Source: Massilia sp. H-1 (GTDB lineage Bacteria; Pseudomonadota; Gammaproteobacteria; Burkholderiales; Burkholderiaceae_D). From it: DNA of 64,000 nt. Under the pieces are notes generated by a model, which was not told where the DNA came from, did not search any database, and saw only the letters and a list, made by a program, of their open reading frames with translations. Position numbers and translations under genes: made by a program. Where the stretch lies: NCBI GenBank assembly GCA_024703915.1, contig CP087969.1, positions 4,712,001 through 4,776,000 on the forward strand, in the 5' to 3' direction. Shown here piece by piece: positions 1 to 64,000 of the stretch (position 1 is the first letter of the stretch; every line of letters begins with the position of its first letter).

Positions 1-499
1 GCCGGACCAGATCAGGCCTCCGCCCACGCCCCACGCCAGCGCCTGCAGGTAGCGCACCAGCTGGAACGATTGCGTGTCGTTGAGCCAGATGGTGAACAGG
101 GCCACGAAAGCGATCAGCAGAATGCCCACCAGTCCCGGCGCCAGTCCTTCCCAGCCATGCCGCGTGCGGTCCAGCAGTTCCGGCGCGACCGCATATTCGG
201 CCCCGCGCACGCGCAATGTGGTGTGGCCGATGCGGATCTCGGTGTCGCCCGTCATGACCAGGCTCGGATAGCGCCAAGCCGCGGTGGATCACGCCGTTCT
301 TGGTGCCCAGGTCGCGCAGCACCAGTTCGCCGTCTTCGCGCGCTTCGATCAGTGCGTGCTGCGGCGCCGCGTAAGCATCGTCGATGATGAAGTCATTGTC
401 GTAGCCGCGTCCCAGCCGGATTGGCAGCGTATCGACCCGGTGCCGGTGCAATACGTCGCCGTTCCGGGCCAGCATTTCGATGAACCAGGGGCCGCTCAT
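1..499 (-). CDS. FHA-domain membrane protein (3' part outside window)
   Basis: The protein starts M-S-G-P-W-F-I-E-M. An FHA fold occupies about residues 20-95, with the phosphothreonine-recognition pattern L-G-R-G near residue 31 and D-L-G-T-K-N-G near residue 75. A hydrophobic stretch follows (about residues 125-150), so this is an FHA domain tethered to the inner membrane. The C-terminus lies beyond base 1. Its ATG overlaps the stop codon of the upstream protease gene (ATGA), so the two are translationally coupled and probably act together. The frame breaks once near 273-279, where GCCAAGC replaces GCCGGC. The FHA assignment is good; the partner protein and role are unknown. Confidence 0.75.
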   Translation of the reverse strand, partial: MSGPWFIEMLARNGDVLHRHRVDTLPIRLGRGYDNDFIIDDAYAAPQHALIEAREDGELVLRDLGTKNGVIHRGLALSEPGHDGRHRDPHRPHHIARARGRICGRAGTAGPHAAWLGRTGAGTGGHSADRFRGPVHHLAQRHAIVPAGALPAGAGVGRGRRPDLVR

Positions 500-1885
500 T
501 TCATGCCTCCGCGTCCCAGCGCTTCCAGGAAGGCGCGCGTGGTGCGCATGCCGTTCTCGTAGGAGACGCCCGCCACATCGAGCTGGCTTTGCAGGCTGGC
601 CTTGCTGTCGTCCGTGGTGGCTGTGAGCAGCGTGAAGTTATACAGCCCGGCGAACTTGCGATAGGCGCGCACGCAGCTGACCGAGCGCAGCGGCAGCGTT
701 TTGGTGCGCACGAAGGATTCGGTGCAGGTCGGCGCGGTCAGGTGCGAATCCTTGCTGTTGCCCAGATTGTCGGCCTTGAACAGGGTGCTCGACAAAACCG
801 CGAAGCGGACCGAGTCGAGCGCGGTGGTGCGCACATACTGGTGCGTCATCGATACGTGGCCGGTCTGCTGCGATTCCGAGACGAAGATGGCCGACTCCAT
901 CGCGCAGGCCATGGTGTCGGCCGTGAAGGTGGCCTGGGCCTTGACGTTGGAACGCCCCCAGCACCGCACCTGGTCCGATTCGCGCACCGGCACCATGTAT
1001 GGCCCCATGCTCTTGATGTCGAGTGGTTTGTCGAGCAAGCGGTCGATCATCGCCTTCTGGTGCGCCAGCAGCTGCTGGCCGATCAAGGGGTTGAAATCCT
1101 TGGGGGCGACCGGCTGCGAGGCCACCTTCCTGAGCAGTTCCTGCGCATAGCGAATCGGCACCAGGAAGCTGACCAGTTCTCCGTCGCGCCGCTTGGAGAC
1201 GTTGACCCCGGCCACCGCGCCTTCGCCGGTCACACTGGGACCGCCGCTCATGCCGGAATTGATCGGGCCCGTGAACATCAGCTGGTCGTAAAAACTGCGC
1301 GTGACCACGCCGTTGTACGAGCCTTCGGAAATGGCGAACCCCAGATCGAGCGGATTGCCGAGCGAGTAGAGATACTGGCCCTGGGTCAGCTTGGCCAGAT
1401 GTTCGGGAATGTCGAAAAAGCCGGTGCCCTTGCGGTTGACGCGCACCACGGCCAGGTCGTGCAGCACATCGACCGCGAGCAGTTCGACCGCGCCGCTCTT
1501 GCCGTCGGTGTCCAGGTATTCGCCCACATACACGTCGGGGTCGATCGCCATTTGCGACACCACGTGGTAGTTGGTCAGCACCAGATTGCTGTTGGCGACC
1601 ATGAAGCCCGAGCCGACCGACGACTGGCTGCGCCCGTTCTTGAGCAGCATGCGGATCTGCAGCAGGTCGGTTCTGGCGGCGGAATACAGTTTTTGCGCGG
1701 CGGTGGAGGGCGGCGGCAGCGCGGCGTTCTCTTCATCGGCGGCGGCCGGGACTGCGCAAGCAGCGCTGGCGGCGGCGGTGCAAGGGGTTTGGCGGGCTGG
1801 CTTTTGGGGGCGAGGCGGGCTGCGCCACCGCCGGGACGGCGGCACCGAGACAAGACAGGATCAGGGCAATCCGAACTAATTTCAT
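496..1885 (-). CDS. Secreted trypsin-like (S1 family) serine protease
   Basis: The start at 1885 encodes a signal peptide (M-K-L-V-R-I-A-L-I-L-S, ending A-V-A-Q) and a Pro/Ala-rich linker. The protease domain shows His in T-N-Y-H-V-V, Asp in L-H-D-L-A-V-V and nucleophile Ser in N-S-G-M-S-G-G-P, the complete S1 triad in DegP/HtrA-like context. I see no clear PDZ domain; the roughly 190-residue C-terminal part is unassigned. Export to the periplasm is expected. A homopolymer-type frameshift between 1790 and 1845 separates signal peptide from body. It is coupled to the FHA gene through a 4-bp overlap, which suggests a signalling or stress pair; this is inference. Confidence 0.8.
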
Positions 1886-1942
1886 GCAGTCTTTCACGAT
1901 AAGCTGGCAAGTCTTGCCTGTAGCTTACCGTATTTGCCGAAT

Positions 1943-2586
1943 TTACAGTTCACCGTCCTGTGCGACAGCCTCGGCCAGCGGTTTCATCATGTGGCCCATC
2001 TTGGCTTCCTTGGTATCAAGGTAGCCGGTATTGAAGGCATTGCGGTTGACCAGCAGCGGCACGCGCTCGCTGACCTTGATGCCAAGGTTCTCCATCGCAT
2101 CGATCTTGCGCGGGTTATTGGTCATCAGCTTGATCGATTTGATGCCGAACTGGGCGAACATCGGCTGGCACAGCTCGTAGTTGCGCGTCGGCATGGAAGC
2201 CGAGGGCCAGGTTGGCCTCGACCGTGTCGGCGCTTGGCTTCCTGCAGGCGATAGGCGCGGATCTTGTTGACCAGGCCGATGCCCCGGCCTTCCTGACGCA
2301 AATACAGCAGGATGCCGCGGCCTTCGTCGGCGATCTTCTTGAGCGCGCCTTCGAGCTGGGCGCCACAGTCGCAGCGTTGCGAAAAAAGCACGTCGCCGGT
2401 CAGACATTCGGAATGCACGCGCGCCAGCACCGGCTCGCCATTGCCGATGTCGCCCAGCGTCATGGCCAGGTGTTCCTTGCCTGTGGTGTGTTCGACAAAG
2501 GCGTGCAGCGTGAACTGGGCCCAGGGGGTGGGCAGCAGGCACGAGGTGGTGTAATCCAATAGTTCTTCTTTTGTTGCGGACGGCAT
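1943..2586 (-). CDS. ribA: GTP cyclohydrolase II
   Basis: Opens the imidazole ring of GTP to give 2,5-diamino-6-ribosylamino-4-pyrimidinone phosphate, the first step of riboflavin synthesis. The zinc-binding pattern H-S-E-C-L-T-G-D-V then Q-R-C-D-C-G-A-Q is intact, as are [11 protein letters not shown] and the C-terminal M-T-N-N-P-R-K. Restored length is about 213 residues, normal for stand-alone RibA without a DHBP synthase domain. I chose the ATG at 2586 over an upstream TTG because the family usually begins close to the L-L-D-Y segment. A GCTTGGC string at 2232-2238 in place of GCCGGC, plus a second slip just after it, breaks the frame. Confidence 0.93.
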
Positions 2587-2628
2587 GGCTGTGTACTCAA
2601 ACAATTGCTGTAGCCGCAAGTGTAGCGG

Positions 2629-2656
2629 AAAACCCGGCCCCCCGTTGGGGACCGGG
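2629..2656 (-). terminator. Rho-independent terminator downstream of pirin gene
   Basis: On the minus strand a GC-rich stem (CCCGG-CCCC pairing with GGGG-CCGGG around a short AAC loop, with a small bulge) is followed by TTTT. It lies 12 bases past the pirin stop codon and before ribA, so it would separate the two transcripts. Confidence 0.6.
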
Positions 2657-2668
2657 CTCTAATAGCAC

Positions 2669-3370
2669 CTAGTATGGCAGGTCGAAGACCAGGACTTCGG
2701 CCGCTTCGGCCTGCTCCAGGCGCACCCCCGGCTCGCCCGTGATCTTGAGCGCGTCGCCACCGGTCAGGGCCTTGCCGTTGACCGTGACATGGCCACGGAT
2801 CACGTGCACATAGCCGGTGCAGTCGGCGGCCAGGGTGTGCTCGGCCTGGTGCCCGGTGTTCAGGATGGCCGCATAGATCGCGGCATCCTGGTGCACCGTC
2901 ACCGAACCGTCGCGCCCGTCGCTGGAAGCGATCAGGCGCAATTGCCCCAGCTTGGTTTCCGGCGCGAAGTGTTTTTCTTCATAGCTGGGCGCAATGCCTT
3001 TGACGCCGGGCTGGATCCAGATCTGCAGAAAATGCACTTGCTCCGTCTGCGAACCATTGAACTCGCTGTGGCGCACGCCGGTGCCCGCGCTCATGCGCTG
3101 CACGTCGCCGTAGTGCAGCACCGAGCCGGTGCCGATGCTGTCCTTGTGTTCCAGCGCGCCTTCGAGCACATACGAGATGATCTCCATGTCGCGGTGGCCG
3201 TGGGTACCGAAACCCTGGCCCGGGGCAACCTTGTCTTCATTGATCACCAGCAGCGGGCCGAAGCCGACATGGCGGGGATCGTGATATTCGCCGAACGAAA
3301 ATGTATGCTTCGATTGCAACCAGCCATGGTTCGCATTGCCGCGTTCTTCACTTTTCCTGATTTCCAGCAT
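2669..3370 (-). CDS. Pirin family protein (bicupin)
   Basis: The reading frame is intact, 233 residues, starting M-L-E-I-R-K-S-E-E-R with AAGGAG about six bases upstream. The N-terminal cupin has the pirin signature H-D-P-R-H-V-G-F-G-P-L and metal ligands in G-T-H-G-H-R-D-M-E-I-I and R-H-S-E-F-N. The shorter second cupin ends A-E-V-L-V-F-D-L-P-Y. Some bacterial pirins act as quercetin 2,3-dioxygenases (YhaK/YhhW type); the substrate here is not known. It is divergent from the LysR gene at 3498, the usual arrangement for a regulator and its target. Confidence 0.92.
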   Translation of the reverse strand: MLEIRKSEERGNANHGWLQSKHTFSFGEYHDPRHVGFGPLLVINEDKVAPGQGFGTHGHRDMEIISYVLEGALEHKDSIGTGSVLHYGDVQRMSAGTGVRHSEFNGSQTEQVHFLQIWIQPGVKGIAPSYEEKHFAPETKLGQLRLIASSDGRDGSVTVHQDAAIYAAILNTGHQAEHTLAADCTGYVHVIRGHVTVNGKALTGGDALKITGEPGVRLEQAEAAEVLVFDLPY

Positions 3371-3497
3371 GACTTGCTCCTTGTTGGTATTTATGTGCAA
3401 TAATTTCGAATCAAACTTGATGCGATGGAGCTAGTATAAGCTTGCACGAATCGTTTGAAAAACGGAAAATCTTGTCATCTATGATCGAATAATTCGA
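3371..3497. promoter_or_regulatory. Divergent pirin / LysR promoter region with TTCGAA-type palindromes
   Basis: A 127-bp divergent spacer. A 13-base near-perfect palindrome (TCGAAT-A-ATTCGA, 3485-3497) abuts the LysR start codon, and a second TTCGAA core lies at 3405-3410 on the pirin side. TATACT on the minus strand at 3433-3438 is a plausible pirin -10 element. The layout fits a LysR protein repressing itself and controlling pirin. The sites are visible; the regulator assignment is inference. Confidence 0.45.
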
Positions 3498-4432
3498 ATG
3501 CTTAGACTCAGCCTGGAAGCACTGCAAATCATCGATGCCATCGACCGCCGGGGTTCCTTCTCCAAGGCCGGGCAGGAATTGCACCGCGTGCCGTCGACCA
3601 TTTCCTATATGGTCGGCAAGCTCGAAGACGACCTCTCGGTCCAGGTATTTGAACGCAACGGTCCGCGCGTGGTGCTCACAGCCTACCGGGCGCGAACTGC
3701 TCAAGGAGGGCCGCTTCCTGCTCAAGGCGGCGCAAGACCTTGAACACCGGGTCCGGCGCGTGGCGTCGGGCTGGGAAACCGAGCTGGCCATCGGCATGGA
3801 TTCCATGTTCTCGGTCGCTGCGCTGCAGGACGACATGCGCGACTTTTACGCGATTGCCCAGCAAACCCGCCTGCGCGTGGTGCAGGAAACCCTGTCCGGT
3901 CCGTGGGAAGCCTTGCTCGACCACCGCGTGGATCTGCTGGTCGGCGTGGTAAGATGACGGTCCAGTAGGCGGCGGCTACGTGACGCGCCCCATGGGCGAG
4001 ATGGACTTCTTGTTCACCGTTGCGCCCGGGCATCCCCTGGCCATCCTGCCCGATCCGCTTGGCCGTGCCCAGCTGCAGCACCACCGCGCGGTGGTGGTGG
4101 CCGATTCGGCGCGCAACATGCCGCCGCGCACGGTCGGATTGCTGTTCGGCCAGGATACGCTCAGCGTGCCGACCATGCAGGCCAAGCTCGACTTGCAGGT
4201 GGCCGGTCTGGGCTTCGGTTTTCTGCCGGAATCGTGCGCCCGGCGCGCGATCGACGCCGGTTTGCTGGTGGAAAAGCAGGTCGAAGAAAAGCGCGCGACC
4301 GAGTCGTTCTGCCTCGCCTGGCGCACAGGGGAAGAGGGCGCGGCCCTCAAATGGTGGCGCGAACGGATGCAGCAGCCCGGTGTCCTGGCAAGGATGTGCA
4401 AGCACATGCCGGTGGCAAGTTTGCATGACTGA
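3498..4432 (+). CDS. LysR family transcriptional regulator
   Basis: Starts M-L-R-L-S-L-E-A-L-Q-I-I-D-A-I. The winged helix-turn-helix covers about residues 1-60 (R-R-G-S-F-S-K-A-G-Q-E-L then S-T-I-S-Y-M-V-G-K-L-E), followed by a type 2 periplasmic-binding-like sensor domain ending G-F-G-F-L-P-E-S. Restored length is about 310 residues, normal for the family. Two frame slips are present: near 3683, just after the DNA-binding domain, and near 3945-3960 inside the sensor. It is divergent from pirin, its likely target. No ligand can be inferred. Confidence 0.85.
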
Positions 4433-4532
4433 CAAGAGGCGCTGAAAAAGCCTGCGAAGTGGCACTTTAGCGTTGGTAAAATCCAATCTTTTCAGAGTAA
4501 CATAGGGCAATAGGGATCCCTTTCGAGAAAAA

Positions 4533-5610
4533 ATGACGCCAACTTCGAGTTCCCCACCGCTGGTCGTATTTCGCGTACTGGCCGATCACAGCGGCAGGCC
4601 TAAGCAGGCTTGCTGATTGACGTCGGCCCTGGTGACGCGGAACAGTTGATGCCCTTGTCGGGAACCGAAGATTTCAGCGCGCTCAGCGATGAAGTCGCCG
4701 CGTATTATCGCGACGGCCTCGATGCACCGCTGGCCGAAGCGCTGGAACTGGCTTAGGCTGGAAAAACTTGAACCCGGCGCTGCTGCTGCGAAAAACGAAA
4801 AGCTCGATCAAGCCACAGTTCCCGACAGCGACGTCCTGATCGAAGGCGACTGGTGCATGGCGGCCCCGCCCAAGCTCACCGGCGCCCAGGCCGCTTCGCG
4901 CGCTGGCGTTGCAGCTGGCCGCGCTGATCGCGTCCGACGCCCACACGCACGACATCGAAGCGCTGCTGCGCAAGGACCCGACCCTGTCCTACCATCTGCT
5001 GCGGCTGGTGAATACGCTCGGCATGGGCGTGGGCCGCAAGATCACCAGTTTCTCGCAAGCGATCCTGATACTCGGCCGCCAGCAATTGCGACGCTGGGTC
5101 AATCTGATGCTATTCGCCGCGCGCGAAGGCGATCCCCGTTCCGCGATGCTGCTGGCCCGCGTGGCCGTGCGCGGCCGCCTGCTCGAGCAGCTGGTCAAGG
5201 CACGCGGTCGCGACAAGCCTGCCCAGGATCAGGCTTTTATCGCTTCAAGCATGTTTTCCCTGCTTGGCGTGCTGTTCGGCATGCCGTTGCCCGAGGTGCT
5301 CAAGCCGCTTTCCATGAGTGAAGAAGTCAGCAACGCCGTGCTCGACTACAAGGGCGAGCTGGGCGACCTGCTGCGCCTGTGCGAGGCGGTCGAGCTCGGT
5401 GATTTCGACTATCTTGCCGCGCGCCTGTCCGTGCTCGATATCGACGAAGCCTCCTTCGACGATGCCCTGGTCGAAGCGAACCGCTGGATGCTGGGCGCCC
5501 TGCGTGGCAGCCAGAGCAGCAGCGCGCTGACTGTTTTACCTCAATTAAATCGCCACGTTTTCGCGCATGATTGCCTGCTTGTCGAATCAGCAGGGAGGGC
5601 GCATCCGTGA
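4533..5610 (+). CDS. HDOD-domain signalling protein
   Basis: The C-terminal two thirds match an HDOD domain: an H-T-H-D-I-E-A-L-L-R-K-D-P-T-L segment, L-L-R-L-V-N-T, G-R-K-I-T-S-F-S-Q-A-I-L-I-L-G and R-R-W-V-N-L-M-L-F-A. The roughly 110-residue N-terminus (V-V-F-R-V-L-A-D-H-S-G-R) has no catalytic signature I recognise; it may be a degenerate EAL-like module as in YuxH-type proteins. Frame breaks: GCCTAAGC at 4598, GCTTAG near 4752, and a lost CG in a GCGCGC run near 4900. The stop overlaps the next gene's GTG by 4 bases. HDOD proteins usually signal through protein contacts; the output here is unknown. Confidence 0.75.
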
Positions 5611-6156
5611 GTACGTTGCCGCAGGTCAGTGTCATCATGCCGACATCCGGTCCACGCCATCGCATCCGGCGCGCGCTTGACAGTCTGGCCGCCCAGTCGC
5701 TGCCGGACTGGGAATTGCTCATCATCGACGATGGATCCCGCGGCGCTACGGCGCTGCCGCTTGTTTCCGACGATCCGCGCATCCGCTGCGTGCGCCTGCC
5801 AGCAAGCCTGGGCCTGGGCCATGCGCTCAACAGCCTACCTGGAACGCGCACGCGCGCCGCTGCTGGCCTATCTTCCGCAGGACGGCGTGTTCTTCAACGA
5901 TCACTTGCGCGACCTGGCCGACTGCCTCGCGGCCAGTCCGGCTGCGGTGCTCGCGTTTTCCGGCATGCGCCACTGGCAGGCACCGGGATGCATGCTGCAG
6001 CTGGTGCAGTGCATGCACCGCTGCACGCCGCTGCGCTGGCGCACGCGCGCCGAGACCGTGTCCGACGACCTGGAAGACCTGTTCTGGGAACGCCTGCGCT
6101 ACGGCGGCGCGTTCGAGTACAGCGGCGCCGTGTCCTGCGAGCGGGACGGGCAATGA
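5607..6156 (+). CDS. Short family 2 glycosyltransferase-like protein
   Basis: The start is a GTG at 5607 overlapping the HDOD stop (GTGA). The N-terminus reads V-S-V-I-M-P-T and then R-A-L-D-S-L-A-A-Q-S-L-P-D-W-E-L-L-I-I-D-D-G-S, the nucleotide-sugar binding start of the GT-A fold. At about 180 residues it is much shorter than usual family 2 enzymes, and I do not see a clear DxD or catalytic base, so it may be inactive or act with a partner. One frame slip lies near 5832-5836. Product coupling with HDOD and the small downstream ORF suggests a signalling or surface-polysaccharide role; this is inference. Confidence 0.65.
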
Positions 6157-6353
6157 AGCGCTTGCGCTGCTCGATTGTCATCCGGCGCCATGACCGGCGC
6201 TCACGGCGCGACATTGCAGGCAAGGTGGCGGTGGGGCTGGTGTCGCTCGATACGCTGGGCGTCGAAGTGGCGACCTGGTACCTGCTGTCGCACGGGGTGT
6301 CGCTGGACACCATCCTGCGCGTGATGACCATGCCGCACCGGCGCCGCAGCTAG
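6153..6353 (+). CDS. Small basic protein, unrecognised
   Basis: A 66-residue ORF whose ATG overlaps the previous stop (ATGA). It begins M-K-R-L-R-C-S-I-V-I-R-R-H-D-R-R and ends with a second basic patch. The middle (G-L-V-S-L-D-T-L-G-V-E-V-A-T-W-Y-L-L-S-H-G-V-S-L-D-T-I-L-R-V-M) looks like a short amphipathic or helix-turn-helix-like segment. The coupling argues that it is translated. I do not recognise the family. Confidence 0.5.
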   Translation: MKRLRCSIVIRRHDRRSRRDIAGKVAVGLVSLDTLGVEVATWYLLSHGVSLDTILRVMTMPHRRRS

Positions 6354-6360
6354 CGCGGTG

Positions 6361-7228
6361 TCAGCGCTGCGGCGGCAGCGCCCATTTCAGGCCGCGCGTC
6401 ATGATCAGCGGCGCGACGGACAAATGGTCTTCGTCCGGCAGTACTTTCGATTCCATGCGCAGGCCGGGATAGCGGCGCGCCGCCAGCGTGGTCTTGAAAC
6501 GCTGGAGGTCACCGACCATGTCGTCATCGTCCTTGCCGGTTTCCAGTCCGCCGACAGCGAAGAAGACGTTCGCCTTTAAGTCCTTGTGGCCGATGGCGTA
6601 GCTTTTCTCGCGGGCGAACATCACGTTTTCGCCGAACCAGAACGAGGGACTCCCCAAGATGTAGTGGCTGAACATGGACGGCTCGGTGAACAGGATGTGC
6701 AGGCCAAGCAGGCTGCCGTAGGAATGGCCGTTGAAGACCTTGCGGTTCATGTCGGCGCGGTAGTGCTGCGCCACCAGCGGGAACACCTCATTGGCGATGA
6801 AGCGGCGGTAGCCTTCGGCTTCGCCAAAGGCGGGCGAACGGCCCGGCATGTCGGACTTCAGTCCCGTTTGCGCCGACGGGGCGGGCGTGTAGTCGCGGCG
6901 GCGGCTGTATTCCGGCGTGTCGCCCTTTGCGTACGAGAGGCCGATCAAAATGAATTCCTCCAGCCCGCGCCCATGCGCTGACGCGCGCCGCCAGCGCACG
7001 TCCGACCGGGAAGGCGTAATTGGCGTCGGCGACAAACACGACCGGATAGCGCCTGGTGGACGTCTTGTACGACTCGGGCAGACTGACGAAAATTTCGTAG
7101 TCGCGCTTGAGATCTTTGGACGTGAGGCTCAGGACTTCGGTATTGGTCAGCGCGTACAGCGCGGCTGCCTGAGCGAAAGCGGCGGCCGATGCCATCGCCA
7201 GGACCAAGGCGCAAAAAAGTTTTTTCAA
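6361..7228 (-). CDS. Exported alpha/beta hydrolase (esterase of the siderophore-esterase type)
   Basis: The likely start is a TTG at 7228 giving K-K-L-F-C-A-L-V-L-A-M and a signal peptide ending A-F-A-Q-A. The body resembles COG2819/IroE-like serine esterases: R-Y-P-V-V-F-V-A-D-A-N-Y near the N-terminus, nucleophile elbow G-H-S-Y-G-S, and catalytic His in D-E-D-H-L-S. Restored length is about 288 residues, normal. One frame slip lies near 6975. The substrate cannot be told from sequence; ferric-siderophore or simple ester hydrolysis are both possible. It is divergent from the CPBP gene. Confidence 0.75.
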
Positions 7229-7295
7229 GAAGGCGGTTCCGGTGTTAGTGTGGTCGCATTATTGCTCAAAAAATCACAATTCACAAAGGACGCCG

Positions 7296-8009
7296 ATGCC
7301 CGAACTGCTGTTTGCCGCCTACCTTGTCCTGGTCTTCCCCTTGCAGCAGTTATGGCGCAGTCTCAAACCGAATCAGCCAGACCGCGCCGCCGAACCCAAG
7401 CTGCCGCGCTACTTCCGCACGATCCGCGGCATCGCCGTGATGCTGGCGGTGATGGTGCTGCTGCTCTGGCACTCGGGCCGCACTGCGGCCGACGTCGGTC
7501 TCGATATGCCGGTGTCTGTGTATGGCGAATGGGGACTCGTCTTGTGCGCGGCGATCATGCTGACGAGCTTCGTCTTTTCAGTAGCACCGCAGCCTTCAAG
7601 GGCGAGGACGGCGCCAAATTTGCAGGCCAAGATCGAAGCGGTCGACAGCATCCCCCGCGCCGCGCGAGCTTGCTTAGCTTCCCTGTTAATGAGTTTGTTT
7701 ATCGGGGTCGGATGGGAGCTGCTGTATCGCGGCTTCCTGATGCTGGTGCTGCCCGGCGTCCTCGGCACGGTGGGCGCGATTCTCGCCACGTCCATTGCCT
7801 ATGGTGTCTCGCACGGCTACAAGAACCGCGGCCAGTTCGTGGGCAGCATCATCTCGGCCTTCCTGTTCACGATGGGCTATGTGCTCTCGCACAGCCTGTG
7901 GTGGCTGATCGTTCTGCACCTGCTGGCGCCGGTGTACATGGGGATCATGGGATACCGCGTCCTGAAAGCCGCCTACAAGCTGACACCTAGCGTGGCCGCA
8001 GTGGATTGA
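7296..8009 (+). CDS. CPBP (Abi) family intramembrane metalloprotease
   Basis: The start at 7296 follows AAAGGA. The frame is intact, 237 residues, with about six hydrophobic segments. The conserved CPBP core is recognisable: motif 1 reads W-E-L-L-Y-R-G-F, where E-E-x-x-x-R is usual, so the first Glu is replaced by Trp. Motif 2 is A-Y-G-V-S-H-G-Y and motif 3 is L-I-V-L-H-L-L-A-P. Loss of one motif-1 Glu may reduce or alter protease activity. Family members process prenylated proteins in eukaryotes and serve varied roles in bacteria. The 3' end overlaps the convergent gene at 7987. Confidence 0.75.
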   Translation: MPELLFAAYLVLVFPLQQLWRSLKPNQPDRAAEPKLPRYFRTIRGIAVMLAVMVLLLWHSGRTAADVGLDMPVSVYGEWGLVLCAAIMLTSFVFSVAPQPSRARTAPNLQAKIEAVDSIPRAARACLASLLMSLFIGVGWELLYRGFLMLVLPGVLGTVGAILATSIAYGVSHGYKNRGQFVGSIISAFLFTMGYVLSHSLWWLIVLHLLAPVYMGIMGYRVLKAAYKLTPSVAAVD

Positions 8010-8199
8010 GCAGGGCGCGCAGGTCGTTGTGATCGAGTTCGTACATGATGGCCAGCAGTTCGCCGAGCTCACCGCGCGGGAAGCCTTCGCGCGAGAACCA
8101 GGCGAGGTAATGGCCGGGCAGGTCGGCGATGACGCGGCCCTTGTATTTCCCGTAAGGCATTTCACGGGTCAGCAGCAGTTGTAGATGTTCGGGCTTCAT
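7987..8199 (-). CDS. DUF3820 family protein
   Basis: An intact 70-residue protein: M-K-P-E-H-L-Q-L-L, then the DUF3820 core M-P-Y-G-K-Y-K-G-R-V-I-A-D-L-P and Y-L-A-W-F. Database records call the family 'putative quorum-sensing-regulated virulence factor', but its biochemical role is not established. The fold is predicted to be nuclease-like. It overlaps the 3' end of the CPBP gene on the other strand by 23 bases. Confidence 0.8.
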   Translation of the reverse strand: MKPEHLQLLLTREMPYGKYKGRVIADLPGHYLAWFSREGFPRGELGELLAIMYELDHNDLRALLNPLRPR

Positions 8200-8343
8200 G
8201 GGCCGACACTGTAGCGCAAAAAATTGTAAGCCATGTCACGCGACCGATGCGGACCTGGCGGCCGCCCCGGTCGTGTTCCTCAACGGCCGCGACGACCAGT
8301 GGGATGCCCCACCCGCCGAAACGCGGCACCTTTGACGCCTGCG

Positions 8344-9376
8344 CTACGTGCGCTTTGACCTCCCGCGCGCTGGCGGCCCGCATCAGCACCTTCCACTTGC
8401 CACGTTCGGCGATCCGCTCAAGCGCCGTCTGCTGTCCGCGCCGTGCTTCGCGCAGCAGCTTGTGGTAGTTGCGGATGCGGTCCGGATCGACCGCGCCGCG
8501 CACGGCGCATCCGGGTTCTTCGCCATGGCTGCAGTCGTGGAACTGGCAGCTGGCTGCCAGCGCCTCGATGTCGTCGAAGGTGGCCGCCAATGCATCGCCG
8601 CCCACATCGGGCTGCAGGCTGCGCAGGCCGGGCGTATCGATGATGCAGGCGCCGCCCGGGCACAGGTGGAGCGAACGCGCGGTGGTCGTGTGGCGGCCCC
8701 GGTTGTCGCCATCGCGCACGCCGCCGGTGGCCTGGTCGCTGCCGGTCAGGGTATTGGTCAGCGTGGATTTGCTTAGCGCCGGAAGAGCCCAGCAAGATCA
8801 ACGTCTGGCCCGGCGCCAGCCAGGGCGCGAGCAGGTCCGCCGCCTGCGCCTGCAGGCCGTTGACCGCCACCACCGGAATCGTGCTCGGAAGGCGCTGGCG
8901 CAGCGCTTCCAGCCGGTCTTCCACGTCGGCGCCGATGTCGGCCTTGGTAAGTACCACCACCGGCGCCACGCCAACACTGACTGCACCAGTGCCAGATAGC
9001 GTTCCAGCCGACGCGGGGTTGAAGTCGTGGTCCAGTCCCATGACCAGCAGCGCCGTGTCGATATTGCTGGCGATGGCCTGGCGCCTAGCCTTCATGGCTG
9101 CGGCGCGCCAGGTGGGTTACGGGCGGCACGCGCGCGGCGACGCGGCCGTCGTGCACCAGCACCCAGTCGCCGGTGGCCAGGTGCTCCAGGTCGGCTTAGC
9201 AGGGTACGCGCACCGCTTTGCGTGGCGCCGTCGTGGACGGTGACGCGGTCGCGGTGGACTTCCGTCACGCGCGCCAGGCGTGCGTCGTCGGGGATGTGTT
9301 CGAGTGTGTGAAGCTGACCAGCGATGGTCTGGGTGAAGCCGATGGTGCGCAGTAGTGCGAAATCGATGTCGATCAT
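8344..9376 (-). CDS. rsgA: Ribosome small subunit-dependent GTPase A
   Basis: A circularly permuted GTPase that checks late 30S maturation. In order: N-terminal OB fold (R-T-I-G-F-T-Q-T, A-T-G-D-W-V-L-V), G4 motif L-T-K-A-D-I-G, P-loop G-S-S-G-A-G-K-S-T once repaired, R-G-R-H-T-T-T-A-R (switch I), G3 D-T-P-G-L-R, and the zinc motif C-x5-C-S-H-x5-C (C-Q-F-H-D-C-S-H-G-E-E-P-G-C). Breaks: GCTTAGC at 9194 and 8771 (inside the P-loop), two slips between 8960 and 9020, and a lost CG near 8376. The last repair puts the stop at 8344-8346. Restored length is about 340 residues, normal for the family. Confidence 0.92.
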
Positions 9377-9533
9377 GATGGAGTGTGTTCCCGGATTCGT
9401 GATGCTCGCGCCATGCACGAGCAGAAGCCGCACAGCAGCAGCGCAGGCAAAAAGAAAACGGAGGTCGGCGCGCGATCAGTCGCGCATCAACACAGGCTCG
9501 ATCAGTCGGTGAAGGGCAGGCGTTGAGACGGAA

Positions 9534-9572
9534 TCAGGCGGCCGACTGGAGGGCAATGGCATTCGAACGCAT
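9534..9572 (-). CDS. Possible 12-codon small ORF or leader peptide
   Basis: ATG at 9572, preceded seven bases upstream by AGGAGA, encodes M-R-S-N-A-I-A-L-Q-S-A-A and a TGA. It lies about 160 bases upstream of rsgA on the same strand. The strong ribosome-binding site is the only support; the remaining intergenic sequence (9377-9655) shows no other convincing gene. It could be a leader, a microprotein or chance. Confidence 0.3.
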   Translation of the reverse strand: MRSNAIALQSAA

Positions 9573-9655
9573 AGTGAAGTCTCCTGTGGCAGTGGTATGA
9601 GGTTGCCAGCATCCCACGCCGCACCGGTGCAGTCAAGGGTGCTATATTAAGCCGC

Positions 9656-10235
9656 ATGACGAATCTGGCCCGCCTGCGCGACTTTGTCGCCGCTTTCACC
9701 CGCCTTGCCGACCAAGGGGCAGGGGAGGAACGCATCTTCAGCGAGGGCAAGGCGCTGCTGGCGTCGCTGGTGGCGCATGACGACTGGCTGCCGCCGGAAT
9801 TCGCCCGCACCAGCGCCGAACGCTATCAGCAGTATCTGCTGTACTGCGATCCGGCGGAACGCTTTCGGTCGTCAGCTTCGCCTGGGGGCCGGGGCAGGCC
9901 ACGCCGGTGCACGACCACACCGTCTGGGGCATGGTGGGCGTGCTGCGCGGCGCCGAGCGCTGCGAGGAATTCGCGGGCGCGGCGCTGCGCCCGGCCGGTT
10001 CGCACCACCTGGCCGCGGGCGCCATCGATCTCGTTTCGCCCCGGATCGGGGATGTGCACCGGGTCTCGAATGCCTTTGCCGACCGCGATTCGATCAGCAT
10101 CCACGTATGCCCGGCGCCAATATCGGCAAGGTCGAACGGCACGTGTTCGATCCGGCGACGGGCGCGGCCAGCCGCTTCGTCTCCGGCTACACGAACGCGG
10201 CCTCACCCGGGCTGTTGCGTATAATCGACGCTTAG
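9656..10235 (+). CDS. Cysteine dioxygenase type I-like enzyme
   Basis: A cupin dioxygenase expected to oxidise cysteine, or a related thiol such as 3-mercaptopropionate, with non-haem iron. Iron ligands are visible in P-V-H-D-H-T-V-W-G and the later D-V-H-R-V-S-N. Restored length is about 193 residues, normal. The start ATG at 9656 lies close behind TATATT, so the leader is short. Frame slips lie near 9865 and near 10115. The enzyme class is clear; the thiol substrate is not. Confidence 0.85.
10220..10225 (+). promoter_or_regulatory. Possible -10 element for the NYN-domain gene
   Basis: TATAAT, preceded by GCG, inside the 3' end of the dioxygenase gene and 43 bases before the next start codon. 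I see no good -35 at 17 bases, so this is only a candidate. Confidence 0.3.
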
Positions 10236-10267
10236 CCTGAACCAACCAACATCAGAGAACAACATCA

Positions 10268-11451
10268 ATGGCATCATCGAACGACAATATCAGCATGGCC
10301 GTGTTCTGCGACTTCGAGAACGTGGCACTGGGCGTGCACGACGCGAACTACGAAAAATTCGACATCAAGCCGGTCCTGGAGCGTCTACTCCTCAAGGGCA
10401 GCATCGTGGTCAAGAAGGCGTACTGCGACTGGGAGCGCTACAAGGGCTTCAAGGCCACCATGCATGAAGCGAACTTCGAACTGATCGAAATTCCGCACGT
10501 GCGCCAGTCGGGCAAGAACTCGGCCGACATCCGCCTCGTCGTCGATGCGCTGGATCTGTGCTACACCAAGTCGCACGTGAACACCTTCGTGATCATCAGC
10601 GGCGATTCGGACTTCTCGCCCCTGGTATCGAAGCTGCGCGAGAACGCCAAGCAGGTGATCGGTGTGGGCGTCAAGCAGTCGACCTCGGACCTGCTGGTGG
10701 CAAACTGCGACGAATTCATTTTCTACGACGATCTGGTGCGCGAAGTAAAACGTGCGGCCGCCAAGCGCGACGAGCGCAAGCAGCCGCCGCAAGCGCAAAG
10801 TCGCCTGACGAAGGCAATCGCCGCAAGGAAGAAATGGAAGCGCGCAAGGCGCAGGCGATCGAGCTGGTGGTCGAGATGTTCGACGCGCTGGTGTCCGAAC
10901 GCGGCGACAGCGGCAAGATCTGGGCGTCGCTGCTCAAGGACACGCTCAAACGCCGCCGTCCGGATTTCAACGAGACCTATTATGGCTTCCGCACCTTCGG
11001 CAATCTGCTGGAAGAGGCGCAGAACCGCGGCATGCTCGAATTCGGGCGCGATGAGAAGTCGGGCGCGTATGTGTACCGCAGCAGCGCAGCGCATGTGGCC
11101 AGCGCGCCGGTGAGCGAGCCGGTGGTGCAGGAAGCGGCGCCGGTGGAAGCGGTGGTTGAAGAACAGGCGCCAGCCAAGCCGGAATCGCGCCGCCGCGGCG
11201 GACGCGGTGGACGCAAACAGGCCGAGACGGTTGACGAGGTGGTTGAAGTGGTTGAAGTGGTTGAGGTTCAGCCTGAACCTGAGCCGGAAGTGCAGGAAAA
11301 ACCGCGTTCTACGCGTGGTGGACGCAAGCCTGCTGCCAAGAAGGCGGAAGCAGTCGAAGTGGCTCCGGAGCCGGAAGCCGCGCCAGCGCCAGCCAAGAAA
11401 GCCGCCCGCCCACGCCGTCCGGCCAAGCCGAAAGCTGCAAAAGCCGAATAA
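10268..11451 (+). CDS. NYN-domain (PIN-like) protein with OST-HTH/LOTUS domain and low-complexity tail
   Basis: The N-terminal NYN domain (about residues 10-160) carries the acidic nuclease residues in F-C-D-F-E-N-V-A, S-A-D-I-R-L-V-V-D-A and I-S-G-D-S-D-F-S-P. A LOTUS/OST-HTH module follows (I-W-A-S-L-L-K-D-T-L-K-R-R then F-N-L-L-E-style helix, about residues 215-275). The remaining 120 residues are Pro/Ala/Lys/Arg/Glu-rich with V-E-V repeats and R-R-R-G-G-R-G-G-R patches that look nucleic-acid binding. NYN-LOTUS proteins are predicted RNA-processing nucleases. One frame slip lies near 10790. Confidence 0.85.
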
Positions 11452-11457
11452 CCTTCC

Positions 11458-11539
11458 CGTCGCCCTCGCGAAGGCGGGGGCCCATAGCACGTCACCGAAT
11501 TCGGAGACGCTATGGGCCCCCGCCTGCGCGAGGGCGACG
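11458..11539. repeat. REP-like palindromic repeat, copy 1
   Basis: 31-base arms (11458-11488 and 11509-11539) pair with a single mismatch around a 20-base loop containing GAATTC. The arm core is CGAAGGCGGGGGCCCATAGC. Copies at 59108 and 61283 share this core. It starts six bases after the NYN gene stop codon and may end or stabilise that transcript. Confidence 0.85.
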
Positions 11540-11670
11540 TGGTGGTGTGCATCCTTCGCGACGTGTGGTGCGCTTCTTTCGCCTCCCGCTTTTAGCTTGC
11601 CCCTGCACACTCGCCCAAAATGGGGCACACTGACATCTTGATCACCGCACCGGGTCTCAAGGAGTTTGCA

Positions 11671-12096
11671 ATGCAATTGCCTATCGTGCTTACCTTGTCG
11701 CTGGCCCTGCTGGCGCTTACCGCCATGGCTGCGCCGCCGAAGGCCGACCATCCCATCCTCGGCATCTGGCGGCTCACCCTCCCGGACGGCAGCTGCTCCG
11801 AGATCTATCGCTTCCGCGGCGACGGCACCACCTTTGTCACCAGCGCCGAAGAAATCTCCGAAAGCGAATTCGACATCCCGGCCGAGCCCAGCGCCAAGGG
11901 CTTCTACAAACTCACCGACCACATCGTGCGCGACAACGGCAAAAAGGATTGCATCGGCGGCGTCACCAAAATCGGCACCAAGGCCACCCATTTCGTCCAG
12001 TTTCACCCGTCCGGCTCGCTGTTCGTCATGTGCGTGAAAGAGTCGCTCGACGCCTGCATCGGCCCCTTCCTGCGCCTGCCCGGGCAGGATTCCTGA
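11671..12096 (+). CDS. Small exported protein, unrecognised
   Basis: ATG at 11671 follows AAGGAG. The 141-residue protein has a signal peptide (M-Q-L-P-I-V-L-T-L-S-L-A-L-L-A-L-T-A-M-A-A) and a mature part with L-G-I-W-R-L-T-L-P-D-G-S-C and three further cysteines near the C-terminus, suggesting disulphides in the periplasm. G-I-W-R at the start of the mature domain recalls lipocalin-like beta barrels, but this is a guess. The frame is intact. The phosphoesterase gene begins five bases after its stop. Confidence 0.75.
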   Translation: MQLPIVLTLSLALLALTAMAAPPKADHPILGIWRLTLPDGSCSEIYRFRGDGTTFVTSAEEISESEFDIPAEPSAKGFYKLTDHIVRDNGKKDCIGGVTKIGTKATHFVQFHPSGSLFVMCVKESLDACIGPFLRLPGQDS

Positions 12097-12100
12097 GCCG

Positions 12101-12565
12101 ATGGTCCGGATCGGCGTCATCTCCGATACGCACGGCCTGCTGCGCCCGGAGGCGCTAGCCGCGCTCGCCGGATGCGACCACATCGTCCACGGCGGCGACA
12201 TCGGCGGCCAGGACATCCTCGACCAGTTGCGCGCGATCGCGCCTGCTGACCGTCGTGCGCGGCAATAACGACCGCGCGCCATGGGCTGACGCCGTGCCCG
12301 AGACGGCGCGCGTGCAGATCGCTTCTACCTCACGCTGTTTGCCGTGCACGACATCGCCACCATCGGCCTCGACCCGGCCGCCGAAGGGATCGCCGTCGTC
12401 GTCAGCGGCCACTCCCACCAACCGCTGGCCGAATGGCGCGGCGGCGTGCTGTACCTCAATCCAGGCAGTGCGGGGCCGCGCCGCTTTCGCCTGCCGGTCT
12501 CGCTTGCCCACCTGAGCATCGACGGCGCCGCCCCGGCCGCCCGCATCATCGAACTGGCCGTATAG
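12101..12565 (+). CDS. YfcE/MJ0936-type metallophosphoesterase
   Basis: A calcineurin-like phosphoesterase of the small YfcE class, restored to about 157 residues. Metal and catalytic motifs appear in order: I-S-D-T-H-G, G-G-D-I-G, R-G-N-N-D and S-G-H-S-H, followed by N-P-G-S-A-G-P-R-R. The family hydrolyses phosphodiesters in vitro; the natural substrate is unknown. Frame slips lie near 12240 and near 12330. It follows the exported protein by four bases and is probably co-transcribed. Confidence 0.85.
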
Positions 12566-12605
12566 GTTATATTGCTGGCCAGTTGAACTATTGCATTGGG
12601 GCACT

Positions 12606-14068
12606 ATGTCGCCGTCCGTCCTGTTTCTCATCCTTATCGCCTACTTTGCCCTGCTGGTGGGCGTTGCCTGGCTGACTTCGCGCCACGCCAATAATGAAAG
12701 TTTCTTCATCGGCAACAAAAGCAGCAACTGGATGCTGGTCGCTTTCGGCATGGTCGGCACCACGCTGTCCGGCGTGACCTTCATCAGCGTGCCGGGCGCG
12801 GTCGGGCGCGACGGTTTCCGGCTACATGCAGATCCTGATCGGCTACGTGATCGGCTACATCGCGGTCGCCTTCATCCTGTTGCCGCTGTATTACCGCCTG
12901 AAGCTGACCTCGATCTACCACTACCTGGACGTGCGCCTCGGGCGCCGCGCCTACCAAAGCGGGGCCGCGTTCTTCATCCTGTCGCGCCTGCTGGGCGCCA
13001 CGGCACGGCTTTACCTGGTCGTCAATATCCTGCAGGCGATCATTCTCGACAGCCTGGGCGTGCCGTTCTGGATGACGACCCTGATTATCCTGGGCATGAT
13101 CCTGGTCTACACCTACCAGGGCGGCGTCAAGACCATCGTCTGGACCGACACGCTGCAAACGTCCTGCATGCTGTTTGGCCTGGTCGCCTGCGTGGTGTTC
13201 CTGCTCGGACAGCTCGACATGGGCGTCGCCCAGAGTCTGGCGCAGATGAGCGAACGCGGCCTGTCGCGCGTGTTTGACCGACGCCGACAGCCCCGGCTTC
13301 TGGCTCAAGCAGATCGTGGCCTAAGCATCTTCATCGTGATCACCATGACCGGGCTGGACCAGGAGATGATGCAGAAGACCATCTCCGTCAAGACACTGCG
13401 CGATTCGCAGAAGAACCTGCTGACCCTGACCGTGATCCTGGTGCTGGTCCTGACCCTGTTCATGTTCCTGGGCGGCTTGCTGCATCTGTACGCGCCGCTG
13501 GCGGGCGTGACGGCCAGCGGCGACAAGCTGTTCGCCGCCGTGGTCATGGGTCATTTGCTTAAAGCAGCGGTACAGGTGATTTTCCTGGTGGCGCTCATTT
13601 CGGCGCTGTTCCCCAGCGCCGACGGCGCCATCACGGCGCTGACCTCGACCGTCTGCATCGACCTGCTGGGGCTGCAGCGCCGCCAGGACTTGTCCGAGGC
13701 GGACAAGGTGCGCTGGCGCCACCGCGTGCACCTGGGTTTCGCGCTCCTGTTCCTGCTGCTGGTGATGGCGTTCAAGCTGGCCGACAGCCCGAGCATGATC
13801 GCGGTGGTGCTCAAGCTGGCTTAGCTATACCTATGGTCCGCTGCTGGGCCTGTTCGCCTTCGGCATCCTGACGCGGCGCAGCCTGCGTGAGCGCTGGGTG
13901 CCGCTGGTGGCGGTCAGCGGACCGGTTTTATGCTGGATCCTTGAGCTAAATCAGGGATTGCTGCTGGGCAGCTATCGACTGGGGCTTGAACTGTTGATTA
14001 TCAATGGCATATTGGTATTTGCGGGATTGTGGGTGATTTCGCGTCCGCAGGAAGGCGCGCAGAAGTGA
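12606..14068 (+). CDS. Sodium:solute symporter (SSS family)
   Basis: A multi-pass inner-membrane transporter of about 485 residues with N-x-E-S-F-F-I-G-N-K-S-S-N-W, the F-I-S-V-P-G-A-V-G segment and a central T-M-T-G-L-D-Q-E-M-M-Q-K that is typical of SSS proteins of the sialic-acid/proline branch. The substrate is not determinable. Frame breaks: an extra G near 12803, a slip near 13280, GCCTAAGC at 13319 and GCTTAGC at 13819; after repair the C-terminus reads A-G-Y-T-Y-G-P-L-L-G-L-F and ends at the TGA 14066-14068. Confidence 0.88.
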
Positions 14069-14153
14069 TCATTTAGACCACAAGGCGCTGCGATTTCGCT
14101 TAGAGTAGCAAGGTTGTAGCTTTCCATCACTTTCAATTTCTGCCGGAGTTTCG

Positions 14154-16020
14154 ATGTCATTCAAACCCTTGTCCTTCCTGCGCCGTGGCTTTGGCATGTT
14201 CTGGGGCGCCCTGGACGCTACACGCCGCACCGTTTTCAACCTGATTTTCCTGCTGTTCCTGATCGTTATCATCAGCGCGATCTTCTCAGGGCGGACCGAA
14301 ACCGATCGCCCCGCGTACCGCCCTGGTGCTCGAACTCAAAGGCGAGCTGGTCGAACAGCACAGCGGTACCGTGCGCGACGTCTTCGTGGCGGGCCTGTCC
14401 GGCGACAACCAAAAGAGCGTGCAGCTGCGCTGACATCCTGACCGTGCTCGAGACGGCGGAAAAAGACAAGAACATCACCACCATCGTCCTGCTGCTGGAC
14501 GAGCTCGACGGTGCTTAAGCCTGGCCACGCTGCACGAAGTGGGCGCCGCGCTCGACCGCGCCAAGGCGGCTAAAGCAAGAAAGTGGTCGCCTGGGGCGGC
14601 GCCTATGACCAGAAGCGCTACCTGCTGGCGTCGCACGCCGACGAGGTCTATCTGCACCCGATGGGCAATGTGATGATCGAAGGTTTCGGCCGTCACCGCA
14701 ATTACTACCGCGATGCGCTCGACAAGCTGGGCGTGACCGTCAACCTGATGAAAGTGGGCACCTACAAGAGCGCTGCCGAACCGTACATCAGCAACGGCCC
14801 GTCGCAGGCGGCGTCGGAAGCGGAAGCATATCTGTACAACGCGATGTGGGAAGGCTATACCACCGACGTTGAAAAGAACCGCAAGCTGCTGGCGGGGCAG
14901 CATCATGAAAATGATCAACGATCTGCCCAAGCTGATGGAAGCGACCAATGGCGATGTTGCCAAGCTGGCGCTGGAAACCAAGCTGGTGGACGGCATCAAG
15001 ACGCGACGACGAAGTGCGTGCCATGCTGATCAAGCGCGGCGCCCTGGATGAAAAATCCAAGAGCTTCCGCCAGGTCGCGTTCAACGACTACCTGGGGCGC
15101 GTGCATCCGAAGCTGTTTGGCGACGCGATCGGCGTGGTCGTCGCTTCCGGCGAGATCACGGACGGCGTGGCTGCCCCGGGCGCCATCGGCGGCCAGTCGA
15201 CCGCTGCCCTGATCCGTCAGGCGCGCGAAGACGACGACATCAAGGCCGTCGTGCTGCGGGTCGATTCGCCAGGCGGCAGCGCCTACGGTTCCGAACTGAT
15301 CCGCCGCGAGCTGGAACTGACGCGCGGGGGCAAGCAAGCCGGTCGTGGTGTCGATGGGTAACGTCGCGGCATCGGGCGGCTACTGGATTTCGATGGCGTC
15401 CGACGAAGTCGTCGCCGACCGTTCGACCGTGACCGGTCTGATCGGCGTGTTCTCGTTGATTCCGACCGCCGACAAGGTGGCCGACAAGCTGGGCATCCAT
15501 ACCGCAGGCCACACGACGACCTGGCTGGCTTGGCGCCTACAACCCGCTGCGTCCGCTGGACCCGCGCTTCGGTCAGCTGGTACAGAGCAGCGTCAACCAT
15601 ATTTACGCCGAGTTCACCGGCAAGGCCGCGCAGGCACGCAAGACCACCCCGGCCAAGATCGACGAAGTGGGCCAGGGCCGCGTCTGGACCGGCCTGCAGG
15701 CGCAGGAACGCGGCCTGATCGACACCATCGGCAGCTATGGCGACGCCGTCAAGTCGGCCGCCAAGCGCGCCAAGCTGGGCAGCAACTACCGTCTGTCGTA
15801 CATCGAACGCGAAGGTTCGGCATTCGAAAAACTGCTGACCAAGTTCGGCGCCACCTCGACCCAGGTGTTCTCGATCCAGGTCAAGCTCGGCATGTTGCCG
15901 CCTGGCCTGCCGCAAGGCGCGGTGGCCGATGTCACCAAAGAACTGACCTGGCTGAACGACATGTCGGCCAGCCGCACGCCGTACCAGGCGATCGTGCACT
16001 GCATGTGCACTGCGCCATAG
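14154..16020 (+). CDS. sppA: Signal peptide peptidase, protease IV (67K type)
   Basis: Long-form SppA, about 615 residues, with an N-terminal transmembrane anchor (F-N-L-I-F-L-L-F-L-I-V-I-I). The catalytic Lys of the first half sits in L-M-K-V-G-T-Y-K-S-A-A-E-P-Y and the nucleophile Ser of the second half in N-V-A-A-S-G-G-Y-W. It degrades cleaved signal peptides at the inner membrane. It is heavily interrupted in this assembly: slips near 14300, 14430, 14897, 15005 and 15320, GCTTAAGC at 14513, GCTAAAGC at 14569 and GCTTGGC at 15528. Each of the last three is repaired by GCCGGC. Confidence 0.92.
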
Positions 16021-16077
16021 GCGCTTTTTGTAGCGAGTTTGTAACGGCTTGTAGCAGCTAAAACAGCCGGTCCCAGC

Positions 16078-16106
16078 GGGCGCATGTCGAACATGCGCCC
16101 GTTTTT
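16078..16106 (+). terminator. Rho-independent terminator after sppA
   Basis: A perfect 10-base stem (16078-16087 with 16091-16100) with a CGA loop, followed by G and five T. It lies 58 bases past the sppA stop codon. Confidence 0.85.
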
Positions 16107-16261
16107 ATTGGGGGTCGCATTTCTGAGGGCAACAGGGGCAGGAGAGGGCAGGGGACGAAAGCGGCACTATGTAAAACGGCACTGTGCGCTAGGAAACATA
16201 TGGGAGCGGACGGCCATGCTACAGTCAACTTGATATCGTTGCATACACGACAAGGAAAAGC

Positions 16262-17716
16262 ATGAAAGCCGCCCTCACCACGCCACCGCCGCGCAACCGC
16301 CGCGCCAAGATCATCGGCAGCATCATCGCTGTCCTTGCCATGGCCGCGCTTGGCGGCCTGGCCTGGTACCTGACCCATCAGCCCAAGGACGCGGGCGCGA
16401 TGCAGGCTTGGCGGCCCCCGGCGGACCCGGTGGACCCGGCGGGCCGGGCGGTGGCGGCGGGCGCGGTGGCCGTGGCGCCACCACGGTCGGCGTCGCCACG
16501 GCGGAGCTGGCCGACATTCCGGTCAATCTCGAAGCCCTTGGCACCGTCACCGCGGCCGCCACCGCGACCGTGCGTCCGCAGGTGTCCGGCATTCTGCAGA
16601 AGATCCATTTCAGCGAAGGCCAGCTGGTCAAGGCGGGGCAGGTGATGGCGACCATCGATCCGCGCTCGTTCGAGATGGCGCTGCTGCAGGCGTCGGGCCA
16701 ACGCCAGCGCGACGAGGCCCAGCTGGCCAGCGCGCCGTGACGCTCGAGCGTTTCCGCACGCTGCTGGAGCAGGACTCGATCGCGCGCCAGGACGTCGACA
16801 CCCAGGCCGCGCTGGTCAAGCAGCTGGAAGGCACGGCCATGACCGACCGCGCTGCCGAAGGCATCGCCAAACTGAACCTGAGCTACACCCAGATCAAGGC
16901 GCCGATCACCGGCCGCGTGGGTCTGCGTGTGGTCGACATGGGGAACCTGGTCTCCAGCGGCGACGCGGCCGGTATCGCCGTCATCACGCAGCTGTCGCCG
17001 ATCGATGTTGAATTCGCGGTGCCGCAGGACCGCGTGCCGTCCCTGCAGGAGAGCATCCACAGCGGCGCCAATTTGTTTAAGCTGCCGCCTTCGACCGCAC
17101 CCGCACCAATTCGCTCGCCCGTGGCAAGTTCGCCGCGCTCGACAACCAGGTCGACGTGCAGACCGGTACCGTGCGCGCCAAGGCGCGCTTTGCCAATGAC
17201 GACCAGGCGCTGTTCCCCAGCCAGTTCGTGAACCTGCGGCTGGAACTGCGCACCATCAAGGACGCGGTCATGGTGCCGGTCACCGCGCTGCGCAACAGCA
17301 GCACAGGCGACTTTGTCTATGTGCTCAACGCGGCCGACCGCACGGTGGCCGTGCGGCCCGTCACGCGCGGCCAGGCAACGGTCGACAAGGTCCAGATCAA
17401 GACCGGGCTGGAAGGCGGGCGAACAGGTGATCACGGAAGGTGCGGACCGCCTCAAGGATGGCGCGCGTGTCACGCTGCCGGGCGACAAACCGCAGACTGG
17501 CGCGGGCGGTGGCCGCCGTGGCGGGCGCCGCAGTGCCGAGGGCGCTGCACCGGCGGAAGCGGCAGCCGGCGGCGTCGGCCGCATCGTCGGCATCGGCAGC
17601 ATCGGCAGCATCGGCAGCATCGGCGCCGGCCGCCGAAGGCGAACGCAAACGCTGGCGCGATGGCGCCGGCGGGCGAACGGCCGCGCCGTCAGCGTGAAGG
17701 CACGGAGCAGCAATGA
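16262..17716 (+). CDS. RND efflux periplasmic adaptor (MdtA-like)
   Basis: Membrane-fusion protein linking the RND pump to the outer-membrane channel. It has an N-terminal anchor ([14 protein letters not shown]), then an unusual Gly/Pro-repeat linker (G-G-P triplets, then G-G-R-G-G-R-G), the lipoyl half-motifs T-V-R-P-Q-V-S-G and [10 protein letters not shown], and beta-barrel segment [10 protein letters not shown]. The C-terminal extension carries Ala/Ser repeats encoded by a 9-bp tandem repeat at 17590-17625. Breaks: GCTTGGC at 16407, and slips near 16730, 17085, 17415 and 17668. The ATG of the next gene overlaps its stop. Confidence 0.9.
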
Positions 17717-20700
17717 GCCCGTCGGCCCCCTTTATCCGGCGGCCGGTCGCCACCTCGCTGCTGATGCTGGCGATCGTGCTGGCGGGGCTGGTCGGCTTCA
17801 AGTTCCTGCCGCTGTCGGCGCTGCCCCAGGTCGATTTTCCAACCATCCAGGTGCAGACGCTGTACCCGGGCGCCAGCCCCGAGGTGATGGCGCGTACGGT
17901 GACGGCGCCGCTGGAACGGCGCTTCGGCCAGATGGCGGGCCTGAACCGCATGAGTTCCACCAGCGCGGCCGGGGTGTCGATCGTGACGCTGCAGTTCGGC
18001 CTGGGCCAGACGCTGGACGTGGCCGAGCAGGAAGTGCAGGCCGCGATCAACGCCGGCGGCTCGCTGCTGCCGACCGACTTGCTTGCGCGCCGCCCGTGTA
18101 CGCCAAGGTCAACCCGGCCGACGCGCCGGTGCTGACGCTGGCGATCACGTCGGACACGCTGCCGCTGACGGAAGTGCAGAACCTGGTCAACACGCGCCTG
18201 GCGCTCAAGATCAGCCAGGTGTCCGGCGTGGGCCTGGTCACGCTCAGCGGCGGGCAACGTCCTGCGGTGCGGATCCAGGCCGATACCGGCGCGCTCGCGT
18301 CCTACGGTCTGGGACTCGACACGCTGCGCACGGCGATTTCCGGCGCCAACGCCAACAGCGCCAAGGGTAATTTCGACGGGCCGTCGCGCTCCTACGCGAT
18401 CAATGCCAACGACCAGCTGATGACGGTGCCCGATTACGAGAACCTGATCGTCGCCTACCGCAACGAAGCGCCGGTGCGCCTCAAGGATGTGGCCAAGGTG
18501 GTCGACAGCGCCGAGAACGTCAAGCTCGGCGCCTGGGCCAACATGAAGCTTAGCCATCATTCTCAACGTGCAGCGCCAGCCGGGCGCCAACGTGATCGCC
18601 ACCGTGGACGCGATCAAGAAGCAGCTGCCGGAACTGGCCGAGGGCTTGCTTAAGCATCGGTGCGGCTGGACGTCCTGTCCGACCGCACGACCGGCATCCG
18701 GGCTTCGGTCATGCACGTGGAATTCGAACTGCTGCTGGCCGTGGCGCTGGTGGTGCTGGTGATTTTCGCCTTCCTGCACAGTATCCGCGCTACCGTGATC
18801 GCCAGCCTGGCGGTGCCGATCTCGCTGATCGGCGCCTGTGGCGTCATGTACCTGCTCGGCTACAGCCTGAACAACCTGAGCCTGATGGCGCTCACGATCG
18901 CGACCGGCTTCGTGGTCGACGATGCGATTGTCATGATCGAGAACATCGCGCGCTATATCGAAAAGGGCGACAAGCCGATGGACGCCGCCCTCAAGGGCGC
19001 GACCCAGATCGGCTTTACCATCATCTCGCTGACGGTGTCGCTGATCGCGGTGCTGATACCCTTGCTGTTCATGGGCGACGTGGTAGGCCGCCTGTTCCAC
19101 GAGTTCGCCATCACGCTGGCGATCACGATCCTGATCTCGGCGGTGGTGTCGCTCACGCTGGTGCCGATGATGTCCGGCCGCTGGCTGCGCAGCCACGCCG
19201 ACGAGCATCCGGGCGCCATGGCGCGCCGCACGCAGGCATTCTTTGACAGCGTGATCGTGCGCTACGACCATGCGCTCGACTGGGTGCTGGCGCGCCAGGG
19301 CCTGACCCTGATCGTGGCGCTGGCCACGCTGATCCTCACGGCGCTGCTGTACATCTGGATACCCAAGGGCCTGTTCCCGACCCAGGACACGGGGCAGCTG
19401 CAGGCGCGGGTGGAGATGCGCCAGGCGATTTCCTACGACCGCATGGCCGAACTGCAGCAGCAGGCCGCGCGCGGATCCTGGCCGATCCCGACGTCGCCTC
19501 GCTCAGCTCCAACGTGGGCGTGGATGCGGCCAACAACATGATGCTTCACACCGGCCGCATGCTGATCAACCTCAAGCAAAAACGCAGCAGCAGCCAGGAA
19601 GAGACCATGAACCGCCTGCGCAAGCGCGTGGCCGACGTTGCTTAAGCGTGACCCTGTACCTGCAGCCGACCCAGGATCTGACGATCGACGCCGAAACGGG
19701 GCCGACCCAGTACCGCGTGTCGATCGAAGGGGCGGACAATGCCACCGTCACCGAGTGGGCGACCAAACTGGTCAGGAAGCTGCAGGGCGACCAGCACGTG
19801 CGCAACGTGGTGACCGACGCCGACAAGCGATGGGCGCGGCGGCCATGGTCAGCATCGACCACGATACCGCTTCGCGCATGTCGGTCACGGCCGCGTCGAT
19901 CGACGACGCGCTCTACAGCGCCTACGGCCAGCGCATCGTCTCCACCATCTTCACCGAGACCAACCAGTATCGCGTGATCCTGGAAGCGCAGCGCGACGAA
20001 GCGATGTCGGTCGGCGCGCTCGGCCAGCTGCCGCTCAAGACCGGCTCCGGCAAGACCACACCGCTGGCGGCGGTGGCCAGCGTGGTCGAACAGGACGCGC
20101 CGCTGCAGATCACCCACGTGGCGCAGTATCCGGCCACCACCATCGGCTTCGATACCGCGCCCGGCGTGTCGCTGGGCCAGTCGGTCGAGGCGATCCGCGC
20201 GGCGGCCAAGGCGATCGGCATGCTTAAGCCGCGGTCAGCATGAGCTTCCTGGGCGCCTCCGGTGCGTACGAGAATTCGCTGTCGAACCAGCTGTGGCTGA
20301 TCCTGGCGGCGGTGGTGTGCGTGTACATCGTGCTCGGCGTGCTGTACGAAAGCTATATCCATCCGCTGACGATCCTGTCGACGCTGCCCTCGGCCGGCGT
20401 GGGCGCGCTGCTGGCGCTGATGATCAGCGGGCAGGACCTGGGCGTGATCGGCATCATCGGCATCATTCTCCTGATCGGCATCGTCAAGAAGAACGCGATC
20501 ATGATGATCGATTTTGCGATCGAGGCCGAACGCGAGCAGGGCATGGCGCCGCGCGAGGCGATCCAGCAGGCGGCGCTGCTGCGCTTCCGCCCGATCCTGA
20601 TGACGACCCTGGCGGCCCTGTTTGCGGCCGTGCCGCTGATGCTGGGCTGGGGCGAGGGCGCCGAACTGCGCCGTCCGCTCGGTCTGGCGATCTTCGGCGG

Positions 20701-20819
20701 CCTGATCGTGAGCCAGTTGCTGACGCTGTTCACGACGCCCGTCATTTACCTGGGCTTTGACCGCCTGGCGCGGCGCTGGAGCTAAGCAGGGCGGCGAAGC
20801 GGCCGGAGTGGCCAAGTGA
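17713..20819 (+). CDS. RND efflux pump inner-membrane subunit (MdtB-like)
   Basis: First of two adjacent RND pumps, about 1030 residues when restored, so the set resembles MdtABC, where MdtB and MdtC form a mixed trimer. The proton-relay Asp pair is in [14 protein letters not shown]; the second half has [14 protein letters not shown] and [10 protein letters not shown]. Seven or more breaks, among them GCTTGCGC 18081, GCTTAGC 18548, GCTTAAGC 18648, 19640 and 20222. GCTAAGC at 20781 creates a false TAA; with GCCGGC the frame runs to the TGA at 20817-20819, which overlaps the next gene's GTG. Confidence 0.92.
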
Positions 20820-23800
20820 ACCTGTCCGAACCGTTCGTCCGGCGCCCGATCGCCACCGTCCTGCTGACGCTGGGGATCGCGCTGGCCTAAGATCGGCGCC
20901 TTCTTCGTGCTGCCGGTGTCGCCGCTGCCGCAGGTCGATTTCCCGACCATTTCGGTCAGCGCGTCCCTGCCGGGCGCCAGCCCGGACACCATGGCCACCA
21001 GCGTGGCCACGCCGCTCGAACGGCGCCTGGGCGTGATCTCGGGCGTGAACGAAATGACGTCCAACAGCGGCAGCGGTTCGACCCGGGTCAGCCTGCAGTT
21101 CGATTTGAACCGCAAGATCGATTCGGCCGCGCGCGAAGTGCAGGCGGCGATCAGCGCCGCCCGCAGCGACCTGCTTAGCCACGCTCAAGAGCAACCCGAC
21201 CTACCGCAAGGCCAATCCGTCGGACGCGCCGATCATCATTCTGGCGCTGACCTCGCCGACCAAGTCGCCGGGCCAGATATTCGAGTCGGTGTCGAACCTG
21301 GTGCAGCAGAAGCTGGCGCAGGTCAAGGGCGTGGGCGACGTGGAAATCGGCGGCGGCTCGCTGCCTACCGTGCGCGTGGAACTGCTGCCGTATGCGCTCA
21401 ACCGCTATGGCGTCTCGACCGAGGATGTGCGCGCGGCCATCCAGGCGACCAATGCCAACCGCCCCAAGGGCGCGATCGAAGGCAATGGCATGCGGCTGCA
21501 AATCTATTCGCAGGCGGCCAGCACCACGGCGGGGCGCAGCGCGGCGGACTACCGCGGCCTGGTGGTCGCCTGGCGCAATGGCGCGCCGGTGCGGCTGGAC
21601 GACGTGGCCGAAGTGATCGACGGCGTGGAAAACATCAATACGCTGGGCCTGTTCAACGGCAAACCGGCCGTGGTCGTGCTGGTCACGCGCCAGCCGGGCG
21701 CCAACGTGATCGAGACGGTGGACGGCGTGCGCGACCTGCTGCCCTCGCTGCAGGCGCAGCTGCCCAAGGACATCAAGCTGGAAGTCGCGTCCGACAGCAC
21801 CAACTCGATCCGCGCCTCGCTGCACGAGATCGAAGTGACGCTGATGATCTCGATTCTGCTCGTCGTGCTGGTAGTAAGCGTGTTCCTGCGCAGCGTGCGC
21901 GCGACCATCATTCCGGCGGTGGCGACCGTGGTGTCGCTACTCGGCACCTTCGGCGTCATGTACATGCTCGGCTTCCAGCCTGAACAACCTGTCGCTGATG
22001 GCGCTGACGGTGGCCACCGGCTTTGTCGTCGACGACGCCATCGTGGTGCTGGAAAACACCGCGCGCCATATCGAAAGCGGCATGGACCGCATGAAGGCGG
22101 CTTTGCTGGGCGCGCGCGAAGTCGGCTTCACGGTGCTGTCGATCAGCCTGTCGCTGGTGGCGGTGTTCATTCCGCTGCTGTTCATGGGCGGGCAGGTCGG
22201 ACGCCTGTTCCGCGAATTCGCGGTCACCCTGTCGGCGGCGGTCCTGATCTCGCTCGTGATTTCCCTGACCACCACGCCCATGATGTGCGCCTGGCTGCTC
22301 AAACCCGGCCAGTCGCAGCGCCAGCCGGGGCGCCTGGCACGCTGGGCCGAACGCGGCTTCGACTGGGTGCACAAGACCTACGCCCATTCGCTCGACTGGG
22401 CGCTCGGCAGCATCGCGCTGATGATGGTGATCTTCTTCTTCGTCATCGGCCTGAACGTGTACCTGTTCGCGGCGGCGCCGAAAGGCTTTTTCCCGCAGCA
22501 GGATACGGGCCAGATCAACGGCGGCATCCGCGCCGACCAGAGCATCTCGTTCCAGGCGATGCAGGAAAAGCTCAAGCAGCTGGTCGACATCATCCGCGCC
22601 GATCCGGCCGTGGCCACCGTGGTCGGCTTTACGGGCGGCTCGCGCGGGGCGGCGGCTTCATGTTCATCAACCTCAAGCCGGTGGCCGAGCGCGACGTGGG
22701 CGGCCAGGCCGTGATCGCGCGCCTGCGCCCGCAGCTGGCACAGGTGACGGGCGTGTCGATGTTCCTCAACCCGGTGCAGGATCTGCGCATGGGCGGGCGC
22801 CAGTCCAACTCCACCTACCAGTACACGCTCAAGAGCGACAAGCGCGAGGATCTCAAGCTGTGGGCCTAAGAAGCTGGCCGAATCGATGAAGCGCCAGGAC
22901 GCGCTGGTCGATGTCGACACCGACCAGGCCGAGAACGGCGTCGAGATGTACGTCAAGATCGACAAGGACAGCGCCGCGCGCCTGGGCATCAATCCGCGCG
23001 ACGTCGACAATGCGCTGTACAACGCCTTCGGCCAGCGCCAGGTGGCCACCATCTACGACGAGCTCAATCAGTACAGCATCATCATGGGTGTGGCCAAGCG
23101 CTACTCGCAAACGCCGGAAGCGCTGGCGGACGTGTATGTGCTTAGGCCAAGGGCGCGTCGCAAAGCGCGTCGGCCAACCTGACGGCCGCGCGCGACCCGT
23201 CCAGCGGGCAGGCGCTGTCCAGCGCCGCGACCACCATGGTGCCGCTGTCGGCGATCGCCAGCTTCGCCGAGAGCGCAACCCCGACCTCGGTCAATCACCA
23301 GGACGGCGAACTGGCGACGACGGTCTCGTTCAATCTGGCCGAAGGCAGCAATCTGGCCGACGGCAAGGCGGCCGTGAAGCAGGCCGAGGCCGACATCGCC
23401 ATGCCGACCAATGTGCGCGGCAGCTTCCAGGGCACGGCGCGCGGCCGACGATTCAAACAAGGAGCAGCCGCTGCTGATCCTGGCCGCGATCGTGGTCATC
23501 TACATCGTGCTCGGGGTGCTGTACGAAAGCCTGATCCATCCGATCACGGTGCTGTCGACGCTGCCGTCGGCGGGCGTGGGCGCGGTGCTGGCGCTGCTGA
23601 TGTTCAAGATGGATTTCTCGATCATCGCCCTGATCGGCGTGTTCCTGCTGATCGGGATCGTCAAGAAGAATGCGATCCTGATCATCGACTTCGCGCTTGA
23701 AGCGGAGCGCTCGCGCGGCCTGTCCGCGCACGATGCCGTACGCGAGGCGTGCCTGCTGCGCTTCCGGCCGATCCTGATGACGACCCTGGCCGCCGCCCTC

Positions 23801-24010
23801 GGCGCCTTGCCGCTGGCGATCGGCTTCGGCGAAGGTTCCGAGCTGCGCCGTCCGCTCGGCGTGGCCATCATCGGCGGCCTGATCGCCAGCCAGCTGCTCA
23901 CCCTCCTGACCACGCCGGTGGTGTATGTGGTCATGGACAAACTGCGCCGCCGCGGCCCGCTCGACCGCGAGCTGGGCCACCATACCGACCATGCGGTCTC
24001 ACCCAACTGA
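20816..24010 (+). CDS. RND efflux pump inner-membrane subunit (MdtC-like)
   Basis: Second RND pump, about 1060 residues, starting at GTG 20816 ([13 protein letters not shown]). It has the full RND layout: [13 protein letters not shown], porter domains, [24 protein letters not shown], and [14 protein letters not shown]. Breaks include GCCTAAG at 20885 and 22864, GCTTAGC at 21173, GCTTAGGC at 23140, and single-base slips near 21980, 22647 and 23445. The exporter probably removes toxic compounds; the substrate is unknown. Confidence 0.92.
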
Positions 24011-24022
24011 CAAGAGGCAGCC

Positions 24023-25399
24023 ATGCGCCCAATGATCCTGATCCTTCCCGTGCTGCTGGCTTAGGCTGTGCCGCTTACGCCGGCCTACCAGGTACCCGCC
24101 ACGCCCGAACCGGCCGCCTTCAAGGAGGCCATGCCACTGGATCGCGGCGGCGCTTAGCCGACACGCTGGAGCGGGGGCCATGGTGGACCCTGTTCAATGA
24201 CCCGATGCTCAACACGCTGGCCGAACAGGTGGAGGTGTCGAACCAGAACGTGGCGGCTGCCGTCGCCTCCTACGCCCAGGCGCGCTGGTGCAGGAGCAGC
24301 GTGCCTCGCTGTTTCCGTCGGTCGGCCTGAACCTGAGCGGCGAACGCTCGGGCGGGCGCAATGCCGACAGCGAGAACAGCTTCCGCTCGAACATCGGCGC
24401 CAGCTGGGAGCCCGATATCTGGGGCCGCCTGCGGGCTTGGCGTCTCCGCGGGGCCGGCGCGAACGCCTCGGCCAGCGAAGCCGATCTGGCCGCCGCGCGC
24501 CTGTCGGCCCAGGGCGAGCTGGCCACCAATTACTTCTCCCTGCGCCAGGCCGATGCCGCGCGCGCTGCTGGCCACGACCATCGAAGGCTACGCGCGGGTG
24601 CAGCAGATCACGCGCAACCGTTTTGACGCCTAAGCATCGCCGCCAAATCGGACGTGCTGCAGGCCGAAACCCAGCTGGCGAACGCGCGTGGACGCTCTGT
24701 CGCTGGCGCGCCAGCGCGCCCAGCTCGAACACGCGATCGCGGTCCTGACCGGCAAGGCGCCGGCCGACTTCACGCTGGCCCCTGCGCCGTGGCAGGCGGG
24801 CGTGCCCCAGATTCCGGTCGGCGTGCCTTCGCTGCTGCTGCAGCGCCGTCCCGACATTGCCAGCGCCGAGCGGCGCGTGGCGGCGGCCAACGCCCAGATC
24901 GGGATCGCCCGTTCCGCCTATTACCCGAACATCGGCTTGTCCGGCTCGGTGTCGTCGGGCGGCAGCAAGGTCGGGGATTTGTTCAGCGCGTCCAACTTGT
25001 TATGGTCGCTCGGGACCAGCGTGGCCCAGTCGCTGTTCAACGCGGGCGCCACGCGCGCCAATGTGGCCGGGGCCGAGGCCCAGCACCAGGCGGCAGTGGC
25101 GCGCTACCGCCAGACCGTGCTGGGCGCCTTTGGCGACGTGGAAAATCAGCTGACCACGACGCGCGTGCTGGCCGAGCAGCAGGCCTTGCGCCAGCAGGCG
25201 TCGCTGGCCGCCGACCAGGCCGAAACGCAAATGCTCAACCGTTACAAGGCGGGGCAGGTGAGCTATACCGAAGTGGTGCAGGCCCAGGCCAGCGCCCTGT
25301 CGGCGCGGCGCGCTGGTCCAGCTGCAGGCCGACCGCCAGACGACCGCGGTCGCGTTGATTCAATCACTAGGCGGAGGATGGCAAGCTTCAGTAAAATAG
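24023..25399 (+). CDS. Outer-membrane efflux lipoprotein (OprM/NodT family)
   Basis: Completes the RND system as the TolC-like channel. The signal peptide M-R-P-M-I-L-I-L-P-V-L-L ends in lipobox A-G-C only after GCTTAGGC at 24059 is read as GCCGGC. The mature protein shows the NodT pattern: W-W-T-L-F-N-D-P-M-L-N-T-L, Y-A-Q-A-R, two helical repeats, L-L-L-Q-R-R-P-D-I-A-S-A-E-R-R and P-N-I-G-L-S-G. Other breaks: 24152, 24435, 24628, and lost CG near 24284, 24556, 24697 and 25300. The stop TAG is at 25397-25399. Confidence 0.92.
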
Positions 25400-25406
25400 C
25401 GCCACC

Positions 25407-25920
25407 ATGACCGAAAATACTTCCTCCCCATTGTCCGTTCCCTACGAGGTCCGGCGCTCCACTGTTCACGGCAACGGCGTTTTCGCCAGCCGCCATATCG
25501 ACGCTAAGCGAATGCATCGTCGAATACCTGGGCGAACGCATCACGTCGGAGGAATCGGGCATCCGGGCGGAGCGGGGCGGTGGGCCGGTCAATCACACCT
25601 TCTTCTTCTCGCTGGCCGACGGCAATGTCATCGATGGCGGCAGCGGCGGCAACGATGCGCGCTACATCAACCATGCTTGCGAGCCGAACTGCGAAGCCTA
25701 CGAGGAAGACGGCCGCGTCTTCATCTACGCGCTGCAGGATATTGAGCAGGGTGAGGAGCTTAATTACAACTACGCGCTCATCTACGAGGAGCGCCACACG
25801 GCGGCCGTCAAGAAGCTGTTCGAATGCCGCTGCGGCGCCCTGTCGTGCACGGGCACCATGCTGGCGCCCAAGAAGCGCAAGCCGCGCAAGCCACGCAAAG
25901 AGAGCGCCGTGGCCGCCTAA
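25407..25920 (+). CDS. SET-domain protein-lysine methyltransferase
   Basis: An AdoMet-dependent lysine methyltransferase of eukaryote-like SET type, about 170 residues. It has G-N-G-V-F-A-S-R-H-I-D-A-G-E-C-I, the catalytic R-Y-I-N-H-A-C-E-P-N-C, G-E-E-L-N-Y-N-Y and a post-SET cysteine group C-R-C-G-A-L-S-C-T-G. The last 18 residues are strongly basic (K-K-R-K-P-R-K-P-R-K), as in DNA-binding or histone-like tails. The frame is broken once by GCTAAGC at 25503, repaired by GCCGGC. It starts eight bases after the efflux lipoprotein stop, so it may be read through from that operon. The target protein is unknown. Confidence 0.88.
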
Positions 25921-26716
25921 CGGGCGTTCTCGGCGCCAGCCGCCTGCACCAGCTTGCCGTAGTCGCGGCTGTTGCGCACCTCTTCCACCGCCTTCCAGAT
26001 GCGCTCTGCAAGGTCAGGCTCGGCCTTGACCAGGCGGTGCGACAGCATCAGAAAATAGGGCTTTTCCAGCAGCGGGACAGGCACCATCTCCAGCTGCGGC
26101 GCCAGCGGCCCGGCCATGAGCGTTGCCGCCTCGCTGTCGAATACGGCTGCGCCTGCCAGGCGGCCGGTCAGCAGCTTGCGCGCCACGCTGGTGATGGTGT
26201 CCTTGCTTTCATCGACCTGCACGTGCTGGGCGCGCAGCATGTCGCCCACCGAATAACCGAGTTGAAAACCGATCTTGCCATCGGCGTGGAGAAAGTGCGT
26301 GCCGTCCCAGTCGATGGGATTGCCCTTTTGCGCATCAGGAAATAGCGTGCCGTGTGCATGCGCTTTTGGGCGTCCGGCACAGCGTGGCCCGGGGCAGCGT
26401 GGCCCGGATAGACGCCGAAGGCGCGCCGGTCTTCGCTGAAACTGACGGTAAAGGCGCCGTCCACCTCGTTGGCCTGGAGCTTGCTGAGGCAACGCTTCCA
26501 TGGCAAGGGCTGGTACTGGAAATAGAGATCGAGCTTCGGTTCGATCCGCTTGAGCAGCTCGAAGTTCAGGCCGTCGAGCTCCATCGTGCGCCAGGGGATG
26601 ACCGGGCGGTTTTCGAAACAGAATGTCAGTTTGCGGGCCGCGAACACGGGCGAGCACAGGGTCAGGGCGAGCAGCCCGGCCAACCATCGTGATGTAACAG
26701 CGCTGATGCCTCGCAT
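25917..26716 (-). CDS. Periplasmic substrate-binding protein (SBP_bac_3-like)
   Basis: Starts M-R-G-I-S-A-V-T with a signal peptide ending S-P-V-F-A. The mature part resembles amino-acid-type binding proteins: K-L-T-F-C-F-E-N-R-P-V-I-P-W, L-N-F-E-L-L-K-R-I, D-G-A-F-T-V-S-F-S-E-D-R. No transporter genes lie beside it, so it may be a stand-alone sensor or receptor protein. A frame slip lies near 26330. The 3' end overlaps the convergent SET gene by four bases. Confidence 0.75.
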
Positions 26717-26747
26717 ACAGGTCCTTCCGCCATAACTTGCCAAGAGT

Positions 26748-28091
26748 CTACACTTGTTTGGTGGCGGGGAACCAGATTTCAAATTGGGTTTGGCCGGTGC
26801 CGTTGGCGGCGAGGCGGTAGGGGAAGTCGTGGCGCGTCAATACTTCGCGCACGAACATGAGGCCGATGCCCTGGCCGCCTTTCTTGGTGCTCACGAACGG
26901 CGTGAACAGCTGGCGGGCTTAAGACTTCGCCGAGGCGGTTGCCCGAATCGATGACGGCCAGGCGCACCCGCTCGCCTTCCTGCGACAGCGAGAACTGGAT
27001 GGTGCCCGGTTTGCCGCTTTCGGCCTGGGTGGTTTCGACCGCCTCCACCGCATTCTTGACGATATTGAGCAGGGCTTGTTCCATCAAATGGCTGTCCAGG
27101 CGCTGCAGGGGGACGTCGTCCCGCCGCAGCCAGCCGATCTCGATGCCGCGGCTCTTGCATGGTTCGCGGTTGAGCCAGAGGATGTCGTCCATGATGTCGG
27201 CCAGCGAAGCCGGGCGCAGCTCGGGGTGGGGCATCTTGACCACGCGCGTGAAGCGTTCGATGAACTCGCCCAGGCTCACGTTGCGGCGTTTGACTGCCAC
27301 GATGGCGGTGCTGGAAGTCGACCCCGTCGCGCTCGGTCAGCTGGGACTTGTAGTACAGCAGCGAATCGAGCACCGAGCCGGTGGCCGCCACGGTATTGTT
27401 GACTTCGTGCGCGAGCACGCGGATCAGCTTGTCGTAGGTGGCGCGTTCCGAGCTTTCCAGTTCGTCCGTCAGTTCGTCCACCAGCAGGAAGTGGCGGCTG
27501 GAAGCCGCGGTCGTGGAAGTGGCCGCGCTGGGCCCGGTAGCGGCGGCCCTCGGCGTCGGTCAGCAGGCGGCTCTCGCCGAGCGGCAGCGTATTGAGCTGG
27601 CGCAGCAGGCCGGTATCGCCCCAGTAGCTGAGCGCCTTGCCCTTCGGCTCGTCCAGGTTCAGCAGCGCATGGGCGCTCGCGTTCATCAGGCTGATCTTGC
27701 CTTCGAAATCGAAAACGATGACCGCGCTCGGGGTCGCTTCGAGCAGGCTGTCGAGGAAGCCGCGCTGTTCGCCCAGTTCCAGCCGTTCGCGGTAGAGGGT
27801 ACTGAGCATGGTGTTGAACAGGTGCACCAGCTCGTCCAGCTCGGGCAATTTGGAGTCGACCAGCCGGGCGGAATAATCTTCGTCCTCGAGCAGGTCGCGA
27901 AAGCGGGCCGTGTATTCGAGCGGGCGCAGTGCGCCGCGGATCAGGAACATGCCGAGCGCCAGGCTGGCCAGCAAAGCCAGTTCGATTGCCAGAAACACGA
28001 CGACGTTGTTGCGGTACAAATGGATCGTGAAGCCGAACATGGCCAGGTGGATCGCGACCACGTACGCGCCGAGGCGCCAGCGCAGCGTCAT
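26748..28091 (-). CDS. NtrY-like sensor histidine kinase
   Basis: Two transmembrane helices (about residues 5-50), a HAMP-like linker, a PAS domain (S-A-V-I-V-F-D-F-E-G-K-I-S-L-M-N), dimerisation helix with phospho-acceptor L-A-H-E-V-N-N-T-V-A-A, then an ATPase domain with N-box (A-L-L-N-I-V-K-N-A-V-E-A-V) and G-G-Q-G-I-G-L. Restored length is about 445 residues. Its ATG overlaps the stop of the sigma-54 regulator gene, so the two form one two-component pair. There is almost no periplasmic loop, so it may sense a membrane or cytosolic cue. Slips lie near 26920, 27300 and 27510. Confidence 0.88.
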
Positions 28092-29474
28092 TCTTCGGCC
28101 CCGCCACCGAGGCCATGGCGTTCCAGGCGACGGTAAAGGGCCGTGCGCGACAGACCGAGCGCCTGCGCCACGCGCGAAATATTGCCGCGGTGCTGGTCGA
28201 GCGCCTGCTCGATCATGCGCCGTTCCACTTGCTCGAGCGTCATGCCGTCCACGCCGAGGCGCTGCTGGCCGCTGCTGTCGTCGTTGTGCTCGGCGCCGAC
28301 AAAATCGGCCTGCGTCAGCAGACTCTTGCCCGCCAGCAGGACGGTACGTTCGAGTGTCTGCTTGAGCTGGCGGATGTTGCCCGGCCAGGGCTGGGCGGCC
28401 AGCCAGTCCAGGGCCTGGGGCGTGAGCGTGACCGGCTCCAGCCCGTACTTGACGGCCACGCCTTCGATGATGTGCTTGGCCAGCAGCGGGATATCGGTAC
28501 GGCGCTCGCGCAGGGGCGGGAGCCGGATCGTGATCAGGTTCAGGCGGTAAAACAGGTCCTCGCGGAAGTCGCCGGACGCGACCAGTTCTGCCAGCTCCTG
28601 GTTGGTGGCGGAGACGACGCGAATGTCTGCCTGCTCGCTGCGGCTGGCGCCCACGGGCTGGTAGCTCTGGTCTTGCAGTACACGCAGCAGTTTGACCTGG
28701 TCGCCGCGGTTCAGTTCACCGATCTCGTCGAGGAAGAGGGTGCTCTCGTGGGCGCAGGCGACGTGGCCCTTGCGGTCGGCCTTGGCATCGGTAAAGGCGC
28801 CGCGCACATGGCCGAACATTTCGCTCTCGAACAACGAGGGCGTGATCGCGCCCATATTGATCTTGACCGGCATGCGGTCGGCTGCGCGGACTGTTCTTGT
28901 GAATCGCGTCGGCAATGAGTTCCTTGCCGGTCCCGCTTTCCCCGAGGATCAGCACCGGCGCCTTGGTGCGGGCGACCTGGCCAATGGTGGCCAGTACGCG
29001 CAGCAGCTTGGGATGGGCGCCGACGATGGCGGCGAAATCGAACTGACGGTCGAGCGCCTGGCGGTTCAGGCGCTGCGGCGACAGCGAGGCCGACAGTTCC
29101 AGCGTGCTGGCGATCAGTTCGACCAGCTGCGCATTGTTCCACGGCTTGGTGAAGAAATTGGCGGCGCCACTTTGACGCCGCGCACCGCCAGCGCGATCGA
29201 GCCCCAGGCCGTCATCAGCAGGACCGGCGTATCGGGGGTGGCGTTCCTTGATCCTGGCCAGCAAGTCCATGCCTTCCTCGCCGCTGGTTTGCAGCGAGAA
29301 ATTCATGTCCTGCAGCACCAGGCTGACCGGCTCGGCCGCCAACATGGCCAGCGCGGCGTCCGGCCCGTCGGAGCAGAGCGCCTCGTAGCCCGACTGCTTG
29401 AGCAGCAGGGCCAGCGAGACCTGGACGGCGGCATCGTCGTCGACAATCAAAATGCGTTGCTTGCGTGATTCCAT
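28088..29474 (-). CDS. Sigma-54-dependent response regulator (NtrC family)
   Basis: Receiver domain with acidic cluster I-L-I-V-D-D-D-A-A-V and phospho-acceptor Asp in L-V-L-Q-D-M-N-F; AAA+ domain with Walker A G-E-S-G-T-G-K-E, the sigma-54 contact loop G-A-F-T-D-A, Walker B L-F-L-D-E-I-G-E-L; and a C-terminal Fis-type helix-turn-helix (N-I-S-R-V-A-Q-A-L-G-L-S-R-T-A-L-Y-R). About 460 residues. Slips lie near 29240, 29170 and 28890. It is the only such activator in the window and is encoded in the same operon as the exporter behind the sigma-54 promoter at 33891, its likely target. Confidence 0.93.
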
Positions 29475-29484
29475 CGGTTCTTTG

Positions 29485-30690
29485 CTATTCGTAATGCAGG
29501 GCTTCGGTCGGGCTCAGGCGGCTGGCGCGCCAGCCCGGGTACACCGAGCAGAGCAAGGATAGCAGATAGATGACCACCATCGACAGTGCGGCTGCCGTGA
29601 GGAAGACGCCCCAGTTCATGTGTTCGCCGAGCGCGCCCGTGATCGGCAGCTGGACCAGCAGCAACAGGCCGACCAGCATGGCCCCTGAGCTGAGCAGCAG
29701 CTGCTCGGCCACGATCTGGCCATAAATCTTGCTTGCGCGCTGGCGCCGATGGCGCGCCGCAGCCCCAGTTCCGGGATCCGGATCGTGGTGTTTTGCCACA
29801 GCACCCCGAACAGGCCGAAGGCGACCATCAGCAGCAGGAAGGTGGCGATCACGGACAGCACGATCATCGGCGTGATCTGGTTTTTCATCGCATCCTGGCG
29901 CCGCACCGACAGCGGCGCGATTTCATAGCTCCACGCATTATTGATCAGCTTGAGCTGGCGCGTCAGCGTTTCTTCGAAGGCGCGGGTCGTGCCCGGGGTG
30001 ACCTTGACCAGGATCGAGCGCATGCCGCCGCGATAGATTTCCGGCACCGCGCGGGTGATGACCAGATTGGTCGGCGGCGAGAATTCACCCTTGCTGCGGT
30101 AATCCTCGATGATGCCGACGATGCGCATCGGCGGATTCTTGACCGTCTCGCGGGTCGGCTGTTCGAACACCTTGCCCAGGGCCGGGCCGGCTGCCGTACA
30201 TGTCCCTGGCCAGGCGCCGGTTGACGACCACCGGGACGGCGGCCGCGCCATTGTCGCTGCGGCCGAAGGCGCGCCCTTCGAGCAGCGTCACGCCCATCAG
30301 GCCCAGGGCGTCGTCATCCATGTCGATCACGTCGGCCATGACCAGGCGCTTGTTGGCCGGGTCCGAGAAATTGCTGCGCATGGTGCGGGCCAGGTAGGGC
30401 GAGGTGCTGGCGAACGCCACCTTCTCGACGCCCGGAACGGCCGCCAGCGAGCGCGTGAAGGTGTCGTACACGTCGGGCGACATCCTGGCATTGTCGTCGG
30501 CGCTGCTGCTGATGCGCACCGACCAGACATCGTCGATCACAAAGCCGGTCGGCAAGTGATACAGCTCGGTACTGCGCACAACAAAGCCCGTAATGGCGAA
30601 CACGACGATGAAGGCGAGCAGGATCTCGAGGCTGAGCATCAGATTGCGGCTCTTGCGCTTCCAGATCAGAATCAATAAATGGCGAAACAT
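29485..30690 (-). CDS. ABC exporter permease (FtsX/MacB-type), second
   Basis: About 400 residues: a first transmembrane helix (N-L-M-L-S-L-E-I-L-L-A-F-I-V-V-F), a large periplasmic MacB-like domain (P-V-V-V-N-R-R-L-A), and a C-terminal FtsX block ending G-W-R-A-S-R-L-S-P-T-E-A-L-H-Y-E, the family's usual ending. Its ATG overlaps the stop of the other permease (TGATG). Breaks: near 30190 and GCTTGCGC at about 29729 (GCCGGC repair gives A-S-A-G-K-I-Y-G). Two different permeases probably form a heterodimer. Confidence 0.88.
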
Positions 30691-31934
30691 CAAACGGCTC
30701 CCTTCAAGGCATGGACAGGATCAAGGCGGGACATCTTCCAGGCGGGCAGGACGCCGGACAGCAAGCCGAAGAACAGGGTGATCAGCAAGCCATAGCCCAT
30801 CACGGCCAGGTTCAGATCCACTTTCAGGTAGGGAATCAGCTCCGACCATTCGAGGGCGCGCAGCACCAGGGCCGAACAGCCCAGGCTGATCAGGCCGCAT
30901 CGGCCAGGCAGAGCACGACGTTCTCCACGATCAATTGCCAGACCAGGTGGGCGCTGGTGGCGCCGAAGGCCTTGCGCACCCCGATTTCCGAGCTGCGTTC
31001 CATGATGCGGCCGCTGTTCAGGTTGACCAGGTTCAGGGGTAAGCAGCAGCATGAAGATGAACATCACGCTGAGCAGGACCGCGATCATGATGGCGGCGCC
31101 GGATTCGGATTTGTTGCTGTCGCCGATGGTCTGGCGTGCGATCGCATCGACCTTGTCGTCGGCCCAGAAGCGGATCTTGCTCCATTGCTTGGGGTCGCCA
31201 AAGTCGGCGCCGCGGGCCACGGTTTCCACATCCTTGCGGATCAGCGGCAAGTCGGCCGGGCTTTGACCCATCAGCAAGGCGATAAAGTCGCCGAAATAGG
31301 TTTGCCGGTAATCGCTGGACGGCATGGTGCTGATCGGGGCCCAGATGTCGGCGTAGGCATTGAGCTGCATTTCGTTCTCGACCACGGCAATGATGCGGAA
31401 CTGCTGGCCGCTGACGCGGACCGTCTTGCCGACCGGGGAGGCGGCGCCAAACAGCTTGCGCGCCGATGCCTGGTTGACGACCGCGACAAAGCGGCCGTCG
31501 GCGTCGTCGTCGGCGGTGGGAAGGCGGCCCTCCAGGACGTGGAAGTCGAGGATTTTCCAGTAATTGGCGTCCGTCCTGCGCATGCTCAGTTCGGTGACGC
31601 GGCCTTCCTGGTAGACCGACACAGTGCTTGGACCGCTGGTGACGCCGACCAGTTCGACCGACTTGAGCGGCATCAGGTATTGCTCGATCAGCTTGTAGCC
31701 GAGCGGGCCGGTCAGGGTCTGGTTGCCGTCGGCCGACTCGGTATGCATGACCATCACTTGCAGGAAACGGTTGCTCTTGCCTTCCACCCCGGTCGGGTAA
31801 AAGGTGTTTTGCAGCAGGGCGGTGACCACCATCAGCACCACCAGCGTGAGCACGATGCACAGCAGGTTTATGGCAGTGAACAGCTTGCGGCGCATGAAGA
31901 CTTTCCATGCGGTTAACAGGTAATTTCTGAACAT
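30690..31934 (-). CDS. ABC exporter permease (FtsX/MacB-type), first
   Basis: About 415 residues, starting M-F-R-N-Y-L-L-T-A-W-K-V-F-M-R-R-K. It has an N-terminal helix, a MacB-like periplasmic domain (A-S-A-R-K-L-F-G-A-A-S-P-V-G-K), then the conserved L-N-L-V-N-L-N-S-G-R-I-M-E-R-S-S-E-I-G-V and R-K-A-F-G-A, three C-terminal helices, and the ending P-V-H-A-L-K-G-A-V. Breaks near 31038 (L-L-P-A-L-N when GCCGGC is restored) and near 30900. It pairs with the downstream permease and the ATPase at 31943. Confidence 0.9.
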   Translation of the reverse strand: MFRNYLLTAWKVFMRRKLFTAINLLCIVLTLVVLMVVTALLQNTFYPTGVEGKSNRFLQVMVMHTESADGNQTLTGPLGYKLIEQYLMPLKSVELVGVTSGPSTVSVYQEGRVTELSMRRTDANYWKILDFHVLEGRLPTADDDADGRFVAVVNQASARKLFGAASPVGKTVRVSGQQFRIIAVVENEMQLNAYADIWAPISTMPSSDYRQTYFGDFIALLMGQSPADLPLIRKDVETVARGADFGDPKQWSKIRFWADDKVDAIARQTIGDSNKSESGAAIMIAVLLSVMFIFMLLLTPEPGQPEQRPHHGTQLGNRGAQGLRRHQRPPGLAIDRGERRALPGRCGLISLGCSALVLRALEWSELIPYLKVDLNLAVMGYGLLITLFFGLLSGVLPAWKMSRLDPVHALKGAV

Positions 31935-31942
31935 GAGGGCTC

Positions 31943-32605
31943 CTAGGCGACCAGCTGGCCGTCGAACACGCGCACGATGCGGCCGACCTGGCGCGCCTCG
32001 TGCTCGTCGTGGGTGACCATGACAATGGTCGTGCCTTCGGCGTTGAGCTTTTTCAGGATGTCCATGATCTCGGCGCCCATTTTGCTGTCGAGGTTGCCGG
32101 TCGGTTCATCGGCCAGCAGCACTTGCGGGCGGCCGACGATGGCGCGGGCAATTGCCACGCGCTGCTGCTGTCCGCCGGACAATTGATTTGGGAAGTGATC
32201 CATGCGTGCGCCGAGGCCGACCTTTTCCAGCGCCTCGCGCGCCAGCTTGCGGCGCTCGGTGCCGGACATGCTGCGGTACAGCAGCGGCAGTTCCACATTG
32301 TCGATCACGCGCAGATCGTTAATCAGGTGGAAGCTCTGGAAAATGAAGCCGAAGGTGCTGTTGCGCATTTGCGCCACCTGCTTGTCCTTGTACGCCTTGA
32401 CCGGGATGCCATCCACGTGGATGGTGCCGGTGCCGGGGCGGTCGAGCAGGCCGATCAGGTTGAGCAGGGTGCTCTTGCCGCAGCCGCTAGGGCCCATCAT
32501 ACAGACGAATTCGCCTTTTTTTACGTGCAGGTCGATGTCCTTCACGGCCAGGGTTTCCACTTTGTCGGTCTGGTAGGTCTTGCTGACTTTGTCGAGTTTG
32601 ATCAC
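31943..32605 (-). CDS. ABC exporter ATP-binding protein (MacB/LolD type)
   Basis: Intact, 220 residues. Walker A is G-P-S-G-C-G-K-S-T, Q-loop I-F-Q-S-F-H-L, signature L-S-G-G-Q-Q-Q-R, Walker B V-L-L-A-D-E-P-T-G-N-L-D-S and switch His in V-T-H-D. Stand-alone ATPases of this type drive mechanotransmission exporters together with FtsX-like permeases. It lies 8 bases upstream of the first permease and 21 bases after the adaptor gene. Confidence 0.95.
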   Translation of the reverse strand: MIKLDKVSKTYQTDKVETLAVKDIDLHVKKGEFVCMMGPSGCGKSTLLNLIGLLDRPGTGTIHVDGIPVKAYKDKQVAQMRNSTFGFIFQSFHLINDLRVIDNVELPLLYRSMSGTERRKLAREALEKVGLGARMDHFPNQLSGGQQQRVAIARAIVGRPQVLLADEPTGNLDSKMGAEIMDILKKLNAEGTTIVMVTHDEHEARQVGRIVRVFDGQLVA

Positions 32606-32626
32606 GATGATTCTCTCTGGTTGGAT

Positions 32627-33879
32627 TCAGTTGCTGATGCGAATGGTGCTGTGTTCTTTGAAGGAAGCGGTGTCGGAGACGATGAGCTTGTCGTGCAGGC
32701 GCGCGCCGCTGACGATCTCGACCACCTTGCCGTCATGCGCGCCGATCTCGACCTCGGTCATGCAGGGCCACGCCGTCGCGCACGATCCACACCGGCTGGC
32801 GGCCCTTGCCGTTGATGCCGGGGCCGGTGTCGGCGATCAGGACAGCCGGCTTTTCGCCGGTGATGACGGCAACGTCGACCCGCATCTTGTTGCGCAGCTG
32901 TGGATGATGCGGTTGGTCGAGCGCGACGATCAGCTTGATGGTGCCGTTCTGGATCTCGGGCAAGATGGTCTGGACGCGGCCGCTCAGGATGTCCTTGTCC
33001 TGCTCCACGCGCACCGCCAGGCCCGGGCTCAGCAGGCGCGCATGAAAGTCCGACAGCGTGGCCTCGACTTTGTAATTGTCGGGCTCGGAGACGCGCGCCA
33101 CCAGCTGGCCCATCTGCACGCTGGCGCCTTCTTCCTCCAGCAACATGGTCAGGGTGCTTAGCGAAGGGGGCGCTCACGCGTGTGCGTTCGAGCAAGGCTT
33201 GCTGCTGATCGAGCTGCTTTTGCAGTATGCTTTTTTGCAAGCGCGCGCCCTCGATGCTGCTGCTGGTCGCGCGGCGCGTGTCGTCGATCAATTCCTTTTG
33301 CTGGCGCAGCTGGATTTCGAAGCGGGTGACATTCAGTTCCGCGGTCAGCATGTCTTCGCCGGACACGCCATGCCTACCTTGCGCAGCGTGGTGTAGCGGT
33401 CCTTCTTGACGCGTGCGCTTTGCAAGTCCAGTTCCAGCAATTCGATATTGCTGACCAGTTGCTTGCGCTTTTGTTCCAGCTCCAGCGTCAGGCCGCCGAT
33501 GCGGTTTTCCTGCTGGGCCAGCTGCTCGCGCAGGCTGTCGAGGGCCAGGCGGATTGTATGGTCGTCCAGTTCGAGCAGCAGTTCAGCTACCGCGACTTTC
33601 TGGCCCGGCTTGGCATGCACCTTGGCGACCCGGCTCTGGATCGGGCTGGAAACGAATTCCTCGTGGACAGGAATGACGATGCTTCACCGCATTGACGGCA
33701 TTCGCAATATCGCCGCGGCGCACTTCGCTGACGCGGATGTCGGCGCCGCTGACGCTGGGGCGCAGCACGCGGTTGAAGGCCCAGGCGCTGGCGCACACGG
33801 CGGCGAGGGCGGCGGCCGCGATCAAGTAGCAGGCGCGGCGGCGGTGTTGCAGGGTGAGAGGGGAGATTGCAGTATCCAT
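32627..33879 (-). CDS. HlyD/MacA-like membrane-fusion protein of the ABC exporter
   Basis: First gene of the exporter operon. Short cytosolic start M-D-T-A-I-S-P-L, one transmembrane helix (A-C-Y-L-I-A-A-A-A-L-A-A-V), lipoyl half near S-R-V-A-K-V-H-A-K-P-G-Q-K-V, a long coiled coil (R-E-Q-L-A-Q-Q-E-N-R-I-G-G-L to L-D-Q-Q-Q-A-L-L-E-R), second half-motif R-V-S-A-P-F-A-G-T and beta-barrel. About 415 residues. Breaks: near 33680, 33370, GCTTAGC at 33156, and near 32765. The ATG is only about a base from the predicted sigma-54 start site, so the message may be leaderless. Confidence 0.87.
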
Positions 33880-33890
33880 GGGCACACTAC

Positions 33891-33907
33891 AGCAAGGGCC
33901 GTGCCAG
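33891..33907 (-). promoter_or_regulatory. Sigma-54 (-24/-12) promoter of the ABC exporter operon
   Basis: The minus strand reads CTGGCACGGCCCTTGCT, which fits YTGGCACGRNNNTTGCW at every position. Counting 12 bases from the TTGC element puts transcription start near 33880, next to the adaptor ATG at 33879. The operon encodes its own NtrC-type activator, so positive autoregulation is likely. Confidence 0.88.
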
Positions 33908-33965
33908 CCCGCGCGCAGGGGCTGGCAGCGCGATTGGCGGCCACAAATTGCCCGGCTTCGCCCAA

Positions 33966-33987
33966 GAGTGTCCGGAAACGGACACTC
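33966..33987. promoter_or_regulatory. Palindrome, candidate upstream activator site
   Basis: 9-base perfect arms (33966-33974 and 33979-33987) around GAAA: GAGTGTCCG and CGGACACTC. The centre is about 96 bases upstream of the predicted sigma-54 start site, a normal distance for an NtrC-type enhancer. The CGGACAC half-site recurs in the inverted repeat at 34018-34104. Binding by the regulator at 28088 is inference. Confidence 0.5.
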
Positions 33988-34017
33988 ATACGGGTGTTGG
34001 CGGGCGTTGGGGGCAGA

Positions 34018-34104
34018 CGTTGGGGGTCAGGTCTGACATTCGGACACGAGCTCAGGCGCCTTGCGCCTGAGCTCGTGTCCGAATGTCAGACCTGACCCCC
34101 AACG
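34018..34104. repeat. Perfect 42-bp inverted repeat with 3-base loop
   Basis: Arms 34018-34059 and 34063-34104 are exact reverse complements around CTT. It lies in the divergent region between the exporter operon and the S46 peptidase gene. It carries two CGGACAC/GTGTCCG half-sites and a GGTCAGGTCTGAC block. As DNA it could form a cruciform; as RNA from either side it would be a very stable hairpin. It may be a dispersed element of this genome or a regulatory site. Confidence 0.9.
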
Positions 34105-34192
34105 CTGACCGAATGCGGGCCTGCTCTCCCAACGCCTTCCCCGGCGCCTTGTGGGATATACTCCCGCTTGCATTTAATTTCCGGGGTATATC

Positions 34193-36335
34193 TTGTTGAA
34201 ATCCATCGCATTGCCCGTCGCCTTGCTGGGCGTTTTCGCTACCACGAACGCTGACGAAGGCCAGTGGCAGCCACACCAGCTGCCGCAACTGAAAAACGAA
34301 TTGAAGAAGGTCGGGATCACCATCCCGGCCGAGAAACTGGCCGATCTGAGCAAGCATCCGATGAGCGCGATCGTGTCGACCGGCAATTGCTCGGCCGCCT
34401 TCGTCTCGCCCGATGGCCTGATCGTCACCAACCACCATTGCGGCTACGACGCCGTGCAGCGCAATTCGACCGCTGAAAAGAATTACATCGCCAACGGCTT
34501 CCTGGCCAAGACCCGCGCCGACGAGCTGCCGGGCGGCCCGAACCTGCGCGTCTACGTGACCGACAAGGTCGAGAGCGTGACCGAGCGCGTGCTCAAGGAT
34601 CTGCTTATGGGCCATGTCCGGCCGCGCGCTATGAACAAGTCCAGTCGCGCCTGGAAGGCGCTGACGGCCGAATGCGAGACCGACAAGAACTACCGCTGCA
34701 CGGTGTCGAGTTTCCACCGCGGCCTCAGTACTACCGCATCCGCCAGATCATGATCCGCGACGTGCGCATGGTCTATGCGCCGTCCGACAAGATCGGCGAA
34801 TACGGCGGCGAAGTCGACAACTTCGAGTGGCCGCGTCACACGGGCGACTTCTCCTTCCTGCGCGCCTATGTCGGCAAGGATGGCCGTCCGGCCGATCCTT
34901 CGCCCGACAACGTGCCCTACAAGTCGAAGGACTTCCTGGTCGTCTCGGCCGAAGGCCTGAAAAGCGGCGATCCGATCCTGCTGGCTTAGCTACCCGGGCC
35001 GCACCAGCCGCTACAAGCTGCCGTCGGAAATCCGCTTCGCACGCGACGTTAATTTCCCGGCCAAAGTGGCCGAGATCAAGGCCGATAACGGCACCATCGC
35101 GGCCGCCACCCGCGGCAATGCGGGCCATGAAGTGCGCTACGCGAGCGTGGTCAAGTCCGCCAACAACGTGCTCAAGAAAACCCAGGGCCTGCTGGACGGC
35201 TTTGCCCGCACCGACATCGCCGCCATCAAGGACGCGCAGGACGCCGAATTCCGCGCCTGGTACGCAAAACAGCCAGGCCTGTCGAAGACGATGCTGGCCG
35301 AACTCGATACCCTGATCGCGGCCGACATGGCGCTCGACGAAGAGGAATTCGCCTGGGGCGTCGCCTCGACCAGCGACCTGCTGCGCAGCGCCCGCACCCT
35401 GTATCGCCTCGCCGTGGAAAACAAGAAGCCGAACGCCGAGCGCGAAAGCGGCTTCCAGGAACGCGACCAGTCCTTCATCAAGGCCCGCCTGACCCGCCTC
35501 GAGCAGTCCTATGTGGCCAGCGTGGACGAAGCGCGCTTTACCGCTGCACTGCAGCGCTTCCAGCAAGCTGCCTAGCCAAGTCCCATTCGCCGGGACTCGA
35601 TGCGCTGCTGCTGCGGCGCCGGACGCCGTGGCCGCCATGTACCGCCAGTCGCAACTGGGCGACACGGCCAAGCGCCTGGCCTGGATGGGCAAGGACACCG
35701 AGGCGTTTGCCGCGTCGGACGATCCCTTCATCCAGCTGGCCGTCAAGGGCTTCGACATTGCACGTTCGCTCGAAGAGCGCGGCAAGGAGATCGACGGTAA
35801 TCTCGAACGCGTGATCCCGCAGTACATGGCGGCCATGATCGCGTACAAGAAGTCGCTCGGCAAACCGGTCTACCCGGACGCCAATTCGACCCTGCGCGTT
35901 ACCTACGGCACCGTGTCCTCGTATTCGCCGCGCGACGGCGTCGTCAAGGGGCCGTTCACCACCGTCGAAGGGATCGTGCAAAAGCACACCGGCGTGGAGC
36001 CTTTCATCGCGCCGCAGGTGCTGATCGACGTGGTCAAACAGAAGCGCTATGGCGTGTTCAAGGATCCTGTGCTCGGCACGGTGCCGGTCAACTTCCTGTC
36101 CAGCGCCGACACCACCGGCGGCAACTCGGGTTCGGCGGTGATGAACAAGCGCGGCGAACTGGTTGGCCTCAATTTCGATTCGACCTATGAATCGGTGACC
36201 AAGGACTGGTACTTCGACAGCGCCATCACCCGCGCCATCCACGTGGACATCCGCTACATGCTGTGGGTGATGAAGGAGGTCGATCATGCGGACGACCTGC
36301 TCAAGGAAATGACGATCAAGTATCCGCGCAAGTAA
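34193..36335 (+). CDS. S46 family dipeptidyl-peptidase (DPP7/DPP11 type)
   Basis: Exported serine peptidase that removes dipeptides from peptide N-termini. The start is probably TTG (34193 or 34196), giving a signal peptide ending A-T-T-N-A. The S46 triad is visible: His in V-T-N-H-H-C-G-Y-D-A, Asp in E-V-D-N-F-E-W-P-R-H-T-G-D-F, Ser in T-G-G-N-S-G-S-A-V. Restored length is about 710 residues, normal for the family. Breaks near 34604, 34725, 34984 (GCTTAGC to GCCGGC gives L-A-G-Y-P-G-R-T), 35573 and 35615. A periplasmic or outer-membrane role in peptide feeding is likely. Confidence 0.9.
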
Positions 36336-36371
36336 TCTATCCTGCGAGGGCCAACGGCACCTGAAAGACCC

Positions 36372-36975
36372 ATGAACGAGACTCTGACTCTGCTCGGCAT
36401 TACCACCACCTATCTCGAGCTGATCTCGTTCATCCTCGCGGTCATCACGGTGGCCCTGAACATCCGCCAGCTCCACTGGGCCTGGCTGTTTTCGATCGTG
36501 TCGTCGGCCACCTATGCGGTGGTGTTCTACGATGCGCTCCTGTACGGCGACATGGCGCTGCAGTTCGTGTTTATCTCGGTCTCGGTATGGGGCTGGTACC
36601 AGTGGCTGCACGGCGGGGCGCAGCGCGCAGCGCTCGCCGTCACGACCTCGTCGGCCAGGGCCTGGGGCTGGAGCATCGGCGCCTGGCTGGCCGGTTTCGC
36701 CGTCCTCGCGCTGTTCCTCGCCCGCTACACCAATACCGACGTGCCCAATATCGACGGCTTCCTGACCATGCCGGCAGCCTGGTCGGCCAGGTCCTCCTGT
36801 CGCGCAAGAAGGTGGAGAACTGGATCGTCTGGATCGTGGTCGACATCCTCTACGTCGGCCTGTACCTGTACAAGGGCCTCACCCTGACCGCCGTCCTGTA
36901 TGGCATCTTCGTGATCATGGCTGTAGTCGGCCTGGCCACCTGGTACCGCGAAGCGAAGCGGCAGCCTAAGCATGA
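36372..36975 (+). CDS. PnuC-family vitamin transporter (nicotinamide riboside or thiamine)
   Basis: About seven transmembrane helices in about 200 residues; Y-L-E-L-I-S-F-I-L-A-V-I-T-V-A-L-N-I-R, W-G-W-Y-Q-W and N-W-I-V-W-I-V-V-D-I-L-Y-V are PnuC hallmarks. PnuC proteins are facilitators whose substrate is trapped by phosphorylation. The next gene is a NadR-like kinase, overlapping by ATGA once GCCTAAGC at 36964 is read as GCCGGC. The neighbouring TPP-riboswitch receptor raises the alternative that this is a PnuT thiamine transporter. A base is missing near 36772. Confidence 0.88.
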
Positions 36976-37489
36976 ACACGCCGCTGCGGATCGCGATCCT
37001 GGGCGCCGAGTCGTCCGGCAAATCCACGCTGGCCGCGGCGCTCGCGAGCCACTATCAGACTGTCTGGGTGCCCGAATTCCTGCGCGAGTTCGTCGATGTG
37101 AATGGCCGCGTGCCCGAGGAAAGCGACCAGTTCCCGATCGCGCGCACGCAGATGGAACGCGAGAACGAGGCTGCAGCGCGCCCTCGCAGTTTCTGTTCTG
37201 CGACACGACGCCGATGATGACGGCCTTGTACAGCCGCTGGTACTGGGGGAGGGTGGATGCGCAGCTGGCACTGCTGGAGCGCCGCCACGAGTACGCGTTC
37301 ACGCTGGTGACCGCGCCCGACAGCCCGTGGGAGGCCGACGGCCTGCAACGGGAATCGGAAGCGGTTCGCCAGACTATCCACGAGCAAGTGCTGCAGATGC
37401 TGGACGAACGCGCTATCGCTTATCTGGTCGTTACCGGCAGCCTGCCGCAGCGCGTGCAGCAGGCCGCCCGTTACATCAATCCCGCTTAG
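36972..37489 (+). CDS. NadR-like nucleoside/vitamin kinase (AAA-type ATPase)
   Basis: About 172 residues, comparable to the C-terminal kinase domain of NadR without its DNA-binding or adenylyltransferase parts. The P-loop is I-L-G-A-E-S-S-G-K-S-T-L-A-A-A-L and is followed by V-P-E-F-L-R-E-F-V and F-C-D-T-T-P-M-M-T. In NadR this domain phosphorylates nicotinamide riboside; next to a TPP-controlled receptor a thiamine kinase role is possible. A slip lies near 37175. It is coupled to pnuC, and the stop overlaps the convergent TonB receptor's stop. Confidence 0.85.
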
Positions 37490-39605
37490 AAGTCGAACTG
37501 CGCCGATACCCGGACCGTACGCGGTGCGCCCGGGAACAGGTAGCCGCCCAGCTGCGGGGTCACGTCACGCCAGTAGAACTTGTCGGTCACGTTGTCGACG
37601 CTGGCGCGCAGCGTGGTCTTGTAGCTTAGCCACGGTCATGCCGTACGCGCTGCCCAGGTCGAACACGTGGTAGCCCGGCACGAACAGCGTGTTTTGCGCG
37701 TCGAACGCCTTCTTGCCCGAATAGTGCCAGGTGCCGTTGACCTTCAGGCCTGCCACTGACGGCACGGCGTATTCCAGCACGGCGGTCGACTTGAACGCAG
37801 GCACGTTGGTGGTGCGCTTGTTGTCGACGTCGGCCTGGCCGGTGCCGCTTTGCTGCATGTGCAGCGCGAGCAGCGACAGGCTGTATTTCAGGTCGCGCGT
37901 GGCATTGCCTTGCGCGCTCAGTTCGAGGCCGCGGTGGGTCTGCTCATGCGCAGCGCACGTAGGTGTTGGTGACGTCCGTGTACTCGAAGCCCTTCTTGAT
38001 CTGGAACAGCGCGCCCGACACCTGCACGCTGTTGTTGACGATGCCCTTGACGCCCAGTTCGATCTGCTTCGAGCGGCTCGGTTCCAGCGTGACGTTCTCG
38101 TTCGTCGTCTGCATCGGGGCGGTGCCGCCGTGCTCCATGCCGTGGGCCGAGGTCGCGTAGAACATCCAGTCGGCGGCCGAAGCGTGTAGACCAGCGACAG
38201 GCTAGGCAGGGTGAAGCCGGTATCGACGAACTGCACGCCCAGCGTCTCGCGCTTGACCTGCACGCGGCGCAGGCCTGCATGCACGGCGAACTGCGGCGAC
38301 AGCGTCAGCACGTCCTGCACGATTACGGCGCGCTCTTTGTCGCGCCGCTGTTCGAGCACGGGGCCGGTGCTCAGGTTGCCCGGCGCCGGTGGCACGATCA
38401 CGTTGTGATAGATGTTGCTGGTGCTTAAGCAGGGTCATACACATAGGCGCCGAAGTAGTCGCTGCGCGACTGTTCGGTCAGGCCCAGCGTCAGCGCGTGT
38501 CCGATGCTGCCGGTCGTGAATTTACCCTGCAACAGCGCCTGGGCGCCGAACGGGTTCTTGCGCTCGCCCACGCTCTGGTAGTCGTACACGTCGTAGTCGC
38601 CGTTGGCGCAGAAGTAGGGCGCGTAGTCCGGGCTGTCGGCAACGCAGCCATACGGGAAGGCGGTGAAGTCGTCGCGCTTGAAGTTGTGCTTGTTGGCCGT
38701 CAGCGTGGCGCGCCACTGGTCGTTGAAGGCGTATTCGAAGCGCAGGCCGACGTTGCTGGTCCAGGTCTCCACCGGCTTGGCCCACGGCTGGTCGTTGAGC
38801 AGCATCTTGGGCGAGACGCCAACCGGTAGCGTGCCGCCGACAACAGGCTGGTAGCCTGGCGCGGTGATCTGCGATTTGTGCTGGTAGTCCATGTCCAGCT
38901 GCAGCAGCGCCTGCGGCGTGATCTGCCAGTCGAAGGCGCCCGAGACGAACTGGCGCTCGCCGTCCGCACCCTTGACGTAGGAACGCAGGTTTTCGGCCGC
39001 GGCATTGAGGCGGTAGCCGAAGCGGCGGTCTTCCATGCGTCCGCCCAGGTCCATCGCACCGTACACGGTGCCGCGGTCTGCGGCTTCCAGCGTCACGGAG
39101 CGCAGCGGGGTATTGGTCGGACGCTTGACCGCGTAGTTGATCACGCCGCCGGGCGTGGTCACGCCAGCCTGCATGCTTAAGCCAGACCCTTGAGGATTTC
39201 GATGCGCTCTTTGTTTTCGAGCGGGATCTGGCTGTCGCCGGAGATGGCGATGCCATCCTTGCGGTAGCTGGTGTTATTGTCGAGCATGAAGCCGCGGATC
39301 GAGAACATCTCGGCGTAACCGACGGCGTTGTACGAATCGCTGACGCTGGCATCGTATTTCATCGCTTCCGTGGTGCTGCGGATGCCCAGGTCGGCCATCT
39401 GCTCGCGGCCGATCGCGGTCACCGAGAACGGCGTTTTCAGCAGCGAGGTTTCGGAGAATCCGCCCACGCTGGCGCGGTCGGTCACGGCCCATTTGCTGGC
39501 GGTGACGACGACTTCAGGCAGCGATTGCGGTGCGGTCTGGGCTTGGGCGTGCAGGGCGAATGCCTGCATGACGGACAGGGCGATGACGGTGTGCTTCAGG
39601 TTCAT
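37486..39605 (-). CDS. TonB-dependent outer-membrane receptor (annotated type: siderophore; probably thiamine)
   Basis: Signal peptide ending H-A-Q-A-Q; plug domain with L-P-E-V-V-V-T-A-S-K (TonB-box region), S-I-R-G-F and E-R-I-E-I-L-K-G-L-A-G; a 22-strand-type barrel ending R-V-S-A-Q-F-D-F with the terminal Phe expected for BAM recognition. About 705 residues. Homology groups it with siderophore receptors, but a TPP riboswitch lies in its leader, so thiamine or a precursor is the better guess. Breaks: GCTTAAGC 39175 and 38423, GCTTAGC 37624, and slips near 38185 and 37950. Confidence 0.9.
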
Positions 39606-39707
39606 GGTGTGCTCGTGTTACGCACGGACGTGCCGGTGCGTTGCTTATCAAAAAAGCCGGAGCCAACGTGGGGGAGCAAACAAAGGAGGGACCTACTTTG
39701 CGCTTTC

Positions 39708-39783
39708 CTTCGCTGGCATTATCCAGATCAGGTACGGAGGGTATATCTCACCCGGAACTCGCGTTCCAGGACCCCTAGCGAAG
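39708..39783 (-). promoter_or_regulatory. TPP riboswitch (THI element)
   Basis: On the minus strand the conserved TPP core is present: TGAGATATACCC, then ACCTGATCTGG, then ATAATGCCAGCG, closed by a perfect 7-base P1 stem (39777-39783 with 39708-39714). It ends about 100 bases before the TonB receptor ATG. This class binds thiamine pyrophosphate and normally lowers expression of thiamine synthesis or uptake genes. TAAAAT at 39788-39793 (minus) may be the -10 box. Confidence 0.93.
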
Positions 39784-39805
39784 GCAGATTTTAGCACATG
39801 CGAAT

Positions 39806-40959
39806 TTACAGGCTCATTTCCAGCACCTTGCGCGTGACGTCCAGCGTCACATCGCGCTTTCGCCCAGCTTGACCATGCGGTGCTTCTCGAGCACGGCCAG
39901 CACCGCTTCGACATCTTTGGCGCCCAGGCCGTAGTCGCCCAGGCGCGTCCGGACGCCCATCTGTTCGAAGAATTCTTCCATGCGGGTGATGGCCGCTTCG
40001 ATGCGGGTGTCTTCGTCGCCGCCCTTGAGGTTCCAGACGCGCTCGGCGAACTGCAGCAGCTTTTCGCCTTGCCTTCCTTGCGAACCCGCAGCATGTTCGG
40101 CATGACGATCGCCAGCGTCTGGGCGTGATCGAGGTTGTACAGGGCCGTCAGTTCATGGCCGACCATGTGGGTGGCCCAGTCCTGCGGCACGCTGCGCCGA
40201 TCAGGCCATTGAGCGCCATGGTGGCGGTCCACATCACGTTGGCGCGCACGTCGTAGTCCTCCGGATGGGACAGGGCCAGCGGGCCTTCTTCGATCAGGGT
40301 GAGCAGCAAGCCTTCGGCAAAGCGGTCCTGCACTTTGGCGCCGACCGGGTAGGTCATGTACTGCTCCATCACGTGGGCGAAGGCGTCGACCACGCCGTTG
40401 CCGACCTGGCGCGTGGGCAGCGAGTAGGTCTTGGTCGGATCGAGGATCGCGAACTTCGGATACACCAGGCGGCTCATGAAGGAGAATTTTTCCTGGGTCG
40501 CCTTCTTGGTGACCACGCTGGCCGAATTCATTTCGGAGCCGGTCGCTTAAGCAGCGTCAGGATCGCGCCGAAGGGCATGGCGGCGGTCACGTTGGCGCCG
40601 CGCTTTTCAAGGATGGTCCACGGGTCTTCGCCGAGCAGGGCGCCACGCGATGAACTTGGTGCCGTCGATGACGGAGCCGCCGCCGACCGCCAGCAGGAAG
40701 TCGATTTTCTCGGCCTTGACCTGGGCGATCGCGCGCATCAGCGTTTCGTAGCTGGGATTCGGTTCGATGCCGGAGAATTCGGTGACGCTGTGGTAATGAG
40801 GGCGCTGATCACCTCGTCGTACACGCCGTTCTGCTTGATGCTGCCACCGCCGTAGACCAGCAGCACGCGCGCCTGGGCTGGCACCAGCGTGGCCAGCGAT
40901 GCGATCTGGCCTGCGCCGAACAGGATCTGGGTCGGATTGTAGAAGTCGAAGTTGAGCAC
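39806..40959 (-). CDS. Iron-containing alcohol dehydrogenase (YqhD/BdhA type)
   Basis: Reduces aldehydes, usually with NADPH, in the cytosol. Nucleotide motif [11 protein letters not shown] identifies the YqhD branch; T-L-P-A-T-G-S-E-M-N appears when GCTTAAGC at 40545 is repaired. Metal ligands lie in [10 protein letters not shown] and [13 protein letters not shown]. The start is a GTG at 40959 behind GAGGA. About 384 residues. Slips lie near 40790, 40650, 40190, 40070 and 39860. Only 22 bases separate its stop from the riboswitch, so read-through into the receptor gene is possible. Confidence 0.9.
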
Positions 40960-41073
40960 GATGGTTCCTCAGGTGGCGAAATACAATTGGTAATTATCGC
41001 TCATGCGGGCGAATCCTGCTTAAGCGCCGCATTCTGCTATTCTCGGTCGCATTCCAACGCCCCAGGAGCCGCC

Positions 41074-41454
41074 ATGCCGTTCGTGACCATCACCGTCCGC
41101 AAGCCCAAGACATCCGCCTTCAAATCGGCCGTGCTCGACGCGGTGCACGCCGCGCTGGTCACGTCCGGCGTGCCCCAGACGGACCGCTTCCAGCGCGTGC
41201 TCGAACTGGACGCGGACGACTTTCGCTACGACCCCGGCTACCCGGACGTGGCTGGGGCCCGCAACGATGATTTCGTGCTGATCGAGATTGTGTGGTCGGT
41301 AGGACGCAGCGTGAAGGTCAAGAAGGCGCTGCTGGCCGATCTGATGGCGCGCCTGACGCAGGCGGGCTTGAATACGGAGTACGTAATGGTGGCATTCAAA
41401 GAGACGTCCTGGGAGAACTGGTCGTTCGCCGGAGGACGTCTGCTGCACACCTGA
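41074..41454 (+). CDS. Tautomerase-fold protein
   Basis: Intact, 126 residues. After Met the second residue is Pro (M-P-F-V-T-I-T-V), the catalytic base of the 4-oxalocrotonate tautomerase superfamily once Met is removed. The core pattern R-F-Q-R-V-L-E-L and D-D-F-V-L-I-E-I-V fits the longer tautomerase_3-like group. The start follows CAGGAG. The substrate is unknown. Its stop is four bases from the convergent SRPBCC gene's stop. Confidence 0.8.
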   Translation: MPFVTITVRKPKTSAFKSAVLDAVHAALVTSGVPQTDRFQRVLELDADDFRYDPGYPDVAGARNDDFVLIEIVWSVGRSVKVKKALLADLMARLTQAGLNTEYVMVAFKETSWENWSFAGGRLLHT

Positions 41455-41457
41455 GGC

Positions 41458-41980
41458 TTATTTTTCGGCCGCGGCCTTCATTTGCTTCAGGCCGCGTTCA
41501 AAGTCCGGGCCGATCATGGTTTCCATGCTGACGAACACGTTCATGATCTTGCTGATGAAGGGCATCGGGCCGGTCATTTTCCAGGTCACCTTGGTGCTGT
41601 CATTTAGCTGCCAGGACGAATTCGGCCAGATTGTTCGATTCGACCGGATCCATGAAATCTAGCTTGATCAGCACCTTGGCGGGCGTGACTTCAAGCACCT
41701 CCATGCGGCCCTGGCCGACGCTGGAATTGCCCTTCCAGCCGTACACGGCGCCCTTGCCGCTGGCCGGGCCTTCCATGGTGCGCACCATGCCGGGATCGAG
41801 ATGCTCCCATGGCGACCAGTGGGTCCAGTTATGGAAGTCGGCGATCAGGGGGACGATTTTATCGGGCGGCGCCTTGATCGTGATCTCGCGCGTGACGGCG
41901 AACTCGTTCGGTTTGGTGGCCGCCAGGCCGAGAATGATCGCAAGGATGGCAACAACGCCGATGGCGAACTTTTTGAGCAT
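41458..41980 (-). CDS. SRPBCC/START-fold protein with N-terminal membrane anchor
   Basis: N-terminal hydrophobic segment (F-A-I-G-V-V-A-I-L-A-I-I-L-G-L-A) followed by the SRPBCC pattern I-K-A-P-P-D-K-I-V-P-L-I-A-D-F-H-N-W-T-H-W-S-P-W. Such 'polyketide cyclase/dehydrase' proteins bind hydrophobic ligands. About 174 residues; the frame is broken at about 41605 by a TAAAT string replacing a GCCGGC-like word. The function is unknown. Confidence 0.82.
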
Positions 41981-42061
41981 GCTGTTTCCCTTTATTGTGG
42001 TTTGATGTCGGGCGGCAGGTAGCCTACTCGGAAAGACTAACATGCTCCGTGCCGAAGCGAC

Positions 42062-43255
42062 TCAAGCGATGGCGCACAAGTGCGCAGCGCCCTGGGCATC
42101 ACGCCGGTCGAGCCAGCCCGCGAAGGTGGTCAGCGCCAGTGCGCCGAGGACCACGATGGCGCCGATCCAGGGCGTGGCCATCAGTCCCAGATGGGTCACG
42201 ACCAGGCCGCCGCCCCAGGCGCCAATCGCGATGCCGATGTTGAATGCGGCAATGTTGAGACCGGAGGCAACATCGACCGCGCCCGGCGCGTCGCGTTCGG
42301 CGCGCTGCACCACGTACACTTGCAGGCCAGGCACGTTGCCGAACGCCACCGCGCCCCACAGCAGCACCGTCAGCAAGGCCAGCCACGTGTTCGAGGCCGT
42401 GAAGGTGAGCATGAACAGGACCAGGGCCAGCAGCGCGAACACGATCTGCAGCGCCCGTACCGGGCCCTTGCGGTCGGCCAGCTTGCCGCCCCAGATATTG
42501 CCGAACGCGACGGAGATGCCGTACACCAGCATGACCAGGCTCACGCTGCTTACCGAAAAGCCCGACACTTCCTGCAGGATCGGCGCCAGATAGGTGAACG
42601 CAATGAAGGTCCCGCCGTAGCCGAGCGTGGTCATGGCGTACACCAGCAGCAGGCGCGGCTGGCGCAGCACGGCGAGCTGGCTCAGCAGGCTCGATGGCTT
42701 ACTTTGCGGCAGGTCGCGCGGTACCAGGATCGCGCTGCCCACCATGGCGATCACGCCCAGCAGCGCAACGGCGAGGAAGGTCGCTTGCCAGCCGAACTGC
42801 TGGCCGATGAAAGTGCCCAGCGGCACGCCCGTGACCAGCGCGACCGTGAGACCGGTAAACATCAGCGCGATCGCGCTGGCCGCTTTTTCTTTCGACACCA
42901 GGCCGGTGGCGATGGTCGAGCCGATCGAGAAGAACACGCCGTGCGCGAGGCCGGTGAGCACGCGCGCCGTCATCAGCGAGGCGTAGCCCGGCGCCATCCA
43001 GGCCAGCAAATTGCCGAGCGTGAACAGCGCCATCAGGCCGAGCAACAAGTGTTTGCGTGGCACACGGCCGGTGAGGGCGGTCAGGACAGGGGCGCCGACG
43101 GCGACGCCCAGCGCATACAGGCTCACCAGCAAACCTGCGGACGGGACCGACACGTCCAGGCTGGTGGCAATGGTGGGAATCAGGCCGACGATGACGAACT
43201 CGGTGGTTCCGATGGCAAAAGCGCTCAGTGCGAGCGCCCATAAGGCGAGTGGCAT
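42062..43255 (-). CDS. MFS drug/metabolite exporter (DHA1 type)
   Basis: Intact, 397 residues, twelve predicted helices. It has the DHA1 motif-A-like loop G-R-V-P-R-K-H-L-L-L-G and early motif T-T-E-F-V-I-V-G-L-I-P-T-I, typical of AraJ/PbuE/YdhP-like exporters. I chose the ATG at 43255 because GGAGA lies at good spacing; an in-frame ATG at 43267 is possible. It is divergent from a LysR regulator that probably controls it. Confidence 0.9.
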   Translation of the reverse strand: MPLALWALALSAFAIGTTEFVIVGLIPTIATSLDVSVPSAGLLVSLYALGVAVGAPVLTALTGRVPRKHLLLGLMALFTLGNLLAWMAPGYASLMTARVLTGLAHGVFFSIGSTIATGLVSKEKAASAIALMFTGLTVALVTGVPLGTFIGQQFGWQATFLAVALLGVIAMVGSAILVPRDLPQSKPSSLLSQLAVLRQPRLLLVYAMTTLGYGGTFIAFTYLAPILQEVSGFSVSSVSLVMLVYGISVAFGNIWGGKLADRKGPVRALQIVFALLALVLFMLTFTASNTWLALLTVLLWGAVAFGNVPGLQVYVVQRAERDAPGAVDVASGLNIAAFNIGIAIGAWGGGLVVTHLGLMATPWIGAIVVLGALALTTFAGWLDRRDAQGAAHLCAIA

Positions 43256-43401
43256 GCAGTTCTCCATGAGATTGGTTGACGATGCCGAGCAGTGTGCCCG
43301 TGGCAAGACCAAAGAAAAATCCCTCGCCGGGCATGACACTTGTGACTCCGGATCACATATGCGACGGGTGTATCATGATGTTTTTTGCGCGGGAGGCACG
43401 A

Positions 43402-44312
43402 ATGATCGATGTGGATGCCATGCTGACTTTTGTCGCCGTGATCGACGCCGGATCGTTTTCCAGCGCCGCCGACCGGCTCGGTCAAACGCCGTCAGGCGTG
43501 AGCCGCACCATCTCGCGCCTGGAAGCGGCGCTCGGCATGACGCTCATGCACCGCACCACGCGCCGCCAGGATCTGACCGAAGAGGGCGCCTGGCTGCTGG
43601 AACGGGCGCGCAAGGTCATCGCCGAGCTCGACGACACCGAGGCTTGGCATCGCCGCGCGCCGGTCCCAGCCTTCCGGCCTGGTGCGGGTCAATGCGGCCA
43701 CGCTTGGCGCTCGACCATCTGCTCGCGCCGCTGGTTGCCGATTTCCTCGATCACTATCCCTTGATCAAGCTGGAACTGACCAGCGGCGAAACCGTGGTCG
43801 ACCTGATCGAGGAACGGGCCGACGTGGCCATCCGCATCGGGCAGCTGGCCGATTCCACGCTCAATGCGCGGCGCCTGGGCAACAGCCAGCTGCGTCTGCT
43901 GGCCGCGCCCGGCTATCTGGCGCGGCATGGCGTGCCGGCCGACGTGGCCGCGCTCAAGGCGCACCGCCTGCTCGGCTTTACGGCACCGGCCTCGCTCAAC
44001 ATCTGGCCGCTGGCGCATGCGGGCGGCGAGGGCGTGCCCATCGATCCGGCCGTCACCGCGTCGAGCGGCGAAACGGTGCGCCACCTGGTGCTGGCTTGGC
44101 GCCGGGATCGCCAGCCTGGCCGATTTCCTGAGCGCCGAGGACGTGCGCGCGGGCCGCCTGGTGCCGGTACTCGCGCACGAGACGCTGGCCTGGACCCAGC
44201 CGATCTGGGCCGTGTTCTACCGGCAAGGCGCGCTGGCGCCGCGCGTGACGGCACTGGTCGACTTTCTTGCCGCGCGCCTGGCTGCTTAAGCGCACTGGCG
44301 CCCGGCGACTGA
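43402..44312 (+). CDS. LysR family transcriptional regulator
   Basis: Start at 43402 behind GGGAGG. Helix-turn-helix residues 1-60 (A-G-S-F-S-S-A-A-D-R-L-G-Q-T-P-S-G-V-S-R), then substrate domain with L-I-K-L-E-L-T-S-G and D-V-A-I-R-I-G, typical of the small-ligand LysR group that guards MFS exporters. GCTTGGC at 43644 and 44095 break the frame, with another slip near 43705. The apparent TAA at 44287 is itself inside GCTTAAGC; reading GCCGGC extends the protein to A-A-G-A-L-A-P-G-D and the TGA at 44310-44312. Confidence 0.88.
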
Positions 44313-44369
44313 ACATACCCACTGGCCGCAATTGTTGTAGGCTAGGTCATCTGAATGAATGGAGCTGTC

Positions 44370-44708
44370 ATGAGCACGTCCTACGCCACCACCCAGCCGG
44401 AGCGCGCCGCGGTTGACGCCATGCGCGGCGTTGTTGCCCTGGAATTTGGTGCCGACTGGTGCGGCTATTGCCGCGCGGGTTCGCCCCATATCGCTGCCGC
44501 CCTGGCCGCTTTCCCCGACATCACCCACCTCAAGGTCGAAGACGGCAGCGGCCGTCCGCTCGGCCGTTCGCTGCGCGTCAAGCTGTGGCCGACGATGGTG
44601 CTGCTCCAGGACGGCAAGGAACTGGGGCGCGTGGTGCGTCCGGGCGCCGCCGAGGAAGTGCGGACCATGATCGCCCAGGCGCTCGCAGGCGGCGCTCAAA
44701 ATACTTAA
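44370..44708 (+). CDS. Thioredoxin family protein
   Basis: Intact, 112 residues. Active site A-D-W-C-G-Y-C-R-A, where classical thioredoxin has W-C-G-P-C, and the cis-Pro region L-W-P-T-M-V-L-L. No signal peptide, so it is cytosolic. The GGAG at 44361 supports the ATG at 44370. A disulphide reductase role is likely; the partner is not evident from neighbours. Confidence 0.88.
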   Translation: MSTSYATTQPERAAVDAMRGVVALEFGADWCGYCRAGSPHIAAALAAFPDITHLKVEDGSGRPLGRSLRVKLWPTMVLLQDGKELGRVVRPGAAEEVRTMIAQALAGGAQNT

Positions 44709-44817
44709 TTTTTGTACATTTAATGGTAATCTCTGGTTTGAGGTTCTCGGAATCACGATTGGCGCCGTAGCGTAAATTGTGTTACCGTACGGCAATACTT
44801 GGCTGGAGGGACGGCAT

Positions 44818-45166
44818 ATGATTTTTGCTGCAGAAACGGAAGAGCGGTCGCTGCACGTGTTCCCCGATGCGGAAACGGCGGCCTCCTATTGCGAGGGGCT
44901 GGACGTCGAAGCGACCCTGTGGCTGTTCTGGGACGACGACGGCATGCCGCTCGAGCCGCAATTTACGATTCCGAACAAGCGCGGCTTGTTTACGCGGCAC
45001 CAACGGGACCTACCACCTGGTCAAGAACAACAGCACCCAGAGCGACGTCCTGCACGAGGCGCTGGAACAGATCCGCCAGGTGATCGGCGAAAAGCCCTTC
45101 ACCAGCGTGCGCGCGGTCAGGGACTACCTGAACCGCCGCGCACAGGGCATGCCCAGTCCCGCTTAA
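44818..45166 (+). CDS. Conserved-looking small protein, unrecognised
   Basis: Starts at ATG 44818 behind GGAGGG. About 115 residues after repair of one slip near 45000: M-I-F-A-A-E-T-E-E-R-S-L-H-V-F, E-A-T-L-W-L-F-W-D-D-D-G-M-P-L-E-P and Y-H-L-V-K-N. Acidic and aromatic, no signal peptide or membrane helix. Good ribosome-binding site and codon use support a real gene; I do not recognise the family. The stop overlaps the convergent gene at 45163. Confidence 0.65.
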
Positions 45167-45526
45167 TTGCGGTTCGGATTGTTCGGACGGTTATCCATGC
45201 CGTTCGGCACACCATCGCCGTCGTGGTCGCGACGCGCCCAGTTGCCGCGGTTCATGCGCCAGCGGCCATCATGCTCTTCCCAGGTCGGCGCGTGGTACAC
45301 ATAACCCTTGCGGTCGCGCACCCACTTGCCCTTGACCCAGACGTGGTGCCCGCGTTTCCAGTCCCAGTAGCCGGGCGCCCAGACATAGCCGCGCCGCGCT
45401 TCGGGAACGCGTTCCACGCGTGCGGCCGGAGGCGCCACGCGCACCAAAATGTCGGCGCTGGCTAAGCAGCGGACAGTGCCGAACGAGCTAAGCAATCAAT
45501 GCGGCTATCAGACATTTTTTCATCAT
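45163..45526 (-). CDS. Exported YXWGXW-repeat protein
   Basis: Signal peptide M-M-K-K-C-L-I-A-A-L-I-A (start 45526, GGAGA upstream), then V-R-V-A-P-P and the repeat G-Y-V-W-A-P-G-Y-W-D-W and H-V-W-V-K-G-K-W-V. The C-terminus D-H-D-G-D-G-V-P-N resembles a calcium-binding thrombospondin-type-3 loop. About 120 residues. Breaks at 45466 and 45488, both CTAAGC strings repaired by GCCGGC, fall in the signal peptide. The role is unknown; family members are small periplasmic or outer-membrane proteins. Confidence 0.8.
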
Positions 45527-45678
45527 GATGTTCTCCAGACAGATAGTTGAACTGCATTTATAGACCTTGCCGTTCAGACCGTATGTGCGCGTCCGCTCAT
45601 AAACAAGCGTTCGCTGGATTGACATTCGCCGGACGCCTACCCTATCGTCGGTCCCTCGTCCATCAGCGTCTTTACTCC

Positions 45679-47150
45679 ATGAGCACAGGCAAGCCCGAAT
45701 TCGATGTGTTGGTGGTCGGCAGCGGTTTCAGCTTAGCCTGTGCACCGCGGTCAAGCTGCGCGAGGCGGGCATCAGCAATTTTCTCGTCCTCGAGAAAGAA
45801 CGCGAAGCGGGCGGCACCTGGTGGGCCAACAGCTATCCCGGCTGCGCGGTCGACGTGCCCAGCCACCTGTACTCTTTTCATTCGCCCAGAACGCGGGCTG
45901 GACGCGCGCCTTCGCGCGCCAGGACGAGCTGCTGGCCTATACCCGCCGCGTCACGCGCGACTTCGGCATCGACCAGCACCTGCGCGTGGCGACCGCCTTC
46001 GAGGGCGCCGATTTTGTCGAGGAGGGCGGTTACTGGCGCGTGCAGACCAGCGGCGGCGAACTGACGGCCCGCTGCATCGTCGGCGCCACCGGCGCGCTGA
46101 ACCGGCCGTCGGTGCCGGCCCTGCCCTGCCCGGACTGGCCGACTTCGGCGGCAAGGTCTTTCACTCGAGCGCCTGGGACCATGGCTTCGACTTGCGCGGC
46201 AAGCGCGTGGCCGTGGTCGGCACGGGCGCCAGCGCGATCCAGTTCGTGCCCGAGATCGTCGACAGCGTGGCGCAGCTGGACCTGTACCAGCGCACCGCGC
46301 CGTGGATACTGCCGCGCCCCGACCGCGCCATCACCGGCGTCGAACAATGGCTGCTGGCGCGCGTGCTTAGGCCCTGCAGCGGCTGTACCGCGCCATCGTC
46401 TATACCCAGTACGAATCGCGCGCTGCTGTACGTGCATGTGCTTAAGCCCTGCTGCGCGCCGCGCAATGGCTGGCGCTGCGCCACCTGCACAAGCAGGTCC
46501 CCGATCCGGCATTGCGGCGCAAGCTGACGCCCGACTACCGGCTCGGCTGCAAGCGTGTGCTGCTGATGAATACCTACTATCCGGCGCTGCTCAAACCGAA
46601 CGTCGCGCTGGTGACCGATCCGGTCGCGCGCGTGACGGCGCGCAGCATCGTGACCGCAGACGGCCAGGAGCGGGAGGTGGACGCGATCATTTTCGGCACC
46701 GGATTCGACGTCGAACATGCCCTGCACCCGGCCGTGGTGCGCAGGCGCGGCGGCAAGGTGCTGTTTGCCGACAGCGCGGACGCCTACAAGGGTTGCGCGG
46801 TGGCGGGCTTTCCCAATTATTTTCTGATCACGGGGCCCAATACGGGGCTGGGCCACAACTCGATGATCTACATGATCGAGTCCGGCGTGCGCTACGTGGT
46901 CGATGCGATCCGCACCATCCGCGAGCAGAACCTGCACTCGGTCGACGTGAAGGACGAGGTCCAGCGCGACTACAACGCCAACTTGCGCAAGCGCTTGCAG
47001 GGCACGATCTGGAGCACCGGCTGCAAGAGCTGGTACCTGGACAAGGAAGGGCGCAACTACACGCTGTGGCCGGGCTTCACCTTCACTTACCGGCACCAGA
47101 CGCGCCGCTTCGATATCGGCAACTACAAGGTCGTCAGCGCAGCCGCTTGA
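45679..47150 (+). CDS. Flavin-binding monooxygenase (Baeyer-Villiger type)
   Basis: FAD/NADPH enzyme of about 490 residues. The FAD Rossmann motif is V-V-G-S-G-F near the N-terminus; the Baeyer-Villiger fingerprint F-G-G-K-V-F-H-S-S-A-W-D-H-G and the NADPH motif V-A-V-V-G-T-G-A-S-A follow; a later I-F-G-T-G-F-D is the ATG-like motif. It oxidises ketones to esters or oxygenates N/S atoms; the substrate is unknown. Breaks: near 45733, 45890, 46127, and GCTTAGGC 46367 and GCTTAAGC 46440, both restored to V-P-A-L by GCCGGC. The 3' end overlaps the convergent kinase gene by 17 bases. Confidence 0.9.
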
Positions 47151-49023
47151 CGATCTCCGACAGGCGGTAGGGTTTGGCGACGAAGTCGACGTCGTCGATG
47201 CTGCCGTGCTCGCGCACGGCCGGCGCCGGGTAGCCGGAAGCGAGAATGATCTTCAGGTCCGGATACTGCGCGCGCCCGTGCGTGCCAGTTCGACCCCCGA
47301 CATCCCCGGCATCATGACGTCGCTGAACAGCACGTCCGCATGGGGATTCTGGGCCAGCAGGTGCAGCGCGGCACTGCCGCTGTCGGCGATCAGCACCTGG
47401 TAGCCGAGCGACTCGAACAGGGTGCCTAAGCCAGCGTGGCCAGCTCCGGTTCGTCTTCGGCGATGATCACCAGTTCGGATTCGCTGTGCGTGGCCTGCTC
47501 TTCGTCGCTCACGGCAATGAGGGGCAGCGTCAGGTGCACGGCGGTGCCTTCGCCGGGGCCCGAGTCGATCGCGACCTGGCCGCCGGACTGGATGATGAAA
47601 CCCTGCACCTGGCTCAGTCCCAGGCCGGTTCCCTTGCCGATCTGCTTGGTCGTGAAGAACGGTTCGAACACGCGGCTAAGCCACTTGCGGATCCATGCCG
47701 GAGCCGTTGTCGGCCACCGTGATGCGCACGTATTCAGCCAAGCCCGCAGATCCTGGTGCTCGCCGGGCGCGAGCGTCAGGCGCGACGTGGCCAGGGCGAT
47801 GCGCCCGCCCTGCGGCATGGCGTCGCGCGCGTTGACCACCAGGTTCAGGATGGCCGCCTCGAAGCGCGCCTCGTCGATGTGGACCCAGCCGACATCGCGC
47901 GCGAGCGCCGTCTCGAAGGTGACGGACGAGGGCACGGCGCGGCGCAGCACCGGCTCGAAATTGGCAATGATGTCGTTGATCCGGTGCCGCGACGGCGCCA
48001 GCGGCTGCTGGCGCGCGAACGCGAGCAGCTGCTGGGTGAGGGCGGCGCCGCGGTCGACCGCCCGCTGGATGGTGTCGACGATGTTGCGGTCCGGCGGGCC
48101 GAGGCCTTGCCGCTGCAGGATCTGCACCGCCGACGAGATGATCGACAGCAGGTTGTTGAAGTCGTGCGCGATGCCGCCCGTGAGCTGGCCGACCGCTTCC
48201 ATCTTCTGCGACTGGAACAGCTGCGCGCGCCCTGCTCGAGCGAGTCCTCGGCCTGTTTGCGTTCGCTGATGTCGCGCGTGATCTTGGCAAAACCGAGCAG
48301 CTTGCTTAGGCGTCGTCGCGGATGGCGTCGATCACCACGTGCGCCCAGAAGCGCGTGCTGTCCTTGCGCACGCGCCAGGATTCGGCCTCGAACCGGCCCC
48401 TGGCCGTCGCTTCGGCCAGGGCCCGCGCGGGCACGCCCAGCGCCCGGTCTTCGTCGGTGTAAAAGCGCGAGAAATGCTGGCCGACGATCTCGTCCGCCTC
48501 GTAGCCCTTGATCCGGCGCGCGCCCGCGTTCCAGTTGGTGACGATGCCGTCCGGGGAGAGCATGTAGATCGCATAATCGAGCACGCCCTGCACCAGCAGG
48601 CGGAACTGGCGTTCGCTGGCCAGCAATTCGTCCTCGGTGCGCTTCTTTTCGGTGATGTCGCGCGTGATCTTGGCGAAGCCGACCAGTTCGCCGTGCGAAT
48701 ACACGGGATCGATCACGACGCTGGCCCAGAAACGGGTGCCGTCCTTGCGCACGCGCCAGCCCTCGCACTCGAACTTGCCGTCCTCGCGCGCCTTGCGCAG
48801 GGCGGTGGCCAAGCACGCCAGCAGCCTGGTCCTCGGGGGTGTGAAAACGCGAGAAATGCTGGCCCAGCACCTCGTTCGCCTGATAGCCCTTGAAGCGCTC
48901 GGCCCCGGCATTCCACGACACGATCGTGCCGTCCGGGTCCAGCATGTAGATGGCATAGTCGCGGATGGCCGAGACCAGCAAGTCCATTTGCGCGTGGCTG
49001 TTCCGGGGAGAGGTGTCGCTCAT
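47134..49023 (-). CDS. Soluble hybrid histidine kinase with two PAS domains and a receiver
   Basis: In order: PAS 1 (D-Y-A-I-Y-M-L-D-P-D-G-T-I-V-S-W-N-A-G-A), PAS 2 with nearly the same sequence (D-Y-A-I-Y-M-L-S-P-D-G), HisKA with L-T-G-G-I-A-H-D-F-N-N-L-L, HATPase with N-box V-V-N-A-R-D-A-M and G-T-G-L-G-L-S-Q, and a C-terminal receiver with phospho-acceptor Asp in L-F-S-D-V-M-M-P-G-M-S-G. There are no membrane helices. About 625 residues. The matching PAS domains suggest internal duplication. Breaks near 48820, 48303, 48235, 47738, 47677, 47424 and 47275. Confidence 0.9.
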
Positions 49024-49092
49024 TCTTATTGGCAATCATCGCGATTTTTGTACAATCGCATCATACATGCCCTGCCGGGAAAGTTCCCGCGT

Positions 49093-50046
49093 TTACGCGA
49101 TCAGCCTGGCGAACACGGACAGGTCGACATTGCCGCCGCTGACCAGGATGCCGACCCGTTTGCTTAGGCCAGCGGCAGCACGCCGTGCAGGGCCGCCGCG
49201 GCGGCCAGGCAGCCGGTCGGTTCGACCACCATCTTCATGCGCTCGGCGAAGAACTTCATGGTGGCCACCAGCTGCGCGTCGGACACCGTCACGATGTCGT
49301 CCACGTGGCGGGCGATGACCGCGAAATTGTGCGTGCCCAGGTGGGTGACCTTGGCGCCGTCGGCGATCGTGTCGGGCACGGCGATGTGCACGACTTCGCC
49401 CTTGCGCAGCGATTGCTGGCCGTCGTTGCCCAGCTCCGGCTCCACGCCGATCACCTTGCAGGACGGCGAGAGGGCCGAAGCGGCGATCGCGCAGCCGGCC
49501 AGCAGACCGCCGCCCCCGAGGCACACCAGCAGGACATCGAGTTCGCCCGCTTCTTCAAACAATTCCTTGGCCGCCGTGCCCTGGCTAAACGATCACGTCC
49601 GGATGGTCGTAGGGCGGAATGAGGGTCATGCCGCGCTCATGCGCCAGGCGGCGCCCGATTTCCTCGCGGTCTTCCTTGTAGCGGTCGTAGACGATCACTT
49701 CGCCGCCATACTGCTTGGTCGCTTCCACCTTCAGCGCCGGGGCGTCGTGCGGCATGATGATCGCCGACTTGATGCCGACCAGGCTGGCCGAGAGCGCGAT
49801 CGCCTGCGCGTGATTGCCCGACGAGTAGGTCAGTACCCCGGCCGCGCGCTGTTCGTCCGTGAAGCGCGCGATCGCGTTGTAGGCGCCGCGGAACTTGAAG
49901 GCGCCCATGCGCTGGAAATTCTCGCACTTGAAGAACAGCTGCGCGCCGCTGATGGCGTCGGCCGTGCGCGAGGTCAGTACCGGCGTGCGGTGCGCCACGC
50001 CCAGAATGCGTTCGGCCGCCGCTTCGATATCGCGAAAATCGCTCAT
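49093..50046 (-). CDS. Threonine/serine ammonia-lyase (catabolic type, no regulatory domain)
   Basis: PLP fold-type II enzyme of about 315 residues that deaminates L-threonine or L-serine to the 2-oxo acid. The PLP Lys is in G-A-F-K-F-R-G-A-Y-N; S-S-G-N-H-A-Q-A-I and the phosphate-binding G-G-G-G-L-L-A-G are present. The length and lack of an ACT domain match TdcB or serine racemase-like enzymes rather than IlvA. Breaks: GCTTAGG at 49160 (L-A-G-K after repair) and GTTTAGC at 49581. It follows envZ by 23 bases on the same strand. Confidence 0.9.
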
Positions 50047-50069
50047 GATGGTTGTCCTCGGAGGTGAAT

Positions 50070-51425
50070 TCAGTCGGCCAGCGGCATCGCGATCTGGATC
50101 CGCATGCCGCCGCCGTCGCGGTTGCTGACGGTCAGTTCGGCGTTGTGGCGGCCGACCACGCGCTGCACGATCGCCAGCCCCAGACCGGCGCCATTGGCCT
50201 GGCCGCGCGCGGTGTCGAGGCGGGTGAAGGGCTTGAGCAGCTGTTCGATCATTTCTTCCGGCACGCCGGTGCCATGGTCGGCCATCTCGATGATGGCGCG
50301 CTTGCCCTGGCCGCGCAGGCGTACCTTGCAGGCGATGTCGATGGTGGTGGTGCTCTCGCCCGGCGTTTTGCCGTAGCGGCGCGTTCTCGATGATGTTGTT
50401 GAAGACGCGCCGCAGGTCGATCGCGTTGCCCATCACGTGGATGCCGGGCGCGACGTCGCAGAACACGCGCACATCGGTAATGCGTTCGGCCTCGCGCGAC
50501 GTCCTGCAGCAGTTCGGACAGGTCGACCGGCACGAAGGTGGCCGACTCGGTCGGCTTGGCGTAGTCGAGGAACTGGCCGATGATGGCGTCCATCTGGCCG
50601 ATATCGGACTGCATGCCTTCGCGCGCTTCGGTACTGAGCTTGGCCATTTCCAGCTCGAGCTGCATGCGCGCCAGCGGCGTGCGCAGGTCGTGCGAGATGC
50701 TTAAGCCAGGATCACGGCGCGGTCGGACTCGACCCGCTGCAGGTCGTCCACCATCTGGTTGAAACTGCGGTTCGCTTCCGAGGATCTCCTTGGGGCCTTT
50801 TTCGGGCAGGGGATCGGGGCGCTTGCCCTGGGCGATCGCGCGCGGCGGCGGCCAGGCGGGCCAGCGGCTGATTGACCAGGCTCGAAATGAGCGCCGCGCC
50901 CAGCAGCGAGAGCACGCCGACCACGCTGGTCCAGCCCAGCCACTGCACGCCGGTCAGGCCTTCGAGCCGTTCGCGTTCGAGCATCAGCCAGTACTTGTCG
51001 TCGTCGATGTTAAAGCTGATCCAGAAGCTTAGCCGAGCCGTTGACGCGGCCGAAGCGAAGGGGTGTCCTTGCCCAGCCGGTCCTTGACGATCTTTTCGAT
51101 GTCGTTCATCAGCGGATTGTCGGGCGGCGGATCGACGACGTCGTTGTCTTCGAGCGTGAAGATGCGGATGCCCTCGTTGCTGAACAATTCGAACAGCAGT
51201 TCGCTGCGCAGCTCGGGTGCCGAGTTGGTGAGGGCGGTCTTGGTGATGGTGACCACGGAGATGACCAGCTCTGCCGTCTGCTGCACCTGCGGTCCGCGCT
51301 GGACGGCACTGATCATGCCGACCCAGGATGCCATCGACACCATGGTCAGCACGCCGAGCAGCAGGAAGGTGCGCCAGAACAGCCCGCTCCTGAGCCAGGT
51401 CAGGCGGGGCAGAACGCGTCGCCAT
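50070..51425 (-). CDS. envZ: EnvZ-like osmosensor histidine kinase
   Basis: Two transmembrane helices flanking a periplasmic domain (F-W-R-T-F-L-L-L-G-V-L-T-M-V and V-V-G-V-L-S-L-L-G-A-A-L), HAMP, phospho-acceptor in G-I-S-H-D-L-R-T-P-L-A-R once GCTTAAGC at 50699 is repaired, and ATPase motifs N-I-I-E-N-A and G-A-G-L-G-L-A-I-V. About 445 residues. Slips near 51410, 51055, 50850, 50775, 50505 and 50385, and GCTTAGC at 51028. It lies 17 bases after the ompR-like gene; together they should control envelope functions. Confidence 0.9.
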
Positions 51426-51442
51426 CAGTTCACGCGAAAACA

Positions 51443-52220
51443 CTAGCGGGGCTGGCCTTCAGGGATGAATACGTAGCCCAGTCCCCAGACGGTCTGGATG
51501 TACAGAGGCGAGGAGGGGTCCGGTTCGATCAGTTTGCGCAGACGCGAAATTTGCACGTCCAGGCTGCGGTCGAAGACTTCGTACTCGCGCCCGCGCGCCA
51601 GTTCCATCAGCTTTTCGCGCGAGAGCAGCTGGCGCGCATGGCGCGCGAACACCTTGAGGACCGAGAATTCGCCGGTCGTCAGGGGCACCGTTTCGCCGTT
51701 CTTCTTGAGCGTGCGGGTGCCCAGGTCCAGCACAAACTGGCCGAACTCGAACGATTGCGGCGTCTCGGAAGGCGCGCCCGGGATTTCGTCCGGGCCCTTG
51801 CGGCGCAGGACCGCGCCGATGCGGGCCACCAGCTCGCGCGGGTTGAACGGCTTGGGCAGGTAGTCGTCAGCGCCCATTTCGAGGCCGACGATGCGGTCCA
51901 CGTCTTCGCCTTTGGCGGTGAGCATGATGATCGGGGTCTGGTCATGCGCGCCGCGCAGGCGGCGGCAGATCGACAGGCCGTCTTCGCCGGGCAGCATCAG
52001 GTCGAGCACCAGCAGATCGTAGCGCTCGCGCAGCCACAGTTTGTTCATGGCGGGCGCGCTCTCGGCCGTCACCACGGAAAAGCCTTGTTCGGTCAGGTAG
52101 CGGCGCAGCAGATCAGCGCAGGCGCACGTCGTCGTCCACTACCATAATCTTGGCGGTGTGGCCATTCGCGTTAGCAGGCGTTGTATTCCCGCCAGTGTTT
52201 GGGGTCGATTGAGTTGTCAT
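51443..52220 (-). CDS. ompR: OmpR-like response regulator
   Basis: Receiver domain with I-M-V-V-D-D-D, phospho-acceptor Asp in L-L-V-L-D-L-M-L-P-G and Lys in Y-L-P-K-P-F-N, followed by a winged-helix DNA-binding domain ending V-W-G-L-G-Y-V-F-I-P-E-G. About 258 residues, with a short Thr/Asn-rich N-terminal extension from the ATG at 52220. One slip lies near 52113 (L-R-L-R then D-L-L-R-R-Y-L). It heads an operon with envZ and the ammonia-lyase. Confidence 0.93.
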
Positions 52221-52416
52221 ATGGCTGTCAAATTTGTCATATTGATGTTGCTATGGTAACGTCTTATCGCCCAAAGTTACGTGTTGCATTCAGGTCATTA
52301 CACAATGTTACAAACTTTACCCAATTCGTCTTATGCCCAAAACTGTTTGGTCATACACTGGGTTCAGTGGAATCTAGCTTATCTGTTTTACAAGGCATCG
52401 TGGAAGAGGAAACACC
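52221..52416. promoter_or_regulatory. AT-rich divergent region upstream of ompR
   Basis: Unusually AT-rich for this chromosome. It contains repeated GTTAC-type words (AAAGTTACG, AATGTTACAAAC) with TTTACC, spaced about one to three helical turns, as would suit direct-repeat binding by an OmpR-like protein. The words ACAATGTTAC also occur at 56477-56486. No sharp promoter consensus; autoregulation by OmpR is a guess. Confidence 0.35.
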
Positions 52417-52805
52417 ATGAATATCGCGCACACCAAAATCGCAGCAGCAGGTGCAAAGTTTAGCGGGTATTCGCTCGTCCGTCGCATTGCCGCCAGCTGC
52501 CTGATCGGCCTGGCGGCCATGGCGGCGGCAACTGCCGGACCCGGCGATCGGGACCGTGACGCACAGACCCGCCGCGCCCAGGAGGCTGCCCAGGCACGCC
52601 AGAACGACGACCGCCGTTTCGACTCGCGCGACTTCGACGCGCGGGCCCAGGAACAGCGCCGCGAAATGCAGCAGGAACAGCAAAACAAGGATGCGGAAGC
52701 GTTTCGCCGCAGCGGGCGCCTCACGCCCGACGAACGGCGCGACCTGCGGCGCCAGATCAACGAGGCTTAAGCAACGATATTTATCCGAACGGCCGTCGCC
52801 GCTAA
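52417..52805 (+). CDS. Exported Arg/Gln-rich helical protein, unrecognised
   Basis: Signal-type N-terminus (I-A-A-S-C-L-I-G-L-A-A-M-A-A-A-T-A) followed by a charged helical region rich in Arg, Asp and Gln (E-Q-R-R-E-M-Q-Q-E-Q-Q-N) and L-T-P-D-E-R-R-D-L-R-R-Q-I. The TAA visible at 52768 lies in GCTTAAGC; restoring GCCGGC gives I-N-E-A-G-N-D-I-Y-P and a stop at 52803-52805, 129 residues. The pattern 'L-T-P-D-E-R-R-x-L-R-R' recurs in small periplasmic Oxalobacteraceae proteins, but I cannot assign a function. Confidence 0.65.
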
Positions 52806-52828
52806 ACACGGCGGCATTCAACGAACCA

Positions 52829-52854
52829 GGGCGCCTTGTGCGCCCGGTTTGCTT
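52829..52854 (+). terminator. Possible terminator
   Basis: Six-base perfect stem GGGCGC/GCGCCC with a five-base loop, followed by GGTTTGCTTT; the T tract is weak. It lies 24 bases after the restored stop of the exported protein. Confidence 0.4.
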
Positions 52855-53012
52855 TAAAAGTGTCGGTACAGTGCCGCACTGCCGGTTTTCATTGCCCTAA
52901 TTGTTAATTATTCTGCCGTGCGACTTTATCTGGCACCCGCATCATGTTACGCTAGATAAACCTTCCAAAACGCAAACACAGTTGGCGTTTACTTAAGTCT
53001 TCTTTCCAGCGC

Positions 53013-54919
53013 ATGGAGCACCCCTTGTCCATTGATTCGTCCGCCGTCAGTCCACCGCACTCGCCATCGGCGGGCGATACTGTCGCCGGGGGGATGGACC
53101 ACTGCATCGTCAAGCGGCGCGACGGCATCTATGCCGATCCGTCCGTGCTGGGCACGACGTTTGCCGCGGCGATCGACGGCATCTTTACAAACAATAATTA
53201 TTTTGCCGGACTCGACTACGCGGTGATCCTCAAGATCATCTACGGCGTCGGGCCCGACCTGCCGCCATCGGCGCCCGGGCGAAGTGCTGGTGCGCTTCGC
53301 GTCCGACATCCGCCCCTTCGATGGCCAGCGGCGCACGTTGTACAAGTCGGTCAAGGTGGTCGACGGCCAGGCCGAATACTATTTCGAACCGGTGGTGCTG
53401 ACCGATCCCGACGACCCGGACGGCCCCGGCATCACGGCTCACCTGACGCTCGACGAATTCATTGCCGACGTCTGGAACAAGGGCGTCCGCTTCGGCATCG
53501 ATACCGAGAGCGTGCAGCGCGCCATCCAGTTCGGCAAGACCGAGCGCGTGATCGTGGCCAGTAGGCTGGCCCCGCTGCCCGGGGTCGACGCCCATATCAT
53601 CGAAGTCTCGTCCGACCTGCACCGCAGCGACGCGCCGCGCCAGCTGGCCAACGGCAAGCTCGATCTGATGGCCTTCCAGAACCGTTTTCCGCAGATTAAG
53701 GCGGGCGAGCGCCTCCTCAAGAAGATACCGCGCAAGGATGGCGAGACCGGTTTCAGAATTGTCGGGCGCGCCCGTGCCGCCGCCTATCCCCAAGGACATT
53801 GACCTGAGCGTCATGGCGGGCCACGGCACGGCGCTCGAACTGACCGGCGAGGGCGAGTTCCTGGTGTCGGCACAGGCGGGGTTTCTGAATGTGGACAGCC
53901 GGACCAGCCAGCTGTCGGTGGACGACAAGATCGTCAGTCGCGACGGGGTGAGTGCCAAGACCACGGGCAATTTGCAGCTGACCGGCGACTACGAGGAATT
54001 TGGCGAGGTCCAGGAAAAGCGCGTCATCGAAGGCGAGAGCATCACCATCCATGCCGACGTGTTCGGCAACATCGTCTCGCGCGGCGGCACCATCGTGCTC
54101 AACCATAATCTGGTGGGCGGTTCGGCCCACAATGCGCGCGGCGACATCCGGGTCCAGGGCGTCGCGTCGGGATCGGTCCTGCAGTCCAGTAACGGCGAGG
54201 TGCACATTCACCGCGCCGAAAGCTGCATCATTTCCGGTACCCGGGTCGTGATCGAACAGGCGGCCAACTGCGAAATCATGGCCGACGAAGTGATCATCGG
54301 CCAGGCCGAGGGCTGCGCGGTGGCCGCGCGCAAGGTGTCGATCGAAACGGCCGGGCCGCGCAAGACGGCCGAGATGCAGATCTTCGCCTTTACGCCCGAC
54401 CACGCGCGCATCGACGAAGCCATCATCACCATGCTCGGCAAGGTCACCGAGTTCGGCGCCCGGGTGGTCGCCCGCAAGGCCGAACTCGAAGCGCTGACCA
54501 ATCAGCCCGAGGTGCGCAAGTACGTCATGCTGGCCTCCAAGATCCGCAAGAAGGAATTGACGCTGACCGCGGAGCAGTTACCGCAGTTTCAGAAAATGGC
54601 GGCTGCCGTCGGTCCCGCCCTCAAGGCGATCGCCAAGGTGTCGCTCGACGTCAAGGCGGCCGAAACCGAACAGCAGGCGGCGACCGACCTGGTCGGCCAG
54701 CTGCAGCAGCAGCGCAGCGATTGCGCCGGATCGAGCGAAGTGCACGTCGCCACGGTGACGGGCGACACGACCGTGCGCATGCTCAAGTTTAATCTTGACG
54801 GCGTCTCGCTGTTCGACCTTCCGGCCAAGGAAATCAAGCCGCACCTGCGCTCGAACAGCAATGGCGCCGATCTGATCCTGATGGCCGACAGCGGAAACAT
54901 CGCGTGGCGTAGCCAATAG
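53013..54919 (+). CDS. FapA/DUF342 family protein
   Basis: About 635 residues. The N-terminal part has the FapA_N look (Y-F-A-G-L-D-Y-A-V-I-L). The centre is a run of short beta-helix repeats (G-D-Y-E-E-F-G-E-V, A-D-V-F-G-N-I-V-S-R-G-G-T-I, V-I-I-G-Q-A-E-G-C), and the C-terminus has a coiled-coil segment followed by a beta tail. FapA proteins have been linked to flagellar assembly and cell polarity, but no flagellar genes are near. Frame slips lie near 53280 and 53757. It is convergent with arfB. Confidence 0.85.
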
Positions 54920-54926
54920 CGGCTTC

Positions 54927-55325
54927 CTATTCGCTGACCTTGCCGCGCAAGGCTTTCACCTGGCCGCTCCTGGTCTTGGAATCGAGCCGCTTGCGCTGCG
55001 AACTGCGGGTCGGCCTGGTGGCGCGGCGGATGGCGGGCAGCACGGCCACGCTGTCGACGATCTCCTGCAGGCGCCGCAAGGCATCTTCCTTGTTCTGTTC
55101 CAGGCTGCGCGACTGCTGCGCCTTGAGCACGATCACGCCGGCGCGGTTGATGCGCTGGTCCGACAGCGCGAGCAGGCGCTCGCGGATCGCTTCGGGGAGC
55201 GAGGATGCGGCGATATCGAAGCGCAGGTGTACCGCGCACGATACCTTGTTGACGTTCTGGCCGCCGGGACCCTGGGCACGGATCGCTGTGAACTCGACTT
55301 CGTCCGGGTCGACCTGCGCGCTCAC
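54927..55325 (-). CDS. arfB: Alternative ribosome-rescue peptidyl-tRNA hydrolase
   Basis: Intact, 132 residues. The GGQ motif is in A-Q-G-P-G-G-Q-N-V-N-K-V, followed by the release-factor fold and a basic C-terminal tail (K-R-L-D-S-K-T-R-S-G-Q-V-K), as in ArfB/YaeJ, which frees stalled ribosomes. The start is a GTG at 55325 overlapping the stop of the upstream HDOD gene (GTGA). Family and role are secure from the motif, length and tail. Confidence 0.93.
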   Translation of the reverse strand: MSAQVDPDEVEFTAIRAQGPGGQNVNKVSCAVHLRFDIAASSLPEAIRERLLALSDQRINRAGVIVLKAQQSRSLEQNKEDALRRLQEIVDSVAVLPAIRRATRPTRSSQRKRLDSKTRSGQVKALRGKVSE

Positions 55326-56459
55326 GATGCCATTGCGGTCGCGCCGTCGGGAAGCGGGTTGTCGTCGGCGATCTTGTTGAGTGCGTGGTAGCAGTCCATG
55401 GCGCTCGCCGTCAGCCCCTTGAAGAGCGACGTTTCGGCCGGATCGGTCAGCCCGTCTTCGGCCAGGATGCGCACCTTGCTCATGTAATCGGACTGCGCCA
55501 GCAGGCGGCCCATGGCCGACACTTGCACGCCCTTGCGGGCGCCGGTTTGCTCGCTGATGGCGGTGACGACGCTCTCCGGGAAGCTCCATTCGCGCCCGAT
55601 GCTGCAGCTGAGGGCGCGCGTCGCGCAGCAGGCTGGCGCAGAACATCTCGGAGCCGAGCTGTTTTCCATCCTTGTCCGCCTGGTCCATGATGCGCAGCGT
55701 GACGATCAGGCCCACGTACTGCACCAGGCCTAGGCCAGGAAGGCTTCGAACGGATCGACGCCCATTTCTTCGGCCTGCATGCGGTTGGCCAGCGCGCAGC
55801 GCTCGGACTGGTCCCAGATGCGCGGCGCGAGCGCACGCGTATAGTGGCCGGAATTGAGATCGATGATCGGGCGGAAGGCGACGCTGGTGATCAGGTGGCG
55901 CAAGCCTTCGCTCCCGAGCAGCATGATCGCGTGTTCGACGCTGGTGATGGGCGAACCGGTCGAGATGCGCGCGTTGTTCGCCATGCGCAGCACCGAGGCG
56001 ACCAGCACCACGTCGCTCGAGATCGTGCGCGACAGCTGGACCGACGAGAAGTTATCGCTGCGCAGGCTTTGCAGCAGTTGCGGGATCAGTCCCGGCATGC
56101 GCCGCACGAGGGCCGCGCCGGACTGCTGGCCTACGCCAGGATGGAAGCGATGGCGGCCAGTACCTGGTTTTCGGGTTCGGTGGTCTCCAGCTCGAACGTG
56201 CCGTCGCTGGCGAACAGCCAGTTGTAGTAAGCGGTGTTGATGCCGTCGCGCTGATCGAAGGACAGGCCGCCCTGGGGCGATGCGGGCGCTGGCCTCGGTG
56301 CTTAGAAGCTTGGCGGCGGCCGGCTGGGCAGGGCTGCGCAGCAGCAGGGGGCGGTGCGGGCGGCGGCGATGCGGGCTTGCTCGCTTCGGGCGTGCTGCGC
56401 GGTTCTGGGGTGGGCGCCGGAGCCGGAGCCGAAAAGAGATTCTGCAGCCATTGAAACAT
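55322..56459 (-). CDS. HDOD-domain protein with Pro-rich N-terminus
   Basis: About 375 residues. The N-terminus M-F-Q-W-L-Q-N-L-F-S is followed by a Pro/Ala-rich linker, then an HDOD domain: V-L-R-M-A-N-N-A-R, P-I-T-S-V-E-H-A-I-M-L-L-G, W-D-Q-S-E-R-C-A-L-A and G-L-V-Q-Y-V-G. It ends with a coupled overlap to arfB. Breaks: near 56300 in the linker, 56120, GCCTAGGC at 55731 (F-L-A-G-L after repair) and near 55615. It is the second HDOD protein in the window; the regulatory target is unknown. Confidence 0.85.
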
Positions 56460-56473
56460 GTGCGTTCCTCAGT

Positions 56474-56514
56474 TTTACAATGTTACCTGCTTAGCATCGG
56501 TAAACCATTGTAAA
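56474..56514. promoter_or_regulatory. Inverted repeat in the HDOD/CheW divergent region
   Basis: Nine-base perfect arms TTTACAATG (56474-56482) and CATTGTAAA (56506-56514), with a second paired step TTACC/GGTAA inside. The central GCTTAGC is probably a corrupted GCCGGC. It sits 15 bases from the HDOD start and about 115 from cheW, a good operator candidate for both. Confidence 0.45.
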
Positions 56515-56627
56515 GCGTTCCCTTTGCTTTGCAAACCATTCTGTTCCTCTGGAAATATTGACTCCACTCAACGAGTTAACCGGGCTGGCGGACTACGATA
56601 AGTCTTCAACGTTTGCAGAGGACCGTC

Positions 56628-57112
56628 ATGGACAGGACCGAACCGCACGCCGCCCTGCGGGGCAAAATGGATTTTCTGAGTTTTCAGCTTGGGGGTAACG
56701 ATTACGGGGTCGAGTTTCGCAAGGTGAAGGAGTTAAGGACGCTCAAGTCGCTCGAGCGCTTTGCCTCGGATGGCACCATCATCAGCGGCGTGGCGGTCTC
56801 GCGCGGCGTGATCATGCCGATCGTGGACATGCGCGTCGCGTTCGACAAGCGCGTGCCGCTGCTTAGCCCCTGATGACCGATGTGATCATTCTGCAGCTGG
56901 CCAGCTGCGTGGTGGGCATGGTGGTCGACGGTGTGACCGATGTGGTGGGGCTGTACCCGGAACAGATTTCGCCGATACCGGGCGCCGACGGGGAGGGCGA
57001 GTGCGACTATCTGCTGGGACTAGGGGAGGCTGGCGGCAAGCGGCTGATCCTGGTCGATATCGACAAGCTGATGTCGATCCGGCGCGAACGAAGCGAGCAG
57101 CGCGTGGCCTGA
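56628..57112 (+). CDS. cheW: CheW-like chemotaxis coupling protein
   Basis: CheW fold of about 160 residues: F-L-S-F-Q-L-G-G-N-D-Y-G-V-E-F, I-S-G-V-A-V-S-R-G-V-I-M-P-I-V-D-M-R, and V-V-G-M-V-V-D-G-V-T-D-V-V. It links chemoreceptors to CheA. The start at 56628 follows AGAGGA. A CTTAGCCCC string at 56862 corrupts L-P-A-L and breaks the frame. No cheA, receptor or flagellar gene is nearby, so this is an orphan coupling protein. Confidence 0.88.
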
Positions 57113-57174
57113 ACACAGGGGCGCTGCGCCGGTCAGCTTAAGACAGCGCCTCGCGTCGCACATTGCACTTGTCG

Positions 57175-57203
57175 TTGACACAATAATATCTATTTGTTAC
57201 AAT
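57175..57203 (+). promoter_or_regulatory. Sigma-70 promoter, near consensus
   Basis: TTGACA (57175-57180), a 17-base AT-rich spacer, and TACAAT (57198-57203). The predicted start is near 57210, leaving a leader of about 130 bases before the ATG at 57341. It is the clearest sigma-70 promoter in the window. Confidence 0.75.
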
Positions 57204-57340
57204 TATAGTACCTGGAGAATGCAACTGGGATGTTTCAAATGCCTGGTTCGGAGCATCTCCTCCCTCGTCGTTTCAAACAACTCCCCTCCCGCCAGTGCCC
57301 CCCGTCGGCGCGCCTCCGCGTCTCAATTTCAGGGAACAAC

Positions 57341-57815
57341 ATGACCTTCTTTCGCTTGCACTGTCTGCATCTGATCGTGCTCGCCTGTGCAGCACTTGCC
57401 GCCTGGGTCTTTCCGGCGCTGCCAGACCAATTGCTCTGGGACTTGATGCCATCCGACCGTGCGGCGATGACGGTCGGGCTGCCGGGGTCGCCCAGGTATC
57501 GCCTCGCCATGTTCATCTGCGGGACCGTGGCGATTGTTTTTTTCATTCCTCTGCTTGGCAAGCTTGGCCTGCGCGGCGCCGCTGACGCAGCCTGAACGGC
57601 TCAAAACGCTCGGCTTCTTCTACTTCACCGGATACGGCTTGCTGTTTGGCGCCTTGTGGGCGATGTGTTTCCTGTTCATTTTTAATGCGCCCGGATGGGT
57701 GAAGTATGACGCGGTGTATGCGTTTCTGGCCCATCTAAGCACCTTCGCCTTCATCAATTTCTTGGTGCACCTCCTTTTCCTGAAGCTCAAATGCGCCTTC
57801 AAGCGGCCTGATTAA
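57341..57815 (+). CDS. Four-helix membrane protein, unrecognised
   Basis: ATG at 57341 behind AGGGAA. Hydrophobic segments: H-L-I-V-L-A-C-A-A-L-A-A-W-V-F, A-M-F-I-C-G-T-V-A-I-V-F-F, G-Y-G-L-L-F-G-A-L-W-A-M-C-F-L-F-I, and F-A-F-I-N-F-L-V-H-L-L-F-L. About 157 residues. A single slip near 57570 joins the two halves. The strong promoter upstream suggests steady expression. I do not recognise the family. Confidence 0.6.
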
Positions 57816-57973
57816 CTGGCACTGATTATCTGCAACAAGGACCCGATGTCGATGTTCGCGCAGACGGCGTGAAACGGTACCCCAGGTGCCGTTTGCATGT
57901 ACTTGCCAGCGAGTTCAACATGCGGATGCAGCTTGCAGGCAATAATCGGCGCCTCGATTATAAGGAGATGTCG

Positions 57974-58356
57974 ATGCGACGCATTATTGCCCTGGCCATT
58001 TTCATGCTGCACATGCCGATTGCCGCCCAGGCTTAAGCGAACCGCCGCTGTTTCAACTTGCCGTGGCGGACGTTCCCGTCGAAAACGGCAAGGTGCTCAA
58101 TATGGCGTTTCAGGAAGTCTCGCGGACCGAGACCTCGTCCAGCGTGCAGATAACGCGGCGCTCCGGTGGCTCGGTGTCGTCGTCCATGTTTATCCTGCGC
58201 GGTATGTGCGGCGTGGCGCGTGCACGCGGCAAGCAGTTCTTCGTGACGGAGCGAGTGGCCGGTGAAAGCGATCGCCTCACCGTGAATTTTCCTGCCAGCG
58301 CGCCCGAATCCGGCAAAGTGTTCACGCTGGCGCAATGCGAGATGATGGGATATTGA
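57974..58356 (+). CDS. Small exported protein, unrecognised
   Basis: The start at 57974 is six bases after AAGGAG; the in-frame ATG at 57968 directly abuts that site and is less likely. Signal peptide R-R-I-I-A-L-A-I-F-M-L-H-M-P-I-A-A-Q-A, then about 105 residues including S-S-S-V-Q-I-T-R-R-S-G-G and two cysteines (M-C-G-V-A; A-Q-C-E). GCTTAAGC at 58031, right after the signal peptide, is repaired by GCCGGC. The function is unknown. Confidence 0.65.
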
Positions 58357-58386
58357 GTAGCTAGTCGCTTCGCGTTCTATCGCAAC

Positions 58387-59064
58387 TCAATTTTCACTGG
58401 CCGCTTTTGCGCATTTCTGCGCGGCCTTGGCGCGGAAGTCCGGTTGCAGGCGCGCGGCCGCATTCGCCGCAGTGATGAAGATCGCAGGCATTCATGTAGG
58501 CTTCGCGCAATGCCGAGGCAAGCTGGCTGGTACAGGTGCCCTGTTCTTCAGTGAAGCTGCGGTAGGCGTTGAGCGCGTCCGCGGCGGCGTCTGCATCGAG
58601 CGGCGGGCCGTATCGCGGATCGTTTGCCAGTGTCGACTGCACCGTTTTCAGGCATTGCTTGTCTTTTGCGTCGCCAGCGGCGCTGTCCTTGGACGGCTGG
58701 TCGGGTTTCGGGCTGACTTTTTGCGGTCGGCGGCGCATTCGGCGTCGTCGGTGGCGCAGACCCGAATCGAGAGCAGCGTGCCGATTTGTGCCCGGGTGCG
58801 GGAGTCGGTCGCGGTGCTGAAAACGGCGCGTACTTCCTGGCCTTTTTGATCGACTTCAGGGAGCGCAAGGCAGGCAGCGCTTGCGATAAAGCCGATGTGG
58901 GCGGTGCCACTAGTCTGCGCGAGGATCAGATGCTCCGGGGAGACGGATTGGACGATGCCGACTTCGACTGTTTTCGTATCCGCGGACAGAGCGAATGAGC
59001 AGGTGAGGGCGAGCTGAATTGCGATGGCGAATTTGAGTATTGGATTCGAGTTCATTTTCCTCAT
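58387..59064 (-). CDS. Exported protein, unrecognised
   Basis: Signal peptide M-R-K-M-N-S-N-P-I-L-K-F-A-I-A-I-Q-L-A-L-T, cleavage after A-L-S-A. The mature part has S-P-E-H-L-I-L-A-Q-T-S, several cysteines and a C-terminal helical region (L-A-S-A-L-R-E-A-Y-M-N). About 220 residues after repair near 58735 and 58480; the second repair favours an Ala-rich C-terminus ending at 58387. AGGAG lies seven bases before the ATG at 59064. The function is unknown. Confidence 0.6.
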
Positions 59065-59107
59065 TTCTGACTCCTGGGTCGTTGCTCCGTTCTGGAGCTG
59101 CTCAAAT

Positions 59108-59187
59108 GCGCTATGGGTCCCCGCCTTCGCGAGGACGATGTGGGAAAGCTAACACATCGTCCTCGCGCAGGCGGGGACCCATAGCGC
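59108..59187. repeat. REP-like palindromic repeat, copy 2
   Basis: 35-base arms (59108-59142, 59153-59187) around a 10-base loop, one mismatch at the same place as copy 1. It lies between the ABC-F gene's stop and the start side of the exported protein gene, so it could terminate the ABC-F transcript. Confidence 0.85.
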
Positions 59188-59209
59188 GTACGCGTTGTAG
59201 TGGGCTAGT

Positions 59210-61217
59210 TTATGCCGCCAGCGCTTCCAGCTGTTCCTGCAACTCCAGCCACTGACCTTCCAGCTCCGCCAGATCCTTCTTGTAGAACGACTGATCGGCC
59301 AGCAGCTGTTTCAGCTTGGCTTTGTTGGCCGCGTCATAAATCGACGATTCGCCCAGCTTGCCGTCCACATCGGCTTTCTGCTCATTGCGCTTGGCGATCT
59401 GCTCTTCCAGACGCTTGAGTTTATTTTCGATCGGCTTCTTGAGAGCGGCAAGCTTCTGGCGCGTTTCCGCATCCTGGCGTTTCTGTTCTTTTTGTCGACC
59501 ACTGGCGCGGCGGTCGGCGGTGCCACTGCCGACACGGCCGGGTACGTCGTCTTGTTCTCTTTACCGGCAGCCAAGCAGCACCGTCGTGCCCTTGCCCAGC
59601 TTGGTCTGGAACAGCCAGTCCTTGTAGTCGTCCAGATCGCCGTCGAACGGCTGCAGCTTGCCGTCGGCGACGATGATGAACTGGTCGGTGGTGGCGCGCA
59701 GCAGGTGGCGATCGTGGGATACGACGACCAGCGTGCCTTCGAACTGCGCCAGCGCCATGGTCAGCGCTTCACGCGTTTCCAGATCCAGGTGATTGGTCGG
59801 TTCATCGAGCAGCAGCAGGTTAGGGCGCTGCCAGACGATCAGGGCCAGCGCCAGGCGCGCCTTTTCGCCGCCGGAGAATGGACGGATCGGGCTCGTGACC
59901 ATGGTGCCTGGGAAGTTGAAGCCGCCCAGGAAGTTGCGCAGTTCCTGCTCGCGCACGGTCGGCGCGATCTTTGCCAGGTGCCACAGCGGCGATTCGTCGT
60001 GGCGCAGCATCTCGACCTGGTGCTGGGCGAAGTAACCGATCGACAGGCCTTTGCCCAGCGTCGCGTCACCGGTCAGCAGGGGCGATTTCGCCCACGATGG
60101 TTTTGATCAGCGTCGATTTGCTTAGGCGCCGTTCACACCCAGCAGGCCGATACGCTGGCCGATCTGGAGCGAGAACTTGATGCCGGAAACGATGGTCTTG
60201 TCGCCGACACGGTCGCCATGCTCATCGAGAATGTGATAACCGGCGTTGACGTCTTCCATGACCAGCAGCGGATTCGGTGCCGACAGCGGCTCGCGGAATT
60301 CGAACGAGAATTCGGCGGCGGCGCGCAACGGCGCCAGTTCTTCCATCTTGGCCAGCGCCTTCATGCGGCTTTGCGCCTGGCGGGCTTTGGAAGCCTGCGC
60401 CTTGAAGCGGTTGACGAACGATTCCAGGTGGGCGCGCTGGCGCATCTGCTTTTCGAGGCGCTGCATGGGCCAGGGGATCATCTGCGCTGCGCGCTGACGT
60501 TCGAAGCCCGAGTAGTTACCCGAATAGCGTTTGAGTTTGCGCTCGTCGATGTGAACGACGACGTTGACGATTTCATCGAGGAAGTCGCGATCGTGGGAAA
60601 TGATGATCAGCGTGCCGGGGTATTTCTTGAGCCAGTCTTCCAGCCAGATGATCGCGTCCAGATCCAGGTGATTGGTTGGTTCATCGAGCAGCAGCAGTTC
60701 GGAAGGGCACATCAGCGCTTGCGCCAGATTCAGGCGCATACGCCAGCCGCCGGAGAAGCTGGCCACGGGCTGCTTCATCTGGTCGAGCGTGAAGCCCAGG
60801 CCCAGCAGCAGCTGTTCGCCGCGCGACTGGACGGTGTAGGCGTCGGCGTCGGCCAGGGCCGAGTAGATTTCGCCGATGGCGATGCCGTTGTCGGTCGATT
60901 CCGGTTCCGATTCCAGGCGGGCCAGCTCGGACTCGAGTTTGCGCAGGGTGACGTCGCCGTCGATGGCGTAGTCGAGCGCGGCGCGGTCGAGAGGAGGGGT
61001 TTCCTGGGCCACGTAAGCCATGCGCCATTTGGCAGGGAAGTCGATTTCGCCCTGGTCCGGATGCAGCTCGTTGCGCAGCATGGCGAACAGGCTCGATTTG
61101 CTTGGCGCCATTGGCACCGATCAGGCCGATCTTGTCGCCCGGGTTCAGGGTGAGGTCGACGGACTCAAGCAATGGCTTGGTGCCGCGCATGAGGCTTACG
61201 TTGATAAAACGGATCAT
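59210..61217 (-). CDS. ABC-F ATPase (YheS/Uup-like)
   Basis: Two ABC domains in one chain, no membrane part, about 650 residues. Domain 1: signature S-F-S-G-G-W-R-M-R-L and L-L-L-L-D-E-P-T-N-H-L-D; the inter-domain linker is charged and helical; domain 2: P-F-S-G-G-E-K-A-R and a second L-L-L-L-D-E-P-T-N-H-L-D; the C-terminus is a coiled coil ending L-E-G-Q-W-L-E-L-Q-E-Q-L-E. ABC-F proteins act on the ribosome. Both Walker A motifs are corrupted here (GCTTGGC near 61100, GCTTAGG near 60119) and both become G-A/V-x-G-A-G-K-S when GCCGGC is restored. Other slips near 60080, 59575 and 59490. Confidence 0.92.
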
Positions 61218-61282
61218 TGAGGACTTCTTTTTATGTGAATGCGAATTGGGTGGTGCGTGTGCCGCGCAATTTGCGCCGCCTT

Positions 61283-61371
61283 CACGTCGTCCTCGCGAAG
61301 GCGGGGACCCATAGCACGTTTGCTTGGACGCGAACACGCTATGGGCCCCCTGCCTGCGCGAGGGCGATGTG
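61283..61371. repeat. REP-like palindromic repeat, copy 3
   Basis: Arms of about 33 bases (61283-61315 with 61338-61371) pair with a few mismatches around a 22-base loop. The arm core matches copies at 11458 and 59108. Located between the ABC-F start and the prmB stop. Confidence 0.85.
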
Positions 61372-61377
61372 GTGGTA

Positions 61378-62270
61378 TTACATATTCTGCAGTTGTTCAG
61401 CGGTCAGCAGGAAAACCATATCATCGCCAGCGCTGGTGGTCAGCCAGGTCAAACCCAAATGTCCAAAAGCGGCTTCCGCGTAATCGCGCTCGTTGCCGAT
61501 TTCAACCATCAGGATGCCATTCGGCGTCAGTCGTTCAGCTGCACCGGCCACGATCTTGCGCACCAGGTCCATTCCATCGCTGCCACCGTCGAGCGCGATT
61601 TGCGGCTCTTTCAGATACTCCACCGGCAGCCTGCTCATCGAATCCGAATTCACATACGGTGGATTCGTGATAATCATGTCGTACTTCTTGAACGGCACGT
61701 TCTGGTACAGATCCGACTGAATCGGATTGACGCGGCCTTCCAGCGAATAGCCGCGAATATTGGTCTCGGCCACCGCCAGTGCATCGGCCGAAATATCGAC
61801 CGCATCGACCACCGAATTCAGGGAACGCGTCGGCCATCATGATCGCCAGGCAGCCGGAACCGGTGCACAGTTCCAGTACATTCTCGACCGCATACGGATC
61901 TTCGATCCACGGGCTGAACTGCTGCGGCACCAATTCGGCGATAAACGAACGCGGCACAATCACGCGCTCGTCGACATAAAACGCATAGGTACCCAGCCAC
62001 GCCTCATTGGTGATGTAAGCGGGGCCACACGCGCTCGGTCGCGCGGCGTTCGATCACCGCCAATACCTGCACCACTTCGTCGGGCAGCAAGCGCGCATCG
62101 AGGAAAGGATCGAGCTTATCGAGCGGCAGCTTGAGCGTATGCAGAATCAGATAAGCCGCTTCGTCCAGTGCCTCGGCACTGCCATGGCCGAAGAACAGCT
62201 TGGCAGTATTGAAGCGGGTAACAGCGTAGCGCAGCAGATCGCGCGGGGTAGTGAACAGGGTCGTGGTCAT
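61378..62270 (-). CDS. prmB: Ribosomal protein L3 N5-glutamine methyltransferase
   Basis: AdoMet motif [11 protein letters not shown] and the catalytic N-P-P-Y that positions the glutamine amide. The PrmB-specific N-terminal domain shows [17 protein letters not shown], which separates it from PrmC. About 297 residues. Slips lie near 61820 and 62025. It follows dapE on the same strand by 31 bases. Confidence 0.92.
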
Positions 62271-62301
62271 GGCAGGTCTCGGTTGGCTGCGGTATGGCTG
62301 A

Positions 62302-63433
<1,132 letters not shown>

Positions 63434-63437
<4 letters not shown>

Positions 63438-63784
63438 TGGAACAGGTCCTGGTACTGGGCAGCCGAGAAGCCGACGCTGAACTTGCCGTCACGGTCGAGA
63501 ACCGGGCGCTTGACGACGGATGGCGTTTCGAGGATCAGGTCCAGTGCGGACGCGTTGTCGGTCACGGCGGCTTTGCGCTCGTCCGACAGATTGCGCCAGG
63601 TGGTGCCTTTGCGGTTGACCAGGGTTTGCCAGTCGATCTGGGTGAGCCATTCGGCGGCGGTGGCGCGCTCAAGGCCTTGCTTTTTGAAATCGTGGAACGT
63701 GAAGTCGTGGTCTTGCTCAGCCAGCCAGGTGCGGGCTTTCTTGACGGTGTCGCAGTTCGGGATGCCGTAGAGGGAAATTTTCAT
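63434..63784 (-). CDS. ArsC/Spx-like (YffB) protein
   Basis: Intact, 116 residues. Thioredoxin-like start [17 protein letters not shown], with one Cys where arsenate reductase has its catalytic Cys, and K-R-P-V-L near residue 92, where arsenate reductases also show R-P. This YffB branch typically sits beside dapE, as here, and its real role is not settled; arsenate reduction is doubtful. It is the first gene of a dapE-prmB operon in this window. Confidence 0.9.
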
Positions 63785-64000
63785 TATTCGTATATGCGTG
63801 GACGACAGATTGCCCCGCGCGAAGCGCGAGGATCAGTCAGCACTGTTCTTGCAGGGCAGGGGAAGACGAGAGGATACCACAGGAGGGGGCTATGCCCCCG
63901 GCATTGACTGGGGCCAAGAGCCATCCGTCTAATTGTTTCTTTGAGCTACCAATTGTCAAAAAAGATGCTATGATGAAATATGTGTTCTATCTTTGATAAT
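63785..64000. other. Right-edge non-coding stretch
   Basis: 216 bases with no convincing ORF. A GGGGGC/GCCCCC hairpin lies at about 63885-63900, and the last 80 bases are AT-rich (TTGTCA, then TATGAT), which may be the promoter region of a gene beyond the window. The spacing between these two words is too short for a standard promoter. Confidence 0.4.

Follow-up and report, generated by a model that had tools for sequence, protein, structure and literature searches.

A PnuC-family transporter and a stand-alone NadR-type kinase facing a TPP riboswitch-controlled receptor gene are a probable thiamine salvage module in Massilia and its relatives

As part of an analysis of a 64,000-nucleotide stretch of the Massilia sp. 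H-1 genome (hereafter the window), we studied a locus in which a gene for a TonB-dependent receptor, carrying a TPP riboswitch in its leader, lies opposite genes encoding a PnuC-family transporter and a NadR-type kinase. The features of this locus, in window coordinates, are listed here:

36372..36969, + strand: PnuC-family transporter gene, with a frameshift between the N-terminal part (36372-36797) and the C-terminal part; proposed thiamine transporter PnuT (Pfam)
36972..37489, + strand: stand-alone NadR-type (RNK-fold) P-loop kinase gene, without NMNAT, frameshifted; proposed thiamine kinase (Pfam, family profile)
37486..39605, - strand: TonB-dependent receptor gene of a siderophore sequence family, frameshifted; proposed thiamine receptor (Pfam)
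39650..39687, - strand: conserved stretch of the leader, following the aptamer on its 3′ side (pairing potential and U-run)
39688..39786, - strand: TPP riboswitch aptamer (RF00059) in the receptor-gene leader (Rfam covariance match)

A first-pass annotation, made from the sequence alone, had claimed that a full TPP aptamer precedes the receptor gene, and the Rfam scan bears this out. The match covers model positions 1-105 of 105, reaches 65.6 bits where the gathering score is 54.3 (E = 1.2e-10), and is the only Rfam match in the window to reach its gathering score. A whole-genome scan recovered the aptamer at the same place, as one of two TPP riboswitches in Massilia sp. H-1, the other being on thiC. 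The annotation was also right that the PnuC operon has no aptamer of its own, as the Rfam scan found none upstream of pnuC. Directly 3′ of the aptamer, the conserved leader element terminates in a U-run and is able to pair with the 3′ strand of the aptamer. Over its full length, the leader folds no better than shuffled sequences (z = -0.68), and scans of the locus returned no promoter-like sites (0.4 expected) and one terminator-like site versus 2.4 expected.

The receptor gene does converge stop to stop with the other two, as first noticed: the kinase stop codon (TAG, 37487-37489, + strand) and that of the receptor (TAA, complement of 37486-37488) overlap by 2 bases. All three genes are interrupted by frameshifts, and their domains were matched in pieces: PnuC family PF04973 in 36372-36797 and 36797-36970 (+), AAA_28 (PF13521) in the kinase piece 36972-37187 (+), TonB Plug PF07715 in 39180-39605 (-) and TonB barrel PF00593 in 37568-38401 (-), with no Pfam match in the middle receptor piece (38428-39174). 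The C-terminal piece of the kinase, read in frame (37160-37483), scores 193.4 bits to the family profile. Because uninterrupted versions of the same genes occur in every one of 16 genus relatives, and the assembly, a single 5.84 Mb contig, has a completeness score of 48%, these frameshifts are likely to be sequencing indels.

A survey of how often receptor, PnuC, kinase and TPP site occur together, which the first-pass annotation had suggested, found the linkage throughout the genus, with TPP site and PnuC 2.7-3.3 kb apart in 17 of 17 genomes (in one of which, G012, the site scores below the Rfam cut-off). Across 195 genomes of the family, all 84 high-scoring kinases are within 1.5 kb of a PnuC, among the matches listed. 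A listed TPP site lies within 10 kb at 61 of these 84 PnuC-kinase pairs, versus none of the 68 other listed family PnuCs, defined as those lacking a kinase of this high-scoring group within 12 kb. Twelve of the 23 pairs without a listed TPP site were scanned; nine have one within about 14 kb, and two have neither TPP site nor receptor beside the pair. (A Fisher test of 70/84 versus 0/68 was set aside, since it counts kin genomes as independent data and the re-examination had covered one side only.) Among the best 80 of 492 relatives, all from named genomes, PnuT was found in 80, the receptor in 64 and the TPP site in 61. Every one of these 61 sites is at the 5′ edge of the receptor gene; the three further receptors run off the end of the locus. 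At the other 16 loci, the DNA examined contains no receptor. The genes that separate the receptor from pnuT differ between genera, and the linkage is therefore more than frozen gene order. Matching of ten proteins from six loci, mostly encoded between receptor and pnuT, gave no known thiamine gene: they correspond to sigma-70, GGDEF-EAL, lyase, nitroreductase, HDOD, beta-lactamase-fold, hydrolase and second TonB receptor proteins, and one had no match. (One of the ten, from L081, is encoded beside pnuT in a stretch without a receptor.) Thus, the association of TPP riboswitch and PnuC is conserved, and it is specific to this PnuC lineage.

Outside the family, TPP sites were found at none of 15 kinase loci in the 12-18 kb scanned, 12 of which have a PnuC in the stretch; three of the 15, the nearest PnuC relatives, adjoin enolase. 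The combination of a stand-alone kinase and PnuC was consequently rejected as a universal marker of thiamine use.

The cargo of the receptor is not given by its sequence family. In an intact relative (L076, Massilia sp. CF038), the protein exceeds the TonB-siderophor model TIGR01783 (331.9 versus a cut-off of 223.5) and has FemA as its best sequence relative in the PDB, which could suggest a true siderophore receptor that came under TPP control by coincidence. However, the TIGR01783 label denotes a sequence subfamily and not a cargo, and in six genomes a receptor orthologue located away from pnuT retains a TPP aptamer directly 5′ of it. (Nine such distant TPP sites were examined in eight genomes; those at L288, L290 and L291 have no receptor.) We therefore regard a siderophore cargo as very improbable, and propose that the protein is a thiamine receptor, the first-pass preference for thiamine over an iron chelate having gained support from the TPP linkage across relatives. 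As to related compounds, the riboswitch does not distinguish thiamine from its precursors as cargo.

The transporter is a PnuC by family. Its intact relative matches PF04973 with 174 bits, it exceeds the cut-off of TIGR01528 (PnuC), and its sequence relative in the PDB, of the same family, is the PnuC nicotinamide riboside transporter 4QTN (E = 2.3e-7). In a PnuC tree, all 33 TPP-linked PnuCs of the family fall into one clade (support 97/87), separate from a clade of the NAD-linked paralogues of the genus (100/100); other TPP-linked PnuCs of the class belong to clades different from that of the family. The second PnuC of Massilia sp. H-1, an NAD-linked paralogue, is encoded downstream of pncB, nadE and a nadM-Nudix gene, in an NAD operon. 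A NadR-type kinase adjoins seven of the nine genus paralogues examined, and the one neighbouring kinase that was tested has an NMNAT part. At a conserved PnuC helix position, Asp replaces Asn in 36 of 36 clade members, whereas Asn is kept in 9 of 9 NAD paralogues of the genus. We dropped this substitution as a diagnostic of thiamine transport, since Asn occurs in three of nine TPP-linked PnuCs outside the clade, and Asp in some NadR-linked ones. Membership in the PnuC family, together with linkage to TPP and not to NAD genes, makes it probable that the transporter is a PnuT, as the first-pass annotation had suggested.

The kinase has the fold of NadR but is parted from it as a clade. In relatives it is a protein of 172-173 amino acids, with AAA_28 as the sole Pfam domain and no NMNAT domain (TIGR01526 reaches 94.7 bits against a cut-off of 341, over the kinase half only). 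A model of an intact relative (pLDDT 91.2) matches the NadR kinase domains 1LW7, 8X7F and 6GYF with Z-scores of 20.3-21.9 over 162-172 residues, highest for 8X7F. Nicotinamide riboside kinases are its nearest relatives in both fold and sequence, and they have the RNK kinase fold in common. On the other hand, the kinase clade is distinct from NadR in a tree (support 100/98), its members are linked to TPP rather than to NAD, and two residues set them apart when 36 clade kinases are compared with 20 picked NadR-type kinases. In the E-Y-G-R motif, Leu37 is present in 36 of 36, versus Gly in 20 of 20; after D-G-x, Gln126 is present in 36 of 36, versus Arg in 20 of 20, although the Arg call depends on the alignment. 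The Trp256/Tyr292 pair of Haemophilus NadR, which we take to stack on nicotinamide, is absent, but we discarded this loss as proof of a new substrate because NAD-linked NadRs of the genus lack the pair too (Pro and Ala at these positions in six of the seven, Ala and Gln in one). Stand-alone kinases of this family occur in Massilia, Janthinobacterium, Duganella, Undibacterium and relatives.

The family assignment of the transporter and the closeness of the kinase to NadR would both be expected if the pair salvaged nicotinamide riboside and lay beside a TPP-controlled receptor gene by chance. Several observations make this unlikely: the TPP link extends through the family and is not found at listed PnuCs without this kinase; a separate PnuC resides in the NAD operon; 7 of 17 genus genomes yielded no PnuC other than the TPP-linked one; and the kinase lacks an NMNAT domain and has signature residues unlike those of NadR.

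Further indications of the role of the kinase come from what occupies the same slot elsewhere. By eye, 9 of 234 genomes of the phylum have a TPP site followed, 2.3-2.7 kb on, by a same-strand PnuC. The ORF after the TPP-linked PnuC in other orders of the class encodes an APH kinase in six of the seven cases tested (which exclude L175 and L180), the remaining one, at L181, being transposase-like. ThiK was the first or second NCBIfam match, below cut-off, for all five of these kinases that were checked. The operons L173-L179 share with the Massilia locus a TPP site, a receptor-size gene (Pfam-confirmed in L173 and L175, the two tested), a PnuC-type transporter and a kinase slot, but their genes all lie on one strand, and they have an APH-fold ThiK-like kinase (six loci) and encode PnuCs of other clades. 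The Massilia-type kinase itself resembles neither established thiamine enzyme: the kinases of two relatives gave no match to the APH fold or to TIGR02721 (ThiK) at E 0.001, and the TPK catalytic domain PF04263 is absent, with AAA-type Pfam matches only. Of the 195 family genomes, 1 yielded a thiamine pyrophosphokinase, which adjoins a PnuC that has no TPP site near it among the matches listed; the Massilia sp. H-1 genome has no PF04263 match. All 17 genus genomes have ThiL, with scores above cut-off in 16. Given the ThiK-like kinases in the slot, the rarity of TPK and the constancy of ThiL, thiamine monophosphate is the most likely product of the NadR-type kinase, with ThiL completing TPP. The earlier suggestion that it traps thiamine is thereby strengthened, and we consider it a probable thiamine kinase, of a third kind beside ThiK and TPK.

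TPP riboswitches control thiamine genes and thiamine-precursor genes alike, and the uptake set coexists with a thiamine synthesis operon: thiC and thiE of Massilia sp. H-1 match NCBIfam models, and inspection by eye identified thiG and thiD (the thiG piece has no NCBIfam match). Since uptake comes on top of synthesis, no auxotrophy is implied. Both facts would suit a precursor or breakdown product, such as hydroxyethylthiazole or hydroxymethylpyrimidine, as cargo and substrate in place of thiamine. This is improbable, as other PnuC loci have ThiK-like kinases or TPK at the position of the kinase, enzymes named for activity on thiamine, and as a characterised PnuT transports thiamine, according to PMC7749635.

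Thus, the locus is quite likely a thiamine salvage module made up of receptor, PnuT and kinase. At low TPP, the riboswitch would permit synthesis of the receptor, which would bring thiamine across the outer membrane. The PnuC-like protein, acting as PnuT, would, judging by its family, provide for facilitated diffusion of thiamine across the inner membrane. The NadR-type kinase would then phosphorylate the hydroxyethyl alcohol of thiamine, trapping it as thiamine monophosphate, which ThiL could convert to TPP.

The transport half of the module fits a known pattern, whose elements (TPP control, thiamine receptors and PnuT) have been described or predicted before; characterised PnuTs come from Shewanella woodyi and Bacteroides. 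In Bacteroides, the enzyme Tnr3 carries a TPK domain. According to PMC5613172, the Bacteroides OMthi and pnuT-tnr3 loci serve thiamine uptake, with Tnr3 termed a thiamine pyrophosphorylase, and have in common with Massilia a TPP-controlled TonB receptor, PnuT, a phosphorylating enzyme and a synthesis operon alongside; they differ in that the enzyme is Tnr3 rather than a NadR-fold kinase, while the Massilia pnuT-kinase pair has no aptamer of its own. The new part looks like the kinase partner, in a variant of the known uptake set. In the literature searched, where subscription papers are thinly covered, no NadR-like thiamine kinase or Massilia locus of this kind is described. On balance, we favour the view that the NadR-fold family constitutes a third type of thiamine kinase, with no relation to ThiK or TPK and derived from a nicotinamide riboside kinase, and that its PnuC partner switched with it from nicotinamide riboside to thiamine.

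Family models currently name these proteins siderophore receptor, nicotinamide riboside transporter and NadR-type kinase. If our interpretation is true, all three labels name the wrong nutrient in a large group of betaproteobacteria, and a hidden route of thiamine uptake would bear on models of which bacteria make vitamin B1 and which take it. The locus would further provide a clear-cut example of a transporter and a kinase passing jointly from one cationic vitamin to a second.

The locus under study consists of a TPP aptamer and a TonB-dependent receptor that converge on a PnuC-family gene, proposed to encode PnuT, and a NadR-type kinase.

39688-39786, minus strand: TPP aptamer, complete, the sole Rfam match at gathering score in the window
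39605 down to 37486, minus strand: TonB-dependent receptor, with the TPP aptamer in its leader
36372-36969, plus strand: PnuC-family gene, convergent with the receptor
36972-37489, plus strand: small NadR-type P-loop kinase, convergent with the receptor

The first-pass annotation had placed a full TPP aptamer in the receptor leader and described a receptor facing the PnuC-kinase pair stop to stop; both claims are borne out, the latter by a two-base overlap, read from the sequence, between the stop codons of kinase and receptor. All three genes carry frameshifts in the window and are open in 16/16 genus relatives. The low completeness score of the window's genome (48%, for a single 5.84 Mb contig) points to sequencing indels as the cause. 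Of the 16, Massilia sp. CF038 (locus L076) is the closest intact relative; it matches the window's pieces at 81% (PnuT), 87% (kinase) and 82% (receptor), and its kinase is identical to that of locus L203. A large peptidase-like gene (34193-36335, plus strand), presumably of the S46 family, stops 36 bp before pnuT; 15 of the 16 genus relatives have a homologue near pnuT, which is more than 2 kb off in three (L070, L072, L075).

An alignment of 10 leaders from three genera shows that the leader 3′ of the aptamer (39650-39690, minus strand) is conserved. According to the minimum-energy fold, this element pairs with the 3′ strand of the aptamer (-27.9 kcal/mol for the piece) and is directly followed by a U-run, so the predicted terminator-like hairpin would be the structure competing with the aptamer. 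Taken as a whole, the leader shows no better folding than its shuffles.

The TPP-receptor-PnuC-kinase locus is real and conserved. Within the genus, a TPP site lies 2.7-3.3 kb from a PnuC in 17/17 genomes, counting one site (G012) that scores 48.3 bits, under the Rfam cut-off, and in 7/17 the TPP-linked PnuC is the sole PnuC found. In the family, 90 of 195 genomes have a kinase match. High-scoring kinases (at least 190 bits, plus one split gene; n=84) have a PnuC within 1.5 kb in 84/84 cases and a listed TPP site within 10 kb in at least 61/84, and no listed TPP site lies within 12 kb of any of the 68 listed PnuCs without this kinase (0/68; both TPP tallies are lower bounds, among the matches listed). 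There were 23 exceptions, that is, kinase-PnuC pairs with no listed TPP within 10 kb. Of the 12 scanned with Rfam, nine have TPP within about 14 kb, two (G116, G192) have neither TPP nor receptor beside the pair, and in G104 the pair sits at a contig end. Nine TPP sites far from pnuT, in eight genomes, were also examined; in six genomes (G116, G192, G077, G142, G172, G182) there is a receptor orthologue with TPP directly 5′, and no receptor was found at three of the nine sites (a second site in G182, the G078 site and the G034 site). These results account for all exceptions but G104 and seven that had no scan.

In the named genomes there were 590 pattern matches, 492 of which encode relatives. 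The best 80 of these 492, from Massilia, Telluria, Janthinobacterium, Duganella, Rugamonas, Undibacterium, Herbaspirillum, a Methylobacillus and others, have PnuT in 80/80, the receptor in 64/80 and TPP in 61/80, always at the 5′ edge of the receptor (61/61). The 19 TPP-less loci comprise three whose receptor is truncated by the locus end and 16 with no receptor within the DNA stretch examined. The genes between receptor and pnuT vary by genus, yet in most genomes the pair remains close to the receptor, and receptors found elsewhere carry the riboswitch along. The linkage is thus not just old gene order.

In a tree of 88 PnuC sequences, 33 TPP-linked family rows form one clade (97/87), plus three same-clade and two solo rows; its sister group is three PnuCs from a different family in the order (joint support 100/99). 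A separate clade (100/100) holds the NAD-linked PnuCs, among them the genus paralogues, and TPP-linked PnuCs from the class's other orders branch at two more points; the TPP link therefore probably arose on several PnuC lineages. One position is Asp in 36/36 aligned rows of the TPP-linked clade versus Asn in nine NAD-linked genus paralogues, and is mixed outside these groups. Enolase genes also have close PnuC relatives nearby: in L128-L130 the kinase is present too, and no TPP was found in the stretches scanned, whereas L193 and L194 lack a kinase match within 1.5 kb.

In published work, PnuT is named as a thiamine transporter, some of whose genes have TPP riboswitches (PMC7749635), a TPP-linked receptor and PnuT act in Bacteroides thiamine uptake (PMC5613172), and predicted thiamine TonB receptors have genes adjoining PnuT (PMC2771747). 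The receptor-PnuT-TPP idea is thus not new.

The kinase of the intact relative has 172 residues and AAA_28 as its sole domain. Its predicted model (pLDDT 91.2) shares the fold of NadR kinase domains (Z 20.3-21.9; next group, nucleoside kinases, 15.7). In the kinase tree, the 36 kinases of the family group with four from a different family in the order, in one clade (100/98) apart from NadRs, and the NAD-linked kinases of the genus fall with other NadRs. Ten positions set the 36 clade kinases apart from 20 NadR-type kinases that we picked; the two sharpest are Leu37 (36/36, versus Gly in 20/20) and Gln126 (36/36, versus Arg in 20/20), the second of which depends on how a loop is aligned. The clade residues are present in the window's own kinase fragments.

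Against thiamine as substrate, the kinase could be read as acting on nicotinamide riboside, as the nearest characterised kinases do; moreover, outside the family the pair exists without TPP (0/15 kinase loci have one within the scanned 12-18 kb). In another family of the class (L134-L141), PnuC occurs with a distant NadR-type kinase that stands alone, and in L141 the two genes are separated by 4.5 kb; the scanned stretches hold no TPP, and a TwoAYGGAY RNA match lies near the L139 pair on the other strand. The window's genome has a separate candidate for nicotinamide riboside, however: a second PnuC (L007, G000:C1:5087739-5088274), which follows pncB, nadE and a nadM-Nudix gene in what looks like an operon.

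The strongest indication of thiamine as the substrate lies in what fills the kinase slot elsewhere. Listed TPP and PnuC coordinates, compared by eye in 234 phylum genomes, showed same-strand TPP and PnuC with a receptor-size gap between them in nine, all from other orders of the class. A receptor-size ORF fills the gap in L173-L179, and the two tested (L173, L175) are TonB receptors. The next ORF after these PnuCs, in the seven tested (leaving out L175 and L180), encodes an APH-fold kinase in six and a transposase-like protein in one (L181). Against NCBIfam, five of five APH proteins matched ThiK first (two) or second (three), below the cut-off, the other top match being the guanitoxin-pathway kinase model (GntI). 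TPK was found in 1/195 family genomes (G087, L183), above the NCBIfam cut-off and directly after a PnuC that has a long branch in the tree and, among the matches listed, no TPP beside it. Enzyme families acting, or probably acting, on thiamine thus take the slot that the NadR-type kinase holds in the window's family, from which we infer thiamine as its substrate. At L189 (G043), an APH-family gene lies immediately upstream of a PnuC that has no NadR-type kinase; the two may be another PnuC-kinase pair.

The genome has two TPP riboswitches, in the receptor leader and the thiC operon leader. Of the genes in this operon, thiC and thiE have NCBIfam matches, and thiG and thiD were identified by eye from translations; the thiG piece had no NCBIfam match. 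ThiL is present in 17/17 genus genomes, above the cut-off in 16 and in pieces below it in the window's genome. The cell therefore probably makes thiamine and can convert thiamine monophosphate to TPP.

The conserved TPP link, the separate NAD-linked PnuC and the thiamine-type enzymes in the kinase slot leave the thiamine interpretation of the first-pass annotation standing, and we consider thiamine salvage by the whole locus quite likely, although the cargo may be a thiamine precursor rather than thiamine. When TPP is low, the riboswitch would be relieved, receptor and TonB would carry thiamine into the periplasm, PnuT would equilibrate it over the inner membrane, and the kinase would trap it as thiamine monophosphate, which ThiL would finish to TPP. 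NadR is thought to give direction to facilitated diffusion through PnuC, and the kinase step here would likewise make it directional. Transport and regulation of this kind are already known; the new part is the NadR-fold kinase partner.
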